DNA of 64,000 nucleotides from Curtobacterium sp. VKM Ac-2865 (GTDB lineage: Bacteria; Actinomycetota; Actinomycetes; Actinomycetales; Microbacteriaceae), in contig NZ_JADKRZ010000002.1 of the NCBI RefSeq assembly GCF_015350905.1, positions 124,001 to 188,000 of the forward strand, written 5' to 3'. Positions 1-64,000 of the stretch are shown piece after piece. The position numbers and the translations under genes are program-made. Under the pieces are notes generated by a model. It was not told the DNA's origin. It did no database searches and worked only from the letters and a program-made list of their open reading frames with translations. The first letter of the stretch is position 1. Every line of letters begins with the position of its first letter.

Positions 1-2
1 GC

Positions 3-68
3 ACCGTGACGGTCTCGGCGACGGGCGACGACGGACCACTCGGCAGTGCCACGGTGACGTACCGCTGA
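3..68 (+). CDS. C-terminal end of an unidentified protein (partial)
   Basis: An open frame enters from the left edge and stops at TGA 66-68. It encodes about 21 residues ending GSATVTYR, rich in Thr, Val, Ser and Gly. Alternating T/V residues suggest a beta-rich, possibly secreted C-terminus, but this is too short to assign. It is convergent with rpoC and the two are separated by a strong hairpin, which fits a gene end. The rest lies outside the window. Confidence 0.4.
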   Translation, partial: TVTVSATGDDGPLGSATVTYR

Positions 69-135
69 CCGGGACACCGCGCGCCGACGCCGGCTCAGAC
101 CCAGGAAGGGCGCGACCCAGGGAGGGCATGACGCA

Positions 136-173
136 GGAAGGGCCCCGCATCCAGGTGGATGCGGGGCCCTTCC
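136..173. terminator. Bidirectional intrinsic terminator between the left-edge gene and rpoC
   Basis: A perfect 17-bp inverted repeat (136-152 with 157-173, arm GGAAGGGGCC-like, rich in G/C) has a 4-nt loop AGGT. It lies between two convergent genes, 50 bp past the rpoC stop. There is no long T tract on either side, which is usual for high-GC actinobacterial terminators. Confidence 0.8.
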
Positions 174-221
174 GTCAGACCGACCGGCTCAGGTGGCTGG
201 TGTCCAGCCGCCTGCGCCTGC

Positions 222-4103
<3,882 letters not shown>

Positions 4104-4150
4104 TGTTCTTCTCTCTTGCTGAATTCGAAACGTTGTCGGGCGGGGCGGGA

Positions 4151-7639
<3,489 letters not shown>

Positions 7640-7888
7640 GGGTTTGACCTCCGGTAGGCCCCGTCGGGCCGATACTGACGAGCAGCATGTAGGTGAGTGG
7701 ATTGAACGCCGACGACCCCACGAGAACACGCGGTCATGCACCATCCGAGTGAAGGCGTTGCATGTGCGATGATCTGGGTGAGCGGGACCTGCCGACATGT
7801 GCGGGTCCGGCTGCACCAGGCGGAGTCCTTCGAGGACTTTCGGTCGACCGCAATATGACGACGCGGATGCCAGGGAGCGCGAACAGTC
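7640..7888 (-). promoter_or_regulatory. Untranslated leader of rpoBC
   Basis: No gene is convincing in the roughly 400 bp between rpoB and the next gene; the open frame running upstream of rpoB lacks family similarity. Counting from the predicted promoter, the rpoB mRNA would carry a leader of about 240 nt. A small hairpin (AGTCCT / AGGACT, near 7824-7838) and the palindrome CGGTCGACCG are the only structures seen. A leader this long could host growth-rate control, but I recognise no known RNA family. Confidence 0.45.
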
Positions 7889-7918
7889 ATCATATGCAGT
7901 GGTCACACGTGCTGTCCA
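7889..7918 (-). promoter_or_regulatory. Predicted rpoBC promoter
   Basis: On the minus strand TGGACA (7913-7918) is followed after 18 nt by TATGAT (7889-7894). Each hexamer differs at one position from the sigma70/SigA consensus. It is the best match upstream of rpoB. Confidence 0.55.
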
Positions 7919-7926
7919 GTCCTGGC

Positions 7927-7956
7927 TTGACCAAGATCGCCGGGGCCGTGTATAAG
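7927..7956 (+). promoter_or_regulatory. Candidate promoter divergent from rpoBC
   Basis: TTGACC (7927-7932), an 18-nt spacer and TATAAG (7951-7956) lie back to back with the predicted rpoB promoter. No + strand gene follows. A transcript would run antisense into the membrane-protein gene at 8037-8618. It may be chance or drive an antisense RNA. Confidence 0.25.
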
Positions 7957-8036
7957 CACGAGCACGTCGTCACTGCTCCCGCCGACTGCTCCCCCGCGAT
8001 CGCCGTCCCGCCGCGGTTCCGGAGACGACCAGCCGC

Positions 8037-8618
8037 TCAGCCGAGGCGTTCGCGATCGACGCGCACCGACCCTCCCGGCTGACCGGTCAGACCGGCCAGC
8101 GCACGGAACGCGTCCTCTGGACGACGCGTCCTGACGAACGTGGTCCGGCCCCGGTCGTCCGTGAGCTCGATGCCGAGACCCGGTGTCAGCAGCAGCGCGC
8201 GCACCCCGCGGCCGATCCGCAGGCCGATGCCGCCGAAGGTGGTCGCGTCGGCCTCGACCAGACGTGCCCGGACGATCCGGCTGCGCTGGATCCGGCGCGG
8301 CGGCAGCGGGCGGAAGTGCAGGGTGACGTGCCGGTCGGTGACGGTGAACCCGGCACGCGCGAGCAGGAGCAGCAGGCCGACGGTCACGGCGACCAGGCCC
8401 GGTACCAGGAGTGCGACCTCCGGCGCATCCCCCGGCCAGGCGAGGACGGCCGCCGACAGGGCGATTCCGGCGCCGAGGAGGGCTGCGCCGACGGCACGCA
8501 TCCAGAGCGGCGCCGCCTCGCGGTCGGCGTGGAACGGCCGGGAGGCTCGGCTCAGCTCCGTCGATCGGCTCGCGGTGGCGCGACGGGTCGTCTGGATGCT
8601 CATGGTGTCGGCGGACAA
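8037..8618 (-). CDS. Membrane protein with two TM helices and a PH-like C-terminal domain
   Basis: 193 aa. Two adjacent hydrophobic helices (about residues 45-95) lead into a soluble beta-rich segment (TVTDRHVTLHFRP, then later GRTTFVRTRRPEDAF) that resembles the bacterial PH-like domains of actinobacterial membrane proteins. The function is unknown. The TTG start at 8618 is preferred because AGGAG lies 6 nt upstream; an in-frame ATG five codons later (8603) has no ribosome-binding site. It is transcribed towards rpoB and reads through the rpoB upstream region. Confidence 0.65.
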   Translation of the reverse strand: MSADTMSIQTTRRATASRSTELSRASRPFHADREAAPLWMRAVGAALLGAGIALSAAVLAWPGDAPEVALLVPGLVAVTVGLLLLLARAGFTVTDRHVTLHFRPLPPRRIQRSRIVRARLVEADATTFGGIGLRIGRGVRALLLTPGLGIELTDDRGRTTFVRTRRPEDAFRALAGLTGQPGGSVRVDRERLG

Positions 8619-8898
8619 GTGGGTCTCCTGGGGCATGCGGTCCTGGGCGTGGGGCACCCAGGACGCGGTGTGTTCGAGGTCGGAGCGCGCTGGCGCATGC
8701 CGACGGCGCGGGCGCTGCGGCGCGACCCGTGGGTGGCGGCAGTGGGGGTGCGCGCCACGGTCTGCCGGATGCGGACCCACCGGGAGTGACTCCGGGGGTC
8801 GACGCGCTCGGCGGACGACCTGGAGACGATACGTCGCGTGGCTTGGCGTTCACTGTCCGTTCATGTGGACGCATGCACCCCAGACCGGGGGGGCGACG

Positions 8899-9546
8899 TC
8901 AGCGCAGGACGAGGGCGACGGCCGCGGCGCGGGAGCGCACCCCGAGCTTCTGGAACAGCTGGTTCACGTACGACTTCACAGTCGGCACCGTCAGGAACAG
9001 CTCCGCGGCGATCTCGGGGTTCGTCCGGCCGTCGGCGATGCGCTCGAGCACGTCGGCCTCCCGCGGGGTGAGCTCCGGGAAGCGCTCGCGGACCGACACC
9101 GGTGTCGGTGGTGTCGGGATCGCCGGGGTGGCGAGCGCGGCGACGAGCCGGGCCCCGACCGCTGCGTCGAAGGTCGACTGGCCGGACGCGACCGCCCGGA
9201 TCGCCGTGGCGATCTCCACGCGGCCGGCGTCCTTCGTCAGGTAGCCGCGGGCACCGGCGCCCAGGGCGGTCATGATGGAGGCGTCGTCGGCGAAGGTCGT
9301 CAGCACCAGGACTGCGACCCCGGGGTACGCCGCCGTGATCTGCGCGGTGGCGGTCGGGCCGTCGACCACCGGCATGCGCAGGTCCATGAGGACGACGTCC
9401 GGCACGTGCTCGGCCACGAGGGCGACCGCCTCGGCACCGTCGGCGGCCTCGCCCACGACCTCGAGGTCCGGCACGAGCGACAGCACCGTCACCAGACCGT
9501 CGCGGACGATGGCCTGGTCGTCGACGACGAGCACGCGGATGCTCAC
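8899..9546 (-). CDS. NarL/LuxR-family response regulator
   Basis: A two-component response regulator of 215 aa. The N-terminal receiver has acidic residues at DD (10-11), the phospho-acceptor Asp in MDLRMP (about 55), a Thr in VLTTF and a Lys in LTKD. The C-terminal LuxR-type helix-turn-helix starts at LTPREADVLERIADG and includes TVKSYVNQLFQKLGV. The GTG start overlaps the kinase stop (GTGA), so translation is probably coupled. It is likely phosphorylated by the adjacent HisKA_3-type kinase. Targets are unknown; its own operon is a common one. Confidence 0.92.
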   Translation of the reverse strand: MSIRVLVVDDQAIVRDGLVTVLSLVPDLEVVGEAADGAEAVALVAEHVPDVVLMDLRMPVVDGPTATAQITAAYPGVAVLVLTTFADDASIMTALGAGARGYLTKDAGRVEIATAIRAVASGQSTFDAAVGARLVAALATPAIPTPPTPVSVRERFPELTPREADVLERIADGRTNPEIAAELFLTVPTVKSYVNQLFQKLGVRSRAAAVALVLR

Positions 9547-10751
9547 GCGGTGGCCTCCGTGCCGGACGGCGACACGGGCAGGTGCATCGCGACGACGAAC
9601 GTGTCGTCGGTGCGCTCCGCGCGGATCGCGGCGTCGTCGCCGAGCTCAGCGAAGCGCTCGCGCATGCCGACGAGCCCGTGTCCGGGGTCGGCCAGGGGGT
9701 TCGTGACCACGACGTCGACGGACCCGGTCGGGTCGCTCCGCACCACTCGGAGCGTGACCGGACGGCCGGGAGCGTGGCGGCGGGCGTTGCTCAGGGCCTC
9801 GCGGGTGGCGGCGACCACGGCGGCACGGTGGGCCGGGTCGAGTGCGGCCAGGGTGAGGTCACCGTCGACGTGCAGTTCGCCGCCGAAGGACCGGTGGGCG
9901 TCGACGAGGGGCGCGAGGCCGGTGGCGGTGGTCGCCGTGGTCGTCGCCGGCCGGGAGGCTCGGTGTGGCTCCGACCCGTCGGTGGCGGTAGGTGCCGGGT
10001 CGTCCTCGCGCAGGGCACGGACCGCGCGCCGTGCCTCAGCGAGACCGTCGACCGCGAGGGTGCGGGCGTCGGCAGCACGGCGGGTGGCGTCCTCGACGCG
10101 GCCGGCTTCGAGCAGGGCCTCGACCGCGTCGAGCTGCAGCACGAGGCCGCCGAGGGAGTGCGCGAGGACGTCGTGGACGTCCCTGGCCGCCCGGGATCGG
10201 TCCGCCAGGAGCTCGGCACGCTGCTGGTCCCGCTCGGCCTGGCGCGCCTGGAGCTCGGCGAGCCGGACCTGTCGGCGGCTGAAGCCGACCAGCACGCCGA
10301 GCACGAGACCACCGCACGCGGCGAGGACGAGCGCGACGGGGGCCCGCTCGAGCGTGGCGACGCCGGCGATCTCGACGATCGCCACGAGCACGGCGACGGT
10401 GCCGGTCCAGACGGGCAGGTCGGCGCTGGCCTGCAGGGCGACGATGCCGATGATGACCGGCACGAGCAGGAGCGCGTCGGTGGGGACCACGACGAGGGCC
10501 CCGGCGACGACCATCACCACCGCGACGGCGAACCCGGCTCGGGAGGAGCGCACGACCTCACGCCCGATCCAGGCGGCGAGCGCCAGGCCCCCGACGGTCC
10601 ACACCCACGCGGGGTGGTGCAGGGCGAGGCCGTTGCGCACGAACCAGAAGGTGACGGCGACGACCCCGACGGCGGTGAGCCCCCACCCGAGACGCGAACG
10701 CGACCGGCCCCGGGTGAGGTCGGTCGGCTCGACACCGGAGAGGAGGGTCAC
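9543..10751 (-). CDS. Sensor histidine kinase (NarL-partner, HisKA_3 type)
   Basis: 402 aa. Five to six N-terminal membrane helices (about residues 20-170) have almost no extracellular loop, so an intramembrane or membrane-stress signal is likely. A coiled segment and the HisKA_3 dimerisation motif (RAARDVHDVLAHSLGG, His near 210) follow, then a HATPase domain with an N box (REALSNARRHA) and a G box (GHGLVGMRER). The start is GTG 10751, overlapping the stop of the upstream membrane protein by 4 nt. It ends overlapping the response regulator by 4 nt, so the three genes form one coupled operon. Confidence 0.92.
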   Translation of the reverse strand: MTLLSGVEPTDLTRGRSRSRLGWGLTAVGVVAVTFWFVRNGLALHHPAWVWTVGGLALAAWIGREVVRSSRAGFAVAVVMVVAGALVVVPTDALLLVPVIIGIVALQASADLPVWTGTVAVLVAIVEIAGVATLERAPVALVLAACGGLVLGVLVGFSRRQVRLAELQARQAERDQQRAELLADRSRAARDVHDVLAHSLGGLVLQLDAVEALLEAGRVEDATRRAADARTLAVDGLAEARRAVRALREDDPAPTATDGSEPHRASRPATTTATTATGLAPLVDAHRSFGGELHVDGDLTLAALDPAHRAAVVAATREALSNARRHAPGRPVTLRVVRSDPTGSVDVVVTNPLADPGHGLVGMRERFAELGDDAAIRAERTDDTFVVAMHLPVSPSGTEATA

Positions 10752-11248
10752 CGGACCATCATGCCGCTGGTGCGGGACGGGATGCGCTGGTCGACGACGA
10801 GTGCCCGGGCGGCCCGGTTGACCGCGAGCATGAGCAGGACCGCGCCGGTCGAGCTGAGCAGGTGCGCGCCGAGGTGGCCGCCGAGGACGTCGATGCCGAT
10901 CCGGACGACGATGAGCGCGATCCACAGCACGGCGCCCGCTGCGCCGGTGCGGGACTGCAGCGTCCGGCCCTTGTCGTCGGGGGTCCCGACCGTGCGGAAG
11001 CGGGTCAGGCTGCCCATCGCGAGGCCGAGGCCGACGGACACGAGCGCCTCGATGCCGAGGAACACGACGTCGGTCGTGCCGATCGTCGCCGTGGACTGGG
11101 CGAGGACGACGATCCCGACGACCGCCATCACGAGGGGCATGCGCCAGATGCGGGCGGGGTCGAGGTACTGCCACGTCGCCTGGCGCCAGGCCAGGAAGCC
11201 GACGAGCGCCAGGCCGATGACGATGTTCGCGAGCAGTTGAGCCGACAT
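10748..11248 (-). CDS. Small multi-pass membrane protein, first gene of a two-component operon
   Basis: 166 aa with about five hydrophobic helices. It begins MSAQLLANIVIGLALVG, with GGAAGG 8 nt before the ATG. The layout resembles CcdC/DUF1453-like proteins, a weak assignment. Its stop overlaps the kinase start by 4 nt (GTGA). It may be a sensing partner of the kinase, or the target that the system protects. Confidence 0.7.
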   Translation of the reverse strand: MSAQLLANIVIGLALVGFLAWRQATWQYLDPARIWRMPLVMAVVGIVVLAQSTATIGTTDVVFLGIEALVSVGLGLAMGSLTRFRTVGTPDDKGRTLQSRTGAAGAVLWIALIVVRIGIDVLGGHLGAHLLSSTGAVLLMLAVNRAARALVVDQRIPSRTSGMMVR

Positions 11249-11378
11249 GGTGTGCGCCTTCCGAAGTGTCCGGCGGGGGTTCCCTGCCGGTGGTTCCATC
11301 GTTCAACGGACGGCTCCGCGGCCCCACCACCCAGGGGTGGTGACCGGGGTGGGGATGTCGGTGGTGTTCCATGGACCC

Positions 11379-12221
11379 ATGGGTGATGCGTTCGACGGGT
11401 TCAAGCTCGGTGCGGGGTTCTCGGTGATCGAGCCCGACCGGCACCGGCCGGGGTCCTTCACGCTGGTGGTCGACGGCACGCCCCAGTCCCACGTGGACCT
11501 GGAGGACCCGACCCACCTGGCGTTCGAGTACATCCGGCGGATCGGGCACGCCATCGACCTGCTGCCACCCGGACCCATCACCGCGCTGCACCTCGGCGCT
11601 GGTGCCCTCACGCTCCCCCGGTACGTCGCCGTGACCAGGCCGGGCTCCCGGCAGCAGGTGGTCGAGCTCGAGCGCGACCTCGTCGACCAGGTGCGCGAGG
11701 TGCTGCCGTTCCCCCGCGGGGCATCGATCCGCGTGCGGTACGGCGACGCTCGCGAGGTCCTCGGCAAGCTGCCGAACGGGCTGCACGGCACGGTCGACCT
11801 CGCCGTCGTGGACGTCTTCGGCGGTTCGCGGATCCCGGCGCACGTGACGAGCGTCGAGTTCTACCGCGAGGTCGCCGCGTTCCTCTCCCCCACCGGGATC
11901 GTCGCGGTGAACGTCGCCGACGGTGCCGGCCTGGCGTTCGCCCGTGGGCAGGCGTCGACGCTGCAGTCCGTGCTGCCCTCAGTCGCAGCGGTCGCGGACA
12001 CCGGCATGCTCAAGGGCCGGCGGTTCGGGAACATCGTGCTCCTCGGCTCGCCGACCGACCTGCCCGTGGCCGACATGCCGCGCCGGTACTCCTCGGACCC
12101 GATGCCGGCGAAGGTCGTGTACGGGGCCGAACTGCGGGCGTTCATCGCCGGGGCGCCCATCGTCACCGACGCCACGGCGGTCGCGTCGCCGGAGCCGAAC
12201 CGGTCCGTCTTCGGGGCGTAG
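11379..12221 (+). CDS. Spermidine-synthase-like methyltransferase-fold protein
   Basis: 280 aa, Rossmann-fold protein of the polyamine synthase / SAM-methyltransferase superfamily. A glycine-rich nucleotide loop (LHLGAGALTLPRY) is followed by an acidic residue at the end of strand 2 (VVELERDLV). The VVDVFGG segment sits where spermidine synthases carry their catalytic Asp. It lacks a decarboxylase neighbour, so polyamine synthesis is not supported and the substrate is unknown. An alternative in-frame ATG lies at 11355; neither has a strong ribosome-binding site. It is divergent from the two-component operon. Confidence 0.7.
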   Translation: MGDAFDGFKLGAGFSVIEPDRHRPGSFTLVVDGTPQSHVDLEDPTHLAFEYIRRIGHAIDLLPPGPITALHLGAGALTLPRYVAVTRPGSRQQVVELERDLVDQVREVLPFPRGASIRVRYGDAREVLGKLPNGLHGTVDLAVVDVFGGSRIPAHVTSVEFYREVAAFLSPTGIVAVNVADGAGLAFARGQASTLQSVLPSVAAVADTGMLKGRRFGNIVLLGSPTDLPVADMPRRYSSDPMPAKVVYGAELRAFIAGAPIVTDATAVASPEPNRSVFGA

Positions 12222-12317
12222 CCCACCGGCGCTCTCGGGCAACGGGACGGTCGCGCTGCCAGGATGGACGCTGGACGACCGCGCAGGTGCGCGACCGAAC
12301 GAGACGGGGAAGCCCTC

Positions 12318-13040
12318 ATGACGAACGACGACCGGAGCAACGACGACCGGCCTCGCTACGGCGAGCGCATCACGCCGGACTCGACGCCGCAGTACGGCGA
12401 GCAGCAGCAGTACGGGCAGCAGCAGGGCCAGCAGTACGGCCAGCAGCAGGGTGACCAGTACGGGCAGCAGTACGGCCAGCAGCAGCAGGGCGGCCAGTAC
12501 GGGCAGCAGCAGGGCCAGCAGTCGGACGCCCCCTCGTGGGGCGGCCAGCAGCACCAGCCGCAGCACCACCAGCAGCAGTACGGGTCGGCCCCGGCGTCGA
12601 CCGGCGGCCCCGCGTGGCAGCAGCACCACGAACCCGTCACGAAGAAGCCGACCGTGGGCCGCATCGCCTTCGTCGCCTCGGTCGTCGCACTCGTCCTCGG
12701 CATCATCGGTGGGTCGATCCTCGGCACCGCGCTCGGTGCCACCGGCGTGATCCGCGACCTCCTGCAGAACAGCGGCGGCACGAGCCCGTCCGACCAGCAG
12801 GAGCTCCAGCGGCAGCTCCAGGAGTCGATGATGAACTCCGCGAACGGTGGCCAGTTCGCCATCGGCAGCGTCTTCATGTGGGTCGCCACGCTGTTCGGGG
12901 TATGGGGCATCGTGCAGGGCATCGTCGCGATCGCCACCAAGCGCGGCCGGCGCTGGGGTGTCTTCGCGATCATCCTCGCCGTCGTCGCCGTCATCGTGGC
13001 GTTCGTCGTGTACATCGGGATCGCCGTCTCCAGCTCCTGA
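12318..13040 (+). CDS. Gln-rich low-complexity membrane protein
   Basis: 240 aa. The first 110 residues are a cytoplasmic low-complexity tract of YGQQQ/QYGQ repeats, ending in a His/Gln patch and a Lys-rich boundary (EPVTKKPTVGR). Three hydrophobic helices follow (about 117-140, 183-203 and 212-235), with a short Gln/Ser-rich loop between the first two. DUF4190-like membrane proteins of actinobacteria often carry such tails. The function is unknown. The ATG is preceded by GGGGAA. A strong hairpin follows the stop. Confidence 0.7.
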   Translation: MTNDDRSNDDRPRYGERITPDSTPQYGEQQQYGQQQGQQYGQQQGDQYGQQYGQQQQGGQYGQQQGQQSDAPSWGGQQHQPQHHQQQYGSAPASTGGPAWQQHHEPVTKKPTVGRIAFVASVVALVLGIIGGSILGTALGATGVIRDLLQNSGGTSPSDQQELQRQLQESMMNSANGGQFAIGSVFMWVATLFGVWGIVQGIVAIATKRGRRWGVFAIILAVVAVIVAFVVYIGIAVSSS

Positions 13041-13053
13041 CCCGACCCGCCTT

Positions 13054-13090
13054 CGAAGGCCCGTCCCGCACTGTGCGAGGCGGGCCTTCG
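13054..13090 (+). terminator. Intrinsic terminator
   Basis: CGAAGGCCCG (13054-13063) pairs with CGGGCCTTCG (13081-13090). An inner helix CGCAC / GTGCG sits inside. It lies 14 bp after the stop of the Gln-rich protein gene. Confidence 0.8.
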
Positions 13091-13139
13091 GCGTGTGGCA
13101 GCGGTCACTCCCGGGTGAGCCCGGTTACCCTCGACCCTG

Positions 13140-13979
13140 ATGTCCAACCCGCCCGAAGACCGCCAGCACCTCGACCGGGACGACCGCGCCCGGGAACCGC
13201 GTCACGCGGCCCCCGGAAGCGCGAGCGTCAGCCCCGGCAGCACCTTCGCGCCCATCAGTCTGCGGCCCGCCGTCGACGTGCAGGCCGTGCAGGACCGCCT
13301 CCGTGACCTCGGCCAGAGCCGCAGCACGGACGCCCTCGCCGAGCGCGCCGAGCTGATGCGGCTGCTCGGTCGCCTCGACGAAGCACTCGTGCTGGCCGAG
13401 GAGGTCTTCCGCCTGACGATGTTCACGGGGGAACGCTCCGACAAGGTCGCCGCCCGCATCCGTCGCGCCCACGTCCTGCACGACCTGGGTCGCCACGAGC
13501 GCGCGGCGAGCGAGGCCGCCATGGCCCGCGACACCGCCACGACCGAGGAGTGGCCAGAGCTCGAGGGCGCCGCCGCCGAGATCGAGGGCTGGTCCCTGTT
13601 CGAGCTCTCCCGCTTCGACGAGGCCCGCGAGGTCCTGGCCCGCTCGTACGAGGCCTTCCGCGCTGCCGGTGCTCCGTCCGAGCGCACCGACGCCCTGCGC
13701 ACCGCGGTCGAGGCCGCCATGCGTGCGTCGATCGCCCAGCCCACCGCGGCCGGCGCGAAGGACCGCGACGCCGCCGACCGTCCCCGGACGGCCCGTGAGG
13801 TCGCCGCCCGCCGCGAGACCGACCCGGTCACCCGCGTGGCCGAGCCGGTCAAGGAGGTGCCGCCGATCCGTCGCCGGGTCCTCGGTGCCCCCGACGCTGC
13901 CCGCACCGAGGGCGACAGCATCTGGGGCAAGCTGACCGGGCGCTCGGACCGCTCGCGCTCCACCGACACCGACCGGTGA
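13140..13979 (+). CDS. TPR-like helical protein of unknown function
   Basis: 279 aa. The central part (about residues 45-200) is Ala/Leu/Glu-rich and alpha-helical, with repeat-like blocks (LMRLLGRLDEALVLAEEVF, then VLHDLGRHERAASEAAMA) that read as degenerate tetratricopeptide repeats. The N-terminus and the charged C-terminus are probably disordered. A TACCCT -10 box ends 8 nt before the ATG, so a leaderless mRNA is likely. Its stop overlaps the GTG of the next gene by 4 nt, so the two are coupled. No function is known. Confidence 0.75.
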   Translation: MSNPPEDRQHLDRDDRAREPRHAAPGSASVSPGSTFAPISLRPAVDVQAVQDRLRDLGQSRSTDALAERAELMRLLGRLDEALVLAEEVFRLTMFTGERSDKVAARIRRAHVLHDLGRHERAASEAAMARDTATTEEWPELEGAAAEIEGWSLFELSRFDEAREVLARSYEAFRAAGAPSERTDALRTAVEAAMRASIAQPTAAGAKDRDAADRPRTAREVAARRETDPVTRVAEPVKEVPPIRRRVLGAPDAARTEGDSIWGKLTGRSDRSRSTDTDR

Positions 13980-14452
13980 CCTCGCTCGACCAGGTCCGGG
14001 ACCGGGCCGAGGAGCTGCTGCGCCTGCACCTCGGCGGGGGCTCGTGGTCGTTCGGCTTCGACCACGCGAAGACCCGCGCCGGGCAGTGCGACTTCGCGAA
14101 GCGCCGGATCACGGTCAGTCGGCACCTGGCGGCACGGTTCTCCGACGAGGACGTCGAGCAGGTCCTGCTGCACGAGGTCGCGCACGCGCTGAGCGGTGCC
14201 CGTGCCGGACACGGACCGGCCTGGCGACGGACCGCCCGGGCGATCGGGTACACCGGGTCGCGGCTGCACGACGGGCCGATCGCCAGCGAGCTCGCGCCGT
14301 GGGTGGGGACGTGCCCCGCGGGCCACGAGCACTACCGCTACCGGACGCCGACCAGGCCCCTGGCGTGCGCGAAGTGCTCCCGGCGGTTCGACGAGCGCAA
14401 CCTCATCACGTGGCGTCGACAGCACGAGCAGGCAGAGACACTGACCCATTAG
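13976..14452 (+). CDS. SprT-like zinc metalloprotein
   Basis: 158 aa. The signature is HEVAHALSG (HExxH, about residue 65) followed by a downstream His (GHGPAWRRTA), as in SprT/Spartan-like metalloproteases. A C-terminal zinc ribbon follows (CPAGHEHYRYR, then CAKCSRRF). In eukaryotes Spartan degrades DNA-protein crosslinks; in bacteria the role of SprT is unproven. The GTG start overlaps the previous stop (GTGA). Confidence 0.85.
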   Translation: MTSLDQVRDRAEELLRLHLGGGSWSFGFDHAKTRAGQCDFAKRRITVSRHLAARFSDEDVEQVLLHEVAHALSGARAGHGPAWRRTARAIGYTGSRLHDGPIASELAPWVGTCPAGHEHYRYRTPTRPLACAKCSRRFDERNLITWRRQHEQAETLTH

Positions 14453-14524
14453 CCTGGCCGGATGCACCCCTCCCGGACCCGGCAGCACGATCCGCAGGTC
14501 ACCTACTAGCCTGGCCGGATGCAC
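14450..14524 (+). repeat. Direct duplication of a promoter and start codon
   Basis: An 18-bp block, TAGCCTGGCCGGATGCAC, occurs exactly at 14450-14467 and 14507-14524 (period 57). Each copy holds a -10 box (TAGCCT) and, 6 nt later, an ATG. The second copy starts the CGNR gene. The first opens a 15-codon frame (14462-14509) that stops at a TAG lying inside the second -10 box. Similarity continues weakly after the block (GGCAGCAC and ATCCGCA recur), pointing to a decayed duplication. Confidence 0.8.
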
Positions 14525-15214
14525 ACGGGGCAGCACATCCGCACGGACTCGGGCTCGTCGTGGTTCTTCGACGCCGGACGGATCGCGCTCGACTTCGCGC
14601 ACACCGGTGGCTTCGCCGACGACCCCGACGGCCGGCGCCCCAGGTCACGGCTCGGCGAGCTCCTGATGACGCCCGCCGACCTCGACGAGTGGCTCAGCGA
14701 GCACACCGAGCCCATCGACGTCGGTGCGAACGCGCGGGAGCTCCAGGACGCCCGCGCCCTCCGCGCCGCCATCGGCCGCCTCGCGGTCGCGGCGGCCCCC
14801 GCACCGGCCGCGTCCGCGGCGGACCGGGCCGCCGTGGCGGCGGGCCTCCGCGCCGGCGGCGGCCGGACCCGGCCCACGCCCGACGACATCGACACCGTCA
14901 ACCTGTTCGCCGCCCTGCCGGACGTGCCCCCGAGCCTCCCGGGTGGACGGCGCCGAGCCGGCGCGAACCGTGTGCGACTCACCCAGGCACTGTCGAGCGT
15001 CGCCCGTGACGCCGTGTCCCTGTTCACCGAGGTCGGCTTCGACGACGTCGAGGCCGACGGCCGACCCACCCGGCTGAGCCGGTGCTCGGCGCCGGACTGC
15101 GGGCTGGTGTTCTACGACTCCTCGCGCGGTGGCACCCGGCGCTGGTGCGCGATGCAGCGCTGCGGCAACCGCGCCAAGGTCCGCGCACACCGCGCCCGTC
15201 GCGCGGCCGCCTGA
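14519..15214 (+). CDS. CGNR zinc-finger / ABATE-domain protein
   Basis: 231 aa. The N-terminal ABATE domain, a putative stress-induced ligand-binding region, includes FFDAGRIALDFAHTGG. The C-terminal zinc finger has the family signature: Cys in RCSAPDCGLVFYD, then WCAMQRCGNR. Proteins of this family are predicted DNA-binding transcriptional regulators. The TAGCCT -10 box ends 6 nt before the ATG, so the mRNA is probably leaderless. The final codons and stop are duplicated downstream (15183-15250). Confidence 0.88.
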   Translation: MHTGQHIRTDSGSSWFFDAGRIALDFAHTGGFADDPDGRRPRSRLGELLMTPADLDEWLSEHTEPIDVGANARELQDARALRAAIGRLAVAAAPAPAASAADRAAVAAGLRAGGGRTRPTPDDIDTVNLFAALPDVPPSLPGGRRRAGANRVRLTQALSSVARDAVSLFTEVGFDDVEADGRPTRLSRCSAPDCGLVFYDSSRGGTRRWCAMQRCGNRAKVRAHRARRAAA

Positions 15215-15250
15215 GCCGGCGCACACCGCGCCCGCCGCGCGGCCGCCTGA
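15183..15250 (+). repeat. Tandem duplication of the CGNR gene end
   Basis: A 32-bp block (15183-15214), which includes the last ten codons and TGA of the CGNR gene, is repeated at 15219-15250 with a single T to C change. The period is 36. The second copy is untranslated. Confidence 0.85.
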
Positions 15251-15254
15251 CGCC

Positions 15255-15824
15255 CTACGCGTCGGGTGCGCGCCAGGTGATCGTGGCGTCGCCCTCGGGG
15301 CCCTCGTCGACCGGTGCCGCACGCAGGTAGCTGACGGCCTCGACGGTGCTGCCCTCGGGTGCGAGCAGGACGGCGCAGACGTCGGCAGTCCCGTCGTCGG
15401 TGAGGACCTTCGCGATCGCGGAGCGGTCGAACGGGCAGGCGTCCTGCAGCACCGCGTTCCGGTCCGCAGCGTCGAGCTCGGGACCCGCTTGCAGCCGGTC
15501 GCCGGCGCGGAGCCCCCAGGCGTCGTTGGCCAGGTCGCCGACGGCGTCCGTGTCGAAGGTGCCGCTCTCGGTGCGGACGGTGAAGTGGGCGAGGTAGGCG
15601 TCGTCCCCCTTCGGGTCGAGCCCGAACTGGTCCATGGCGCGAGCGGTCACGCGCTCGACCTTCGTGGCCCGGATGTCGAGCTGGCCGTGGAACGCGGAGC
15701 CGTTGAGCTTCGTGGTCACGGAGTCCCCGATGTCGTGGCCGCCCTGGGCGCACCCGGTCAGCGTGATGGCGGCGGCGATGGCGAGCACACCCGCCGTGGT
15801 CAGTCGTGCTGCGGTCCCCTGCAT
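15255..15824 (-). CDS. Secreted lipoprotein of unknown function
   Basis: 189 aa. A signal peptide (charged MQGTAAR, hydrophobic core) ends in the lipobox LTGC, so Cys25 should be lipidated and the protein anchored outside the membrane. The mature part has two more Cys (DACPF, ADVCAV) that could form a disulfide. I recognise no domain. A TACCGT box ends 8 nt before the ATG on the minus strand. It is divergent from mntH. Confidence 0.75.
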   Translation of the reverse strand: MQGTAARLTTAGVLAIAAAITLTGCAQGGHDIGDSVTTKLNGSAFHGQLDIRATKVERVTARAMDQFGLDPKGDDAYLAHFTVRTESGTFDTDAVGDLANDAWGLRAGDRLQAGPELDAADRNAVLQDACPFDRSAIAKVLTDDGTADVCAVLLAPEGSTVEAVSYLRAAPVDEGPEGDATITWRAPDA

Positions 15825-15914
15825 GGTCGACCACGGTAGTCAGCCGGGAGGCCCGGGGCACGTCCCCGAAGGAAGCTCGCCTGTCCGTCGGGTTGCGCAT
15901 CGCCGAACTCCTGA

Positions 15915-15930
15915 ATTCGGTCCCCCGAAT
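15915..15930 (+). promoter_or_regulatory. Palindrome upstream of mntH, candidate MntR operator
   Basis: ATTCGG-TCCC-CCGAAT is a perfect 6+6 inverted repeat ending 20 bp before the mntH start. Its position suits a metal-dependent repressor. The match to any known MntR site is not established. Confidence 0.4.
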
Positions 15931-15950
15931 CCTCTGGCATGCTCGGCAGC

Positions 15951-17204
15951 ATGACCGACATCGTCACCCCGCGCCGCGCCCCCGCCGGCGGCCCACGGAA
16001 GCGTGCGGCCGGCCTGACGCTCCTCGGGCCGGCGTTCGTCGCCGCGATCGCCTACGTCGACCCCGGCAACGTCGCCGCGAACCTCACCGCGGGGGCGCAG
16101 TACGGCTACCTGCTGCTCTGGGTCCTCGTCGCCGCGAACGCCAGCGCGGTGGTCGTGCAGTACCTGTCGGCGAAGCTCGGGGTGGTCACCGGGAGGTCGC
16201 TGCCGGAGATGCTCGGGCTGAAGATGCGCCGGACACCGCGCCTGCTGTTCTGGGCGCAGGCCGAGGTGGTGGCGGCCGCGACCGACGTCGCCGAGGTGAT
16301 CGGCGGCGCGCTGGCCCTGCACCTGCTGTTCGGCCTGCCGCTGGTCGTCGGGGGCGTCATCACCGGGGTCGTCTCGATGGCGATCCTCGTGCTGCAGAAC
16401 CGGCGGGGGGCCCGCACGTTCGAGGTCGTCGTCACGTCGATGCTCGCGATCCTGACCGTGGGCTTCTGCGCGGGGCTGCTGTTCGCGCAGGTGTCACCGG
16501 GCGAGCTGGTGTCCGGCCTGGTCCCGCGCTTCGAGGGCACGCAGTCGGTGATGCTCGCCGCGTCGATGCTCGGGGCGACGGTGATGCCGCACGCGGTGTA
16601 CCTGCACTCGGCCCTCGCCCGCGACCGGCACGGCGACACCCCTGCGGGACCGGAGCGCCGACGGGTCCTCGTCGCGACGCGGTGGGACGTCGCCCTCGCG
16701 CTCATCGTGGCGGGCGGCGTGAACGTCTGCATGCTCGTGCTGGCGGCGGCCACGCTGCCCGGGGTCGCCGGCACCGACACCATCCCGGGGGCCCAGGCCG
16801 CGATCGCCGCGAACGTGGGGCCCGTCGTCGGGGTGCTCTTCGCCGTGGGGCTGCTGGCGTCCGGCCTGGCCTCGACCTCGGTGGGCTGCATGGCCGGGGC
16901 GGAGATCATGCACGGGCTGCTGCACGTGCGGGTCCCGCTGCTGGCCCGGCGCCTGGTGACCCTGGTGCCGGCGCTCGTCCTGCTCGCCGTCGGTGCCGAC
17001 CCGACGATGCTGCTCGTGGTGAGCCAGGTCGTGCTGAGCTTCGGGATCGCCTTCGCGCTCGTCCCGCTCGTGGTCTACACGTCGCGCCGGAGCGTCATGG
17101 GCGCCGACGTCAACGCCGCGACCACCCGCGTCGTGGCGTGGGTGATCGCGGCGGTGATCGTCGCGCTGAACGTGGCCCTGGTGGTGCTCACGTTCGTCGG
17201 GTGA
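15951..17204 (+). CDS. mntH: NRAMP-family divalent metal transporter
   Basis: 417 aa, proton-coupled Mn(II)/Fe(II) importer in the cytoplasmic membrane. The two metal-site signatures are present: DPGN in helix 1 (YVDPGNVAAN) and MPHAVYLHS in helix 6. About 11 hydrophobic helices can be counted, the usual NRAMP number. I take the ATG at 15951 (MTDIVTPRR); another in-frame ATG lies at 15939. It sits alone, ends 8 bp before the convergent DUF427 gene, and has a palindrome just upstream that may be a metal-responsive operator. Confidence 0.93.
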   Translation: MTDIVTPRRAPAGGPRKRAAGLTLLGPAFVAAIAYVDPGNVAANLTAGAQYGYLLLWVLVAANASAVVVQYLSAKLGVVTGRSLPEMLGLKMRRTPRLLFWAQAEVVAAATDVAEVIGGALALHLLFGLPLVVGGVITGVVSMAILVLQNRRGARTFEVVVTSMLAILTVGFCAGLLFAQVSPGELVSGLVPRFEGTQSVMLAASMLGATVMPHAVYLHSALARDRHGDTPAGPERRRVLVATRWDVALALIVAGGVNVCMLVLAAATLPGVAGTDTIPGAQAAIAANVGPVVGVLFAVGLLASGLASTSVGCMAGAEIMHGLLHVRVPLLARRLVTLVPALVLLAVGADPTMLLVVSQVVLSFGIAFALVPLVVYTSRRSVMGADVNAATTRVVAWVIAAVIVALNVALVVLTFVG

Positions 17205-17212
17205 GCCGGGGG

Positions 17213-17515
17213 CTACTCGACGACGCGGACGCCCTTCCAGAACGCCACGTAACCGCTGTAGTCCTGGCCGACGCGGTCGAAGGACGACGGGATGGGGGTC
17301 GGGTACGACCAGGCGTTGTCCTTGAGCGACTGCCCGTCGACGTTCACCGTGTAGTACTGCGTGTCGCCCTTCCATGGGCAGTGGTACTGGGTGTCGGTCT
17401 CGGTGAAGAGCTCGGTCTTCACGCTCGACGGCGGGAAGTACCAGTTGCCCTCGATCTTGATGAGGTCGTCCTCGGATGCCTCTGCGATGACGGTGTCGCC
17501 GACGACTGCCTTCAT
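17213..17515 (-). CDS. DUF427-family protein
   Basis: 100 aa. The family fold is recognisable from the N-terminal MKAVVGDTVIAEA, the central WYFPP and the YHCPWKG motif. DUF427 proteins are small, cytoplasmic and beta-rich; no reaction is established. GAGGAG lies 6 nt before the ATG at 17515, which decides this start over the open frame eight codons further upstream. It is convergent with mntH. Confidence 0.88.
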   Translation of the reverse strand: MKAVVGDTVIAEASEDDLIKIEGNWYFPPSSVKTELFTETDTQYHCPWKGDTQYYTVNVDGQSLKDNAWSYPTPIPSSFDRVGQDYSGYVAFWKGVRVVE

Positions 17516-17572
17516 GATGTGCTCCTCGTGCCGTGCCACGATCCGGTGACCGCTGGCGTGATGGCTGGAACG

Positions 17573-18178
17573 CTACGCCCGGCCGGTGTGTTCCCCCGGT
17601 CGGAGGGTCAGCAGCTCCAGTCCCGCGGCGAGCGCCGCGTGCACCTGCTCCGGGGCGAGCTCCCGAGCCGCCTCGGACGCGGACACCAGGTGGCGGACGG
17701 CTCGACGGAGGCCGGTGAACGCGGCGCAGGCGGCAGCGGCCTCCGGCGAGCAGTGGTCGATCCCGACCGCCGACAGCGCGTCCACGACGGCTCCGGCGCC
17801 GAGCAGGTCCTCGACGGCGAAGCCGGCCGCGTCGGGCACGTCGAGGGACTCCCCGGCCGCCTCCGCGGCGTCGTCCCCGGTGGGGTGCGGAGCGGTGCCG
17901 GCGGCGATCACCGCGACGACGCAGCGGTCACCCAGAGCGGCCTGGAGGCTCGTCACGCGGTCCGCCACCGTCGTCGCGTTGCCGAGGTGGCCGAGCACGA
18001 CCTCCGCCCCGGCCGGCACCGCGCCGCGCACGGCCCGGTGGGTGCCGTCGTCGCCGGCGCCCGGTGTCGGCAGGACGTCCGTCCACACGACCAGGTGCGC
18101 CCCGAAGGTGACCCGACGGGCATCGGCGATGCCCCACCCGAAGCGGACCTGGTACTGCTGCTGGCCTCGTTCACGCAC
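17573..18178 (-). CDS. 2-phosphosulfolactate phosphatase-like (ComB family) protein
   Basis: 201 aa. The N-terminus (QYQVRFGWGIADARRV, then VVWTDVLPTPG) matches the ComB family, Mg-dependent phosphatases first described in coenzyme M synthesis. Actinobacteria do not make coenzyme M, so the substrate here is probably different. A Cys-bearing segment (DHCSPEAAAACAAFTG) is present. The GTG start follows a GAGG-like stretch. It probably stands alone. Confidence 0.75.
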   Translation of the reverse strand: MRERGQQQYQVRFGWGIADARRVTFGAHLVVWTDVLPTPGAGDDGTHRAVRGAVPAGAEVVLGHLGNATTVADRVTSLQAALGDRCVVAVIAAGTAPHPTGDDAAEAAGESLDVPDAAGFAVEDLLGAGAVVDALSAVGIDHCSPEAAAACAAFTGLRRAVRHLVSASEAARELAPEQVHAALAAGLELLTLRPGEHTGRA

Positions 18179-18274
18179 CTCGTCACGATAACCGCTGTGG
18201 AGGACCTTTCCTTTTCCACAGGTGCTGCGCTCTGGCGACGTTCGTCAGGGGGCCCGCCAGTACGATCGACTCCC

Positions 18275-18907
18275 ATGGAGATCGCCCCCGCACCGACCCT
18301 GACCGGTGACCGCGTCACGCTCGAGCCCCTCGGCCCCGAGCACGCGGACGACCTCCGCGCGGCGGTCGGTGACGGCGATCTCTGGCGCACCTGGTACACC
18401 GCGATCCCGTCCCCGGCGCAGGTCGACGACGAGATCGAGCGGCGCCTGGCCGAGCAGGCCGCCGGCCGGATGGTGCCGTTCGCCGTGCGCGACCGACCGA
18501 CCGGACGCGTGGTGGGCTCGACGACCTTCATGGCGATCGACACCGCCAACCGCCGGGTCGAGATCGGACACACCTTCCTGGCCAGGTCGGCGCAGCGGTC
18601 CGGGATCAACACCGAGTCGAAGCTGCTGATGCTCTCGCAGGCGTTCGACGTCTGGCAGTGCATCGCGGTCGAGTTCCGCACGCACTGGCACAACCAGCAG
18701 TCCCGCGCCGCGATCGCCCGGCTCGGCGCCAAGCAGGACGGCGTCCTGCGCAACCACCAGATCGGGCGCGACGGCACCCTCCGCGACACCGTGGTCTTCT
18801 CGATCACCGCGTCCGAGTGGCCCACGGTCCGACTGTCCCTGGCCGAGCGGCTCCGTCAGCACGACCGCGCCGAGGGCTCCCGCCGCCGGTCGGCCCGGCA
18901 CGCCTGA
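18275..18907 (+). CDS. GNAT-family N-acetyltransferase (RimJ/RimL-like)
   Basis: 210 aa. The layout is of the RimJ/RimL type: the N-terminal LTGDRVTLEPLGPEHADD, the central strand GRVVGSTTFMAID, a CoA loop around SAQRSGINTE (altered from the usual Q/R-x-x-G-x-G/A), and FRTHWHNQQSRAAIARLG near the C-terminus. It transfers acetyl from acetyl-CoA to an unknown amine. TACGAT lies 8 nt before the ATG. It is divergent from the ComB-like gene. Confidence 0.87.
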   Translation: MEIAPAPTLTGDRVTLEPLGPEHADDLRAAVGDGDLWRTWYTAIPSPAQVDDEIERRLAEQAAGRMVPFAVRDRPTGRVVGSTTFMAIDTANRRVEIGHTFLARSAQRSGINTESKLLMLSQAFDVWQCIAVEFRTHWHNQQSRAAIARLGAKQDGVLRNHQIGRDGTLRDTVVFSITASEWPTVRLSLAERLRQHDRAEGSRRRSARHA

Positions 18908-18976
18908 CCCGCACGCCTGACCCGTACGCCAGATCTGCACGGCGGACCCCGGGCCGCGCGGCGTACGGTCGGCGTC

Positions 18977-19453
18977 ATGCACGTCGGTCTCCGCCTCGTC
19001 CTCGACGCCCCGGTCGCGTCCGTCCGTGACGCCCTGATGGCCCCGGCGGTGATGGTGGGGGTGACCAAGCCGTTCCTGGTCTACCGCTCGCTCGCGCCGG
19101 AGGGCTTCCCGCGCCGCTGGACCCCCGGGCAGCCGCACCCGATCGCCGCGAGTGCCTTCGGCGTCGTGCCGAGCGGTGCGAGCCACGTGGACATCGGCCG
19201 CTACGAGGTCGACGGCGTCCCCGTGCAGCGCGACAACGGCGGCGGCACGAGCGGCCTGTTCGCCCGGATGGACATGCGGCACCGGATGGCCGCGACGGAG
19301 CTCCCCGGCGGGAAGACCCTGTTCGTCGACCGGCTGGACTACCGGATGCGCCCGGCCCTGCTCGGCGTCGCGCTGTGGCCCGGCATGTGGGTCATCTGGC
19401 AGTGGCGGGCGCTCCGGATGCGGGCAGCGGCCCCGTCCTGGCCACCGGCCTGA
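18977..19453 (+). CDS. Conserved hypothetical protein, possibly SRPBCC-like
   Basis: 158 aa, starting MHVGLRLVLDAPVASVRDAL. The pattern of an amphipathic N-terminal strand, helices and later antiparallel strands (FVDRLDYRMRPALLGVALWP) fits the START/SRPBCC ligand-binding fold, but this is only a suggestion. A C-terminal hydrophobic stretch (LLGVALWPGMWVIWQW) might contact the membrane. TACGGT ends 7 nt before the ATG, a leaderless arrangement. Confidence 0.6.
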   Translation: MHVGLRLVLDAPVASVRDALMAPAVMVGVTKPFLVYRSLAPEGFPRRWTPGQPHPIAASAFGVVPSGASHVDIGRYEVDGVPVQRDNGGGTSGLFARMDMRHRMAATELPGGKTLFVDRLDYRMRPALLGVALWPGMWVIWQWRALRMRAAAPSWPPA

Positions 19454-19567
19454 GCCGACCGCCGGACCAGGCCGGCCACGGGGCGGGCCGGACCGGACAC
19501 GCCGACGGGACCCGGGCCTCCCGTCCGCCCTGGTGGCCGGGGACGGGACGGGCGTAGCCTCGTCCCT

Positions 19568-20215
19568 GTGAGCCAGACGCGCCCCCAGGAGCCGACGACC
19601 GACGACCGCGTGCACAGCACGATGGCGACCGTGGACTGGCGGCGCATGACGTTCGACCTGTACCGCCGGGTCCGGGCGACAGCCGACCCGGAGACGGCGC
19701 ACGCGCTGTGGCGCGAGACCCGTGACGCGATGTTCGCCGAGCACCCGGCCAGCCCGCTCCTCGACGAGGACGCCCGCGACTTCGAGGAGCTCCCGGTGCC
19801 GGCCTACGACCCGGCGTGGCGCTTCCGGGCCCGCATCGAGACCGCCGAGCCGAAGGTGCTCGACGTCGAGACGGGCACCGACGGCATCGTGCACTTCGAC
19901 CGCCTCGGCGTGGTCTCGCTGCCGGGCATCGGCACGCTCGACGTCTGGTCCCACGGCGGCTACGCGGGCGGCGTCTTCGTGCCCGTCAAGGACGCCAGTG
20001 CCGGCAAGGCGCGCGGCACGTACGGCGGCGGGCGCTACCTGCTCGACACGATCAAGGGCTCCGACCTCGGTGGCGACGACGGCGAGCTCGTGCTCGACTT
20101 CAACTTCGCGTACAACCCCTCGTGCGCGTACGACCCGGCGTGGGCGTGCCCGCTCGCGCCTCCCGGCAACACCGTCGCGGTGCCGATCCCCGTCGGCGAG
20201 CAGTACGACTTCTAG
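19568..20215 (+). CDS. DUF1684 protein
   Basis: 215 aa. The family signature in the C-terminal half is clear: RGTYGGGRYLLDTIKGSD, LDFNFAYNPSCAYDP and CPLAPPGN. It is a cytoplasmic protein of unknown reaction. The GTG start at 19568 lies 7 nt after TAGCCT, so the transcript is probably leaderless. It is followed 11 bp later by a GntR regulator, with which it likely forms an operon. Confidence 0.88.
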   Translation: MSQTRPQEPTTDDRVHSTMATVDWRRMTFDLYRRVRATADPETAHALWRETRDAMFAEHPASPLLDEDARDFEELPVPAYDPAWRFRARIETAEPKVLDVETGTDGIVHFDRLGVVSLPGIGTLDVWSHGGYAGGVFVPVKDASAGKARGTYGGGRYLLDTIKGSDLGGDDGELVLDFNFAYNPSCAYDPAWACPLAPPGNTVAVPIPVGEQYDF

Positions 20216-20226
20216 GAGCTGGCGAC

Positions 20227-20592
20227 ATGTCGACGACGAGCCTGGTGGCACTCGACCCCGGCGGCCGCATCCCGCCCTTCGAACAGGTGCGGTCCCAGAT
20301 CGCGGCGCAGATCAGCGCCGGCTACCTGGTCGACGGCGAACGGCTGCCCAGCGTGCGGTCCCTGGCGGACGACCTGCGGCTCGCGCCCGGCACGGTCGCC
20401 AAGGCGTACCAGCTGCTCGAGGAGTCCGGGCTCGTGCAGACCGCACGGGGAGCGGGCACCAGGGTGGTCCGACCGGCGGCGGTGCCGGACGAGGTCGCGG
20501 CGGCCATCCGTGGGGTGGTCACCGAGGCCCGCGCTGCCGGGCTCTCCGCCGACCAGGCGGCAGCGGCACTGCGGGACGCCTGGCCCGCGTAG
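20227..20592 (+). CDS. GntR-family regulator, YtrA-like short form
   Basis: 121 aa. The N-terminal winged helix is intact (PPFEQVRSQIAAQISAG, LPSVRSLADDLRLAPGTVA, then a beta-wing with TARGAGTRVV). The C-terminus is only a short helical tail, as in the YtrA subfamily, which usually represses adjacent ABC-transporter genes; none is present here. AGGAG precedes the ATG by 8 nt. It shares a transcript with DUF1684. Confidence 0.9.
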   Translation: MSTTSLVALDPGGRIPPFEQVRSQIAAQISAGYLVDGERLPSVRSLADDLRLAPGTVAKAYQLLEESGLVQTARGAGTRVVRPAAVPDEVAAAIRGVVTEARAAGLSADQAAAALRDAWPA

Positions 20593-20623
20593 CGGCCGGT
20601 GACCGCTGCGGTGTCCGTGGCGC

Positions 20624-21454
20624 TCAGCAGTGGTCGAAGACGTACGCCGGGTCGCCCTTCGGCACCAGGTCGCGATCGCGCAGGATCGTCATCGCCGGCC
20701 GGTCCCGCATCGCACACACGGACGACCACGACGGCTTGAGCGTGTCCGCGTACTCGACGTCGATGACGCGCTTGCCGTAGACGTCCGTGTACGCCGAGCA
20801 CTCCCGGTACTGCACGCACTCCTCGGCGACCGCGAAGTCGAACCCGGCGGTGCGCTTGCCGGCCGTGCCGAGCTGCGGGGTGTTCTTCTGCGCCGCCGCC
20901 ATCCCGTGGCGGTGCACCTCGGCGACGAGGGACTTCGCCAACGCGACGTTGTCCGCCCGCGTCAGGGCGCCCTCCGACCGGGTCCACGAGTCGAGGTTGT
21001 CGAACTCGACGGCGTCGAAGCCCCGGTCGCCGCAGCGGGCGACGGCCTTGCCGACGACCTCCGTGATGACGGCACGCGTCGCCGCGGTGCGGGTGTCGAG
21101 GAGCATCTCGTCCGGCCAGCCCGGGTCGGACACCGGCTTCCCAGCCGCGGTGCGGAGGATCGCGGACGGGTGTTGCCGCTTCCACATCGCGGCGTCACCC
21201 GGCTGTGTCTGGAAGCCGTTGACGTAGCAGATGCCGTAGGTGCCCTTCGCCGGGTGCTCGGTGCTGTCCCGCTCGACGACGGTCACGCCGGACGGTGGCG
21301 TGTACGCCCCGCCGAGCTGGTAGTCGGGCACACCGGAGGTCGGGAGGTCGCGGTGTCCGCCAGCTCCAGCCGTGCCGGTGTCGGCCGCACAGCCGGCGGC
21401 GCCGACCAGGGTGACGAGGAGGACGGCGGGCAGCAGCAGGGAACGGAGACGCAC
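20624..21454 (-). CDS. GH114-like lipoprotein (endo-alpha-1,4-polygalactosaminidase family)
   Basis: 276 aa. A signal peptide ends at the lipobox VGAAGC, so the protein should be exported and lipidated. The mature part follows the GH114 TIM barrel: YQLGGAYTPPSGVTVVERD, ICYVNGFQTQPGD, GFDAVEFDNLDSW with the acidic pair, and a late AEECVQYREC. The family cleaves galactosaminogalactan-type polymers, so a role in surface polysaccharide is inferred. The GTG at 21454 gives a normal signal peptide (MRLRSLLLP). Convergent with GntR. Confidence 0.82.
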   Translation of the reverse strand: MRLRSLLLPAVLLVTLVGAAGCAADTGTAGAGGHRDLPTSGVPDYQLGGAYTPPSGVTVVERDSTEHPAKGTYGICYVNGFQTQPGDAAMWKRQHPSAILRTAAGKPVSDPGWPDEMLLDTRTAATRAVITEVVGKAVARCGDRGFDAVEFDNLDSWTRSEGALTRADNVALAKSLVAEVHRHGMAAAQKNTPQLGTAGKRTAGFDFAVAEECVQYRECSAYTDVYGKRVIDVEYADTLKPSWSSVCAMRDRPAMTILRDRDLVPKGDPAYVFDHC

Positions 21455-21508
21455 GACGACCAGGGTCCCATGCTGGACCTGCTCTTCCGCCGGGTCCCGT
21501 CGGAGCGC

Positions 21509-21795
21509 TACACTGGCCGTACTCGAGGCGCCGATCGCCTCGTGCGTCGTACGGACGCCCCCGAAACCTCCCGGTCGAACTCGACCGATGCGTATCGCGC
21601 ACCACCGCTCCCCCGGAACCCGTCCGGGTGGGACACCGGTGCCAGGCTCTCTGCTGCGGCGACAGTGCCCGCATCTCCACGTCCTCTCCAGCAGAGGACA
21701 CGGCCGCTCCCCGAGCGGCCGACGGACGCGGACATGATCCCGCCCGCGCGCCGATCGAGCGCGCACCACGGCCGAATCCGGCCCGAAAGGTCGTC
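21509..21795 (+). promoter_or_regulatory. Structured leader of the DEAD-box helicase gene, six tandem hairpins
   Basis: TACACT (21509-21514) is a likely -10 box. Six perfect stem-loops follow in the roughly 275 nt before the ATG: 21524-21542 (7-bp stem CGAGGCG), 21572-21587 (CGGTCGA), 21612-21628 (CCCGGA), 21681-21699 (GTCCTCT), 21701-21721 (CGGCCGCT) and 21746-21764 (GCGCGC). The ribosome-binding site AAAGG lies after the last. Cold-shock helicase mRNAs often have long regulatory leaders, so thermo- or auto-regulation is inferred. Confidence 0.6.
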
Positions 21796-23364
21796 ATGAC
21801 CAACCCCATCGAAGACATCCGTTTCTCTGACCTCGGCGTCCCCGCCCCGATGGTCGACGTGCTCGTCAGCCAGGGCAAGGAGAACGCCTTCCCGATCCAG
21901 GCGGACACGCTCCCCGACTCCCTCAAGGGCAAGGACGTGCTCGGCCGCGGTCGCACCGGCTCCGGCAAGACCATCGCGTTCGCGATCCCCCTCGTCGCCC
22001 GTCTCGCGGCGAACCCGCAGAAGCGTCGCCCGGGTCGCCCCCGTGCCCTCGTGCTCGCCCCGACCCGTGAGCTCGCGACGCAGATCGACGCCGTGCTCGC
22101 CCCCCTCGCCAAGGCGATGGGCCTCACCACCACGACGATCTTCGGCGGCGTCTCGCAGGGCCGTCAGGTCGACGCGCTCCGGAGCGGCGTCGACATCGTC
22201 GTCGCCTGCCCCGGCCGCCTCGCTGACCTCATGCAGCAGGGTCACGCCCACCTCGACGCGATCGACGTCACCGTCCTCGACGAGGCCGACCACATGGCCG
22301 ACATGGGCTTCCTGCCCGGCGTGACGAAGATCATGCAGGCCACGCCGGAGCGCGGGCAGCGCATGCTCTTCTCCGCCACGCTCGACAACGGCGTGGACAA
22401 GCTCGTCAAGAAGTTCCTGCACAACCCGGTGATGCACTCCGTCGACGACGAGTCCAGCCCCGTCGAGGCGATGACCCACCACGTGTTCGAGGTCGCCGAC
22501 GCCGACGGCAAGAAGGACCTCGTCCAGACGCTCGCCTCGGGCACCGGTCGCCGCATCCTCTTCATGCGCACGAAGCACCACGCCAAGCGCCTGGCGAAGC
22601 AGCTCTCCTCGCAGGGCATCCCCGCCGTGGACCTGCAGGGCAACCTGTCGCAGGGTGCACGTGAGCGCAACCTCGCCAAGTTCTCCGCCGGCGAGGCCCT
22701 CGTCCTGGTCGCCACCGACGTCGCCGCCCGCGGTGTGCACGTCGACAACGTCGAGCTCGTCGTGCACGTCGACCCGCCGACCGAGCACAAGGCGTACCTG
22801 CACCGCTCGGGCCGTACCGCCCGCGCCGGTTCGTCCGGTGACGTCGTCACCGTGGTGATGCCCGCCGAGCGTCGCGACGTCGCGCAGATGATGCGCAAGG
22901 CCGCGATCTCGGTCGCGCCGCAGCAGGTCACCCCGCGGTCCGCGCCGGTGCTGGCACTCGTCGGCGAGATCGCCCCGATCCGCCACGTGGCCGAGGCGCC
23001 CGTCCAGCAGCAGCAGCCGCAGCGCCGCCAGCAGTCCTCCGCCGCCGGTTCGTCGTCCGCGGGTCGCGGTCGTGGCCGCGGTGGCCGCACGGGCGGCTCG
23101 GCGAGCGCCGGCCGCACCGGCGCCGGTCCCGACGTTGCCTCCTCGGAGCGCGGTGGCCGCAGCGGAGCGCCCAGCACGGGCGGCCAGCGTCGTTCCGGTG
23201 GCGGCCCCCGTCGCGCCGGCAGCGACTCGCCCCGCGGCGGCTCCGCTCAGGTCTGGTCCTCCGACGGTGGCTACGCCCCCGGTCGCGCAGCCGGCACCGA
23301 GTCCAGCGGCAACCGCCGTGGTGGCTCGCGCCGCGCCTCCCGTCCGGCCGGCACCGGTCGCTGA
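21796..23364 (+). CDS. DEAD-box ATP-dependent RNA helicase
   Basis: 522 aa. The two RecA domains have all core motifs: Q-motif region (FSDLGVPAPMVDVL, NAFPIQADTLP), Walker A GRTGSGKT (about residue 52), PTRELA, GG, DEAD (VLDEADHMADMGF, about 160), SAT, the domain-2 motif TDVAARGVH and HRSGRTARAG. A Gly/Arg/Ser-rich tail of about 120 residues (GRGRGRGGRTGG) should bind RNA. It unwinds structured RNA, probably in ribosome assembly or cold adaptation, like CsdA/RhlE. AAAGG precedes the ATG by 5 nt. The gene has an unusually long structured leader. Confidence 0.95.
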   Translation: MTNPIEDIRFSDLGVPAPMVDVLVSQGKENAFPIQADTLPDSLKGKDVLGRGRTGSGKTIAFAIPLVARLAANPQKRRPGRPRALVLAPTRELATQIDAVLAPLAKAMGLTTTTIFGGVSQGRQVDALRSGVDIVVACPGRLADLMQQGHAHLDAIDVTVLDEADHMADMGFLPGVTKIMQATPERGQRMLFSATLDNGVDKLVKKFLHNPVMHSVDDESSPVEAMTHHVFEVADADGKKDLVQTLASGTGRRILFMRTKHHAKRLAKQLSSQGIPAVDLQGNLSQGARERNLAKFSAGEALVLVATDVAARGVHVDNVELVVHVDPPTEHKAYLHRSGRTARAGSSGDVVTVVMPAERRDVAQMMRKAAISVAPQQVTPRSAPVLALVGEIAPIRHVAEAPVQQQQPQRRQQSSAAGSSSAGRGRGRGGRTGGSASAGRTGAGPDVASSERGGRSGAPSTGGQRRSGGGPRRAGSDSPRGGSAQVWSSDGGYAPGRAAGTESSGNRRGGSRRASRPAGTGR

Positions 23365-23492
23365 TCCTCCTCCTGTCAGAACCTGGACGCGGCCTGCGAG
23401 CGGTTGTCCGCGGGGCGCGTAGGTTCCTGGGCATCGGAGACCGCGCGAGCGGAACCCGGTTGTTTTTGTCCGACGACGGAAGGAGCCGCCAC

Positions 23493-23693
23493 ATGGCAGG
23501 CATCGACGACATCAAGAACGCCGCTGAGAAGGCGGCCGGCAAGGTCAAGGAAGCCGTCGGCAACACGACGGACAACGACCGCCTGAAGGCCGAGGGTCAG
23601 ACCGACCAGGCCAAGGCCTCGACCAAGCAGGGTGCGACCGACGTCAAGGACGCCGCGCACGGCGTGGCCGACAGCTTCAAGAACGACAAGTAG
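23493..23693 (+). CDS. CsbD-like stress-response protein
   Basis: 66 aa, highly charged and Ala/Lys/Asp-rich, with the CsbD-like pattern AAEKAAGKVKEAVGN, a central DRLKAEGQTDQ and a C-terminal DVKDAA. CsbD proteins are small, probably disordered, and in Bacillus belong to the sigma-B general stress regulon. AAGGAG lies 7 nt before the ATG. It is a single-gene unit ending in a strong bidirectional terminator. Confidence 0.9.
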   Translation: MAGIDDIKNAAEKAAGKVKEAVGNTTDNDRLKAEGQTDQAKASTKQGATDVKDAAHGVADSFKNDK

Positions 23694-23722
23694 GACCAAG
23701 CCGGTCTCGACAGACCGTGCTG

Positions 23723-23757
23723 CGAAGCCCCCGGGACCAGCGGTTCCGGGGGCTTCG
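23723..23757. terminator. Bidirectional terminator
   Basis: CGAAGCCCCCGGGACC (23723-23738) pairs with 23742-23757 across loop AGC, with one mismatch-type pair. It lies between the convergent CsbD and Nudix-like genes. Confidence 0.85.
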
Positions 23758-23784
23758 TCGTGTGCGGGCGGGGTCGGAGCGGCG

Positions 23785-24333
23785 CTAGAGCAGGGCGCCG
23801 ACGGACGCGAGCCCGGCACGCATGAGGGCACCGCGGCCGCCCTCCATCTCCTCGGAGACCGCGATCGAGGCGGCCTCCATCGGGCTCATCCACGTCAGCT
23901 CGAGGGCGTCCTGCCGCGGCTCGCACGTCCCCGTGACGGGCACCACGTACGCCAGGGAGATCGCGTGCTGACGCTCGTCCGTGTAGACCGAGGCGCCGGG
24001 GAGCGGGAAGTACTCCGCCACGGTGAACGGCGCCGGGTTCGAGGGCAGCTGCGGGAACGCCATCGGCCCGAGGTCCTTCTCCAAGTGCCGGAACAGCGCC
24101 GTACGGATCGACTCCCCGAACATGACGCGACCCGACACGAGCGTGCGCGCGATCGACCCGCTCGGGGCCACGCGGAGCAGCACGCCGACCTCGGTCACGA
24201 CGCCGAGTCCGTCGGTGCGCACGGGGATGGCTTCGACGTAGCAGATCGGCAGACGACGGCGGACCATCGCGAGCTCCTCGTCGGACAGCCAGCCGGAGTC
24301 GGGGTCGGGATCGGGGGTGCGCGTCGAGGCCAT
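23785..24333 (-). CDS. DUF4916 protein, Nudix-like fold
   Basis: 182 aa. The family motif SGWLSDEELA is followed by RRRLPICYVEAIPVR, typical of actinobacterial DUF4916, which is related to Nudix hydrolases. The Nudix box is degenerate: SGRVMFGESIRTALFRHLEK retains Gly and Glu but lacks the REUxEE core, so pyrophosphohydrolase activity is doubtful. TAGACA lies 6 nt upstream of the ATG. It is convergent with CsbD and divergent from the esterase. Confidence 0.82.
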   Translation of the reverse strand: MASTRTPDPDPDSGWLSDEELAMVRRRLPICYVEAIPVRTDGLGVVTEVGVLLRVAPSGSIARTLVSGRVMFGESIRTALFRHLEKDLGPMAFPQLPSNPAPFTVAEYFPLPGASVYTDERQHAISLAYVVPVTGTCEPRQDALELTWMSPMEAASIAVSEEMEGGRGALMRAGLASVGALL

Positions 24334-24423
24334 GCTCCGTGTCTACCAGGCGGCGGGGCGAAGCAGGTGGAAGGGCGCGAGGTCGTGGAGGGATGCGCAG
24401 TGCGCGTCGCTACTGTCGGCTGC

Positions 24424-25041
24424 ATGATCGACGCGGACCTCGTCCAGTGGACCCGACCGACCGGTGACCGCGCCGGTACACCCCTGCTCGTCGCGCTGCA
24501 CGGCGTCGGCTCCGACGAGCACGACCTGCTCGCGCTCGCGCCGGCCCTGCCGCCCGCGTGGACGGTCGCCTCGCTCCGTGCCCCGCTGCCGTGGGGCGGT
24601 GGCCACAGCTGGTACCCGCTCGGCACGCCGGGCTCACCCGAGCTCGAGCCCGTCGACGCGGCGGTCGAGGAGGTCCTGGCATGGGTCGACGGCGTCGCGG
24701 CCGACCACCCGCGCATCGGCCTGCTCGGGTTCTCGCAGGGCGGGTCGATGGCGCTGCAGCTCGTGCGCGCCCGACCTGGCGGCTTCGCCTTCGCGGTGTC
24801 GCTGTCGGGCTTCGTCGTGCCGGGCGTCACCGACTCGCGGGACGAGGCGGTCGCGGCGGTCCGGCCCCGCGTCTTCCTCGGCCACGGTGACCTCGACCCG
24901 GTGATCCCCGGAGACGCCACGGCGCGCACCGCGGTGTGGGCAGCGGAGCACACCGACGTGACCGTCCGTGCCTACGAGGGACTGCCGCACGCGGTGTCGG
25001 CCGCGGAGCTGGCCGACGTGGCGGCCTTCATCGGCGAGTGA
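24424..25041 (+). CDS. Phospholipase/carboxylesterase, alpha/beta hydrolase
   Basis: 205 aa, single-domain serine hydrolase of the carboxylesterase (Abhydrolase_2) family. The nucleophile lies in GFSQGG (about residue 102), the acid in GHGDLDPVIP and the His in GLPHAVS. The oxyanion region ALHGVGSDE is intact. No signal peptide is seen, so it should act in the cytoplasm on short acyl esters. TACTGT ends 7 nt before the ATG (leaderless type). A perfect palindromic terminator follows. Confidence 0.92.
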   Translation: MIDADLVQWTRPTGDRAGTPLLVALHGVGSDEHDLLALAPALPPAWTVASLRAPLPWGGGHSWYPLGTPGSPELEPVDAAVEEVLAWVDGVAADHPRIGLLGFSQGGSMALQLVRARPGGFAFAVSLSGFVVPGVTDSRDEAVAAVRPRVFLGHGDLDPVIPGDATARTAVWAAEHTDVTVRAYEGLPHAVSAAELADVAAFIGE

Positions 25042-25054
25042 CCGCAGGACGACG

Positions 25055-25086
25055 GGAGGCTCCCCACCAGCTGGTGGGGAGCCTCC
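25055..25086. terminator. Bidirectional terminator, perfect 32-bp palindrome
   Basis: GGAGGCTCCCCACCAG (25055-25070) is followed directly by its exact reverse complement. It separates the convergent esterase and PadR genes. Confidence 0.88.
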
Positions 25087-25105
25087 TGTCCGTGGGGTGG
25101 CCGGG

Positions 25106-25792
25106 TCAGTCGGCGAGGATCTGCAGGAGGTCCTTGCGGAGCTGGTCGACCTTGGCCGATGCGGCCTTGACCTGCTCGTCGGTCGCGCTCGTGCGGTACA
25201 TGTGCAGGACGCCCATGGTCTTGCGGAGCGCCTCGACGAACTCGCGCTGCGAGTCCGGCATGCCGGGCGTGGACTCCCACGCCGCGGCGATCTCGTCGGC
25301 CTTGGCCTCGGCCTCGGCCCGGCCGGCGTCGGTGAGCTCGAAGAGCGTCTTGCGGCCGTCGCCCGTCGAGACGACGAGGTCCTCGTCGACGAGCTGCTGG
25401 AGCGTCGGGTAGACCGAGCCGGGGCTCGGCTTCCAGGCGCCACCGGTGCGCTCGGCGATCGTCTTGATCACGGCGTAGCCGTTCTGGGGGCCCTCGGCCA
25501 GCAGGCCGAGGATGGCGAGGCGGACGTCGCCGCGACGGCGGCGTTCCCGGCCGAAGCCGGGACCGCCGAACCCGGGGCCGAAGCCCATGCCGGGCCCGAA
25601 GCCGCCGCGGCCGCCGAAGCCCATCGGGCCGGGGCCGAAGCCACCGCGCCCGCCGTGCTCGCCGCGGTCACGGCCGGGGAAGCCGACGCCGTGGTGTGCG
25701 CGCCCGCCGCCGAAGCGGGGGCCGCGCGGTCCGGAGCCACGCTGGTCGTGGCGGTGGTCGTGCATGTTTTCGTGGTCGTCCATGGGGTGCAT
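25106..25792 (-). CDS. PadR-family transcriptional regulator with a Gly/Phe-rich N-terminus
   Basis: 228 aa. The PadR winged helix covers about residues 85-165 (VRLAILGLLAEGPQNGYAVI, then KPSPGSVYPTLQQLVDE and FELTDAGRAEA), followed by a C-terminal dimerisation helix. The first 80 residues are an unusual Gly/Phe/Arg/His-rich disordered tract. GAGAGGAG lies 5 nt before the ATG. PadR proteins usually repress their own and neighbouring genes in response to small phenolics or antibiotics. Here a palindrome within its own promoter (25873-25892) points to autorepression. Confidence 0.92.
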   Translation of the reverse strand: MHPMDDHENMHDHRHDQRGSGPRGPRFGGGRAHHGVGFPGRDRGEHGGRGGFGPGPMGFGGRGGFGPGMGFGPGFGGPGFGRERRRRGDVRLAILGLLAEGPQNGYAVIKTIAERTGGAWKPSPGSVYPTLQQLVDEDLVVSTGDGRKTLFELTDAGRAEAEAKADEIAAAWESTPGMPDSQREFVEALRKTMGVLHMYRTSATDEQVKAASAKVDQLRKDLLQILAD

Positions 25793-25871
25793 GGTGACTC
25801 CTCTCGAGGGTCGTGGTGGAAGTGGGCTCGCGATCTGTTCCGGACTGTTCCGACACTGTCGCGATGCAGTA

Positions 25872-25901
25872 ACGATAGATCGGTAACTATCGCTGTGTCA
25901 A
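25872..25901 (-). promoter_or_regulatory. PadR gene promoter with embedded operator
   Basis: On the minus strand TTGACA (25896-25901), an 18-nt spacer and TATCGT (25872-25877) form a near-consensus promoter. The inverted repeat CGATAG-N8-CTATCG (25873-25892) covers the spacer and the -10 box, the classic placement for a self-repressing PadR. It also lies about 60 bp before the divergent lhr gene. Confidence 0.75.
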
Positions 25902-25954
25902 GGGGCGCTATTGGCTGGGTCCCTGTCGGTGGTGGCGGGCAGGATGGACGGACC

Positions 25955-28900
25955 ATGACGGACGTCCTCGAGCGCTTCTCCCCCGCCACCGCCGCGTGGT
26001 TCCGTGGTGCGTTCAACGCCCCGACCGCCGCACAGTCCGGTGCGTGGGACGCCATCTCGACCGGACGGCACGCGCTGGTCGTGGCCCCGACCGGATCCGG
26101 CAAGACGCTCGCCTCGTTCCTGTGGTCGATCGACCGGCTGATCGGCTCCACGGACCACCCCGAACCGAAGCAGCGCACGCGGGTGCTGTACATCTCGCCG
26201 CTGAAGGCCCTCGGCGTCGACGTGGAGCGGAACCTGCGCAGCCCCCTCGTCGGGATCACGCAGACGGCTCGGCGACTCGGGCTCGAACCACCGGACGTCA
26301 CGGTCGGCGTCCGGAGCGGTGACACCCCGTCGTCCGACCGGCAGAAGCTGCTGCGGCTGCCCCCGGACATCCTCATCACCACGCCCGAGTCGCTCTACCT
26401 GATGCTGACGTCGAAGGCGCGGGAGACCCTGCTGAACGTCGACACCGTCATCGTCGACGAGGTCCACGCCGTCGCGTCCTCCAAGCGCGGGGCACACCTG
26501 GCCGTCTCGCTCGAACGGCTCGACGACCTGCTCGACAAGCCCGTGCAGCGCATCGGCCTGTCCGCCACCGTGCGCCCGGCAGAAGAGGTCGCCCGGTTCC
26601 TCGGCGGTCGCGCCCCGGTCGAGATCATCGCCCCGCCGGCGCAGAAGACCTTCGACCTGCGCGTGGTCGTGCCGGTCGACGACATGTCCGAGCTCGGGTC
26701 GCCGCCCGTCGGGTCGGACTCCTCGGACGCGCCGTCGAACGGGTCGATCTGGCCCCACGTGGAAGAGCGCGTGGTCGACCTGATCGAGGACCACCGCTCG
26801 ACGATCGTGTTCGCGAACTCGCGGCGGTTGGCCGAGCGACTGACCGCCCGGCTGAACGAGATCCACGAGGAACGGGTGGTGGCCGCCGCGGGCGACGGCG
26901 TCCTGGTCCCCGCCGGGGCATCACCCGACGACGTCGGGCTGCCGGGCGGGCGCGGGCAGTCGCCCGAGCGCGCGTCCGCCCACGCTCCCGTGCCGCAGCA
27001 GACCCGGCCGCCAGCGGAGATGATCGGCTCGTCCGGGCAGACCGCCGGCGCCGTGCCCGTCCTCGCCCGGGCCCACCACGGGTCCGTGTCCAAGGACCAG
27101 CGCGCCATCATCGAGGACGACCTGAAGTCCGGACGGCTGCGCTGCGTCGTCGCGACGAGCTCGCTCGAGCTCGGCATCGACATGGGCGAGGTCGACCTGG
27201 TCGTGCAGGTCGAGGCCCCGCCGTCGGTCGCCAGCGGCCTGCAGCGCGTCGGCCGCGCCGGGCACCAGGTCGGGGAGATCTCCCGCGGGGTGCTCTTCCC
27301 GAAGCACCGCGCCGACCTCGTGCACAGCGCCGTCACCGTCGAGCGCATGGTGTCCGGGCAGATCGAGTCCATCTCGGTGCCCGCGAACCCCCTCGACGTC
27401 CTGGCCCAGCACACCGTCGCCGCCGGGGCCGTCGACACCCTCGACGTCGAGCACTGGTTCGAGCTCGTGCGCCGCAGCGCCCCGTTCAGCGGCCTGCCCC
27501 GCTCGGCGTTCGACGCCACGCTCGACCTGATCACCGGGCGGTACCCGAGCGACGAGTTCGCCGAGCTCCGCCCGCGCCTGGTCTGGGACCGCGTGCACGG
27601 CACGCTCACCGGGCGTCCCGGCGCCCAACGCCTGGCCGTGACGAGCGGTGGCACGATCCCCGACCGCGGCATGTTCGGCGTGTTCATGGTCGGCGAGAAG
27701 GCGTCCCGCGTCGGCGAGCTCGACGAGGAGATGGTCTACGAGTCCCGCGTGGGCGACGTCTTCGCGCTCGGTGCCACCAGCTGGCGCATCGAGGAGATCA
27801 CGCACGACCGCGTCATCGTCAGCCCGGCGTTCGGGCAGCCCGGCCGGGTGCCGTTCTGGAAGGGCGACGGCATCGGGCGTCCCGCCGAGCTCGGGCGCGC
27901 GACCGGGGCCTACATCAGGGAGGTCGAGTCCGCCTCCGACGCCGATGCCCGCGCCCGGGTGTCCGCCGGCGGGCTGGACGAGCGTGCCGTCACGAACCTG
28001 CTGACCTTCCTGCGCGAGCAGCGGGCCGCCACCGGTCACGTGCCGAACGACACCACGCTCGTCGTCGAACGCTTCCGCGACGAGCTCGGTGACTGGCGCC
28101 TGATCCTGCACTCCCCGTACGGCATGCAGGTCCATGCACCGTGGGCCCTCGCCGTGGCCGCCCGACTCCGCGAACGGCACGGCATCGACGGCGACGCGAT
28201 GGCCGCGGACGACGGCATCGTGGTGCGCATCCCCGAGACCGACGCCGAACCCCCCGGGGCCGACCTGTTCGTCTTCGAGCGCGACGACCTCGAGGCCGTG
28301 GTCACGGACGAGGTCGGCGGTTCGGCGCTGTTCGCCGCCCGGTTCCGCGAGTGCGCCGCCCGTGCACTGCTGCTCCCCCGGCGTGACCCGGGCCGACGCT
28401 CCCCGCTGTGGCAGCAGCGGCAGCGGGCGTCCCAGCTGCTCGAGGTCGCCCAGAAGTACCCGACCTTCCCGATCGTGCTCGAGACCGTGCGCGAGGTCCT
28501 GCAGGACGTCTACGACGTGCCGGCGCTGCTCGGCATCGCGGACGAGATCGCCCGGCGCGGCATCCGGCTCGTCGAGAGCGAGACCGCGACGCCGTCCCCC
28601 TTCGCCCGCTCGCTGCTGTTCGGGTACGTCGCCGCCTTCATGTACGAGGGCGACTCCCCGCTGGCCGAACGTCGGGCCGCGGCGCTCTCGCTCGACTCGA
28701 CGCTCCTCAGCGAGCTGCTCGGTCGCGCAGAGCTCCGTGAACTGCTCGACCCGGCCGTGATCGCGTCGACCGAACAGGACCTGCAGCGACTCTCCCCGGA
28801 CCGCCGCGCACGGGACACCGAGGGGCTGGTCGACGTCCTGCGCCTGGTCGGTGCGATCGACCTCGACGAAGCCGTCGACCGGAGCTGGCTCGCCACCGCG

Positions 28901-30706
28901 ACGGACGAGGAACGCCCGGCCGCGCGGGAGACCCTGCGCACCACGCTCGAGGCACTCGAACGTGACCGCCGCGTGCTGTCGTTCTCCCACGCCGGCGCCA
29001 CCCGGTGGGCCGTGATCGAGGACGCCGCCCGGCTCCGTGACGCCCTCGGGGTCCCGCTGCCGATCGGCGTCCCCACCGCCTTCATCGAGCCCGTCGCCGA
29101 CCCGCTCGGGGACCTGGTCGGCCGGTACGCCCGGTCGCACGGGCCGTTCGCCGCGCAGGACGCCGCCTCGCGCCTGGGGCTGGGCATCGCCGTCGTGCAG
29201 GACACCCTGCGCCGCCTGGTCGCCGACCGCCGGCTCGTCGAGGGCGAGTTCCGCCCGGACCGCCAGGGCGCCGAGTGGTGCGACGCCGAGGTGCTGCGAC
29301 GGATCCGCACGCGGTCGCTCGCGGCGCTGCGACACGAGGTCGAGCCGGTCTCCTCGGACACCCTTGCCCGGTTCCTGCCCGCGTGGCAGCACGTCCGGAC
29401 ACCGGGCACCCGCGGGGGGCTGCGCGGGATCGACGGCGTGCTCCAGGTCATCGACCAGCTCGCCGGTGTCGCCCTGCCCGCCAGCGCATGGGAGTCCCTC
29501 GTCCTGCCCGTCCGGGTGTCGGACTACGCGCCGAGCATGCTCGACGAGCTCACCGCCACCGGCGAGGTCCTGTGGTCCGGCGGCGGCACCCTGCCCGGCA
29601 ACGACGGTTGGGTCCGGCTGCACCTGGCCGACACCGCCCCGACGACGCTCGCCGAGCCCTCGGGCGACGAGACCACCGAGCTGCAGCGCGACGTGCTCGG
29701 CGCCCTGGCCGGTGGTGGCGCGTACTTCTTCCGGCAGCTCGGGCAGGCCGTCGGCAGCACCGACGACCAGGCCCTGACGACCGCGCTCTGGGACCTGGTC
29801 TGGGGCGGACAGATCACGAACGACACCTTCGCGCCGCTGCGGGCGATGCTCGGCGGACGCGCCAAGAGCACCACCGCACCGCGCACCCGGGCCTACCGCG
29901 GCCGTCGTCGCCCGACGCTGCCGACGCAGTCCGGGCCGCCGAGCGTGGGCGGCCGCTGGTCCCTGCTGCCGCTCGCCGAGGCCGACGCCACCGTCCGGGC
30001 AGCGGCCACGGCCGAGCAGCTGCTCGAGCGGTACGGCGTGGTCACCCGTGGGGCCGTGCAGGTCGAGGGCGTCCGTGGCGGGTTCGCCGGCGTGTACCGG
30101 GTCCTCGCACGGTTCGAGGAGTCGGGTCGGGCTCGCCGCGGGTACTTCATCGAGGGGCTCGGGGCGGCGCAGTTCGCGACCAGCCCCACGATCGACCGTC
30201 TGCGCACCTACGCCAGGGACCTCGACGAGGACGAGCGCGCGAACCCTGACCGGGTGCGCGAGGTCATCACCCTGGCGGCGACGGACCCGGCCAACCCGTA
30301 CGGCGCGTCGTTGCCGTGGCCGACGGACGGGGAGACGGCGGACCCCGACGGTGCCGAGCCGGCCGCCGCTGTCGCCGTCGCTGTTCCTCGTGCTTCCGCT
30401 GAACCGGTCCCGAGGACCGCCCGCGGGCACCGACCCGGGCGGAAGGCCGGCGCCCTCGTGGTGCTCGTCGACGGTGAGCTCGGCGTGTACGTCGAGCGCG
30501 GCGGCAAGTCGGTGCTGACGTTCACCGACGACCCCGCCGACCTCACCGCGGCCGCGACCTCGATCGCCACGACCGTCCGGAGCGGGCTCGGCAAGCTCTC
30601 GGTCGAACGGGTGAACGGCGTCTTCGTGCTGGAGTCCCCGCTCGGCGACGCCCTGCGCGCTGCCGGCTTCACCGCGACACCGCAGGGGGTGCGGCTCCGT
30701 GCCTGA
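25955..30706 (+). CDS. lhr: Lhr-type ATP-dependent DNA helicase
   Basis: 1583 aa, the full-length bacterial Lhr. The helicase core has Walker A APTGSGKT (about residue 45), DEVH (VDEVHAVASS, about 168), SAT and QRVGRAGHQ (about 433). A winged-helix domain and the large Lhr C-terminal region follow. Lhr is a 3' to 5' translocase linked to repair of mitomycin C and oxidative damage in mycobacteria. A Pro/Ser/Ala-rich insertion of about 50 residues lies after FANSRRLAERL. The stop overlaps nei2 by 8 nt, forming a repair operon. Confidence 0.95.
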   Translation: MTDVLERFSPATAAWFRGAFNAPTAAQSGAWDAISTGRHALVVAPTGSGKTLASFLWSIDRLIGSTDHPEPKQRTRVLYISPLKALGVDVERNLRSPLVGITQTARRLGLEPPDVTVGVRSGDTPSSDRQKLLRLPPDILITTPESLYLMLTSKARETLLNVDTVIVDEVHAVASSKRGAHLAVSLERLDDLLDKPVQRIGLSATVRPAEEVARFLGGRAPVEIIAPPAQKTFDLRVVVPVDDMSELGSPPVGSDSSDAPSNGSIWPHVEERVVDLIEDHRSTIVFANSRRLAERLTARLNEIHEERVVAAAGDGVLVPAGASPDDVGLPGGRGQSPERASAHAPVPQQTRPPAEMIGSSGQTAGAVPVLARAHHGSVSKDQRAIIEDDLKSGRLRCVVATSSLELGIDMGEVDLVVQVEAPPSVASGLQRVGRAGHQVGEISRGVLFPKHRADLVHSAVTVERMVSGQIESISVPANPLDVLAQHTVAAGAVDTLDVEHWFELVRRSAPFSGLPRSAFDATLDLITGRYPSDEFAELRPRLVWDRVHGTLTGRPGAQRLAVTSGGTIPDRGMFGVFMVGEKASRVGELDEEMVYESRVGDVFALGATSWRIEEITHDRVIVSPAFGQPGRVPFWKGDGIGRPAELGRATGAYIREVESASDADARARVSAGGLDERAVTNLLTFLREQRAATGHVPNDTTLVVERFRDELGDWRLILHSPYGMQVHAPWALAVAARLRERHGIDGDAMAADDGIVVRIPETDAEPPGADLFVFERDDLEAVVTDEVGGSALFAARFRECAARALLLPRRDPGRRSPLWQQRQRASQLLEVAQKYPTFPIVLETVREVLQDVYDVPALLGIADEIARRGIRLVESETATPSPFARSLLFGYVAAFMYEGDSPLAERRAAALSLDSTLLSELLGRAELRELLDPAVIASTEQDLQRLSPDRRARDTEGLVDVLRLVGAIDLDEAVDRSWLATATDEERPAARETLRTTLEALERDRRVLSFSHAGATRWAVIEDAARLRDALGVPLPIGVPTAFIEPVADPLGDLVGRYARSHGPFAAQDAASRLGLGIAVVQDTLRRLVADRRLVEGEFRPDRQGAEWCDAEVLRRIRTRSLAALRHEVEPVSSDTLARFLPAWQHVRTPGTRGGLRGIDGVLQVIDQLAGVALPASAWESLVLPVRVSDYAPSMLDELTATGEVLWSGGGTLPGNDGWVRLHLADTAPTTLAEPSGDETTELQRDVLGALAGGGAYFFRQLGQAVGSTDDQALTTALWDLVWGGQITNDTFAPLRAMLGGRAKSTTAPRTRAYRGRRRPTLPTQSGPPSVGGRWSLLPLAEADATVRAAATAEQLLERYGVVTRGAVQVEGVRGGFAGVYRVLARFEESGRARRGYFIEGLGAAQFATSPTIDRLRTYARDLDEDERANPDRVREVITLAATDPANPYGASLPWPTDGETADPDGAEPAAAVAVAVPRASAEPVPRTARGHRPGRKAGALVVLVDGELGVYVERGGKSVLTFTDDPADLTAAATSIATTVRSGLGKLSVERVNGVFVLESPLGDALRAAGFTATPQGVRLRA

Positions 30707-31478
30707 GGGCGACACCGTCTTCCGCGCCGCGCACCGCCTGCACACGGCGCTGGCCGGCAAGGTCCTGACCCGCAGCGACTTCCGCGTCCCCGCGTTCGCC
30801 ACGCTCGACCTGGTCGGTCGCACCGTGGACGAGGTCGTGCCGCGGGGCAAGCACATCCTGCACCGGATCGGCGACTTGACCGTGCACTCCCACCTGAAGA
30901 TGGAGGGCCGCTGGGACGTCTACGCGCCGGGCGACCGGTGGCGTCGTCCGGCGCACCAGGCCCGGGCCGTGCTCGACGCCGAGGACGTCTCGACCGTCGG
31001 CTTCACCCTCGGGGTGCTCGAGGTCGTCGCCCGCGACCAGGAGTCCGAGATCGTCGGGTACCTCGGACCGGACCTGCTCGGCCCCGACTGGGACCCCGCC
31101 GTCGCCGAGGCGAACCTGGTCGCCGACCCCGCGCGGCCCATCGGTCTCGCGCTGCTGGACCAGCGGGTGCTCGCCGGCCTCGGCAACGTCTACCGGAACG
31201 AGCTCTGCTTCCTCCGGGGCGTCCTGCCGACCCGGCCGGCCGGCGAGGTCGAGGACCCCACGCGGATGATCGCCCTGGCGCACCGGCTCATCCTGACGAA
31301 CCGCGACCGCAGCGCCCGCGTGACGACGGGCGTCGACCGGCCCGGTCGCCGCTTCTGGGTCTACGGCCGCGACCGCAAGCCCTGCCTGCGCTGCCGGACG
31401 CCCGTCCGTCGTGGTGAGCTCGGCGAGTCCGACCTGACGCTCCGCGACACCTACTGGTGTCCTCGCTGCCAGTCCTGA
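30699..31478 (+). CDS. nei2: Endonuclease VIII-like DNA glycosylase/AP lyase (Fpg/Nei family)
   Basis: 259 aa. After Met removal the protein begins PEGDT, with Pro as the Schiff-base nucleophile and Glu as the partner, the Nei type. The helix-two-turn-helix (LLDQRVLAGLGNVYRNE) and the C-terminal zinc finger (CLRCRTP, then WCPRCQS) are present. It removes oxidised pyrimidines. The GTG start lies inside the end of lhr (8-nt overlap), so the two are translationally linked; the lhr-nei pairing is common in Actinobacteria. Confidence 0.93.
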   Translation: MPEGDTVFRAAHRLHTALAGKVLTRSDFRVPAFATLDLVGRTVDEVVPRGKHILHRIGDLTVHSHLKMEGRWDVYAPGDRWRRPAHQARAVLDAEDVSTVGFTLGVLEVVARDQESEIVGYLGPDLLGPDWDPAVAEANLVADPARPIGLALLDQRVLAGLGNVYRNELCFLRGVLPTRPAGEVEDPTRMIALAHRLILTNRDRSARVTTGVDRPGRRFWVYGRDRKPCLRCRTPVRRGELGESDLTLRDTYWCPRCQS

Positions 31479-31512
31479 TGGTCCTGACGGTCCTGCCCGG
31501 TACGAGTCGGGG

Positions 31513-32550
31513 TCAGACCGCTGCGGGTCGTTCCTCGACGGGACGACGACGCAGGCCCGCGCGCAGGACAGCCGGGGGCTCGTACTGCTGGTCGAGCCGC
31601 GTGACGTCGGTGCCCGGCGGGACGATGGCGTCGATGCGGTTCAGCACCTCGTCGGAGAGCACCACGTCGGCACCGGCGAGCAGGTCCTCGAGCTGCTCCA
31701 TCGACCGCGGACCGATCAGGGCGCTCGTGACTCCGGGGTGGGCGATCGCGAACGCCAGGGCCAGGTGGGTCATCCGGATGCCGGTCTCCTCCGACAGCGC
31801 CACGACCTGCTCGACGGCGTCGATGCGCCGCTCGTCCTGGTTGTGGCGGAACATCCCGACGCGCGCCAGGTCGCTGTCCTGCCCCCGACGGAACCGCCCG
31901 GTCAGCATGCCGCCGGCGAGCGGGCTCCACACGAGCGTGCCCATGCCGTGGCGCTGGGCGACCGGCAGGACCTCGCGCTCGATGCCCCGGTTGAGGATCG
32001 AGTAGGTCGGCTGCTCCGTGCGGAAGCGCTCGAGGCCGCGGCGCTGGGACGTCCACTGCGCCTCGACCTGCATCGACGCGGGGAAGTCCGACGTGCCGAT
32101 CATCCGGACCTTGCCGCTCCGGACCAGGTCGGTGAGCGCGGACAGCGTCTCCTCGAGGTCGACTGTGTCGTCCGGACGGTGCGCCTGGTACAGGTCGATG
32201 TGGTCCGTCTGCAGGCGTCGCAGGGAGTCCTCCACCGCGCGCATGATCCAGCGGCGCGAGTTGCCCTGCCGGTTCGGGTCGTCGCCCATCGGACCGTGGA
32301 ACTTCGTGGCGAGGACGACGTCGTCGCGCCGGCCCTTGAGCGCCTTGCCGAGCAGCTCCTCCGACCCGCCCTGCGAGTAGCGGTCGGCGGTGTCGATGAG
32401 GTTGATGCCGGCGTCGAGCGCGCGGTGCACGATGCGGATCGAGTCCTGTTCGTCGCCGTTGCCGATGCGGCCGTCGGTGCCGAGCATCATGGCGCCGAGG
32501 GCGAAGGGACTGACCTGGACACCGGTCCGGCCGAGGGTGCGGTACTGCAT
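31513..32550 (-). CDS. Aldo/keto reductase
   Basis: 345 aa, NADPH-dependent (beta/alpha)8-barrel. Motifs seen: LGRTGVQVSPFALGAMMLG, the Asp-Tyr region DTADRYSQGGSE, the Lys in ATKFHG, the His in YQAHRPDD, and LIGPRSMEQLED of the cofactor site. The substrate is unknown. AGGAGG precedes the ATG by 5-6 nt. It is divergent from a TetR regulator and the shared 135-bp space holds palindromes, so TetR control is likely. Confidence 0.93.
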   Translation of the reverse strand: MQYRTLGRTGVQVSPFALGAMMLGTDGRIGNGDEQDSIRIVHRALDAGINLIDTADRYSQGGSEELLGKALKGRRDDVVLATKFHGPMGDDPNRQGNSRRWIMRAVEDSLRRLQTDHIDLYQAHRPDDTVDLEETLSALTDLVRSGKVRMIGTSDFPASMQVEAQWTSQRRGLERFRTEQPTYSILNRGIEREVLPVAQRHGMGTLVWSPLAGGMLTGRFRRGQDSDLARVGMFRHNQDERRIDAVEQVVALSEETGIRMTHLALAFAIAHPGVTSALIGPRSMEQLEDLLAGADVVLSDEVLNRIDAIVPPGTDVTRLDQQYEPPAVLRAGLRRRPVEERPAAV

Positions 32551-32605
32551 GGGTTCCTCCTGTCGATGGCGTCCCGAGTCCTGGTGCCGTATCGTGGGCA
32601 GAACT

Positions 32606-32643
32606 GGAACGTCCTTCCGGAACTATACGGAACGCTGTTCCGT
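32606..32643. promoter_or_regulatory. Candidate TetR operator between the reductase and its regulator
   Basis: ACGGAAC-GCT-GTTCCGT (32627-32643) is a perfect 17-bp palindrome. A second related repeat, GGAA-CGTCC-TTCC (32606-32618), lies just upstream. Both sit in the divergent promoter region, about 40 bp from the TetR start. Confidence 0.65.
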
Positions 32644-32685
32644 TTACGCAAGACCCCATCGCCCGACCCGTTGACCAGGAGCCCC

Positions 32686-33231
32686 ATGCGCGCCGACGCC
32701 CTCCGCAACCTCGACGCTCTGACGGACGCCGCGAAGGCCGTGTTCGCCAGCGACGGCGTCGACGCCCCCGCGAAGGTGATCGCCGACCGTGCGGGCGTCG
32801 GTGTCGGCACGCTCTACCGACACTTCCCGCAGCGCTCCGACCTGGTGGTGGCGGTCTTCCGGAACGCGGTCGAGGCCTGCGCCGACGCCGCCGAGGACCT
32901 GGCCGCTGCCCACGCCCCCGACGAGGCACTCGCGCTGTGGCTGCAGCGCTTCACCGAGTTCGTCGCGACGAAGCGCGGGCTCGCCGCCGCACTGCACTCG
33001 GGCGACCCGGCGTTCGAGGCGCTGCCCGCCTACTTCATCGGTCGGCTGGGCGACGCGCTGACCCGGCTGCTCGACGCCGCCGCAGCTGCCGGCACGATCA
33101 GTGCTGACGTCGACGCACCCCAGCTGCTGCGCGCGGTGGGGGACCTGTGCCACGGCTCGCCCAGCCCGGAACACAGCCAGCGCATGGTCGCCCTGCTCGT
33201 GGACGGCCTGCGTTACCGCGCCACCGTCTGA
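32686..33231 (+). CDS. TetR/AcrR-family transcriptional regulator
   Basis: 181 aa. The N-terminal helix-turn-helix is typical (NLDALTDAAKAVFASDG, VIADRAGVGVGTLYRHFPQRSDL). The C-terminal ligand domain is Ala/Leu-rich. CAGGAG lies 4 nt before the ATG. It probably represses itself and the divergent aldo/keto reductase through the palindromes between them; the inducer is unknown. Its 3' end overlaps the convergent lysG gene by 19 nt. Confidence 0.93.
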   Translation: MRADALRNLDALTDAAKAVFASDGVDAPAKVIADRAGVGVGTLYRHFPQRSDLVVAVFRNAVEACADAAEDLAAAHAPDEALALWLQRFTEFVATKRGLAAALHSGDPAFEALPAYFIGRLGDALTRLLDAAAAAGTISADVDAPQLLRAVGDLCHGSPSPEHSQRMVALLVDGLRYRATV

Positions 33232-34160
33232 CGCCCACCGGGCCCCGGCTGGTGCAGCCGCTCGGCCGCGGTCGCCCGCACCGCGTCCGTCACCCGCTCC
33301 AGCAACGGGGACGCCAGGTTCCACCGCTGCCACCAGAGCGCGACGTCAGCGCGCCGACCGGGCGTGAGCTCGACCAGGGCTCCCTGCGCCAGGGCGTCGA
33401 GACACTGGGCCTCCGGCAGGAGCCCCCACCCGAAGCCGAGCGCCACCGCCCGGGCGAAGTCCGCTGACGTGGGGACGAAGTGCCGCGGACCGCGCGGGGC
33501 GTGCCCGACGACCCGGCGCAGGAAGCCCTGCTGCAGGTCGTCGTCGTTGTCGTAGTCCACGAGCGGCACCTCGTCGAGCCGCTGTAGCATCCGCCGCTCG
33601 GAGTCGGCACCGCCCAGGTACCGGGCGACGAACGCGGGCGAGGCCACCGCCCGGTAGCGGTCGACGCCGAGCGGCACCGACGAGCAGCCCTGCACGGGGT
33701 CGGACTCCGCCGTGACCGCCGCCATCACCGTGCCGGAGCGCAGGAGCTCGGCCGTGCGGTCCTGGTCCTCGCGGTGCAGGTCGAAGACCACCTCGGTGTC
33801 ACGACGGACGATCGCCAGGGCGTCGAGGAACCACGTGCCGAGTGAGTCGGCGTTCACCGCGAGCGGGATCGACGGCACAGGGTCCTCGTCGCCGGATGCG
33901 GCACCGCCGAGCTCGCGCGCCGTCTCCTCGTCGAGCAGGCGGACCTGCCGGGCATGGCGCAGCACGACGGCCCCGTCGGGCGTCGGCACGATCGGCGTCG
34001 TCCGCTGCAGCAGCACCCTGCCGACGAGCTGCTCCATCGCCTTGATCCGCTGCGAGACAGCCGACGGGGTGATCGACAGCGCCTGGGCCGCAGCGTCGAA
34101 GGTGCCGAGGTCGACGGCCGTCAGCAGGGTCTCGAGGTGTTCACGCTGGAAGCGGAGCAT
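33213..34160 (-). CDS. lysG: LysR-family regulator of basic amino-acid export (LysG/ArgP type)
   Basis: 315 aa. The N-terminal winged helix is clear (FDAAAQALSITPSAVSQRIKAMEQ), followed by a type-2 periplasmic-binding fold. The full-length resemblance to ArgP/IciA/LysG and its position divergent from a LysE exporter make it the likely lysine/arginine-sensing activator of lysE. The 68-bp intergenic space should hold the operator; I did not resolve a clear T-N11-A site. Confidence 0.92.
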   Translation of the reverse strand: MLRFQREHLETLLTAVDLGTFDAAAQALSITPSAVSQRIKAMEQLVGRVLLQRTTPIVPTPDGAVVLRHARQVRLLDEETARELGGAASGDEDPVPSIPLAVNADSLGTWFLDALAIVRRDTEVVFDLHREDQDRTAELLRSGTVMAAVTAESDPVQGCSSVPLGVDRYRAVASPAFVARYLGGADSERRMLQRLDEVPLVDYDNDDDLQQGFLRRVVGHAPRGPRHFVPTSADFARAVALGFGWGLLPEAQCLDALAQGALVELTPGRRADVALWWQRWNLASPLLERVTDAVRATAAERLHQPGPGGRQTVAR

Positions 34161-34228
34161 GAGCCGAGCTTACGGTGCGACAGGAACGTGAGCTGTCCTG
34201 TACCGCCGAGACCTCGTACGGTCGTCGT

Positions 34229-34984
34229 GTGACCGTCCTGCTCCCCGTCCTCTCCGGCCTCGGTACCGGGCTCGCCCTCATCGTGGCCATCGGCGTGCAG
34301 AACACGTACCTGCTCCGGCTGGCCGTGACCGCCCGCGTCCAGGTGGTGGCGGCAGCGGTGCTGGTGTGCGCGGTGTCGGACGCGCTGCTCATCCTGGCGG
34401 GGGTGCTCGGCGTCGGGGCCGTGGTCGAGCGGTTCCCCGCGGCGCTCGTCGTGATCCGGTACGTCGGGGCGGCGTTCCTGCTGACCTACGGGGTGCTGGC
34501 GGCGCGGCGGGCGCTGCGCCCGTCGGGCGAGGCGATCCGGGTCGCGGCCGAGGACGACGGGGTCGCCGTGGTGGGGGTGGCTGCGGGAGCGGGGGTGCGC
34601 GACGCCGGCGCACCGGGCGCGCCCCACGCTGGTCCGCAGCCGGCGGGGCGGAGTCGGACCGAGCCTCCAAGGCGGAGCAGCCGGACGGCACCAGCCATGC
34701 GCACCGCGGTGCTCACCATGCTCGTCTTCACGTGGGCCAACCCGCACGTCTACCTGGACACGCTCGTGTTCCTCGGGTCCGTGGCGAACCAGCAGGGCGT
34801 CGACGACCGCTGGTGGTGGACGATCGGCGCGGTCGCCGCGAGCTGCCTGTGGTTCGGGGCGCTGGGGTTCGGCGGGCGACTGCTCCGGCCGCTCTTCGCG
34901 CGGCCGGCGACCTGGCGGGTGTTCGACGGGTGCGTGGCCGTGGTCATGCTCGTGTTCGGCGTGCTGCTGGTCGTCGGCGCCTGA
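34229..34984 (+). CDS. lysE: LysE/ArgO-family basic amino-acid exporter
   Basis: 251 aa, about six helices. The N-terminal GLGTGLALIVAIGVQNTYLL and later FTWANPHVYLDT motifs are family hallmarks. It exports lysine/arginine when intracellular levels are high. Unusually, the cytoplasmic loop after helix 3 carries a Gly/Pro/Ala/Arg-rich insertion of about 60 residues (around residues 105-155). The GTG start at 34229 lies 6 nt after TACGGT, a leaderless arrangement. Confidence 0.93.
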   Translation: MTVLLPVLSGLGTGLALIVAIGVQNTYLLRLAVTARVQVVAAAVLVCAVSDALLILAGVLGVGAVVERFPAALVVIRYVGAAFLLTYGVLAARRALRPSGEAIRVAAEDDGVAVVGVAAGAGVRDAGAPGAPHAGPQPAGRSRTEPPRRSSRTAPAMRTAVLTMLVFTWANPHVYLDTLVFLGSVANQQGVDDRWWWTIGAVAASCLWFGALGFGGRLLRPLFARPATWRVFDGCVAVVMLVFGVLLVVGA

Positions 34985-35029
34985 CGGGCGCGCGCGGCAT
35001 GGACGGGCGCGCGGCTCGGGCTGCCGCCG

Positions 35030-35089
35030 CGCAACGGACAACGGCTCGCGCCACCGAAGTCGGTGGCGCGAGCCGTTGTTGATGGTGCG
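35030..35089. repeat. Palindromic element between lysE and permease, also a likely terminator
   Basis: A 20-bp perfect stem (35038-35057 with 35060-35079) has loop AG and a core CTCGCGCCACCGA. CGCA / TGCG outer arms lie at 35030-35033 and 35086-35089. The same architecture and core recur at 47307-47368. It lies between convergent genes, so it may terminate both, but its outer arms and recurrence suggest a repeat family. Confidence 0.75.
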
Positions 35090-35153
35090 GATCCGATCCG
35101 CGCCAGCCCGAGCCGCGCCGGTACCGCGCCGCCAGCGCCTCCCGCGCGAGCCC

Positions 35154-36629
35154 CTACTGCTCCCGGCGCCCCACCCGGCTGTGACTGCGGCTGTACCCGA
35201 AGTAGATCGCGAAGCCGATGACCAGCCAGACGACGAAGCGCAGCCAGGTCTCGACCTCGAGGTTGAGCATCAGCCAGAAGCAGAGCACGGCGGACAGGAT
35301 CGGGACCACGGGCGACCACGGCACCCGGAAGGACCGCGGTGCGTCCGGGCGCGACTTCCGCAGCACGATGATGCCGATCGACACGAGCACGAAGGCCGAC
35401 AGCGTGCCGATGTTGATCAGGCCCTCGAGCTTCTCGACCGGCGTGAACCCGGCGAGCACCGCCACCACGATCCCGGCGATGAGCTGCACCCGGACGGGCG
35501 TCTGCGTCTTCGGGTTCGTGACCGAGAACCAGCGGGGCAGCAGGCCGTCACGGCTCATCGAGAAGACGATGCGGGACAGGCCGAGGAGCAGCACCATGAC
35601 GACCGTGGTCAGGCCGATGAGCGAGCCGATCGCGATGATGCCGGCGGCCCACGGCAGGCCGACGATGTCGAAGGCCGAGGCCAGGGACGGAGCATCCTCT
35701 TGTGCGAGCTGCTTGTACGACACCATGCCCGTGATCACGATGCTGACGCCGACGTAGAGCAGCGTCACGATGCCGAGGCCGATGAAGATACCGCGGGGCA
35801 GGGTCTTCTGCGGGTTCTCGGTCTCCTCGGCGCTGGTCGCGACGACGTCGAAGCCGATGAACGCGAAGAACACCAGTGACGCGGCGGCGAGCAGCCCGAA
35901 GACGCCGTACTGCGCGGGCTCGGAGCCGGTGGCGAAGGACACGAGGGACTGGGTCCAGACGCTGCCTTCCGCGCCCTTCGACGGCTCGGCGGCGGGGATG
36001 AACGGGGTGAAGTTCGCGGCCTTGACGAAGAAGGCGCCGACGACGATGACGAACAGGACGATCGCGACCTTGATGACCGTGATCACCGCGGACACGCGGC
36101 TGGACAGGCGGGTGCCGAACGCGAGCAGCGCGGTGAAGATGCCGACGATGAGCACCGGGCCCCAGGTGAAGCCGATCGGCCCGATCGCGATGGTGCTCGG
36201 CAGCGTGATGCCGAACACGTCGAACGCGGTGCTGAGGTAGATGCCCCAGTACTTCGCGATCACGGCGCTGGCGGTCAGGGTCTCGAGGATCAGGTCCCAG
36301 CCGACGATCCACGCGAGCAGCTCGCCCATGGTGGCGTAGGTGAACGTGTACGCCGACCCGGCGACGGGGATCGTCGAGGCGAACTCGGCGTAGCACATGA
36401 TCGCCAGGCCACACGTGACGGCAGCGAGCAGGAACGACACGATGACGCCGGGGCCGGCGAAGTTCGCCGCGGCGTTCGCACCGACCGAGAAGATGCCGGC
36501 ACCGACCGCCACGGCGATGCCCATCGCGGCGATGTCGAAGGTCTTCAGGGAGCGCTTGAGCGAGCGGCCCTGTTCGTCGGCGTCGGCCAGCGAGGCCTCG
36601 ATCGACTTCGTGCGGAGCAAGGATGCCAT
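35154..36629 (-). CDS. APC-superfamily amino-acid permease (CAT type)
   Basis: 491 aa with about 13 hydrophobic helices. The start of the core (TFDIAAMGIAVAVGAGIFSVG) carries the GAGIF substrate loop, followed by AEFASTIPVAGSAYTF and the helix-6 motif FFAFIGFDVVATSAEET. The best fit is the cationic amino-acid transporter group. It takes up an amino acid with protons; specificity is not visible. It may complement the adjacent LysE exporter, but the genes are convergent and not co-transcribed. Confidence 0.93.
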   Translation of the reverse strand: MASLLRTKSIEASLADADEQGRSLKRSLKTFDIAAMGIAVAVGAGIFSVGANAAANFAGPGVIVSFLLAAVTCGLAIMCYAEFASTIPVAGSAYTFTYATMGELLAWIVGWDLILETLTASAVIAKYWGIYLSTAFDVFGITLPSTIAIGPIGFTWGPVLIVGIFTALLAFGTRLSSRVSAVITVIKVAIVLFVIVVGAFFVKAANFTPFIPAAEPSKGAEGSVWTQSLVSFATGSEPAQYGVFGLLAAASLVFFAFIGFDVVATSAEETENPQKTLPRGIFIGLGIVTLLYVGVSIVITGMVSYKQLAQEDAPSLASAFDIVGLPWAAGIIAIGSLIGLTTVVMVLLLGLSRIVFSMSRDGLLPRWFSVTNPKTQTPVRVQLIAGIVVAVLAGFTPVEKLEGLINIGTLSAFVLVSIGIIVLRKSRPDAPRSFRVPWSPVVPILSAVLCFWLMLNLEVETWLRFVVWLVIGFAIYFGYSRSHSRVGRREQ

Positions 36630-36777
36630 GGGGTCGTTCCCGTCATCGGCTGGCGTGGGACCCCGGAAGCGTAGTGGTGTCCCGACGCGAGGCGCAAACA
36701 GATGACGACGCCCGGATCGCGCGAGGCTGCGGTCCGGCTGGTGGCCTGCTGCACCCGGACGGGAGGCTCGGCCCGGC

Positions 36778-37650
36778 TCAGGCGGACCGGCGCCAGTCCG
36801 CCAGGAACCGGGCTCCGGCGTCGTCGTGGATGACGCCGTCGGCAGCGGTGAGGACCGGGTACGGCGTCGCCGGGACCCCGTCGGACGGTCGGACGTCGAC
36901 GTGCGCCACGTCGTGGCCGTTCGCGTGCAGCCAGTCGGCCATCGCGTAGTCGCTGCGCGAGTCGCCCATCGTGCGCCAGGTCAGCGGGAGCTCGCCGTCC
37001 TCGGCCAGGAGCTCGAGGGAGCGCTCGGCGCCCATGTCCTTGCCGCTGCGGTCGGACTCGACGTCCGTGGAGATGATCGTCGGGTCGATGCGCCACTGCA
37101 CGGCGCCGGACGCGTCGGGCCGGACGTCGTCGAGCCGGCGCACGCCGAGGCCACGCCGCACGAGCGCCGCCATCGCCTTCGCGTCGAAGTCGGGCTGCCG
37201 CGCCAGGTACGTGGCGTTCGGGACCTCGACGCGCTGCTCGATCGACACCATCGCGCGCTTGGTCTCGTCGAAGAACACCAGGTCGGCGTACTCGTCCCGC
37301 ACCAGCTCGCGCATCTCGTCGGCGTAGTCCCGCGGGAGTGCCAGGTCATCGGCGACCGTGACGTCGCCCATGCCGTCCGCGTACTGCGGGCCGATCGAGC
37401 ACCAGACGGCACCCTTCTCGCACACGGCGTGCACGCGGCCGCCGGGGGCGAGACCGCCCGCGAGCAGCGGACCCACGACCTGCTCGCGGATGAAGGCGTC
37501 GCTCCGACCGGTGTTGAACACGACCGGGATCCCCTCGGCGGCGAGCGCGATGAGGTCCTCGATGATGCTGGGGATCGCGATGGTGCGGGAGACGGGACTG
37601 GCGATGGGGCCGTCGACGTCCAGCAGGAGTCCGAGTCGGGGTGCGCTCAC
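36778..37650 (-). CDS. HAD-superfamily hydrolase, Cof-like
   Basis: 290 aa. HAD motifs: LLLDVDGPIASP (nucleophile Asp12, next acidic Asp14), a Thr in FNTGRSDAF, Lys in SGKDMGAERSL and the acidic motif GDSRSDYAMADW. A large C2-type cap lies between motifs II and III. It dephosphorylates an unknown small molecule. The start is GTG at 37650. It lies 50 bp after an alpha/beta hydrolase in the same direction and could be co-transcribed. Confidence 0.86.
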   Translation of the reverse strand: MSAPRLGLLLDVDGPIASPVSRTIAIPSIIEDLIALAAEGIPVVFNTGRSDAFIREQVVGPLLAGGLAPGGRVHAVCEKGAVWCSIGPQYADGMGDVTVADDLALPRDYADEMRELVRDEYADLVFFDETKRAMVSIEQRVEVPNATYLARQPDFDAKAMAALVRRGLGVRRLDDVRPDASGAVQWRIDPTIISTDVESDRSGKDMGAERSLELLAEDGELPLTWRTMGDSRSDYAMADWLHANGHDVAHVDVRPSDGVPATPYPVLTAADGVIHDDAGARFLADWRRSA

Positions 37651-37699
37651 GGGTCCATCCTCGCAGCACCGTGGGCCGCGGTGGGCGTCCGCCGCGGGC

Positions 37700-38509
37700 T
37701 CAGTGCTGCGCCTCCCGGATGCGGTCGAGCAGGGCGGCGATGGCCTGGGCGTCGGGCACGTGGCCCTGCCCGGGGACGACGATGTGGTCGGACCCCGGGA
37801 TCGCCTCGGCCGCCGCGCGGGCAGCCGGGCCCATCCAGTCCGGGGACTCGGTGCCCGAGGCGACGAGCACGGGGACGCCGACCGCTGCGAGCACCCGCTC
37901 CGGGATCGCGAGGCCGTTCAGCATGCGGACGTCCCGCGGGAGCACGTGCGCGTCGGCGAGCAGGGCCCGCCACAGTGCCGGCTTCAGGCGGAGGCCGGCG
38001 ATCTGCCCCATCGGGATGCCGAGCACCTGCGCCAGGAACGAGCGGACGGCGGCACCGCGGCGACCGGCCGACACGTGTTCGTCGAGGGTGTCCGCGAAGA
38101 CGACGTCCTCGGCGTGCGGGTCGACGCTCGCGCGGTAGGGCGGCTCCCAGAGCAGGGCCCCGTCGAGCGGGACACCGGCCGCGATGCCGTGCAGGACCAC
38201 GCCCACGCCCACGCAGACCCCGAGGCCGGTGACCGGTCCGTCGACGCTCTCGACGACGGCCCGGAGGTCGTCGGACTCCCGCTCGATCGTCCACGGGTCG
38301 GTGTCGCCGCTCGCACCCCGGCCACGACGGTCGTACGTGACCACCCGGTGCCGCTCGGCGAGGACGTCCGAGAGGGCCTGGATGGACGGTGTGCCACGGT
38401 GGTCGAAGGCCCCGGCCACGACGACGACGGCAGGACCGCTGCCCACCTCGGTCACCGCGAGCGCGGTGCCGTCGGCAGAGGTGACCGTTCGGTCGACCGG
38501 AGCGTTCAT
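37700..38509 (-). CDS. Alpha/beta hydrolase with Cys at the nucleophile position
   Basis: 269 aa. The fold is recognisable: GSGPAVVVVAGAFDHRG, YDRRGRGASGDTDPW, the acid-region VLVASGTESPDW and the His in VVPGQGHVPDA. At the nucleophile elbow, where Gly-x-Ser-x-Gly is expected, the sequence reads GVCVG, so Ser is replaced by Cys as in dienelactone hydrolases. Activity could be retained, altered or lost. It is probably co-transcribed with the HAD gene downstream. Confidence 0.85.
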   Translation of the reverse strand: MNAPVDRTVTSADGTALAVTEVGSGPAVVVVAGAFDHRGTPSIQALSDVLAERHRVVTYDRRGRGASGDTDPWTIERESDDLRAVVESVDGPVTGLGVCVGVGVVLHGIAAGVPLDGALLWEPPYRASVDPHAEDVVFADTLDEHVSAGRRGAAVRSFLAQVLGIPMGQIAGLRLKPALWRALLADAHVLPRDVRMLNGLAIPERVLAAVGVPVLVASGTESPDWMGPAARAAAEAIPGSDHIVVPGQGHVPDAQAIAALLDRIREAQH

Positions 38510-38695
38510 GGGGTCCTTCGAGGTGTGTCGACGACGCTGCGTCGGGCCCTCGAGTGGGCCGTGCGGATGTCGGTGGTCCGAGTGTGACAGTTCGCACGTG
38601 GTACGTCTCCCCCCGCTTCCAGGGGCAGACGCGGCGCTCGGCCCCTCGACGCGGGTGGTGTCGAGGGCGGTGTCGCGGGCGGTGCGGGTGCCTCG

Positions 38696-39208
38696 CTAGA
38701 CGAGCGCGGTGGTGCCCACGGCCTCACGTTCGAGCAGGGAGCGCTTGACGTCGAGCCCCCACGCGAAGCCGCCGAGCGAGCCGTCCGACCGGAGGACCCG
38801 GTGGCACGGCACGAACAGCGCCGGGGCGTTCCTGGCGCAGACGCTGGCAGCAGCCCGCACGGCGTCCGGTCGGCCCATCGCCGCCGCGAGCTCGGTGTAG
38901 GTGAGGGTCGACCCCGCGGGGATGAGGCGGAGCTGCCGCCAGCCCTCGGTCGAGAGCTCGGTGCCGACCTGACGTACCGGCACGTGCATCGCCGGCTCGA
39001 TCTCGCCCGCGTAGAAGGCGTCGACGGCCTCGGCGGAGGACACCGTGCCCGTCGACACGTGCGCGGGGCGGTGCTGCGCGGGGATGCGGGCCAGGATGCG
39101 GTCGAACGAGTCCGTCCAGCCCGAGGCGAGCACGCGCCCCTGCACGTCTTCGAGCACGGTGAAGGACCCGTCGGGGGTGTGGAGTGTGGAGATCACGGCG
39201 TCGGTCAT
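38696..39208 (-). CDS. ogt: Methylated-DNA--protein-cysteine S-methyltransferase
   Basis: 170 aa. The active-site PCHRV is present, preceded by ARNAPALFV, with YTELAAAMGRPDAVRAAA before it. This is the O6-alkylguanine transferase domain; it repairs O6-methylguanine by irreversible transfer to Cys. The ATG overlaps the stop of the ada-alkA gene (ATGA), so it is a coupled repair operon. Confidence 0.95.
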   Translation of the reverse strand: MTDAVISTLHTPDGSFTVLEDVQGRVLASGWTDSFDRILARIPAQHRPAHVSTGTVSSAEAVDAFYAGEIEPAMHVPVRQVGTELSTEGWRQLRLIPAGSTLTYTELAAAMGRPDAVRAAASVCARNAPALFVPCHRVLRSDGSLGGFAWGLDVKRSLLEREAVGTTALV

Positions 39209-40755
39209 GGGGTGTCCTTCCGGGAGTTGATGTGGGCGGCACGAGCGGCTGCCGTGGCGCGGTCGACGATCGGCCGCCAGCAGTGCATCGTGAGGTAGCT
39301 CCGCCAGGGCGCCACCTGCTCCGACCATAGGGAGAGCTCACGCGCCGCACCGGGCAGCCCGAGTTCCTGTGCACCGTTCCGCACGGCGAGGTCGCTGTGG
39401 AGGAACACGTCCGGGTGGTGCCGGACCCGGAGCGCGACGTAGTCCGCCGTCCACGGCCCGATGCCCTTGACGGCGAGGAGCCCGCTGCGGAGCTCGTCGA
39501 GCGACTGTCCGCCGTGCACGACGAGCGACCCGTCGGCGAGCGCTCCCGCGACCCGGATGATCGTGTCCACGCGGGCGGCCGGCCCACGCAGGACCTCGTG
39601 CCCCGACGCCGCGATGACGGCGGCGGACGGGAAGAGCAGTCCGTCCGGGGCGATCGCCGTCGGGACCGGAGCCCCGAGCGCCGCGACCAACCGCGTCTGC
39701 GCCGTGCGGGCCGCGGCGACGGACACCTGCTGGCCGATCAGGGTGCGGAACACGATCTCGTGCGCGTCGACCGCACCCGGCAACCGGAGCCCGGGGACAC
39801 GGGCGACGGCGGGGGCCAGCGCGGGCACGGCCCCGAGGACGGCGTCCACCGCGACCGGGTCGGCGTCGAGGTCGAACAGCGCCCGCACCCGCGCGACGAG
39901 CGTCGGCAGGTCGCCGAGGTCCGTCACCCGCACGGTCAGGTCGATGCCGGCCCTGGGGCCGGCCGCGTCGGGGAGGGCGGCCGACGCGCGGAACCAGCCA
40001 GGGCCTCCCGGCAGGTCGACGAACCGTTCGTAGGCGGTGACGACACCGGCATCGGAGGTGACCACCCGCTCCAGGCCGGCGAGCGCATGCAGTGCGTGCC
40101 AGTCCAGCAGGCCCTGCGCGTCGAACGGCGGGCGCGCCGGCAGGTGCACGTGCAGGCCTCCGTCGGGCGCGGGGAGCTCGCGGCGCCTGGCGCGGAGTTC
40201 CGTCGGGGTGAGGGCGAAGACCTCGCGCACCGTGTCGTTGAACTGGCGGACGCTCGTGAAGCCCGCGGCGAAGGCGACGTCGGCGATCGGCAGGTCCGAC
40301 GAGGTCAGCAGCGTGCGCGCGGTCTGTGCCCGGTGCGCTCGGCTGAGGGCCTTCGGGCCGGCGCCGAGTTCCTCGGTGAGGATGCGGCCGAGCTGTCGTT
40401 CCGAGTAGCCGACGCGGGCGGCGAGGCCGGGCACGCCCTCCCGCTCGACGACGCCGTCGAGGACCAGGCGCATCGCGCGGCCGGCGACGTCCTCGCGCAG
40501 GTCCCACTCGGGGCTGCCGGGCGTCGCCTCGGGCAGGCAGCGCTTGCACGCGCGGAAGCCCGCGAGGTGCGCGGCGGCACTCGTGCGGTAGAAGGTGACG
40601 CCCGTCGACCGCGGTGTGCGCGCGGGGCAGCTCGGCCGGCAGTAGATGCCCGTCGAGTGCACGGCGGTGACGAACTGGCCGTCGAACCGGGCGTCGCGCG
40701 ACGCGGCGATGCGGTGGCGCTCGGCGTGCAGCGCGTCGGGGTCGGAGGTGGCCAT
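39205..40755 (-). CDS. Ada regulatory domain fused to AlkA glycosylase
   Basis: 516 aa, three modules. The N-terminal Ada zinc domain has Cys39, Cys43, Cys70 and Cys73 (YCRPSC, CKRC), where the first is the methyl-acceptor. An AraC-type helix-turn-helix follows (DVAFAAGFTSVRQFNDTVRE). The C-terminal AlkA part has the helix-hairpin-helix GIGPWTADYVALR and the catalytic Asp in FLHSDLAVR. It should sense phosphotriester damage, activate its own operon and excise 3-methyladenine. The ATG at 40755 begins MATSDPDALH. ogt follows with a 4-nt overlap. Confidence 0.94.
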   Translation of the reverse strand: MATSDPDALHAERHRIAASRDARFDGQFVTAVHSTGIYCRPSCPARTPRSTGVTFYRTSAAAHLAGFRACKRCLPEATPGSPEWDLREDVAGRAMRLVLDGVVEREGVPGLAARVGYSERQLGRILTEELGAGPKALSRAHRAQTARTLLTSSDLPIADVAFAAGFTSVRQFNDTVREVFALTPTELRARRRELPAPDGGLHVHLPARPPFDAQGLLDWHALHALAGLERVVTSDAGVVTAYERFVDLPGGPGWFRASAALPDAAGPRAGIDLTVRVTDLGDLPTLVARVRALFDLDADPVAVDAVLGAVPALAPAVARVPGLRLPGAVDAHEIVFRTLIGQQVSVAAARTAQTRLVAALGAPVPTAIAPDGLLFPSAAVIAASGHEVLRGPAARVDTIIRVAGALADGSLVVHGGQSLDELRSGLLAVKGIGPWTADYVALRVRHHPDVFLHSDLAVRNGAQELGLPGAARELSLWSEQVAPWRSYLTMHCWRPIVDRATAAARAAHINSRKDTP

Positions 40756-40881
40756 GTCGGTCAGCCTGACACGGGCCACCGTCACACAACTGGCGGGAAT
40801 CGGACGGGGTGGTGGGGCGTGGGGTTCGCACGGTGCGCGGGTGTTCGCGTGGTGCGAGGTCGGCCACCCCGTGCGGTGCGA

Positions 40882-41139
40882 CGAGCTCGCACGGAGTTGC
40901 CGAGCTCGCACGGAGTTGCCGAGCTCGCACGGCTCCGGGCAGTGGCGCGGTGCGAGGTTCTCGTCGAGACACCCCTGTCTGCACGAGACGCCCCCGAGTC
41001 GTCGAGACGCCGCCGAAATCCGCGGCGTCTCGACGCGATCGCGGCGTCTCAGCCAGACACCGGCGTCTCACCCGGCGCCGCCCGGGACACCCCTGTCTGC
41101 ACGGGACACCCCCCGTCTGCACGAGACGCCGGCGTCTCG
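40882..41139. repeat. Cluster of tandem and palindromic repeats upstream of MOSC gene
   Basis: The 426-bp gene-free space 40756-41181 is filled with repeats. CGAGCTCGCACGGAGTTGC occurs at 40882-40900 and 40901-40919, with a partial third copy. GACACCCCTGTCTGCACG occurs at 40968-40985 and 41086-41103, with a diverged third at 41105-41123. A perfect 13-bp stem GTCGAGACGCCGC lies at 41001-41034. An 18-bp perfect palindrome CGAGACGCCGGCGTCTCG lies at 41122-41139. GGCGTCTC recurs between. I see no gene in it. Confidence 0.85.
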
Positions 41140-41181
41140 AGGCGCGCACTACGGACGGGAGGCTCGGCTAGCGTCGTCCGC

Positions 41182-41751
41182 ATGGCTCCCGGTCCCGACG
41201 CGGTCACCCCCGCAGTGCTGGGACACGTCACGCAGGTCGAGGTCGCGATGCTCCAGGTCTCCCGACGGCACCGCTACGAGGGACGGCCCGCCGACGGCGC
41301 ACTGCCCGCGGACGGGGACGAACTGCGCGACCGGGTCGAACTGCGCGCCGGCCTGGGGATCGTGGGCGACCGGTACTTCGCCGCGCGGGCGCACGTGCAC
41401 GCCTCGGTCACCGTGATCGGGCTCGAAGCGCTCGAGGACGTCGGCCGTGCACTCGGCGTCGAGCTCGACCCGACACGCACCCGGCGGAACCTCTACCTGC
41501 GCGGCATCGACGTCGAGGCGCTCCGTGGGGAGCCCTTCTCGCTCGACTCCGGCCACGGCCCCGTGCTGTTCCGCGGGTACCGCTCCGCGAACCCCTGCGC
41601 CTGGATGGACCACGAGATCGCGCCGGGCGCCTTCCGGGCGATGCGCGGACGGGGCGGGGTGCGGTGCGACCCGGAGTCCGACGGCGTGCTCAGCCTCGGT
41701 CCCGCGGTGCTCCACACGGCCCGCCCCGTGCCGGTTCTCCCTGCGCGCTAG
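41182..41751 (+). CDS. MOSC-domain protein
   Basis: 189 aa. The MOSC core shows in GLGIVGDRYFAARAHVHASVTVIG, RTRRNLYLRGIDVEAL and CAWMDHEIAPGA. MOSC proteins carry sulfur on a conserved Cys for molybdenum-cofactor-dependent detoxification; the C in NPCAWM fits the position. It lacks the N-terminal beta-barrel domain, so it is the short stand-alone form. TAGCGT lies 7 nt before the ATG. Its 3' end overlaps the DJ-1 gene by 4 nt. Confidence 0.85.
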   Translation: MAPGPDAVTPAVLGHVTQVEVAMLQVSRRHRYEGRPADGALPADGDELRDRVELRAGLGIVGDRYFAARAHVHASVTVIGLEALEDVGRALGVELDPTRTRRNLYLRGIDVEALRGEPFSLDSGHGPVLFRGYRSANPCAWMDHEIAPGAFRAMRGRGGVRCDPESDGVLSLGPAVLHTARPVPVLPAR

Positions 41752-42308
41752 GCGGAGGTGCCGGTGAGCGACGCCTCGATCGCGTCGACGAAGGCCGGCA
41801 GGTCGTCCGGCGTGCGCGAAGTGATCAGCGTGCCCTTGGTGTCGTCGACCTGGACCTCCTGGTCGACCCACTCGGCGCCGGCGTTGCGGACGTCGGTCTG
41901 CAGCGACGGGTAGGACGTGATCGTCCGGCCCTGCAGGACTCCGGCCTCGACCAGGGTCCAAGGGCCGTGGCAGATCGCGGCGACGGGCTTGCCGGCCTCG
42001 GCGAAGCTCGTCACCAGGCGCACGGCGGACTTGTCGAGTCGCAGGTTGTCGGCGTTGATCGTGCCGCCGGGGATGACCAGGGCGTCGAAGTCACCCGCCG
42101 AGACGGTCGCGAGGGTGGTGTCGGGGTCGAGCGTCTTGCCCGGGTCCTTGTCACCGACCAGCGTCTGGATGGTGTCGGTCTCCTGGGCTGCGACGGTCAC
42201 CGAGGCTCCGCGCGCCCGGAGCTGGTCGACCGGGACGACGATCTCGTCCTGCTCCACGCCGTAGTTCGTCGCGATGACGAGGATCTTCTTGCCGTCGAGG
42301 GTTGCCAT
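41748..42308 (-). CDS. DJ-1/PfpI-family protein
   Basis: 186 aa. The nucleophile elbow is AICHGPW (Cys near 115), preceded by ALVIPGGTINADNLR. This is the PfpI/YhbO class, which acts as a protease, deglycase or stress chaperone depending on the member. GAAGGAG precedes the ATG at 42308, so the upstream extension of the frame is rejected. Confidence 0.92.
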   Translation of the reverse strand: MATLDGKKILVIATNYGVEQDEIVVPVDQLRARGASVTVAAQETDTIQTLVGDKDPGKTLDPDTTLATVSAGDFDALVIPGGTINADNLRLDKSAVRLVTSFAEAGKPVAAICHGPWTLVEAGVLQGRTITSYPSLQTDVRNAGAEWVDQEVQVDDTKGTLITSRTPDDLPAFVDAIEASLTGTSA

Positions 42309-42442
42309 GACTGCTCCTTCCACGAGCCGGGGTCTCCGGCTGCGGGATCCAGCGTCCTCGGCGACGCTGGGCACCGATCCAGTCATGCGCTTCGTGCACG
42401 CCGTGTCGCGCCCACGTGGGTCGTCGCGTGGCGAGCCCGCCG

Positions 42443-43096
42443 TCAGCCGCGGATGCGGAACGCGGTGCCCTCGGGCGTGACCTCCACGCCGTCGAAGCCG
42501 TGGACGCGCGGGATCCCGACGGTGACGTCGGCCTCGAGCGTCCCGACCACGACCGTCGTCGCCCCGGAGGCGATCGCCGACTCGACGCCGGCCGGGGCGT
42601 CCTCGAACGCCAGGCAGTCCGACGCCGCCAGGCCGAGCAGCTCCGCGCCGCGGAGGTACCCGTCGGGGTGGGGCTTGCCGTTCTCGATGTCCTCCGAGGT
42701 CACGACCACGTCCGGCACGGTGACGCCGGCGGCACGCATGCGGTTGAGGGCGAGGTCACGTGGCGCGCTCGTCACCAGCGCCACGGGGACGCCGGCGTCG
42801 ACGAGCCGACGCAGGAACGCCGCTGCGCCGGGGACCTCGACGATGCCGTGGGTGTTCTCGACCTCGTCCGCGACGAGCTCGTCCGCCAGGCGTCGCTGTT
42901 CGGCGGGGTCGAGGTCGGGCAGGAAGTGCGCGACGGTGTCGATCGTCTGGCGCCCGTGCGAGAACGCCAGGATCGTCGACGGTGCGAGGTCGTGCGCAGC
43001 GCCGAAGCGGCCCCACGCTCCCTCGACGACCGAGGTGGAGTCCACGAGCGTCCCGTCCATGTCGAAGAGGACCCCGGACGCCACGATGTCGATCAC
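42443..43096 (-). CDS. HAD-IA phosphatase, sugar-phosphatase-like
   Basis: 217 aa. HAD motifs: LFDMDGTLVDS (nucleophile and general acid Asp), VTSAPRDLA, Lys in NGKPHPDGYL and the acidic pair in AFEDAPAGV. A small helical cap with FSHGRQTIDTV fits beta-phosphoglucomutase/sugar phosphatases (YfbT/GPP type). The GTG start at 43096 lies 7 nt after TAGGGT. Substrate is unknown. Confidence 0.88.
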   Translation of the reverse strand: MIDIVASGVLFDMDGTLVDSTSVVEGAWGRFGAAHDLAPSTILAFSHGRQTIDTVAHFLPDLDPAEQRRLADELVADEVENTHGIVEVPGAAAFLRRLVDAGVPVALVTSAPRDLALNRMRAAGVTVPDVVVTSEDIENGKPHPDGYLRGAELLGLAASDCLAFEDAPAGVESAIASGATTVVVGTLEADVTVGIPRVHGFDGVEVTPEGTAFRIRG

Positions 43097-43106
43097 GTGC
43101 CCGACC

Positions 43107-43313
43107 CTACCGGCCGGCACCGCGACGCCGCCCGGCGGCGAGGACCGTCACCAGCGCGACGACCGACACGACCGCAGCGACGCCCCAGACCACCCCCTGC
43201 GCCGGGCGCAGGGCGGGGACGACCTGACCGAGCACCATGACCAGCGCCACCGAGCAGCAGAGCATGGAGACGACGATCCGGAGACGCCTCGTGGTACGTG
43301 GTACTTCACCCAT
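43107..43313 (-). CDS. Small two-helix membrane protein
   Basis: 68 aa: an Arg-rich cytoplasmic start (MGEVPRTTRRLR), two hydrophobic helices (about residues 13-32 and 40-60) and a basic tail (AAGRRRGAGR). TACCGT ends 6 nt before the ATG at 43313, which supports both the start and a leaderless mRNA. Function unknown. Confidence 0.65.
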   Translation of the reverse strand: MGEVPRTTRRLRIVVSMLCCSVALVMVLGQVVPALRPAQGVVWGVAAVVSVVALVTVLAAGRRRGAGR

Positions 43314-43356
43314 CACGCAACGGTACCGAAGGCAGCTCGGTCCCCGCAAGGTCCGG

Positions 43357-44169
43357 TCACCGCGACCGGACGTACCTCGTCAGCAGCAGATCGCCCTCGC
43401 CGCGCAGCACGTGGGCCAGGCGCATCCGTCGCAGCTCCGGCGAGGACCCGCGCACGATGCGGGGCCCCTCGCCGCCCTCGAGCGACGGGTCCACCGACAG
43501 GCACAGCTCGTCGACGAGGTCCGCCGCCACGAGCGAGCCCAGGAACGACGGCCCGCCCTCGCAGTGGATGCGCCCGAGGCCTCGGGACACCAGAGCATCA
43601 CGCACGAGCCGGACGTCGACCGAGTCCTCGCCGCACGACACGACGTCGGCCACGGCGGCCAACGCCGACCGCCGGCCCTGGTCGGCCGCCTGGGAGGTCA
43701 GCACGAGCGGCCGGACCGGGGCGTCGGTGAACACGGACGACGCGGGGTCGAGCGACAGCGACCCGGTGACGATCGCGAAGACGGGGTGGTCGGGCAGGCC
43801 GTGCTCGCGCCGCCAGGTGACGTCGGCGTCATGCAGGCGCATGGGTCCGTAGCCCTCGTCCCGGACGGTGCCGGCAGCGACGAGCACCACGTCGGCGATG
43901 CGGCGGAGCAGGTCGAACACCCGCAGGTCGTCTGGACCACCGAGCGACCCGGTGACGCCCTCGGCGGAGGCGGCGCCGTCGAGCGTGCTGACGAAGTTGA
44001 CCCGGATCCAACCGGCGGCCGACGTGTCGGAGCCGATCCGAGCCTCCAGGCCGACACCGGACCCAGCCGTGGACGGAGCCGCGCCGACCGCCGGAGCCGG
44101 CGCCGCGCTGTACAGGGCGACCAGGTCGTCGTCGGACAGGTCCGCGACGGACGGGGGCAGCAGGTTCAC
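43357..44169 (-). CDS. RibD C-terminal-domain reductase (pyrimidine/pterin reductase-like)
   Basis: 270 aa, NADPH reductase fold shared by the RibD C-terminal domain and dihydrofolate reductase. Seen: WIRVNFVSTLDGAAS, GTVRDEGYGPM, and HCEGGPSFLGSLVAADLVDE, the RibD_C core. The deaminase domain of RibD is missing, so this is a stand-alone reductase. The GTG at 44169 overlaps the folP2 stop (GTGA), and folP2 overlaps folE. That context favours a pterin or folate substrate rather than riboflavin. Confidence 0.85.
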   Translation of the reverse strand: MNLLPPSVADLSDDDLVALYSAAPAPAVGAAPSTAGSGVGLEARIGSDTSAAGWIRVNFVSTLDGAASAEGVTGSLGGPDDLRVFDLLRRIADVVLVAAGTVRDEGYGPMRLHDADVTWRREHGLPDHPVFAIVTGSLSLDPASSVFTDAPVRPLVLTSQAADQGRRSALAAVADVVSCGEDSVDVRLVRDALVSRGLGRIHCEGGPSFLGSLVAADLVDELCLSVDPSLEGGEGPRIVRGSSPELRRMRLAHVLRGEGDLLLTRYVRSR

Positions 44170-45101
44170 GTGTTGTGCCTCGATTCCAGGGGTGCACGCC
44201 AACCGAGGGTGGCCTCGACCATGCGCATGGCGTCGACGGACTCGACGACGTCGTGCATCCGCACGATGCGGGCACCGAGCATGGCGCTGACCGTCGCGAC
44301 GGCCAGCGATCCCGACAACCGTGCGCCGCGGGGCCGGCCGAGGGACTCCCCGACGAAGTCCTTGTTCGAGACGGCCGCGAGCACGGGGTAGCCGAGCGCG
44401 ACGACCTCGGGCAGCCGCCGGGTGAGCTCCAGCGTGTGCACGGTGTTCTTGTTGAGGTCGTGGCCGGGGTCGACGATGATCCGCGCGTCGGGGACGCCAG
44501 CGGCGAGCGCCCGGTCGACGCGTTCGCGCAGGAAGCCGACGACGGATCCGGTCACGTCGTCGTAGACGGGCGGAGTCGGGAGCTGCTGGCGGGGCGGGGC
44601 CGTGGAGTGCGTGATGACGATCGTGGCGTCGGAGTCGGCGACCACCTCGGCCATCCGCGGGTCGGACAGCCCCGTCGTGTCGTTGACGACGCTCGCGCCG
44701 GCAGCGATCGCGGCGGCCGCGACCTCGGGACGGAAGGTGTCGACGCTGATGACGACGTCGGACTGCTGGGCGAGCTGCTCGACCACGGGCACGACGCGGT
44801 CGATCTCGTCCGATGCAGGCAGCTCCGGCCCCGGCGCGAACTTCACGCCGCCGATGTCGACCCAGTCGGCGCCCTGCTCGGCGGCGAGGACCGCGGCCTC
44901 GACCGCGCGGTCCAGCGCGAACGTCGCGCCCTTGTCGTGGAAGGAGTCGGGCGTGCGGTTGACGATCGCCATCACCGCGATGCGGTGGTCGAAGTCGATG
45001 GTGCGGCGGCCGATGGTGCGGACCGGGTCGCGCAGGTCGGGGACGACCCAGCCGGGTGCTGCGCCGGCCTGGAGGCTCGTGGCGGCCCCGTCCCTCGTCA
45101 T
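44166..45101 (-). CDS. folP2: Dihydropteroate-synthase-like protein, FolP2 type
   Basis: 311 aa TIM barrel. Motifs: IVNRTPDSFHDKG, WVDIGGVKFAPGP, SVDTF, VNDTTG, VDPGHDLNKNT, VSNKDFVGESLG and RMHDV. The DPGHDLNKNT and SNKDFVGE forms match mycobacterial FolP2 (Rv1207-like) rather than standard FolP1 (usually DPG-GFGK and SRK). In Mycobacterium leprae FolP2 was reported not to confer sulfonamide-sensitive DHPS activity, so the role is uncertain. ATG overlaps the end of folE by 4 nt. Confidence 0.88.
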   Translation of the reverse strand: MTRDGAATSLQAGAAPGWVVPDLRDPVRTIGRRTIDFDHRIAVMAIVNRTPDSFHDKGATFALDRAVEAAVLAAEQGADWVDIGGVKFAPGPELPASDEIDRVVPVVEQLAQQSDVVISVDTFRPEVAAAAIAAGASVVNDTTGLSDPRMAEVVADSDATIVITHSTAPPRQQLPTPPVYDDVTGSVVGFLRERVDRALAAGVPDARIIVDPGHDLNKNTVHTLELTRRLPEVVALGYPVLAAVSNKDFVGESLGRPRGARLSGSLAVATVSAMLGARIVRMHDVVESVDAMRMVEATLGWRAPLESRHNT

Positions 45102-45742
45102 GCGTCAGCCTCGTGCTGGGGTGCGGCGACGGTGCTCGATCCGGCGAGCCCGTCCGCGGCTCCGGCTCCGGCGCCGCTCCCGGCCCCAATCAGGGCGATG
45201 GCCTCGGCGCGGCCGGTCGCCTCGGCCAGCGAGCCGCTCGCGGCGACCGTCACCGTCGTCGAGCCGGTCTGCCGCTCGCCGCGGGTCGTCACGCACTGGT
45301 GCTGGGCGTCGAGCACGACGAGGACGCCCTGGGCCTCGAGCCCGTCCTGCACCGCCCGCACGACCTGTTCGCCGAGGCGCTCCTGCAGCTGCGGGCGGGA
45401 CGCGAGGGCGTCGACGACCCGAGCCAGCGTGCCGAGGCCGATCAGGCGCTCGCCCGGGGCATAGGCCAGGTGCGCGACGCCGAGGAAGGGGAGCATGTGG
45501 TGCTCGCAGACGGAGCGGAAGCGGATGTCGCGCACGACGACGAGCTGCCCGCGTTCGTCGGCCTCGGCCGGGACGGTGCCGTCGCGGGCGATCGCAGCGG
45601 CGTCCTCGCCCAGGCCGGCGAAGAACTCGGCGTAGGCGTCGGCCACCCGCTGTGGCGTCCGTGCGAGCCCGGGGCGGTCGGGGTCCTCGCCGATCCCGGC
45701 GAGGAGCTCGCGCACGGCGGCCTCGATGCGAGCACGGTCCAT
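45098..45742 (-). CDS. folE: GTP cyclohydrolase I
   Basis: 214 aa. It converts GTP to dihydroneopterin triphosphate, the first step of folate synthesis. The zinc and catalytic residues are visible: CEHHMLPFLG, the pterin-site [21 protein letters not shown], and the later zinc Cys in AQHQCVTTRG. The tail after residue 185 is an unusual Gly/Ala-rich extension. ATG 45742 (MDRARIEAAV) is chosen by family N-terminus; GTG 45754 is the alternative, lying 7 nt after TTTGAT. It heads a three-gene operon. Confidence 0.95.
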   Translation of the reverse strand: MDRARIEAAVRELLAGIGEDPDRPGLARTPQRVADAYAEFFAGLGEDAAAIARDGTVPAEADERGQLVVVRDIRFRSVCEHHMLPFLGVAHLAYAPGERLIGLGTLARVVDALASRPQLQERLGEQVVRAVQDGLEAQGVLVVLDAQHQCVTTRGERQTGSTTVTVAASGSLAEATGRAEAIALIGAGSGAGAGAADGLAGSSTVAAPQHEADA

Positions 45743-45809
45743 GCGGTGGTTCACGCAACCCATCAAACACCAGTCCCCCGACGCTGCCAGGTTCCTTTAA
45801 ACTTCGTCA

Positions 45810-47279
45810 GTGAGCGCCACGAAGACCACCGAACCGCCCCGGAACCGCGTCGCGTCCGGCCTCGACCGCTTCTTCTCCGTCACGAAGCGCGGATCGACCA
45901 TCCCCCGTGAGGTCCGCGGCGGCCTCGTCTCCTTCGTCACGATGGCGTACATCGTCATCCTCAACCCGCTGATCCTCGGTGGGTTCAGCGCCGACCAGGC
46001 CGCGAAGGACGTCACCGGCGGGTGGCTCGAGAACGCCCAGGTCGCCGCGGCCACCGGGCTCGTCGCCGGCATCATGACGATCGCGATGGGCATGATCGCG
46101 AACCTGCCGTTCGGCATCGCGGCCGGGCTCGGGATCAACTCGTTCCTCGCCGTGAGCGTCGTGCACCAGGTCACCTGGGCCGAGGCGATGGGGCTCGTCG
46201 TCATCAACGGCGTGATCATCGTCATCCTGGCGTTGACCGGGATCCGGACGATGATCTTCACGGCGGTGCCGGCGCAGCTCAAGGCCGCGATCACCGTCGG
46301 CATCGGCCTGTTCATCGCCTTCATCGGGCTGGTCGACTCCGGCTTCGTGCGCTCCTCGGGCCTGGCGTCGCCGCCGCTGCAGCTCGGCGAGGACGGCTCC
46401 GTCGGGGCGCTCCCCACGATCGTGTTCCTCATCGGCCTGGTGATCATCGGCACGCTCATGGCCCGCAAGGTCAAGGGCGCCCTGCTCATCGGCATCATCG
46501 CGACGACGGTCATCGCGATCATCCTGCAGGCCGTCTTCCACGTGCCGACCTCGGTCGACTCCAAGACCGGCTGGAACCTCAACGCCCCCGGGCTGCCGAG
46601 CGCGCTGTTCGCCCTGCCCGACCTGTCGCTCGTCGGCCACTTCGACTTCGGTGCCTTCAGCCGCATCGGCCCGCTCGCCGCGTCGATGCTCGTCTTCACG
46701 CTGGTCTTCACGAACTTCTTCGACGCCATGGGCACGATGACCGGGCTGGCGAAGGCCGCCGGGGTCGCGAAGCCCGACGGCACCTTCCCCCGTCTCCGCT
46801 CGGCGCTCGTCGTCGAGGGCGCCGGTGCGATCGCCGGCGGTGGCGCCTCGGTCTCGTCGAACACCGTCTTCATCGACTCCGCCGCCGGCATCGGCGAGGG
46901 CGCCCGCACGGGCATGGCCTCCGTCGTGACCGGTCTGCTGTTCCTGGCCTCGATGTTCCTGACGCCACTGACGCAGGTCGTCCCGCTCGAGGTCGCAGCC
47001 GCCGGGCTCGTCGTCGTCGGTGCGCTCATGGTCGCGCAGGTGAAGGACATCGAGTGGAGCGACTTCGGGTCGGCGCTGCCGGCGTTCCTGACGATCGTCG
47101 TGATGCCGCTGACCTACTCGATCGCGAACGGCATCGGCGTGGGCTTCATCAGCTGGGTGCTCATCAAGGCGCTGTCCGGCCGCGGCCGCGAGGTCTCCTG
47201 GCTGCTCTACGTCGTCGCCGCTGGCTTCCTGCTGTACTTCGCGCGCGGGCCGCTGGAGTCGGTGCTCGGGGTCGGCTGA
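45810..47279 (+). CDS. NCS2-family purine permease (AzgA-like)
   Basis: 489 aa, about 13 helices. Family motifs: TIPREVRGGLVSFVTMAYI, the helix-3 ANLPFGIAAGLGINSFLA, FDAMGTMTGLAKAAG and GGASVSSNTVFIDSAAG. Fits the adenine/guanine/hypoxanthine proton symporters. TAAACT ends 6 nt before GTG 45810, a leaderless start. It is divergent from the folE operon, which uses the purine nucleotide GTP. Its stop codon lies in one copy of a 22-bp direct repeat. Confidence 0.93.
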   Translation: MSATKTTEPPRNRVASGLDRFFSVTKRGSTIPREVRGGLVSFVTMAYIVILNPLILGGFSADQAAKDVTGGWLENAQVAAATGLVAGIMTIAMGMIANLPFGIAAGLGINSFLAVSVVHQVTWAEAMGLVVINGVIIVILALTGIRTMIFTAVPAQLKAAITVGIGLFIAFIGLVDSGFVRSSGLASPPLQLGEDGSVGALPTIVFLIGLVIIGTLMARKVKGALLIGIIATTVIAIILQAVFHVPTSVDSKTGWNLNAPGLPSALFALPDLSLVGHFDFGAFSRIGPLAASMLVFTLVFTNFFDAMGTMTGLAKAAGVAKPDGTFPRLRSALVVEGAGAIAGGGASVSSNTVFIDSAAGIGEGARTGMASVVTGLLFLASMFLTPLTQVVPLEVAAAGLVVVGALMVAQVKDIEWSDFGSALPAFLTIVVMPLTYSIANGIGVGFISWVLIKALSGRGREVSWLLYVVAAGFLLYFARGPLESVLGVG

Positions 47280-47393
47280 CGCCGAGCGGCCGGCGTCGAT
47301 CGGGTTCGCACAACCAGAACCGGCTCGCGCCACGGACTTCCGTGGTGCGAGCCGGTTTCGCTTGTGCGGCATCGGCTGACGCCGAGCGGCCGG
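47272..47393. repeat. Palindromic element flanked by 22-bp direct repeats
   Basis: A 62-bp symmetric element (47307-47368) has outer arms CGCACAA / TTGTGCG, 4-nt unpaired bulges, and a 19-bp inner stem (47318-47336 with 47339-47357, one G-T pair) with loop CT. It lies between two exact 22-bp direct repeats (47272-47293 and 47372-47393, offset exactly 100 bp), the first including the permease stop codon. The core CTCGCGCCAC matches the element at 35030-35089. It may also terminate the convergent genes. Confidence 0.8.
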
Positions 47394-47408
47394 ACGGGAA
47401 GCCCGGGG

Positions 47409-47861
47409 CTACTCCGGCAGATCGGCCGGCGTCGCCTCGTGGTGGCGCTGGGCGCGCGTGCGCCGGTCCTCCTTCATGCCCGCCTCGAGCAGGTGGCGTC
47501 GGCCCCCGGCGAGGTCGTCCCGCGCCGTGCGCTCCAGGTCCTTGGCGAGCGCGTAGTACCCGTCGTCGTAGTCCTCGACGATCTGGAACGTCCACCGGCC
47601 CTCGATGACGTTCCGGCCGATCAGCTCCGTGTCGACGCGGTCGGCGAGCTCGGTGTGCCCGGCCTTCCGGAGCTGCTCGACGGCATCGCCGAAGCCGAGG
47701 TCCGCCTTGCCCGTCAGGCGGTGGAACCCGTAGAGGTAGCCGCGAGCGTGCTCGAGCACCTCGAGTGCTGCGGAGAGCGCCCCGAGGGCCTCGACGGTCT
47801 CCTCGGACACCCCCTCTGGCACCTGGTGGGCGGCGTCTGGTCCCTGTCCGTCGTTCGTCAT
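47409..47861 (-). CDS. Conserved actinobacterial protein of unknown function
   Basis: 150 aa, soluble, mostly helical, rich in Asp/Glu/Arg/His (FHRLTGKADLGFGDAVEQLR, then YDDGYYALAKDLERTARDD). No signal peptide or known domain. It lies convergent with the purine permease, with the palindromic element between them. ATG at 47861 has no obvious ribosome-binding site; the reading frame and codon bias support it as real. Confidence 0.7.
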   Translation of the reverse strand: MTNDGQGPDAAHQVPEGVSEETVEALGALSAALEVLEHARGYLYGFHRLTGKADLGFGDAVEQLRKAGHTELADRVDTELIGRNVIEGRWTFQIVEDYDDGYYALAKDLERTARDDLAGGRRHLLEAGMKEDRRTRAQRHHEATPADLPE

Positions 47862-47914
47862 GCCACCCCGTCTACACGGGCAGTCCCGGAACCGCTCCCG
47901 GGATCCGACGGCGG

Positions 47915-47962
47915 TTGCAGGACCCCCGACCGACGCCTACCATTCGAACACACGTTCGAATG
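47915..47962 (+). promoter_or_regulatory. LexA (SOS) box over a promoter
   Basis: TTGCAG (47915-47920), a 17-nt spacer and TACCAT (47938-47943) form the promoter. CATTCGAAC-ACAC-GTTCGAATG (47941-47962) is a perfect palindrome whose core TCGAAC-N4-GTTCGA equals the actinobacterial/Bacillus LexA consensus. It overlaps the -10 box and the transcription start, so strong LexA repression is expected. AGGAGG follows at 47964-47969. Confidence 0.85.
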
Positions 47963-47973
47963 AGGAGGACCCG

Positions 47974-48237
47974 ATGATCGTCGTCGACGCAGCCACCACG
48001 GTCTGGTGGACCCAGGGGATGCCGGTGCGCATCGTGTGGCAGGGACGCCGCTGGCGGGTGTCCGACGTGCCGACGCGCCTCACCGTGACCCCGTCCGACC
48101 TGCCCACCGCCATCACGCACGCTCCCGAACGGACTGCCGGCTGGCGCTTCCAGGTCACCGCGGAGGACGGCGAGACCCTGGTGGTCGACATCGTGCCGGA
48201 GGGTGGCGGGTGGACCGTCGCGCGGACGTGGTCGTGA
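47974..48237 (+). CDS. DUF6504-like protein, LexA-controlled
   Basis: 87 aa, beta-rich, with VRIVWQGRRWRVSDVPTRL and GWRFQVTAEDG. I recognise the DUF6504 pattern, a small protein often found beside imuA/imuB/dnaE2 mutasome genes in Actinobacteria. Here it stands alone. The perfect LexA box overlapping its promoter places it in the SOS response. AGGAGG lies 4 nt before the ATG. How it acts in damage tolerance is unknown. Confidence 0.75.
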   Translation: MIVVDAATTVWWTQGMPVRIVWQGRRWRVSDVPTRLTVTPSDLPTAITHAPERTAGWRFQVTAEDGETLVVDIVPEGGGWTVARTWS

Positions 48238-48312
48238 CGGCGATTCGGGGCACCATCGTCATGGAGATCTCCTTCGCGACCTATCCATCTTCTTGATAAT
48301 GTCATCCACCAA

Positions 48313-48897
48313 ATGGTCAAGTCGATCTCGCGGTTGTCACCGCTGTTCCGTTCCGACGCGCAAGGAGAGATCCTCGCGCGGGTGTTCCTGGACGGCGGGG
48401 CGCGATACTCCACGAGCGACCTCGCGCGACTCACCAACGTGCCGTACGCGACGGCGCACCGTGAGGTGCAACGCCTCGTCGAGACCAACCTCGTGATGAC
48501 CGAGCACGTCGGTCGATCGGTCCTCGTCCGCGCGAACCCCGACGACCCGGCGTTCCTTCCACTCGTGGAACTGCTGCAGCTCAGCTTCGGCCCGACCGTG
48601 GTGCTGGGTCGCCTGCTCAGTGGGGTCCCCGACCTGGAAGAGGCGTACGTCTACGGGTCCTGGGCAGCGCGACGACTCGGAGAAGGCGGTTCGCCACCCG
48701 GTGACATCGACGTCCTCGTCGTCGGGAGGCCCGATCGCAGCCTCCTGTTCGACACCGCTGATGCCGCCTCGAAGGAGCTGCACCGCGACGTCAGCATCCG
48801 TGCGACGTCTCGCGAGACGTGGGAGCGGGCCGATGACCCGTTCCTCAGGACCGTTCGCCAGCGTCCGCTGGTACCGATCACGATGGGAGGGAAGTAG
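48313..48897 (+). CDS. HTH-fused minimal nucleotidyltransferase (putative antitoxin)
   Basis: 194 aa. Residues 15-75 form a winged helix (YSTSDLARLTNVPYATAHRE). Residues 105-165 form a minimal nucleotidyltransferase with GS (115-116) and DID (131-133), and an Asp near 159. In MNT/HEPN modules the MNT partner AMPylates the HEPN toxin on a Tyr to neutralise it (type VII). Fused HTH would let it also repress its own promoter. The next gene, a HEPN protein, starts at the base after its stop codon. The upstream space is AT-rich (48280-48312). Confidence 0.82.
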   Translation: MVKSISRLSPLFRSDAQGEILARVFLDGGARYSTSDLARLTNVPYATAHREVQRLVETNLVMTEHVGRSVLVRANPDDPAFLPLVELLQLSFGPTVVLGRLLSGVPDLEEAYVYGSWAARRLGEGGSPPGDIDVLVVGRPDRSLLFDTADAASKELHRDVSIRATSRETWERADDPFLRTVRQRPLVPITMGGK

Positions 48898-49371
48898 GTG
48901 GCACCGAACGTGTGGGCCCTCGGTCGAGCCGAGGTTGAACAGGCACTGCGCAACGGCACACTGACTCGGGTCGACGCATCGCGAGACCTCGCAGAAGCAA
49001 TGCTCGAACAGGCCAGAGGGGCGTTCTCCGCAGCCGAGATGGTGACCGACGTCAGCGTCGAGAGTGCCTTCAACCTGTTGTACGACGCCGCGCGACTGGC
49101 GCTGTCAGCGGTACTGGTCAACCAGGGCTTGAAGACCCGGGGAGAAGGCGCTCACGCGGCGGTCGTCGACCTGGTCATCGCCCAGACCGAACCTCCCCGG
49201 CAGGAGGCCCTCCGCGCGGTCAAGTGGATGCGCAGTGTGCGGAACGACACCCAGTACCCGAACCCGGACCGGCCGGTTGCATCACGAGACGACTTCGATG
49301 ACGCCGTTCGCCATGTCCCGACCGTCATCGAGCGAGCTGGGATGCTCGTCCAGCACATGCCGCCGTTCTGA
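48898..49371 (+). CDS. HEPN-domain protein (putative toxin)
   Basis: 157 aa, all-helical, with the HEPN core SAFNLLYDAARLALSAVLV and the RNA-cleaving motif region SVRNDTQYP (Arg115, Asn116, Tyr120), where canonical HEPN toxins have R-x4-6-H. Tyr replaces His, which may change or weaken RNase activity or serve as an AMPylation target. GTG start immediately follows the antitoxin stop (TAGGTG), with GGGAGG upstream, so the pair is tightly coupled. Confidence 0.78.
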   Translation: MAPNVWALGRAEVEQALRNGTLTRVDASRDLAEAMLEQARGAFSAAEMVTDVSVESAFNLLYDAARLALSAVLVNQGLKTRGEGAHAAVVDLVIAQTEPPRQEALRAVKWMRSVRNDTQYPNPDRPVASRDDFDDAVRHVPTVIERAGMLVQHMPPF

Positions 49372-49473
49372 GACCGTTTCCACGCGTCGATCCACCCCGC
49401 TGGCCGATCCAGCTCCGTGAACACGGCGATGCCGACGTCGGTCCCTGAGCCTCGGACGCGCTACCGTCACGAC

Positions 49474-49989
49474 ATGACCAGGTGGATCGCCCTGCTGCGC
49501 GGGGTGAACGTGAACGGCATCACGATCCGATCTGCCGACCTCCGGACGCTGTTCGAGGAGCGCGGACACACAGATGTCCGCACTGTGCTGGCGTCGGGCA
49601 ACGTCGTGTTCTCGTCCGCGATGCCCGCGCCCGAACTCAAGGCCGACGTCGAGCAGGCGCTCCGCGACCGCTTCGGGTACGACGCCTGGATCGTGCTCGT
49701 CCCGCACGACGCCCTCGCCGCACTCGTCGACACCTTCCCCTTCGAGTCGTCCGCCGACCGACACGACTACGTCCTCTTCGGGTCCGACGACGCCGCACTG
49801 GACGACCTGCTTGCCGACCTCGAACTCGACGACACGGTGGAGCGGGTCGCGCGCGGCGACGGTGTCGTCTACTGGTCGTGCCCGAAGGGGTCGAGCACGG
49901 ACAGCGTTTTCGCGAAGCGGGCCAGCGCCGCACGCTTCAAGCGCACGACGACGACCCGCAACACGAACACCCTGCGCAAGCTCCTCTGA
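49474..49989 (+). CDS. DUF1697 protein
   Basis: 171 aa. The N-terminus WIALLRGVNVNGITIRSADL and later TVLASGNVVFSS are DUF1697 hallmarks. C-terminal basic tail (RFKRTTTTRNTNTLRKLL) is typical. Function is unknown; it is found in many actinobacterial genomes. TACCGT ends 6 nt before the ATG. It is convergent with the RelE-like gene, only 3 bp apart. Confidence 0.9.
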   Translation: MTRWIALLRGVNVNGITIRSADLRTLFEERGHTDVRTVLASGNVVFSSAMPAPELKADVEQALRDRFGYDAWIVLVPHDALAALVDTFPFESSADRHDYVLFGSDDAALDDLLADLELDDTVERVARGDGVVYWSCPKGSSTDSVFAKRASAARFKRTTTTRNTNTLRKLL

Positions 49990-49992
49990 CGA

Positions 49993-50337
49993 TCACTTCG
50001 TCTCGTTGGGGTGGTGCGTGTGCACCGCGATGACCTGCACGACCCGCGCTTCTTCATCCACGGTGAACCAGATCCGGGCACCCCGCTTGAGTTCGTACTG
50101 ACGGCGGACCCATTCGCGCCCTGAGTGCACGACGACGCCGAGTTCCCCGCGGAGTGCGTGGCAGGCGAGGTCTTCAGTCAGCGGATCCGTCGTGAGCCGC
50201 TCCCACGCGCCGACGACGGCATTGCGCTGCGTCGCCAGGACGTCTCGCCACCCCTGCTCGGCACCACGCGTGGCGAGGACGATCGTGTACTCCGTGGTGC
50301 GGACCGGCCGCGCCACGCCGGTTCGGCGCGCGGCCAT
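49993..50337 (-). CDS. RelE/ParE-like toxin of a type II module
   Basis: 114 aa, small basic protein. Central pattern WERLTTDPLTED, CHALRGELG and WVRRQYELKRGARIWFTVDE with a late HTHHPNETK fits the RelE/ParE fold (interferase or gyrase inhibitor). The catalytic residues are not certain by eye. Its ATG lies 3 bp after the stop of a larger Phd-like gene; the two form an operon under a palindromic operator. Confidence 0.72.
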   Translation of the reverse strand: MAARRTGVARPVRTTEYTIVLATRGAEQGWRDVLATQRNAVVGAWERLTTDPLTEDLACHALRGELGVVVHSGREWVRRQYELKRGARIWFTVDEEARVVQVIAVHTHHPNETK

Positions 50338-50340
50338 CGG

Positions 50341-50805
50341 TCACGGCTTCTCAGCGATGACCGGCGGGTCGAGCAGGTCCGGCTCCGAGGTGTCCCAGCC
50401 GGCGGCGATCGCCTCGGCCGAGTTGCGCCAGGCCTGCATCTCCAGCAGCAGCCTGCGGGGCTGCCGGAGCGAGAAGGACCCGCGAGCCACCTCGACGATC
50501 TCCGTGGCGAACCGCTGCTGGTCCGCACGGCTCAGCAGCTTCAACCAGGGATACGGGATCGCCAGCCGGTCGTGGAGCGGCAGCGACTCGTTGACGGTGA
50601 CCGCGGCGATGAGCTGCGCAGCGATGTCGAGGACGGCCTCGTCGTCGTCGGACCGCTCCTTCGTCGTCAGGACGAGCGGAGCACCGTCGCGTCGAGTGAC
50701 CTCGAGTGGCTCCTGTTCCGCGGCGGCGAACACGTCTTTCGCGTGGCGCGACAGGTCGGACGACTGCACGGAGCGTCGGCGGCGGACGGGGGCGAGGAGC
50801 GTCAT
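50341..50805 (-). CDS. Phd/YefM-like antitoxin with a long C-terminal extension
   Basis: 154 aa. The first 65 residues resemble Phd/YefM antitoxins (SDLSRHAKDVFAAAEQEP, LEVTRRDGAPLVLTTK). About 90 more residues follow, helical and larger than usual for Phd, ending AIAAGWDTSEPDLLDPP. This could be a toxin-binding region. Promoter and operator: TACGGT ends 6 nt before the ATG and an 18-bp perfect palindrome abuts it. The adjacent RelE-like gene is downstream. Confidence 0.72.
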   Translation of the reverse strand: MTLLAPVRRRRSVQSSDLSRHAKDVFAAAEQEPLEVTRRDGAPLVLTTKERSDDDEAVLDIAAQLIAAVTVNESLPLHDRLAIPYPWLKLLSRADQQRFATEIVEVARGSFSLRQPRRLLLEMQAWRNSAEAIAAGWDTSEPDLLDPPVIAEKP

Positions 50806-50811
50806 GACACC

Positions 50812-50835
50812 ACCGTATTCAGAACGTGTTCTGAA
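50812..50835 (-). promoter_or_regulatory. Autoregulatory operator and -10 of the Phd/RelE-like module
   Basis: TTCAGAAC-GT-GTTCTGAA (50818-50835) is a perfect 18-bp palindrome directly upstream of a TACGGT -10 box (50812-50817). The -10 lies 6 nt before the ATG, so the transcript is leaderless and the operator would block RNA polymerase. Confidence 0.75.
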
Positions 50836-50879
50836 CACAACTCCCGTAGGGATCTCGCCGACAGCGCGGTTCGCCGCGG

Positions 50880-51647
50880 TCAGGACTGCGCGGGCTGCCC
50901 GTTGCTCGCCATGGTGCCGCCGTCCACGGGCAGGATCGCTCCCGTGATGAACGACGCCTCGTCGCTGGCCAGGAAGAGCACCGCCGCGGCGACCTCCTCC
51001 GCACGACCACCACGCCCGAGAGCGATGCGCTCGGCGAACTCCTGCTTGAGGGCCTCGTCCTCGGCCTGCTCCTGGGTCATGTCCGTCCAGATGAGTCCAG
51101 GCGCGACCGCGTTCACCCGGACCCCGGCGTGGCCGTTGTCGAGCGCGGCGGCCTTCGTGAAGTTCGACACCCCGCCCTTCGCCGCGTTGTAGGGGCTCAT
51201 GCGCCAGTCCGCGCCCTCGCCGGACACGGACGAGGTGTTCACGATCGACCCCTTCGTCTCACGGAGGAACGGCAGCGCCGCCCGGGTGCCGTAGAACACG
51301 CTCGACAGGTCGGTCTCGATCACGCGGCGCCACTCGTCCGTGGAGATGTCGGTGACGTCGCCGGACGTGAAGGTGCCCGCGTTGTTCACGAGCACGTCGA
51401 CCCGGTCCCAGCGGTCGATCGCCGCGGCGACGACGGTCTCCCAGTCCTCCGGCGAGGCGACGTCAGCGCGCAGCACGACGACGCGGTCCGTCGGCAGGTC
51501 GTCGCCGACCGCCCGGACCTTCTCACCGACGCTGTCCACGAGGACCACCGAGGCCCCCTCGTCGACGAACGCCCTCGCAGTGGCCGCACCGATGCCGGAA
51601 CCGGCCCCCGTCACGATCGCGACCTTGCCCTCGAACCGCTTGCCCAT
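50880..51647 (-). CDS. Short-chain dehydrogenase/reductase
   Basis: 255 aa classical SDR. NAD(P) motif TGAGSGIG (about 14-21), NNAG (about 89), catalytic Ser in NTSSVSG and Tyr/Lys in YNAAKGG. Acidic residue at end of strand 2 (VLVDSV) suggests preference for NAD(H). Oxidises an unknown alcohol. GAGAGGA upstream of the ATG at 51647. Confidence 0.94.
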   Translation of the reverse strand: MGKRFEGKVAIVTGAGSGIGAATARAFVDEGASVVLVDSVGEKVRAVGDDLPTDRVVVLRADVASPEDWETVVAAAIDRWDRVDVLVNNAGTFTSGDVTDISTDEWRRVIETDLSSVFYGTRAALPFLRETKGSIVNTSSVSGEGADWRMSPYNAAKGGVSNFTKAAALDNGHAGVRVNAVAPGLIWTDMTQEQAEDEALKQEFAERIALGRGGRAEEVAAAVLFLASDEASFITGAILPVDGGTMASNGQPAQS

Positions 51648-51830
51648 GGTGGATCCTCTCGTTGCACGTCCGTGCCCGGGAGAGACGCCATCGGCCCGAT
51701 GGGCACAGCAGACCACCGTGCCCGCACCGGCCTGGACACGCGGCCAGGCGAGCGGACTGCCGGGGCCGCGCCGGGCCTCCAGGCCGGTCCGAGCCGCGCA
51801 CCGTGGTACGCGACCCGGTCCGGAGAGCCG

Positions 51831-54347
51831 CTACGCGGTGCTGTCGTCCGAGTCCACTTCGCGTTCGAGCGAGATGGTCGGGATCGACGCCGTGATCACC
51901 GAACCGTCGGCGCGGAGCGTGCCCTGGATGTCGCTCGTCGTCGGGGCGTGTCCGGACATCCGCGGCCCGTGGTGCGGGATCGGCACGACGGTCGGGGCGC
52001 CGGCCTCGATGTCGTACGGCTGGTTGTGCACCCAGGCCGTGAAGCCGGACCCGGTCTCGACCGTGAACGTCATGCGCTCCTGCTCCAGGTCGACGCGCAC
52101 GCGTGAGCCGTGCACCGTCAGGCGGTAGGTCAGGCGCTCCCACGACTCGGGCAACCGCGGGTTGAACGACATCTTGCCGCCGTGGTCGCGCATGCCGCCG
52201 AAGCCGTTGACGAGCCCGCCCCAGATGCCGCCGGTCGACGCGATGTGCACGCCGTCGGTGGTGTTGCCGTGCAGGTCGGCCAGGTCGACGTAGAGCGCGG
52301 TGTGGAAGTACTGCTCGGCGAGCTCGTGGTAGCCGACCTCGGCCGCCATGATCGACTGCACGACGGCGGACAGGGTCGAGTCACCGGTGGTGAGGGCGTC
52401 GTAGTAGTCGAAGTCGCGGCGCTTCTCCGCCGGGGTGAACTCGTGGCCCTGCAGGAACAGCGCCAGCACGACGTCGGCCTGCTTGAGCACCTGGAACCGG
52501 TAGATCACGAGCGGGTGGTAGTGCAGCAGCAGCGGACGCTTGGACTCAGGGGTCCGCTCGAGGTCCCAGAGTTCCTTGTCGAGGAACTGGGCGTCCTGCG
52601 GGTGGATGCCACGGTGCGGGTCGAACGGGATCTCCATCGACTCGGCGGCGTGCTCCCAGTCGACGATCTCGGACTCGTCGAGCCCGGTGCGTCGGACCAT
52701 GCGGGCGTACTCGCCCGGGTCGTCGACGCTGAGCTGCCGGCACGCGTTGACCGCGAACCACAGGTTCGCCCGGGCCATCACGTTCGTGTACATGTTGTCG
52801 TCGACGACGGTCGTGTACTCGTCCGGACCGGTGACGCCGTCGATGTGGAACTTCTGGTCGCCGTTGGAGCGCCAGAAGCCGAGGTCCTCCCACAGGCGAG
52901 CGGTCTCGACGAGGATGTCGATCGCACCGCGCTTCAGGAACTCGGTGTCGCCGGAGGCCCGGACGTACTGCATCAGCGCGTGGGCGATGTCCGCGTCGAT
53001 GTGGTACTGCGCGGTGCCGGCGGCGTAGTACGCGCTGGACTCCTCGCCGTTGATCGTGCGCCACGGGAACAGGGCGCCGTGCTGGTTCAGCTCGCGGGCG
53101 CGGGCACGCGCGGAGTCGAGCATGTTGTAGCGGAACCGCAGCGCGTTGCGCGCGACGATCGGTGCCGTGTAGCTGAGGAACGGGAGGACGTAGATCTCCA
53201 TGTCCCAGAAGTAGTGCCCGCCGTAGCCGGAGCCGGTGACGCCCTTGGCGGCGATGCCGTGGCCGTCGGTGCGGGCGGTCGCCTGCGCGAGCATGTAGAG
53301 GTTCCAGCGGACGGCCTGCTGGATCTCCGGCTGCCCGGCGATCTCCACGTCGCTGCGTGCCCAGTAGTCGTCCATCCACGTGCGCTGCTTGGCGAAGGTC
53401 TCCTCCACCGTCTCGGCGTGGGCGCGGTCGAGCGTGCGGTCGCAGCGATCGGCGAGTTCGCGCGCCGGCACCCCGCGCGAGGTGTGGTAGACGATGTTCT
53501 TGGTCAGGCGGATGGGCTGGCCGGCCTTCGCCTGCACCCGGTAGACGTGCTTGGCGAGGTCGTCCTCGATCGAGGAGGACTCGTCCCAGGCGTTCTCGGT
53601 CTCGATCCGGTGCTCGACCCCGACGCAGATCGTCATGCCCGAGCTCTTGGCCTGGTACCCGAGCAGGGAGCGGGTCGCCGTGTTCCGCTTGAGCCGCGGT
53701 TCGAGGACGCGCTCGCTGAACGTCTCGGCCTTGCGCGGGTCGAACGCGGACGCCGTCGCGGCCGCTCGCATGCCGGCGTGGTACTCGTCGACGACGTCCT
53801 GCCGGTTGAGGATCTGGCTGGACAGCAGGATCGAGGCGTCGTGGTCGAGCATCGTGACCTCGTAGTCGACGACCGCGAGGTGGCGGTCCGTGAACGACAC
53901 GAGACGGCGCGACCGGATGAGGACCCGCTTGCCGGACGGCGTCGACCACTCGGTCTCACGCAGCAGGTACCCCCCGCGGAAGTCGAGTCGGCGCGTGTGG
54001 CGCAGGATGTCGGCCTCGGCGAGGACGAGGGGTTCGTCGTCCACGTACAGCCGGATCACCTTGGCGTCCGGCGCGTTGATGATCGTCTGGCCGGTCTTGG
54101 CGAACCCGAAGGCGTCCTCGGCGTGCCGGATCGGCCAGGTCTCGTGGAAGCCGTTGATGTACGAGCCGTACTGCACGCCGCCGCGGCCCTCGTCGAGGTT
54201 CCCGCGCAGCCCCAGGTAGCCGTTGCCGACCGCGAAGTTCGTCTCCGCGACGCCCTGCTGGTCCGGGGTGTACTCGGTCTCGACGAGCGCCCACTCGTCG
54301 ACCGGGTACCGGACGCGGTCGAGGGGGTCCGAGGTGATGGGGTTCAT
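51831..54347 (-). CDS. GH65 disaccharide phosphorylase
   Basis: 838 aa, the size of maltose, trehalose or kojibiose phosphorylase. N-terminal beta-sandwich (AVGNGYLGLRGNLDEG), linker helices and an (alpha/alpha)6 barrel with the catalytic acid in DGVTGPDEYTTVVDD (Glu near 509), and WDMEIYVLPFLSY of the donor site. It splits an alpha-glucoside with phosphate to beta-glucose-1-phosphate. The next gene is a beta-phosphoglucomutase, which takes that product to glucose-6-phosphate. Which disaccharide is used cannot be read by eye. Confidence 0.92.
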   Translation of the reverse strand: MNPITSDPLDRVRYPVDEWALVETEYTPDQQGVAETNFAVGNGYLGLRGNLDEGRGGVQYGSYINGFHETWPIRHAEDAFGFAKTGQTIINAPDAKVIRLYVDDEPLVLAEADILRHTRRLDFRGGYLLRETEWSTPSGKRVLIRSRRLVSFTDRHLAVVDYEVTMLDHDASILLSSQILNRQDVVDEYHAGMRAAATASAFDPRKAETFSERVLEPRLKRNTATRSLLGYQAKSSGMTICVGVEHRIETENAWDESSSIEDDLAKHVYRVQAKAGQPIRLTKNIVYHTSRGVPARELADRCDRTLDRAHAETVEETFAKQRTWMDDYWARSDVEIAGQPEIQQAVRWNLYMLAQATARTDGHGIAAKGVTGSGYGGHYFWDMEIYVLPFLSYTAPIVARNALRFRYNMLDSARARARELNQHGALFPWRTINGEESSAYYAAGTAQYHIDADIAHALMQYVRASGDTEFLKRGAIDILVETARLWEDLGFWRSNGDQKFHIDGVTGPDEYTTVVDDNMYTNVMARANLWFAVNACRQLSVDDPGEYARMVRRTGLDESEIVDWEHAAESMEIPFDPHRGIHPQDAQFLDKELWDLERTPESKRPLLLHYHPLVIYRFQVLKQADVVLALFLQGHEFTPAEKRRDFDYYDALTTGDSTLSAVVQSIMAAEVGYHELAEQYFHTALYVDLADLHGNTTDGVHIASTGGIWGGLVNGFGGMRDHGGKMSFNPRLPESWERLTYRLTVHGSRVRVDLEQERMTFTVETGSGFTAWVHNQPYDIEAGAPTVVPIPHHGPRMSGHAPTTSDIQGTLRADGSVITASIPTISLEREVDSDDSTA

Positions 54348-54413
54348 GCTGCTCCGTGGGAGACGAGGTGGTCAGGGACGGCCTGGAGGCGCGGATCGCG
54401 CCGGGTGGTCCGC

Positions 54414-55208
54414 CTACGTCGTCGGGACGGCCGGCTCGGCCGGCTCGGCCGGCCCGGCAGGCTCGGGCAGCTCGGCGATGAGGTCGGCGAGGTCCGTCAC
54501 GACGACGTCCGCACCGTTCTGCCGCAGGGCGTCGGCGCCCGCGCCGCGGTCGACGCCGACGACCAGGCCGAAGGAGCCGTTCCGGCCGGCGGCCACCCCG
54601 CTCGTGGCGTCCTCGACCACGACGCACTCGGCGGCAGTCAGGCCGAAGCGGCTGGCGGCGTCGAGGTAGGTGTCCGGGGCGGGCTTGCCGGCCAGGCCGT
54701 CCTCCCGCGCGACCAGGCCGTCGATGACGACCGGGAAGCGCTCGAGGATGCCGGCGGTCCGGAGCACCGACTTGGCGTTGGCGGAGCTCGACACCACCGC
54801 GACGGACAGACCGGCGTCGATGGCAGCGACGAGGAAGCGCAGCGATCCCGGGTATGGCTCCACACCGTGCTCGGTCAGCTCGGCGGTGAACTCCGCGTTC
54901 TTCCGGTTGCCGAGCCCGCAGACGGTGTCCTGGTCGGGGGCGTCGTCCGGGGTGCCCTGCGGCAGCTCGATGCCACGGGCGTCGAGCAGCGAGCGGACGC
55001 CGTCGTAGCGCGGCTTGCCGTCGATGTACGCGAAGTAGTCCTGCTCCGTGTACGGCGCGACGCCGTGCGCGGCGAGGTACGGCGTGAACAGGCGGCTCCA
55101 GGCGCGCATGTGCACGTCGGCCGTTGGCGTGAGGACGCCGTCGAGGTCGAAGAGGAGCGCCCGCGCATCGGCGAGGCGCACGGGGGCGGACCGGTCTGAC
55201 GACGTCAT
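54414..55208 (-). CDS. Beta-phosphoglucomutase-like HAD phosphatase
   Basis: 264 aa. HAD motifs: LFDLDGVLTPTADVH, VVSSSANAK, AGKPAPDTYLDA and VVVEDATSGVAAG. Helical cap includes YIDGKPRYDGVRSLLDARG, the beta-PGM substrate-specificity loop. It converts beta-glucose-1-phosphate to glucose-6-phosphate and pairs with the GH65 enzyme 66 bp downstream. C-terminal tail is Pro/Ala/Glu-rich. GGAAGG precedes the ATG at 55208. Confidence 0.9.
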   Translation of the reverse strand: MTSSDRSAPVRLADARALLFDLDGVLTPTADVHMRAWSRLFTPYLAAHGVAPYTEQDYFAYIDGKPRYDGVRSLLDARGIELPQGTPDDAPDQDTVCGLGNRKNAEFTAELTEHGVEPYPGSLRFLVAAIDAGLSVAVVSSSANAKSVLRTAGILERFPVVIDGLVAREDGLAGKPAPDTYLDAASRFGLTAAECVVVEDATSGVAAGRNGSFGLVVGVDRGAGADALRQNGADVVVTDLADLIAELPEPAGPAEPAEPAVPTT

Positions 55209-55374
55209 GGACACACCTTCCAGGGAGTCGTGTCGAACGAGTGGTGCGCCCGAGTCTAGGACCGCTCCACGACCCACGCTGCACTCCGCACCACCCCTGT
55301 GGAGAGAGTTCACCGACGGTGGAGGACGTGTCCGTGACTGTGAGGACGCGCAGAGGACGACCGGTTCGCTCGTC

Positions 55375-56604
55375 GTGACGAAGGGCACGCTCTCGAAGGA
55401 CGTCGGCGGGGCGCTCTGGGCACCGCTCCTGCTGGCGCTGCTGCTCACGCTGCTGACGGCGGGGTCGTACGCGGAGCTCGTGACGAAGTACCCGAAGGCC
55501 GGTGGCGCCGCGATCTTCGCCGAGCGCGCCTACAAGGTGCCGATGGTGTCATTCCTCGTGGGCTTCTGCATGCTCGCCGCCGGGGTCACGAGTGCCGCGG
55601 GTCTGTCGCTCGCCTTCGCCGGGGACTACCTGGGTACGTTCGTCGACCTGCCGCCGGTGCCGACCGCCATCGTGTTCCTGGCGCTCGTCGCCTGCCTGAA
55701 CGCCCGCGGGATCTCGGACTCGCTGAAGAGCAACGTCGTCATGACGGTCATCGAGGTCTCCGGCCTGGTGATCGTCATCGTCGCGGTCGCCGTCATGCTG
55801 GGCGGCTGAGGCGGTGACGTCTCGCGCATCGGGGAGTTCCCGTCCGAAACGAACCCGGCGCTCGCCACGCTGAGCGCCGCGATCGTCGCCTACTACTCGT
55901 TCGTCGGCTTCGAGACCTCCGCCAACGTCGCGGAGGAGGTCCGCGAGCCCCGCAAGGTCTACCCGAGGGCCCTGTTCGGCGCCCTCGCCACCGCCGGCGT
56001 CGTCTACGTGCTCGTCGGCCTGGCGAGTGCCATCGCCCTGCCCTCCTCGGAGCTGCAGAAGTCGTCCGGCCCGCTGCTCCAGGTCGTCGCGGCCACGGGC
56101 GTGCCGATCCCGGACTGGGTCTTCAGCCTCATCGCCCTCGTCGCCGTCGCGAACGGCGCACTCCTGACGATGATCATGGCGAGCCGTGTGACCTACGGCA
56201 TGGCCGAGCAGCGCCTGCTGCCGACCGTGCTCGGCAGGGTCCTGCCGAACCGGAAGACGCCCTGGACGGCCATCGTCGCGACGACCGTCGTGGCGATGCT
56301 GCTGACGCTCGTCGGCGACGTCGGCACCCTCGCCGAGACCGTCGTGCTGCTGCTGCTCTTCGTGTTCATCAGCACCAACGTCGCCGTGCTCGTCTTGCGC
56401 CGCGACCGCGTGGAGCACGACCACTTCCGGGTGTGGACCTTCGTCCCCGTGCTCGGCGTCGCGTCCTGCGTGCTGCTCCTCACCCAGCAGAGCGGGCAGG
56501 TGTGGCTGTACGCGGCGATGCTGCTCGCGGTCGGCGTCGTGCTGTACCTCGTTGCGCGCCTCAGTGGAGGCCGGACGCGCGGAGGCCCTCGACCCACCGC
56601 GTGA
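55375..56604 (+). pseudogene. APC amino-acid permease interrupted by in-frame TGA
   Basis: Helices of an APC permease run through one continuous frame, but TGA at 55807-55809 interrupts it. The part before ends VAVMLGG; the part after resumes GGDVSRIGEFPSETNP and has YYSFVGFETSANVAEEV, in the same frame. A one-base GGA to TGA change would explain it. The N-terminal helix with the usual GAGIF loop is missing, so the gene is also 5'-truncated (begins VTKGTLSKDVGG). I take GTG 55375 as nominal start. Its 3' end overlaps the hydrolase gene by 44 bp. Confidence 0.85.
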
Positions 56605-57322
56605 CGGCGGTGGCGATCTCGTCGCGGGCCTGGGCGAGCGGGATCGTCGCGGTGCCGTCGCCCGGCTGGGCGCCGTACGCGCCGAAGTCCGCGTGGTTGG
56701 CGCCCTGCACTTCGGTCATCGTGGCGCTCGCCGGCAGTCGGTCGCGGGCAGCGTCGACCTTGGCCGGCGTCGAGAGCCCGTCGCGGGACCCGGAGATGCT
56801 CAGGACGTCGAGGTCCGACCCGGACAGGTCGTTCGCGCAGTAGCTGCCGAACAGCAGCAGGCCGGCGACCTCGGGGCCGTCCGCGAGCTGGCATGCCCGG
56901 ACACCACCGAGGGAGTGTCCGCCGACGGCCCAGGTGTGGACGGTCGGCACGTGGGCCTCGAACGTGGCGAGCGGTCGCGGGTCGAAGAAGGCCAGGTTGA
57001 GCGTCGGCTTCGTGATGACGACCGTGGTGCCGGCGGCGACGACCTGCCGGAACGAGGCCATGTAGGCGTACGCGTCGACCTTCGCACCGGGGATGAACAC
57101 CACGCCGACGCCGTTCGCGCCGCTGGTCGGGGTCATCACCACGGCGTCACCGGCGTCCCGGACGGCGACGCGGTCGTCGCGCCAGACCTGCAGCGCGGCG
57201 GGGCGGGTGCCCTGCATGACGATGTTCGCCCACACGAGGAAGACCACGACGAGGACGAGCACCACGGCGACGACCCAGGCGGCCCATCGGCGGACTCGGT
57301 GTGGTCGGTGTGCTCGGCTCAT
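56561..57322 (-). CDS. Membrane-anchored alpha/beta hydrolase
   Basis: 253 aa. One N-terminal helix (about residues 14-33) after a basic start (RAHRPHRVRR) anchors it. Catalytic motifs: GHSLGGVRACQLAD (Ser), the Asp in SGSRDGLST and His in GANHADFGAYG. Fits the Abhydrolase_5/dienelactone-like group; substrate unknown. ATG overlaps the end of the GNAT-methyltransferase gene by 4 nt (ATGA), so they are coupled. Its 3' end overlaps the permease pseudogene. Confidence 0.88.
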   Translation of the reverse strand: MSRAHRPHRVRRWAAWVVAVVLVLVVVFLVWANIVMQGTRPAALQVWRDDRVAVRDAGDAVVMTPTSGANGVGVVFIPGAKVDAYAYMASFRQVVAAGTTVVITKPTLNLAFFDPRPLATFEAHVPTVHTWAVGGHSLGGVRACQLADGPEVAGLLLFGSYCANDLSGSDLDVLSISGSRDGLSTPAKVDAARDRLPASATMTEVQGANHADFGAYGAQPGDGTATIPLAQARDEIATAVTRWVEGLRASGLH

Positions 57323-58278
57323 CCTGCGTCCTCGGTCCGGTGTGCGGTGATCGTGAAGGGCCCGTCGTCCGAGGCCGCCCGGACGACGACGTCGTCCCAC
57401 CCGGCGGACACGACGTCGGCGGCGAGTGCGTCGTCGGTCCGCTGCACCGTCACCGCGAGCACCCCGCCCGGACGGACGGCCACGAGGGCACGGCGGAGCA
57501 CCCCGCGGAGCTCCGCCCGCCGCACGTGGCGGAGCAGCCCGGTCGCGAACACGGCGTCGAACGGTCCGCCGAAGACCCCGGTCCGGACGTCGAGCACCCG
57601 CGCACCGTGGCCGTCGGCGCGGAGCTCGTCGACGAAGGACCTGGCCCCGTCGGTGCGCTCGACACGGAACCCGGCGGCCTCGAGGGCCAGGGCGTCCCGC
57701 CCGGCACCCGAGCCGAGTTCGAGCACGTGGGAACCCGGGTGGACCAGCTCGGTCAGCACGTCGACCAGCCTGGAGGCGCGTGGGGCCTCCGACAGGCCCG
57801 CCAGCGCCCGGCGCATCACCGCCTCGTGCCGCCCGTCGGGCAGGGCGTCACCGGCCACGGCGGACTCCGTGAAACCGAGCCGTGCGTACGTCCGTCGGGC
57901 ACGGGCGTTGTCGGGCATCACCGCGAGCTCGAGCACGTCGGCCCCGGTCTCGACGGCCCATCGGGCAACGGCGTCGATGAGGGCGTCCGCGACACCGCGG
58001 CCACGCGCGGCGGGGTCGACCCACATCGAGATCAGTTCGGCGCGGTCGCCCTCCCCGGAGACCCCGCTGGCCATGCCGACGGCGTGCTCACCGTCGTACG
58101 CGACCAGGTCGAGCGCACCCGGGATCGACAACCGGGTACGCCAGCGGCTCTCTGGCGCATCTGCCCAGTCGACGAGCCGCGAGCCGAAGGCCTCGGGGGC
58201 GTCCGCGAGCGCCGCCAGCCGCACCGGCCGCCACTGCTGCCAGTCGTCGGCGGTCATGGCCCGCAGCACGATCGTCAC
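57319..58278 (-). CDS. GNAT acetyltransferase fused to a class I SAM methyltransferase
   Basis: 319 aa with two domains. Residues 1-155: GNAT (AGLRAMTAD-like start, SMWVDPAARGRGVADALID with the acetyl-CoA loop, NARARRTYARLGF). Residues 165-319: class I methyltransferase (VLELGSGAGRDALALE, FATGLLRHVRRAEL, VRPGGVLAV). Both look intact. It could modify one substrate twice. GTG start lies 6 nt after TAGCGT. A decayed copy of its first 17 codons lies at 59121-59169. It is coupled to the downstream hydrolase. Confidence 0.86.
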   Translation of the reverse strand: MTIVLRAMTADDWQQWRPVRLAALADAPEAFGSRLVDWADAPESRWRTRLSIPGALDLVAYDGEHAVGMASGVSGEGDRAELISMWVDPAARGRGVADALIDAVARWAVETGADVLELAVMPDNARARRTYARLGFTESAVAGDALPDGRHEAVMRRALAGLSEAPRASRLVDVLTELVHPGSHVLELGSGAGRDALALEAAGFRVERTDGARSFVDELRADGHGARVLDVRTGVFGGPFDAVFATGLLRHVRRAELRGVLRRALVAVRPGGVLAVTVQRTDDALAADVVSAGWDDVVVRAASDDGPFTITAHRTEDAG

Positions 58279-58386
58279 GCTCCGACGCTAGCGCTCCCCG
58301 CCTAGGACCGGCAGGACGCCGCACTTCCGATCGCGCGGTGACGGATCCGGTCGTCAACCCTCGCATCCGGCGAACCAGATCCGTCA
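58230..58386. repeat. Long direct repeat, copy 1
   Basis: 157 bp spanning the first 17 codons, promoter and upstream DNA of the GNAT-methyltransferase gene. By hand it is identical at 146 of 157 positions, without gaps, to 59121-59277. Its far end carries TGACGGATC and GATCCGTCA (58338-58346 and 58378-58386), a perfect 9-bp inverted repeat about 31 bp apart. Weaker similarity continues for about 90 bp to a CGAGCCTCCCGTCCG motif. Confidence 0.85.
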
Positions 58387-58509
58387 CCGCTCGTTGCGAA
58401 GATGCCCGGGGTCACGGAGCCGTGGAGCGCCGGGCCGACGGCGACGCTGCGGGGAGGGCGAGCCTCCCGTCCGCACGCTGCTCGCAGCCCGTGGACCGCG
58501 GAACGGCCG

Positions 58510-58995
58510 TCAGGCCCGCAGGCGCGACGAGGACAACGGGTACCGCCGATCCAGCCACGGGTCGAGCACGACCATCATCAGGAAGCGGGACAGCAGCGTC
58601 CCGCCGGCCCAGTACGCCGGGATGACGAAGACGAGCAGCCCGGGGACCGCGCGCGCGGACAGGGCACCGATCACCGCGAAGGTCACGAGGAGTCCGACAC
58701 CGAGGTAGAGGTACCGCCATCCGCGTGTGTACGAGTCCCGCCGGGCCTGCTCCGCCAGCGTGCGTTCGTCGAGCCCGCGGACCCCGACGTCGACCTGCTC
58801 AGCGGGGTCCGCGGTGAAGAGCTCACGGACGGGGACGCCGAGTGCCCGCGCGATCTGGGAGACGGTCTCGAGGCTGCCGTCCGCACCGCTCTCGAGTCGT
58901 TGCACAGTCCGTGCGGTGACACCGCTCTCCTCGGCCAGGCGTTCCTGGGTCCATCCCCGGTGCCGTCGTAGTTCCGCGATCCGCATGTCGTTCAT
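58510..58995 (-). CDS. XRE-family regulator with two membrane helices
   Basis: 161 aa. N-terminal helix-turn-helix (IAELRRHRGWTQERLAEESG, TARTVQRLESG) followed by two hydrophobic helices (about 103-120 and 127-150), so a membrane-bound DNA-binding protein. The start ATG 58995 lies 7 nt after TAGGGT. It sits between the two copies of a 157-bp direct repeat. Targets unknown. Confidence 0.88.
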   Translation of the reverse strand: MNDMRIAELRRHRGWTQERLAEESGVTARTVQRLESGADGSLETVSQIARALGVPVRELFTADPAEQVDVGVRGLDERTLAEQARRDSYTRGWRYLYLGVGLLVTFAVIGALSARAVPGLLVFVIPAYWAGGTLLSRFLMMVVLDPWLDRRYPLSSSRLRA

Positions 58996-59120
58996 GTCGG
59001 CAACCCTAGGGAGCAGGCGGCGCGACGCACCACGACAGGGACCCGACACCTGCCCGACACGGACTCGACAGGACCCCGACAGCAACATGACGACTGCCCG
59101 ACACGACGACGGTACGGGCG

Positions 59121-59169
59121 GCCACTGCTGCCAGTCGCCGGCGGTCACGGCCCGCAGCGTGATCGTCAC
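59121..59169 (-). pseudogene. Remnant of the GNAT-methyltransferase start
   Basis: GTG at 59169 opens MTITLRAVTAGDWQQWPP, matching the first 17 residues of the GNAT-methyltransferase (MTIVLRAMTADDWQQWRP). Beyond this the frame runs into unrelated sequence. Dead copy from the duplication. Confidence 0.75.
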
Positions 59170-59277
59170 GCTCCGACGCCAGCGCTCCCCGCCCAGCACC
59201 GGCAGGACGCCGCACTTCCGATTGCGCGGTGACGGATCCGGTCGGCAACCCCCGCGTCCGGCGAACCAGATCCGTCA
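59121..59277. repeat. Long direct repeat, copy 2
   Basis: Second copy of 58230-58386, offset 891 bp. It includes the start GTG and first codons of the GNAT gene, then breaks off. The -10 box TAGCGT of copy 1 reads TGGCGT here (58290-equivalent change), which should kill the promoter. The same 9-bp inverted repeat is kept. The rest of 58996-59461 shows no gene. Confidence 0.85.
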
Positions 59278-59403
59278 GACGCCATCGCGAACATGCCCGC
59301 TCCCCAGCCGCCGGGGGCCGGGTACCGGCGCCGGAGCCTCGGAGCGCCGGTCCGACGGCCACGCTGCAGAGGAGGGCGAGCCTCCCGTGCGCCGGCACGA
59401 CGA

Positions 59404-59445
59404 CGGCCCGACGTCCCCGGCCTGCAGCCGGGGCCCGTCGGGCCG
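59404..59445 (-). terminator. Terminator of the HPS operon
   Basis: CGGCCCGAC (59404-59412) pairs with GTCGGGCCG (59437-59445); an inner CCCCGGC / GCCGGGG helix with a short loop stabilises it. It lies 17 bp after the HPS stop codon (59462). Confidence 0.75.
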
Positions 59446-59461
59446 ATCGTGGTGGGGTGGG

Positions 59462-60088
59462 TCAGGCCGTGATGGCCGCGCGGATCTCCGCGGCGGCGGC
59501 ACCGACGTCCGACGCGCTGTAGATCGCGCTGCCGGCGACGGCCACGCGTGCGCCGGCCTCCTGCACGGAGGCGACGGACGAGGCGTTCACGCCACCGGCG
59601 ACCGAGAACGGCACGCCGGACTCCTTGCCGGCGTCGAGGAGCTTCGAGAAGGTGAAGCCCTCCTCTGCCTGCTCGTCGAGACCGGCGTGCATCTCGACGA
59701 ACTCGGCGCCCATCTCGGTGACCTCGCGGGCCCGGGCGGCCTTGTCGGAGACGCCGATCAGGTCGACGACGATGCCCTTGCCGTGGGCCTTGGCGGCCTT
59801 GACGGCACCGGCGATGGTGCTGTCGCCGGCGACACCGAGCACGGTGACCAGGTCGGCGCCGGCAGAGAAGGCGATGTCGGCCTCGAGCTCGCCGGCGTCC
59901 ATCGTCTTGAGGTCCGCGAACACGATCTTGTCCGGGTGGGCTTCCTTGATCGCGGTGACGGCGGAGAGGCCGGCGGCCTTGATCAGCGGCGTGCCGAGCT
60001 CGATGATGTCGACGTGCGGCGCGGCCGCGGCGGCGAGCTCGAGGGCCTTCTCGGTGGTCAGGGTGTCCATGGCGAACTGGAGCTGCAT
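59462..60088 (-). CDS. hps: 3-hexulose-6-phosphate synthase
   Basis: 208 aa. The orotidine-decarboxylase-like barrel has FAMDTLTTEKALEL, IIELGTPLIKAAG, FADLKTMDAGE (D-x-K-x-x-D catalytic motif), DLVTVLG and AGGVNASSV. Condenses formaldehyde with ribulose-5-phosphate in the RuMP pathway. Downstream gene is PHI; together they detoxify formaldehyde or run the RuMP shunt. AAAGG precedes ATG 60088. Confidence 0.95.
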   Translation of the reverse strand: MQLQFAMDTLTTEKALELAAAAAPHVDIIELGTPLIKAAGLSAVTAIKEAHPDKIVFADLKTMDAGELEADIAFSAGADLVTVLGVAGDSTIAGAVKAAKAHGKGIVVDLIGVSDKAARAREVTEMGAEFVEMHAGLDEQAEEGFTFSKLLDAGKESGVPFSVAGGVNASSVASVQEAGARVAVAGSAIYSASDVGAAAAEIRAAITA

Positions 60089-60107
60089 GAGTGTGCCTTT
60101 CAGTGGT

Positions 60108-60680
60108 TCATTCGATGTTGGCGTGACGGGGCCAGAGGTCGTCGGCGGACTGCCCGCCCCTGACCCACAGGGTGTGGAAGAGCGCGTCGCCGAGCAGGGC
60201 GACACCCTGCTCGAACAGACCGCCGGCGTACTGCGCGGACGCGGTGCCGGAACGGTCGGTCTTGGTGGCGGCGGGGAGCACGAGCGTGACCGCGGCCAGC
60301 TCGGCGAGGGGCGACTCCGCCGTGGTGGAGACCGCGATGACCGACGCCCCGACCTCGACGGCCTTCTCGCCCGCTGCGACGATCCCCGAGGTGGTGCCAG
60401 AACCGCTCGCGACCAGGAGCACGTCGCCCGGTCGGATCGCCGGGGTCGTGACCTCGCCGACGACGTGCACGTCGAGCCCGAGGTGCATCAGCCGCATGGC
60501 GGTCATCCGGAGCGCGAGCCCGGACCGCCCGGCACCGTGGACGAAGACACGGTCGGCGCCCTCGACCAGGTCGACGGCCTGCGCGAAGGGCGCGGGGTCG
60601 GCCGATCGGAGTGCCGCGGCCAGGTCGTCGAGCTCGCGGACGACCAGGTCGAGCGCGTCGGGGACGGTCGGTTGTGCCAT
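60108..60680 (-). CDS. hxlB: 6-phospho-3-hexuloisomerase
   Basis: 190 aa, SIS-domain isomerase. FVHGAGRSGLALRMTAMRL and VASGSGTTSG are the sugar-phosphate binding loops. Converts hexulose-6-phosphate to fructose-6-phosphate after HPS. First gene of the two-gene operon. ATG 60680 chosen; a GTG three codons earlier is possible. Shares a divergent promoter region with the LuxR regulator. Confidence 0.94.
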   Translation of the reverse strand: MAQPTVPDALDLVVRELDDLAAALRSADPAPFAQAVDLVEGADRVFVHGAGRSGLALRMTAMRLMHLGLDVHVVGEVTTPAIRPGDVLLVASGSGTTSGIVAAGEKAVEVGASVIAVSTTAESPLAELAAVTLVLPAATKTDRSGTASAQYAGGLFEQGVALLGDALFHTLWVRGGQSADDLWPRHANIE

Positions 60681-60716
60681 GCGACCCACACTGGCCCTCC
60701 GCCCCTGGACGGACCG

Positions 60717-60751
60717 CTACCCGACACGGCGGGGGACCCACCCGATCGGGT
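60717..60751. promoter_or_regulatory. Palindromes in the RuMP operon / LuxR regulator divergent region
   Basis: ACCCGATCGGGT (60740-60751) is a perfect 12-bp palindrome; CTACCCGA (60717-60724) forms an 8-bp inverted repeat with TCGGGTAG that overlaps it. Both lie between the hxlB and LuxR starts; likely operators of the regulator. Confidence 0.55.
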
Positions 60752-60793
60752 AGCCCCACCCACACGGATGGGAGACCCGCGTAGGTTCGGTGC

Positions 60794-61645
60794 GTGGACG
60801 ACACAGCAGACACCGCCCTGGAGGCCCGGGTCGACCCCGGCGGACGGCTGGCAGCCGCGGAGCACGCCAGGACCGTCGCCGAGCAGGCCGACCGCCACGC
60901 GCTCACGCTGGAGTCGGTGCTCGCGGTGCTCCGGTCGTCGCGGGTCGGCGACGCCGCGGCTCGGGCCGAGGCCGTCGAGATCGCCTCGGCCGCCCTCGTC
61001 GAGCTGCGCACCGCGACCGACCTACAGCGCGGCGCACTGCTCGAACCGGTGGCCGGGGCGTTCTCGCGGCTCCGTGCCGACCTCCGTCCGCTCGTGCGCT
61101 TCGGCGACCTCGACGTGCAGTTCGTCGAGCCGCCGGCCACCGGTCGCGCCCTGCCCGGCGACGTCGCGCACGCGGCCAGGGCGATCGTGCGGACGGCGGT
61201 CCTCGCGCTCGCCGACGAGGGACGGGCGCAGCGGGTCCGCATCCAGTGGGACTGCGACGGCCGGAACCTGCTCATGCAGCTCCGCGACGACGGCGCCGGC
61301 ACGCTCGACACCCACGACGACGCGATGCGGCCGATCGCCGAACGGGTCGCGGCCCTGGACGGACGACTCCGGGTGGACTCGACGCCCGCGTGGGGTTCCG
61401 TCCTCGACATCTCGCTCCCCCTCGACCCGCCGGCCGGGCAGGTCGACGTGGCCGACGACGCCGACCTGACCCCGCGGGAGCGCGACGTGCTCCGGCTCGT
61501 CGTGACCGGCGTCGGCAACCGGGAGATCGCCGACGGGCTCGGCATCAGCGTCAACACGGTGAAGTACCACGTGGCGAACCTGCTCCGGAAGCACGGCGCC
61601 CGCACCCGCGCCGAACTCGCCGCCGCGGCCGGCCTCAGGGCGTGA
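60794..61645 (+). CDS. ATPase-domain LuxR-type regulator, no receiver
   Basis: 283 aa. Residues 40-210 resemble a histidine-kinase HATPase region (ILRDDGAGTLD-like G1 box, HAARAIVRTAVLALAD N box), but no phospho-accepting His or receiver is evident. The C-terminal LuxR HTH reads LTPRERDVLRLVVTGVGN and VNTVKYHVANLLRKHG. It may sense nucleotide or formaldehyde and control the divergent RuMP operon. GTG start lies 6 nt after TAGGTT. Confidence 0.82.
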   Translation: MDDTADTALEARVDPGGRLAAAEHARTVAEQADRHALTLESVLAVLRSSRVGDAAARAEAVEIASAALVELRTATDLQRGALLEPVAGAFSRLRADLRPLVRFGDLDVQFVEPPATGRALPGDVAHAARAIVRTAVLALADEGRAQRVRIQWDCDGRNLLMQLRDDGAGTLDTHDDAMRPIAERVAALDGRLRVDSTPAWGSVLDISLPLDPPAGQVDVADDADLTPRERDVLRLVVTGVGNREIADGLGISVNTVKYHVANLLRKHGARTRAELAAAAGLRA

Positions 61646-62312
61646 AGCGGTAGCCCATGCCCGACTCGGTGACCAGGTACCGCGGGTGTGCGGGGTCTGG
61701 CTCGAGCTTCCGCCGCAGCTGCGCCATGTAGAGCCGCAGGTAGCCGGAGTCGTTGCCGTGCGTCGGGCCCCAGACCTCGGTCAGGAGCATCTCGCGAGTC
61801 ATCAGCCGGTCGGGGTTCGTGACCAGGACCTCGAGCAGCCGCCACTCGGTCGGGGTCAGGCGGATCGCGGGCCCCTCGGTGGACGTGACCTGCTTCGCGA
61901 CGAGGTCCACGAGCAGCGGGCCGATCGCGATCGACGGGGTCTCCTCGGACGCGACGACCCGCCGCCGACCGAGTGCCCGGAGCCGTGCGAGCAGCTCGTC
62001 CATCTGGAACGGCTTCGTCACGTAGTCGTCCGCGCCGGCGTCGAGCGCGTCGACCTTGTCCGCCGAGTCCGTCCGCCCCGACAGCACCAGCACGGGCACC
62101 TGCGTCCACGCACGGAGGCCCTGTAGCACGCCGATGCCGTCGAGCCTGGGCATCCCGAGGTCGAGCATCACGATGTCCGGGCGCTCGGTGATCACCGCGT
62201 CGATGGCGGCGCGGCCGTCCCGGGCGGTGACGACGTCGTACCCGCGGGCGGACAGCGTCACGCCGAGCGCCCGGACGAGCTGCGGGTCGTCGTCCGCGAT
62301 CAGGACCTTCAT
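61635..62312 (-). CDS. kdpE: KdpE response regulator
   Basis: 225 aa OmpR-type. Receiver with DDD (8-10), phospho-Asp in VMLDLGMPRLDG, Lys in YVTKPF; winged-helix C-terminus with LTPTEWRLLEVLV and RRKLEPDPAHPRYL. Activates potassium transport genes; kdpFABC is not in the window. ATG overlaps kdpD stop by 4 nt. The 3' end overlaps the LuxR gene by 11 bp, convergently. Confidence 0.93.
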   Translation of the reverse strand: MKVLIADDDPQLVRALGVTLSARGYDVVTARDGRAAIDAVITERPDIVMLDLGMPRLDGIGVLQGLRAWTQVPVLVLSGRTDSADKVDALDAGADDYVTKPFQMDELLARLRALGRRRVVASEETPSIAIGPLLVDLVAKQVTSTEGPAIRLTPTEWRLLEVLVTNPDRLMTREMLLTEVWGPTHGNDSGYLRLYMAQLRRKLEPDPAHPRYLVTESGMGYRFTP

Positions 62313-64000
62313 CGGGCTTCCACTCCCAGGTGTCCGGCGATCGGCAGCCGCACCACCATGGTCAGTCCGCCGCCGGGGGTGTCGTCGACCTCGATGGTGC
62401 CGCCCATCCCCTCGGTGAAGCCCCGCGCCAGTGCCAGTCCGAGCCCCAGCCCGGTGTCGTTGTCGGTGTCGCCGAGCCGCTGGAAGGGCTGGAACACGTC
62501 GTTCCGCTGCACCTCGGGGATGCCCGGCCCGTGGTCCGTGACGCGGAGCTCGACCCCGCCGCCGAAGGCACTCGCCGCCACCCGGACGCTCGTGCCCTCG
62601 GGGCTGTAGCGGACGGCGTTCGCGAGCAGGTTCACGATGACGCGCTGCAGCAGCACGGGGTCGGCCAGCACCTGGGGCAGGTCCACCGGCAGGTCGAGGT
62701 CGACGTCGTCCGGCCCGAGCTCCAGCTCGTCGAGGGCCGGCGCCACCACGGTCTCGAGCGGCAGCGGCACGGGTGTGACCGCGAGCACCCCCGCCTGCAC
62801 GCGCGAGACGTCGAGCAGGTCGCCCAACAGCACCGCGAGCTGACCGAGGCTCTCGTCGGCGGTGGCGAGCAGGGCCTCCCGGTCGGTCTCGGACAGACGG
62901 ATGTCGCTGGCACGGAGGGTCTGCACGGCGGCCGAGGCGGCCGCGATCGGCCGCCGCACGTCGTGGCCGACGGCCGCGAGGATGGCGCTCCGCACCCGGT
63001 CCGCCGCCGCGATCCGCTCGGCGTCCACCGCGGTGCGGGTGAGCGCGCGGTGCTCCAGGGCGGCGTCGATCTGCTGCTCCACGACCCGCAGCAGTCGGCG
63101 CTGGGTCGGGTCGTCGGGTGCGCCGGCGAACTCCAGGACCGCTCCGGACGGGAGGCTCGTGGTGGCGTCCGGTGCGTCGTCGAACGCCCCGGACGTGGCC
63201 GGCACCGCGTCCCCCTGCCGGACGCGTAGCCCGGTGAAGCCGAAGGCCTCGCGGGTGCGGTCGACGAGGGCCTGCAGGGCGTCGTCGCCGCGCAGGACGC
63301 TGCCGGCGATCCCGACCAGGAGCCCGGACTCCGCCGCGGCCCGACGAGCCGTGCGGGAGCGGCGCGCGGACCGGTCGACCACGAAGCTGACGAGCACGGC
63401 GCTGATGACGTACATCACCAGGGCGACGAGGTGCCACGGCTGCTGCACGGTGACCTGGTGCAGCGGTTGGACGAAGAAGAAGTCGAGGCTGAGCCCCGAC
63501 AGCACGGCCGCGAACACCGCCGGCAGCATCCCGCCGACCAGGGCCACGACGAGGACGAGCAGCTGGTACGCCAGGACGTCGACCGTGATCGAGTCGGGGT
63601 CGTCGGTGAGGCTGAGCGCCCAGGTGAGCAGCGGCCCCGCGACGAGGGCGAGCACGAACGCGGCGACCACGCGGCCCCGGGACAGGCTGCCGCCGAGCTT
63701 CGGCAGGGCGATCCCGCCGCCGGCCCGCTCGTGCGTGACGACGTGCACGTCGATGTCGCCGGACTCCTGGATCACCGTGTTGCCGATGCCCGGGCCGGTG
63801 ACGGCCGCGGTCGCACGGCTCCGACGGCTGATCCCGATGACGATCTGCGTGGCGTCGATCGACCGGGCGAACCGGACGAGCGTCGAGGGCACGTCGTCGC
63901 CGACCACCTGGTGGTAGGTCCCGCCGAGCTGTTCGAGCAGTGCCCGCTGCTTGCCGAGCGCGCCGGGGTGACGCTCCCGCAGCCCGTCGTTCGTCGTGAC
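62309..64000 (-). CDS. kdpD: KdpD sensor histidine kinase (5' end outside window)
   Basis: Partial, about 563 residues in the window; the start lies to the right. The first part is the end of the cytoplasmic USP-like domain (TLVRFARSIDATQIVIG), then four KdpD transmembrane helices, a GAF-like region, HisKA and HATPase. The H box reads GHDVRRPIAAA instead of the usual SHDLRTPLA. N box LLANAVRYSPEG and G boxes DHGPGIPE, GLGLGLA are intact. It controls Kdp potassium transport with KdpE. Confidence 0.93.
   Translation of the reverse strand, partial: VTTNDGLRERHPGALGKQRALLEQLGGTYHQVVGDDVPSTLVRFARSIDATQIVIGISRRSRATAAVTGPGIGNTVIQESGDIDVHVVTHERAGGGIALPKLGGSLSRGRVVAAFVLALVAGPLLTWALSLTDDPDSITVDVLAYQLLVLVVALVGGMLPAVFAAVLSGLSLDFFFVQPLHQVTVQQPWHLVALVMYVISAVLVSFVVDRSARRSRTARRAAAESGLLVGIAGSVLRGDDALQALVDRTREAFGFTGLRVRQGDAVPATSGAFDDAPDATTSLPSGAVLEFAGAPDDPTQRRLLRVVEQQIDAALEHRALTRTAVDAERIAAADRVRSAILAAVGHDVRRPIAAASAAVQTLRASDIRLSETDREALLATADESLGQLAVLLGDLLDVSRVQAGVLAVTPVPLPLETVVAPALDELELGPDDVDLDLPVDLPQVLADPVLLQRVIVNLLANAVRYSPEGTSVRVAASAFGGGVELRVTDHGPGIPEVQRNDVFQPFQRLGDTDNDTGLGLGLALARGFTEGMGGTIEVDDTPGGGLTMVVRLPIAGHLGVEAR

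Follow-up and report, generated by a model that had tools for sequence, protein, structure and literature searches.

A lone gene under a perfect LexA-type box in Curtobacterium encodes a distant DUF6504 relative and candidate accessory of the DnaE2 mutasome

A gene for a protein of 87 amino acids (P0001) stands on its own in the genome of Curtobacterium sp. VKM Ac-2865, directly behind a perfect LexA-type box. Judged from the conservation of that box, the gene is very likely under LexA control, and its product is, according to sequence intermediates and profile comparisons, a divergent member of the DUF6504 superfamily (PF20114), linked to it by distant homology. P0001 belongs to a subfamily that is missed by existing models, is mostly stand-alone and occurs in genomes that nearly always encode ImuB (119/133). 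From the company that these genes keep, P0001 would probably serve as a detached, LexA-controlled and trans-acting accessory of the DnaE2 mutasome, resembling the stand-alone ImuB-C proteins.

The LexA box and its genomic setting

The elements surrounding the start of the gene are collected in Table 1. A sequence-only reading of this DNA had reported an exact TCGAAC-N4-GTTCGA motif upstream of the small gene, and the motif is indeed present: TCGAACACACGTTCGA is the sole exact copy in the window, that is, the whole 64-kb stretch of DNA analysed, in which seven sites with two mismatches or fewer are found versus a mean of 3.65 after shuffling. The same reading described a 22-bp perfect palindrome. 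The two arms match perfectly, but the ACAC between them lacks self-complementarity, and the structure is better described as 18 paired positions and a four-base spacer. The proposed overlap of the box with a −10 element fared less well: TACCAT is readable by eye and overlaps the repeat, but a consensus promoter scan of positions 47800–48400 returned no sigma-70-like site. RNA family searches found none within 46000–50500.

Table 1. Elements of the lone gene and its start region (positions within the window)
Feature	Position	Strand	Remarks
LexA-type box TCGAAC-ACAC-GTTCGA, TCGAACACACGTTCGA	47944-47959		exact match, 14 bp before ATG
Inverted repeat CATTCGAAC-ACAC-GTTCGAATG	47941-47962		perfect 9+9 bp arms, 4-base spacer (direct reading)
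Possible promoter, TTGCAG / 17-bp spacer / TACCAT	47915-47920 / 47938-47943	+	by-eye reading, weak
Ribosome-binding site AGGAGG	47963-47968	+	5 bases 5' of ATG (sequence)
Gene for P0001 (87-aa DUF6504-like protein)	47974-48237	+	ATG 47974, stop at 48237

Across the assembly (3.73 Mb in 15 contigs) six perfect boxes were identified, when base composition leads one to expect approximately 0.06–0.2 per genome by chance; allowing one mismatch, the number rises to 51, versus six for the same pattern read backwards. One perfect box is that of the P0001 gene. Two more, 52 bp apart, precede a gene in the imuA' position that is followed by imuB and dnaE2, a fourth lies before recA (named from its sequence), a fifth before a gene which we take to be radical-SAM-like, and the sixth 15 bp before a reading frame of 107 amino acids. 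The ImuB and DnaE2 proteins of this genome contain the expected Pfam domains; the gene before imuB matches no Pfam family and is presumed to be imuA' on account of its position. A LexA-like gene with a one-mismatch box upstream is located near recA, and its motif identifies it as what is presumably the usual actinobacterial kind. The genome harbours an intact imuA'-imuB-dnaE2 mutasome of the mycobacterial type under two perfect boxes. The lone gene had been said to be separate from it, and this is borne out: P0001 is encoded on contig C8 under a box of its own, whereas the mutasome operon is situated on C9.

A gene for a 150-amino-acid protein (47409–47861, minus strand) is transcribed divergently from the P0001 gene and starts 83 bp from the box. 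It has no match in Pfam or NCBIfam and, among the loci compared, is seen again only in a single genome, G214, of the same genus. The palindromic box could act on this gene too.

Conservation of the box

A search with P0001 (E 0.001) revealed homologues at 145 places in 133 of 299 Microbacteriaceae genomes. For all of them the best box was sought between −200 and +20 of the matched start: 85 homologues have a perfect box, 47 a box with one mismatch, and the remaining 13 two (eight cases), three (three cases), four (one case) or five mismatches (one case). A box with at most one mismatch is thus found in 132 of the 145, and none of five permuted control palindromes reached this level in any of the 145; two of the controls attained two mismatches, in four and two cases, respectively. 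As the homologues are only approximately 40% identical to P0001, the box has outlasted much of the protein sequence. This retention, set against the empty controls, makes LexA control of the gene very likely, in line with the earlier proposal, and the recA and imuA'-imuB-dnaE2 genes of the same genome carry perfect boxes as well. A class-wide search matched 13 of 296 genomes, seven of which are Microbacteriaceae, so that the subfamily appears to be mainly one of this family.

The comparison of 20 other loci disclosed neighbours common only to close relatives, the shared element being the P0001-family gene itself. Downstream of the gene (48313–49371) lie a winged-helix protein with a weak nucleotidyltransferase match and a HEPN-domain protein (PF05168, 8.7e-8), a pair that resembles nucleotidyltransferase-HEPN toxin-antitoxin pairs. 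These genes were considered as co-regulated operon partners and rejected: they start 75 bp past the stop codon and have no match in the 20 other loci, including that of a 78% orthologue (L049).

Two plasmids carry a copy of the family, annotated as 'hypothetical protein'. On the Gryllotalpicola plasmid NZ_CP032625.1 (L248:3849-5234) a LexA box with one mismatch separates the gene from two divergently oriented neighbours, a hypothetical gene and one annotated as encoding an SOS response-associated peptidase. Phage records contained no P0001-family copy, and scans of viral contigs with P0001 and two alignments yielded no relative.

A divergent branch of the DUF6504 superfamily

The label 'DUF6504-like' that had been attached to the gene is upheld as remote homology, but not by a direct match of the protein itself. 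P0001 has no match in Pfam or NCBIfam at E values up to 10 and accordingly falls short of the curated PF20114 cut-off of 24.2 bits; PF20114 in turn finds nothing in this genome at E 0.001, and matches 44 of 199 Microbacteriaceae genomes. The connection is made by intermediates: eight places were found by both the P0001 and the PF20114 searches, six of them above the Pfam cut-off, and proteins such as that of G178 combine a start and end of the P0001 type with the W...WW middle segment of DUF6504. Profile–profile comparison of the subfamily (115 rows, with 25 intermediate-like rows and rows under 70 residues left out) with classical DUF6504 (16 rows, with L087 and three truncated loci left out) gave 97.6% (E 3.2e-12) over 87 columns, versus 0.6% for a reversed control, and 97.7% after the addition of 30 phylum-wide DUF6504 rows. 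P0001 shares with DUF6504 its size and the order of its motifs; it differs from the classical members in lacking the W...WW segment that the intermediates keep, and in the solitary position of its gene.

Many classical DUF6504 proteins of Microbacteriaceae (L071, L072, L078, L085 and others) end in [DE]xxLF(A), which recalls what we take to be a beta-clamp-binding tail; P0001 has no such tail. A literature search found no mention of DUF6504 and no work on the LexA/SOS box in Microbacteriaceae.

Association with SOS polymerases

Classical DUF6504 genes are themselves preceded by boxes with at most one mismatch in 14 of 17 Microbacteriaceae loci and in 26 of 30 loci across the phylum, a contig-end locus (L275) being counted as a miss in the phylum figures. 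A DnaE2 homologue lies within the same 3-kb locus in 13 of 20 and 23 of 30 cases, respectively. The sequence-only reading had placed DUF6504 proteins usually in imuA-imuB-dnaE2 operons. This is not the rule in Microbacteriaceae: among the 199 genomes, 34 of the 44 positive for PF20114 have no ImuB match, and in these the DUF6504 gene is often immediately followed by a different DnaE gene. Some copies are located just upstream of imuA'-imuB-dnaE2, including two from the same genus.

For the P0001 subfamily, ImuB is detected in all but 14 of the 133 positive genomes, absence meaning no match at E 1e-20, a threshold at which divergent or fragmented ImuB could be missed; the 14 all possess a second DnaE-type gene, and G124 is fragmented and carries a piece of DnaE2 at 74%. 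Conversely, 92 of 211 ImuB-positive genomes have no detectable P0001 homologue, which indicates that the homologue is not an obligate part of the mutasome. A Fisher test on these genome counts, which ignores kinship, gives odds of 6.8 and a p value of 6e-11. Taken together, the company of DUF6504 and of the P0001 subfamily indicates that the superfamily accompanies SOS DnaE genes whether or not ImuB is present, and that the subfamily is neither required by ImuB nor strictly tied to it.

Copies beside the mutasome

At least eight genomes (G295, G163, G178, G055, G125, G226, G028 and G103) harbour a homologue 0.9–4 kb upstream of imuB on the same strand, and five of these copies were inspected in detail. 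In G295 and G163, which belong to the same genus as the strain studied here, the homologue directly precedes imuA' of imuA'-imuB-dnaE2 and is flanked by boxes on both sides. In G178, G028 and G103 approximately 1–3 kb and a further box separate the homologue from imuA'. In another genome, G003, a DnaE gene follows immediately after the homologue.

Two boxes precede imuA' in each of the seven genus members. Five, among them the present genome, have no gene in the interval, and the boxes are 52–54 bp apart; in G295 and G163 the gene is accommodated between them and the spacing is 412 and 373 bp. The imuA'-side copy occurs by itself in these two genomes, the stand-alone copy by itself in G000 (the present genome), G214, G257 and G031, and neither in G105. 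Such mutually exclusive arrangements, in a genus sample of only seven genomes, suggest functional replacement. Simple relocation of the mutasome-operon copy was rejected as the origin of the lone gene: in a tree of 80 of the 145 rows, chosen by hand and spanning 91 columns, with many forks unresolved, the G295 and G163 copies are joined with G003 (99/91), apart from the stand-alone copies found in the genus, and P0001 is placed with other stand-alone copies. A better fit than relocation is that one copy was lost and another gained.

Relation to ImuB-C and predicted structure

The ImuB-C superfamily is described in the available text of Aravind 2013 (PMC3765255) as forming the end of ImuB and also existing as free-standing proteins, encoded next to many SOS repair genes that include those for Ku/ligase, photolyase and SRAP; DNA binding is suggested. 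Timinskas and Venclovas 2019 (PMC6511836) report, in the portion available, operons in which stand-alone ImuB-C accompanies Y-family polymerases and/or DnaE2 in genomes devoid of imuA. A 2026 study (PMC12926913), again in its available part, includes DnaE2-[ImuB-C] systems of actinobacteria in its listing; its model of ImuB-C is a beta-barrel in contact with the PHP domain of DnaE2 and with ImuA. In none of the available text of these three papers and of a Deinococcus review (PMC8072749) is DUF6504 named.

As portrayed in that text, stand-alone ImuB-C proteins are similar to P0001 and DUF6504 in being small, beta-rich, SOS-linked and encoded beside DnaE2 or Y-family genes. Since the DUF6504-DnaE loci have the same layout as the actinobacterial DnaE2-[ImuB-C] systems, as far as PMC12926913 describes them in its available part, we infer by analogy that DUF6504 may be the stand-alone ImuB-C of actinobacteria. 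There is also a difference: the systems in the available part of PMC6511836 are without imuA, whereas the lone-gene genomes examined here mostly encode ImuB.

Direct homology to the ImuB C-terminal domain was not established. In profile–profile comparison with that domain (four of 30 ImuB loci, which lack the motif, left out) the subfamily reached 30.6% over 29 columns and DUF6504 0.4–2.7%, and neither HMM matched any of 32 ImuB frames at E values up to 1. A four-sequence model of P0001 displays seven beta strands (pLDDT 76.2, pTM 0.63), while a single-sequence model is poor (pLDDT 46.9). Foldseek with the four-sequence model found no match at E 0.001 in the PDB or among viral models, the best hit in a fold comparison of this model (VIA Z 5.6) is not significant, and a search of P0001 against PDB sequences gave no match.

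Proposed role and alternative explanations

The following scheme is put forward on the basis of gene company. The P0001 gene would form a LexA-repressed single-gene SOS unit, in which LexA bound to the box would block the transcription start and the ribosome-binding region. Upon DNA damage, RecA-stimulated self-cleavage of LexA would release the gene together with recA and imuA'-imuB-dnaE2. The product, a small and predominantly beta protein of a superfamily encoded beside actinobacterial SOS DnaE polymerases, would then work in trans: it may bind DnaE2, ImuA'/ImuB or damaged DNA and thereby adjust the assembly or recruitment of the mutasome. The gene had earlier been regarded as a possible independent SOS effector; its genetic links point instead to a putative accessory of SOS DnaE polymerases. 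A bolder and distinctly tentative extension is that Microbacteriaceae possess a detachable DUF6504/ImuB-C-like regulatory subunit with its own LexA promoter, which sets mutagenic synthesis in trans beside a complete ImuA'-ImuB-DnaE2 and may act with a second LexA-boxed small protein.

The most serious competitor, to which we assign roughly one chance in four, is that P0001 acts in the SOS response in a way that has nothing to do with DnaE2, for instance as a checkpoint or DNA-end factor whose only tie to the polymerase is the LexA regulon. Most copies are solitary, and their neighbours are conserved among close relatives only; 14 positive genomes are without ImuB; one plasmid copy is divergent from the annotated SOS-response-associated peptidase gene; and in five genomes and one plasmid the gene adjoins the other LexA-boxed small gene. 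Stand-alone ImuB-C, too, is encoded beside end-joining and other repair genes in the available text of PMC3765255. Against this, DnaE or imuA'-imuB-dnaE2 genes are found together with the nearest intermediates and with classical DUF6504 genes, and it is this clustering that favours an accessory of the polymerase. A further alternative, which is improbable, casts the protein as a negative regulator: coexistence with ImuB in most positive genomes under separate LexA control is compatible with a split, free domain that could compete with ImuB for DnaE2 or ImuA' and damp mutagenesis. The lack of an established sequence link to the ImuB C-terminal domain speaks against it, as does the presence of the same superfamily with DnaE in ImuB-less genomes, where competition with ImuB cannot be the role. 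That the box is fortuitous and the gene outside LexA control is very improbable: the promoter scan is the one result in its favour, but a chance site would hardly be kept in 132 of 145 homologues, when the controls are kept in none, or be perfect in a genome with just six such sites.

The solitary position of the P0001 gene is of practical value, as the gene can be deleted without touching imuA', imuB or dnaE2 and its effect on SOS mutagenesis is directly measurable. At the thresholds used, neither Pfam nor NCBIfam contains this unnamed gene family, which its boxes place in the likely SOS regulon of the large family Microbacteriaceae. Furthermore, a free-standing relative that has its own control and coexists with a complete mutasome bears on the role of stand-alone ImuB-C, which is called unclear in the available text of the Deinococcus review (PMC8072749).

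A second LexA-boxed gene and other features

The 107-amino-acid reading frame mentioned above (L047:3389-3712, contig C11) begins 15 bp after the perfect LexA box at 161364–161379 of that contig. Relatives are present in 44 of 199 Microbacteriaceae genomes, and a box with at most one mismatch was found within 300 bp upstream in 13 of the 19 loci tested. In G041, G113, G178, G173 and G009, and on a Microbacterium hominis plasmid, less than 1 kb separates this gene from a P0001-family gene, the two being divergent in some cases; it is possible that its product is a partner of the P0001 family.

The first 8 kb of the window (1–8000) has a GC content of 0.66–0.67, compared with 0.69–0.74 elsewhere, and is perhaps a recently acquired stretch.
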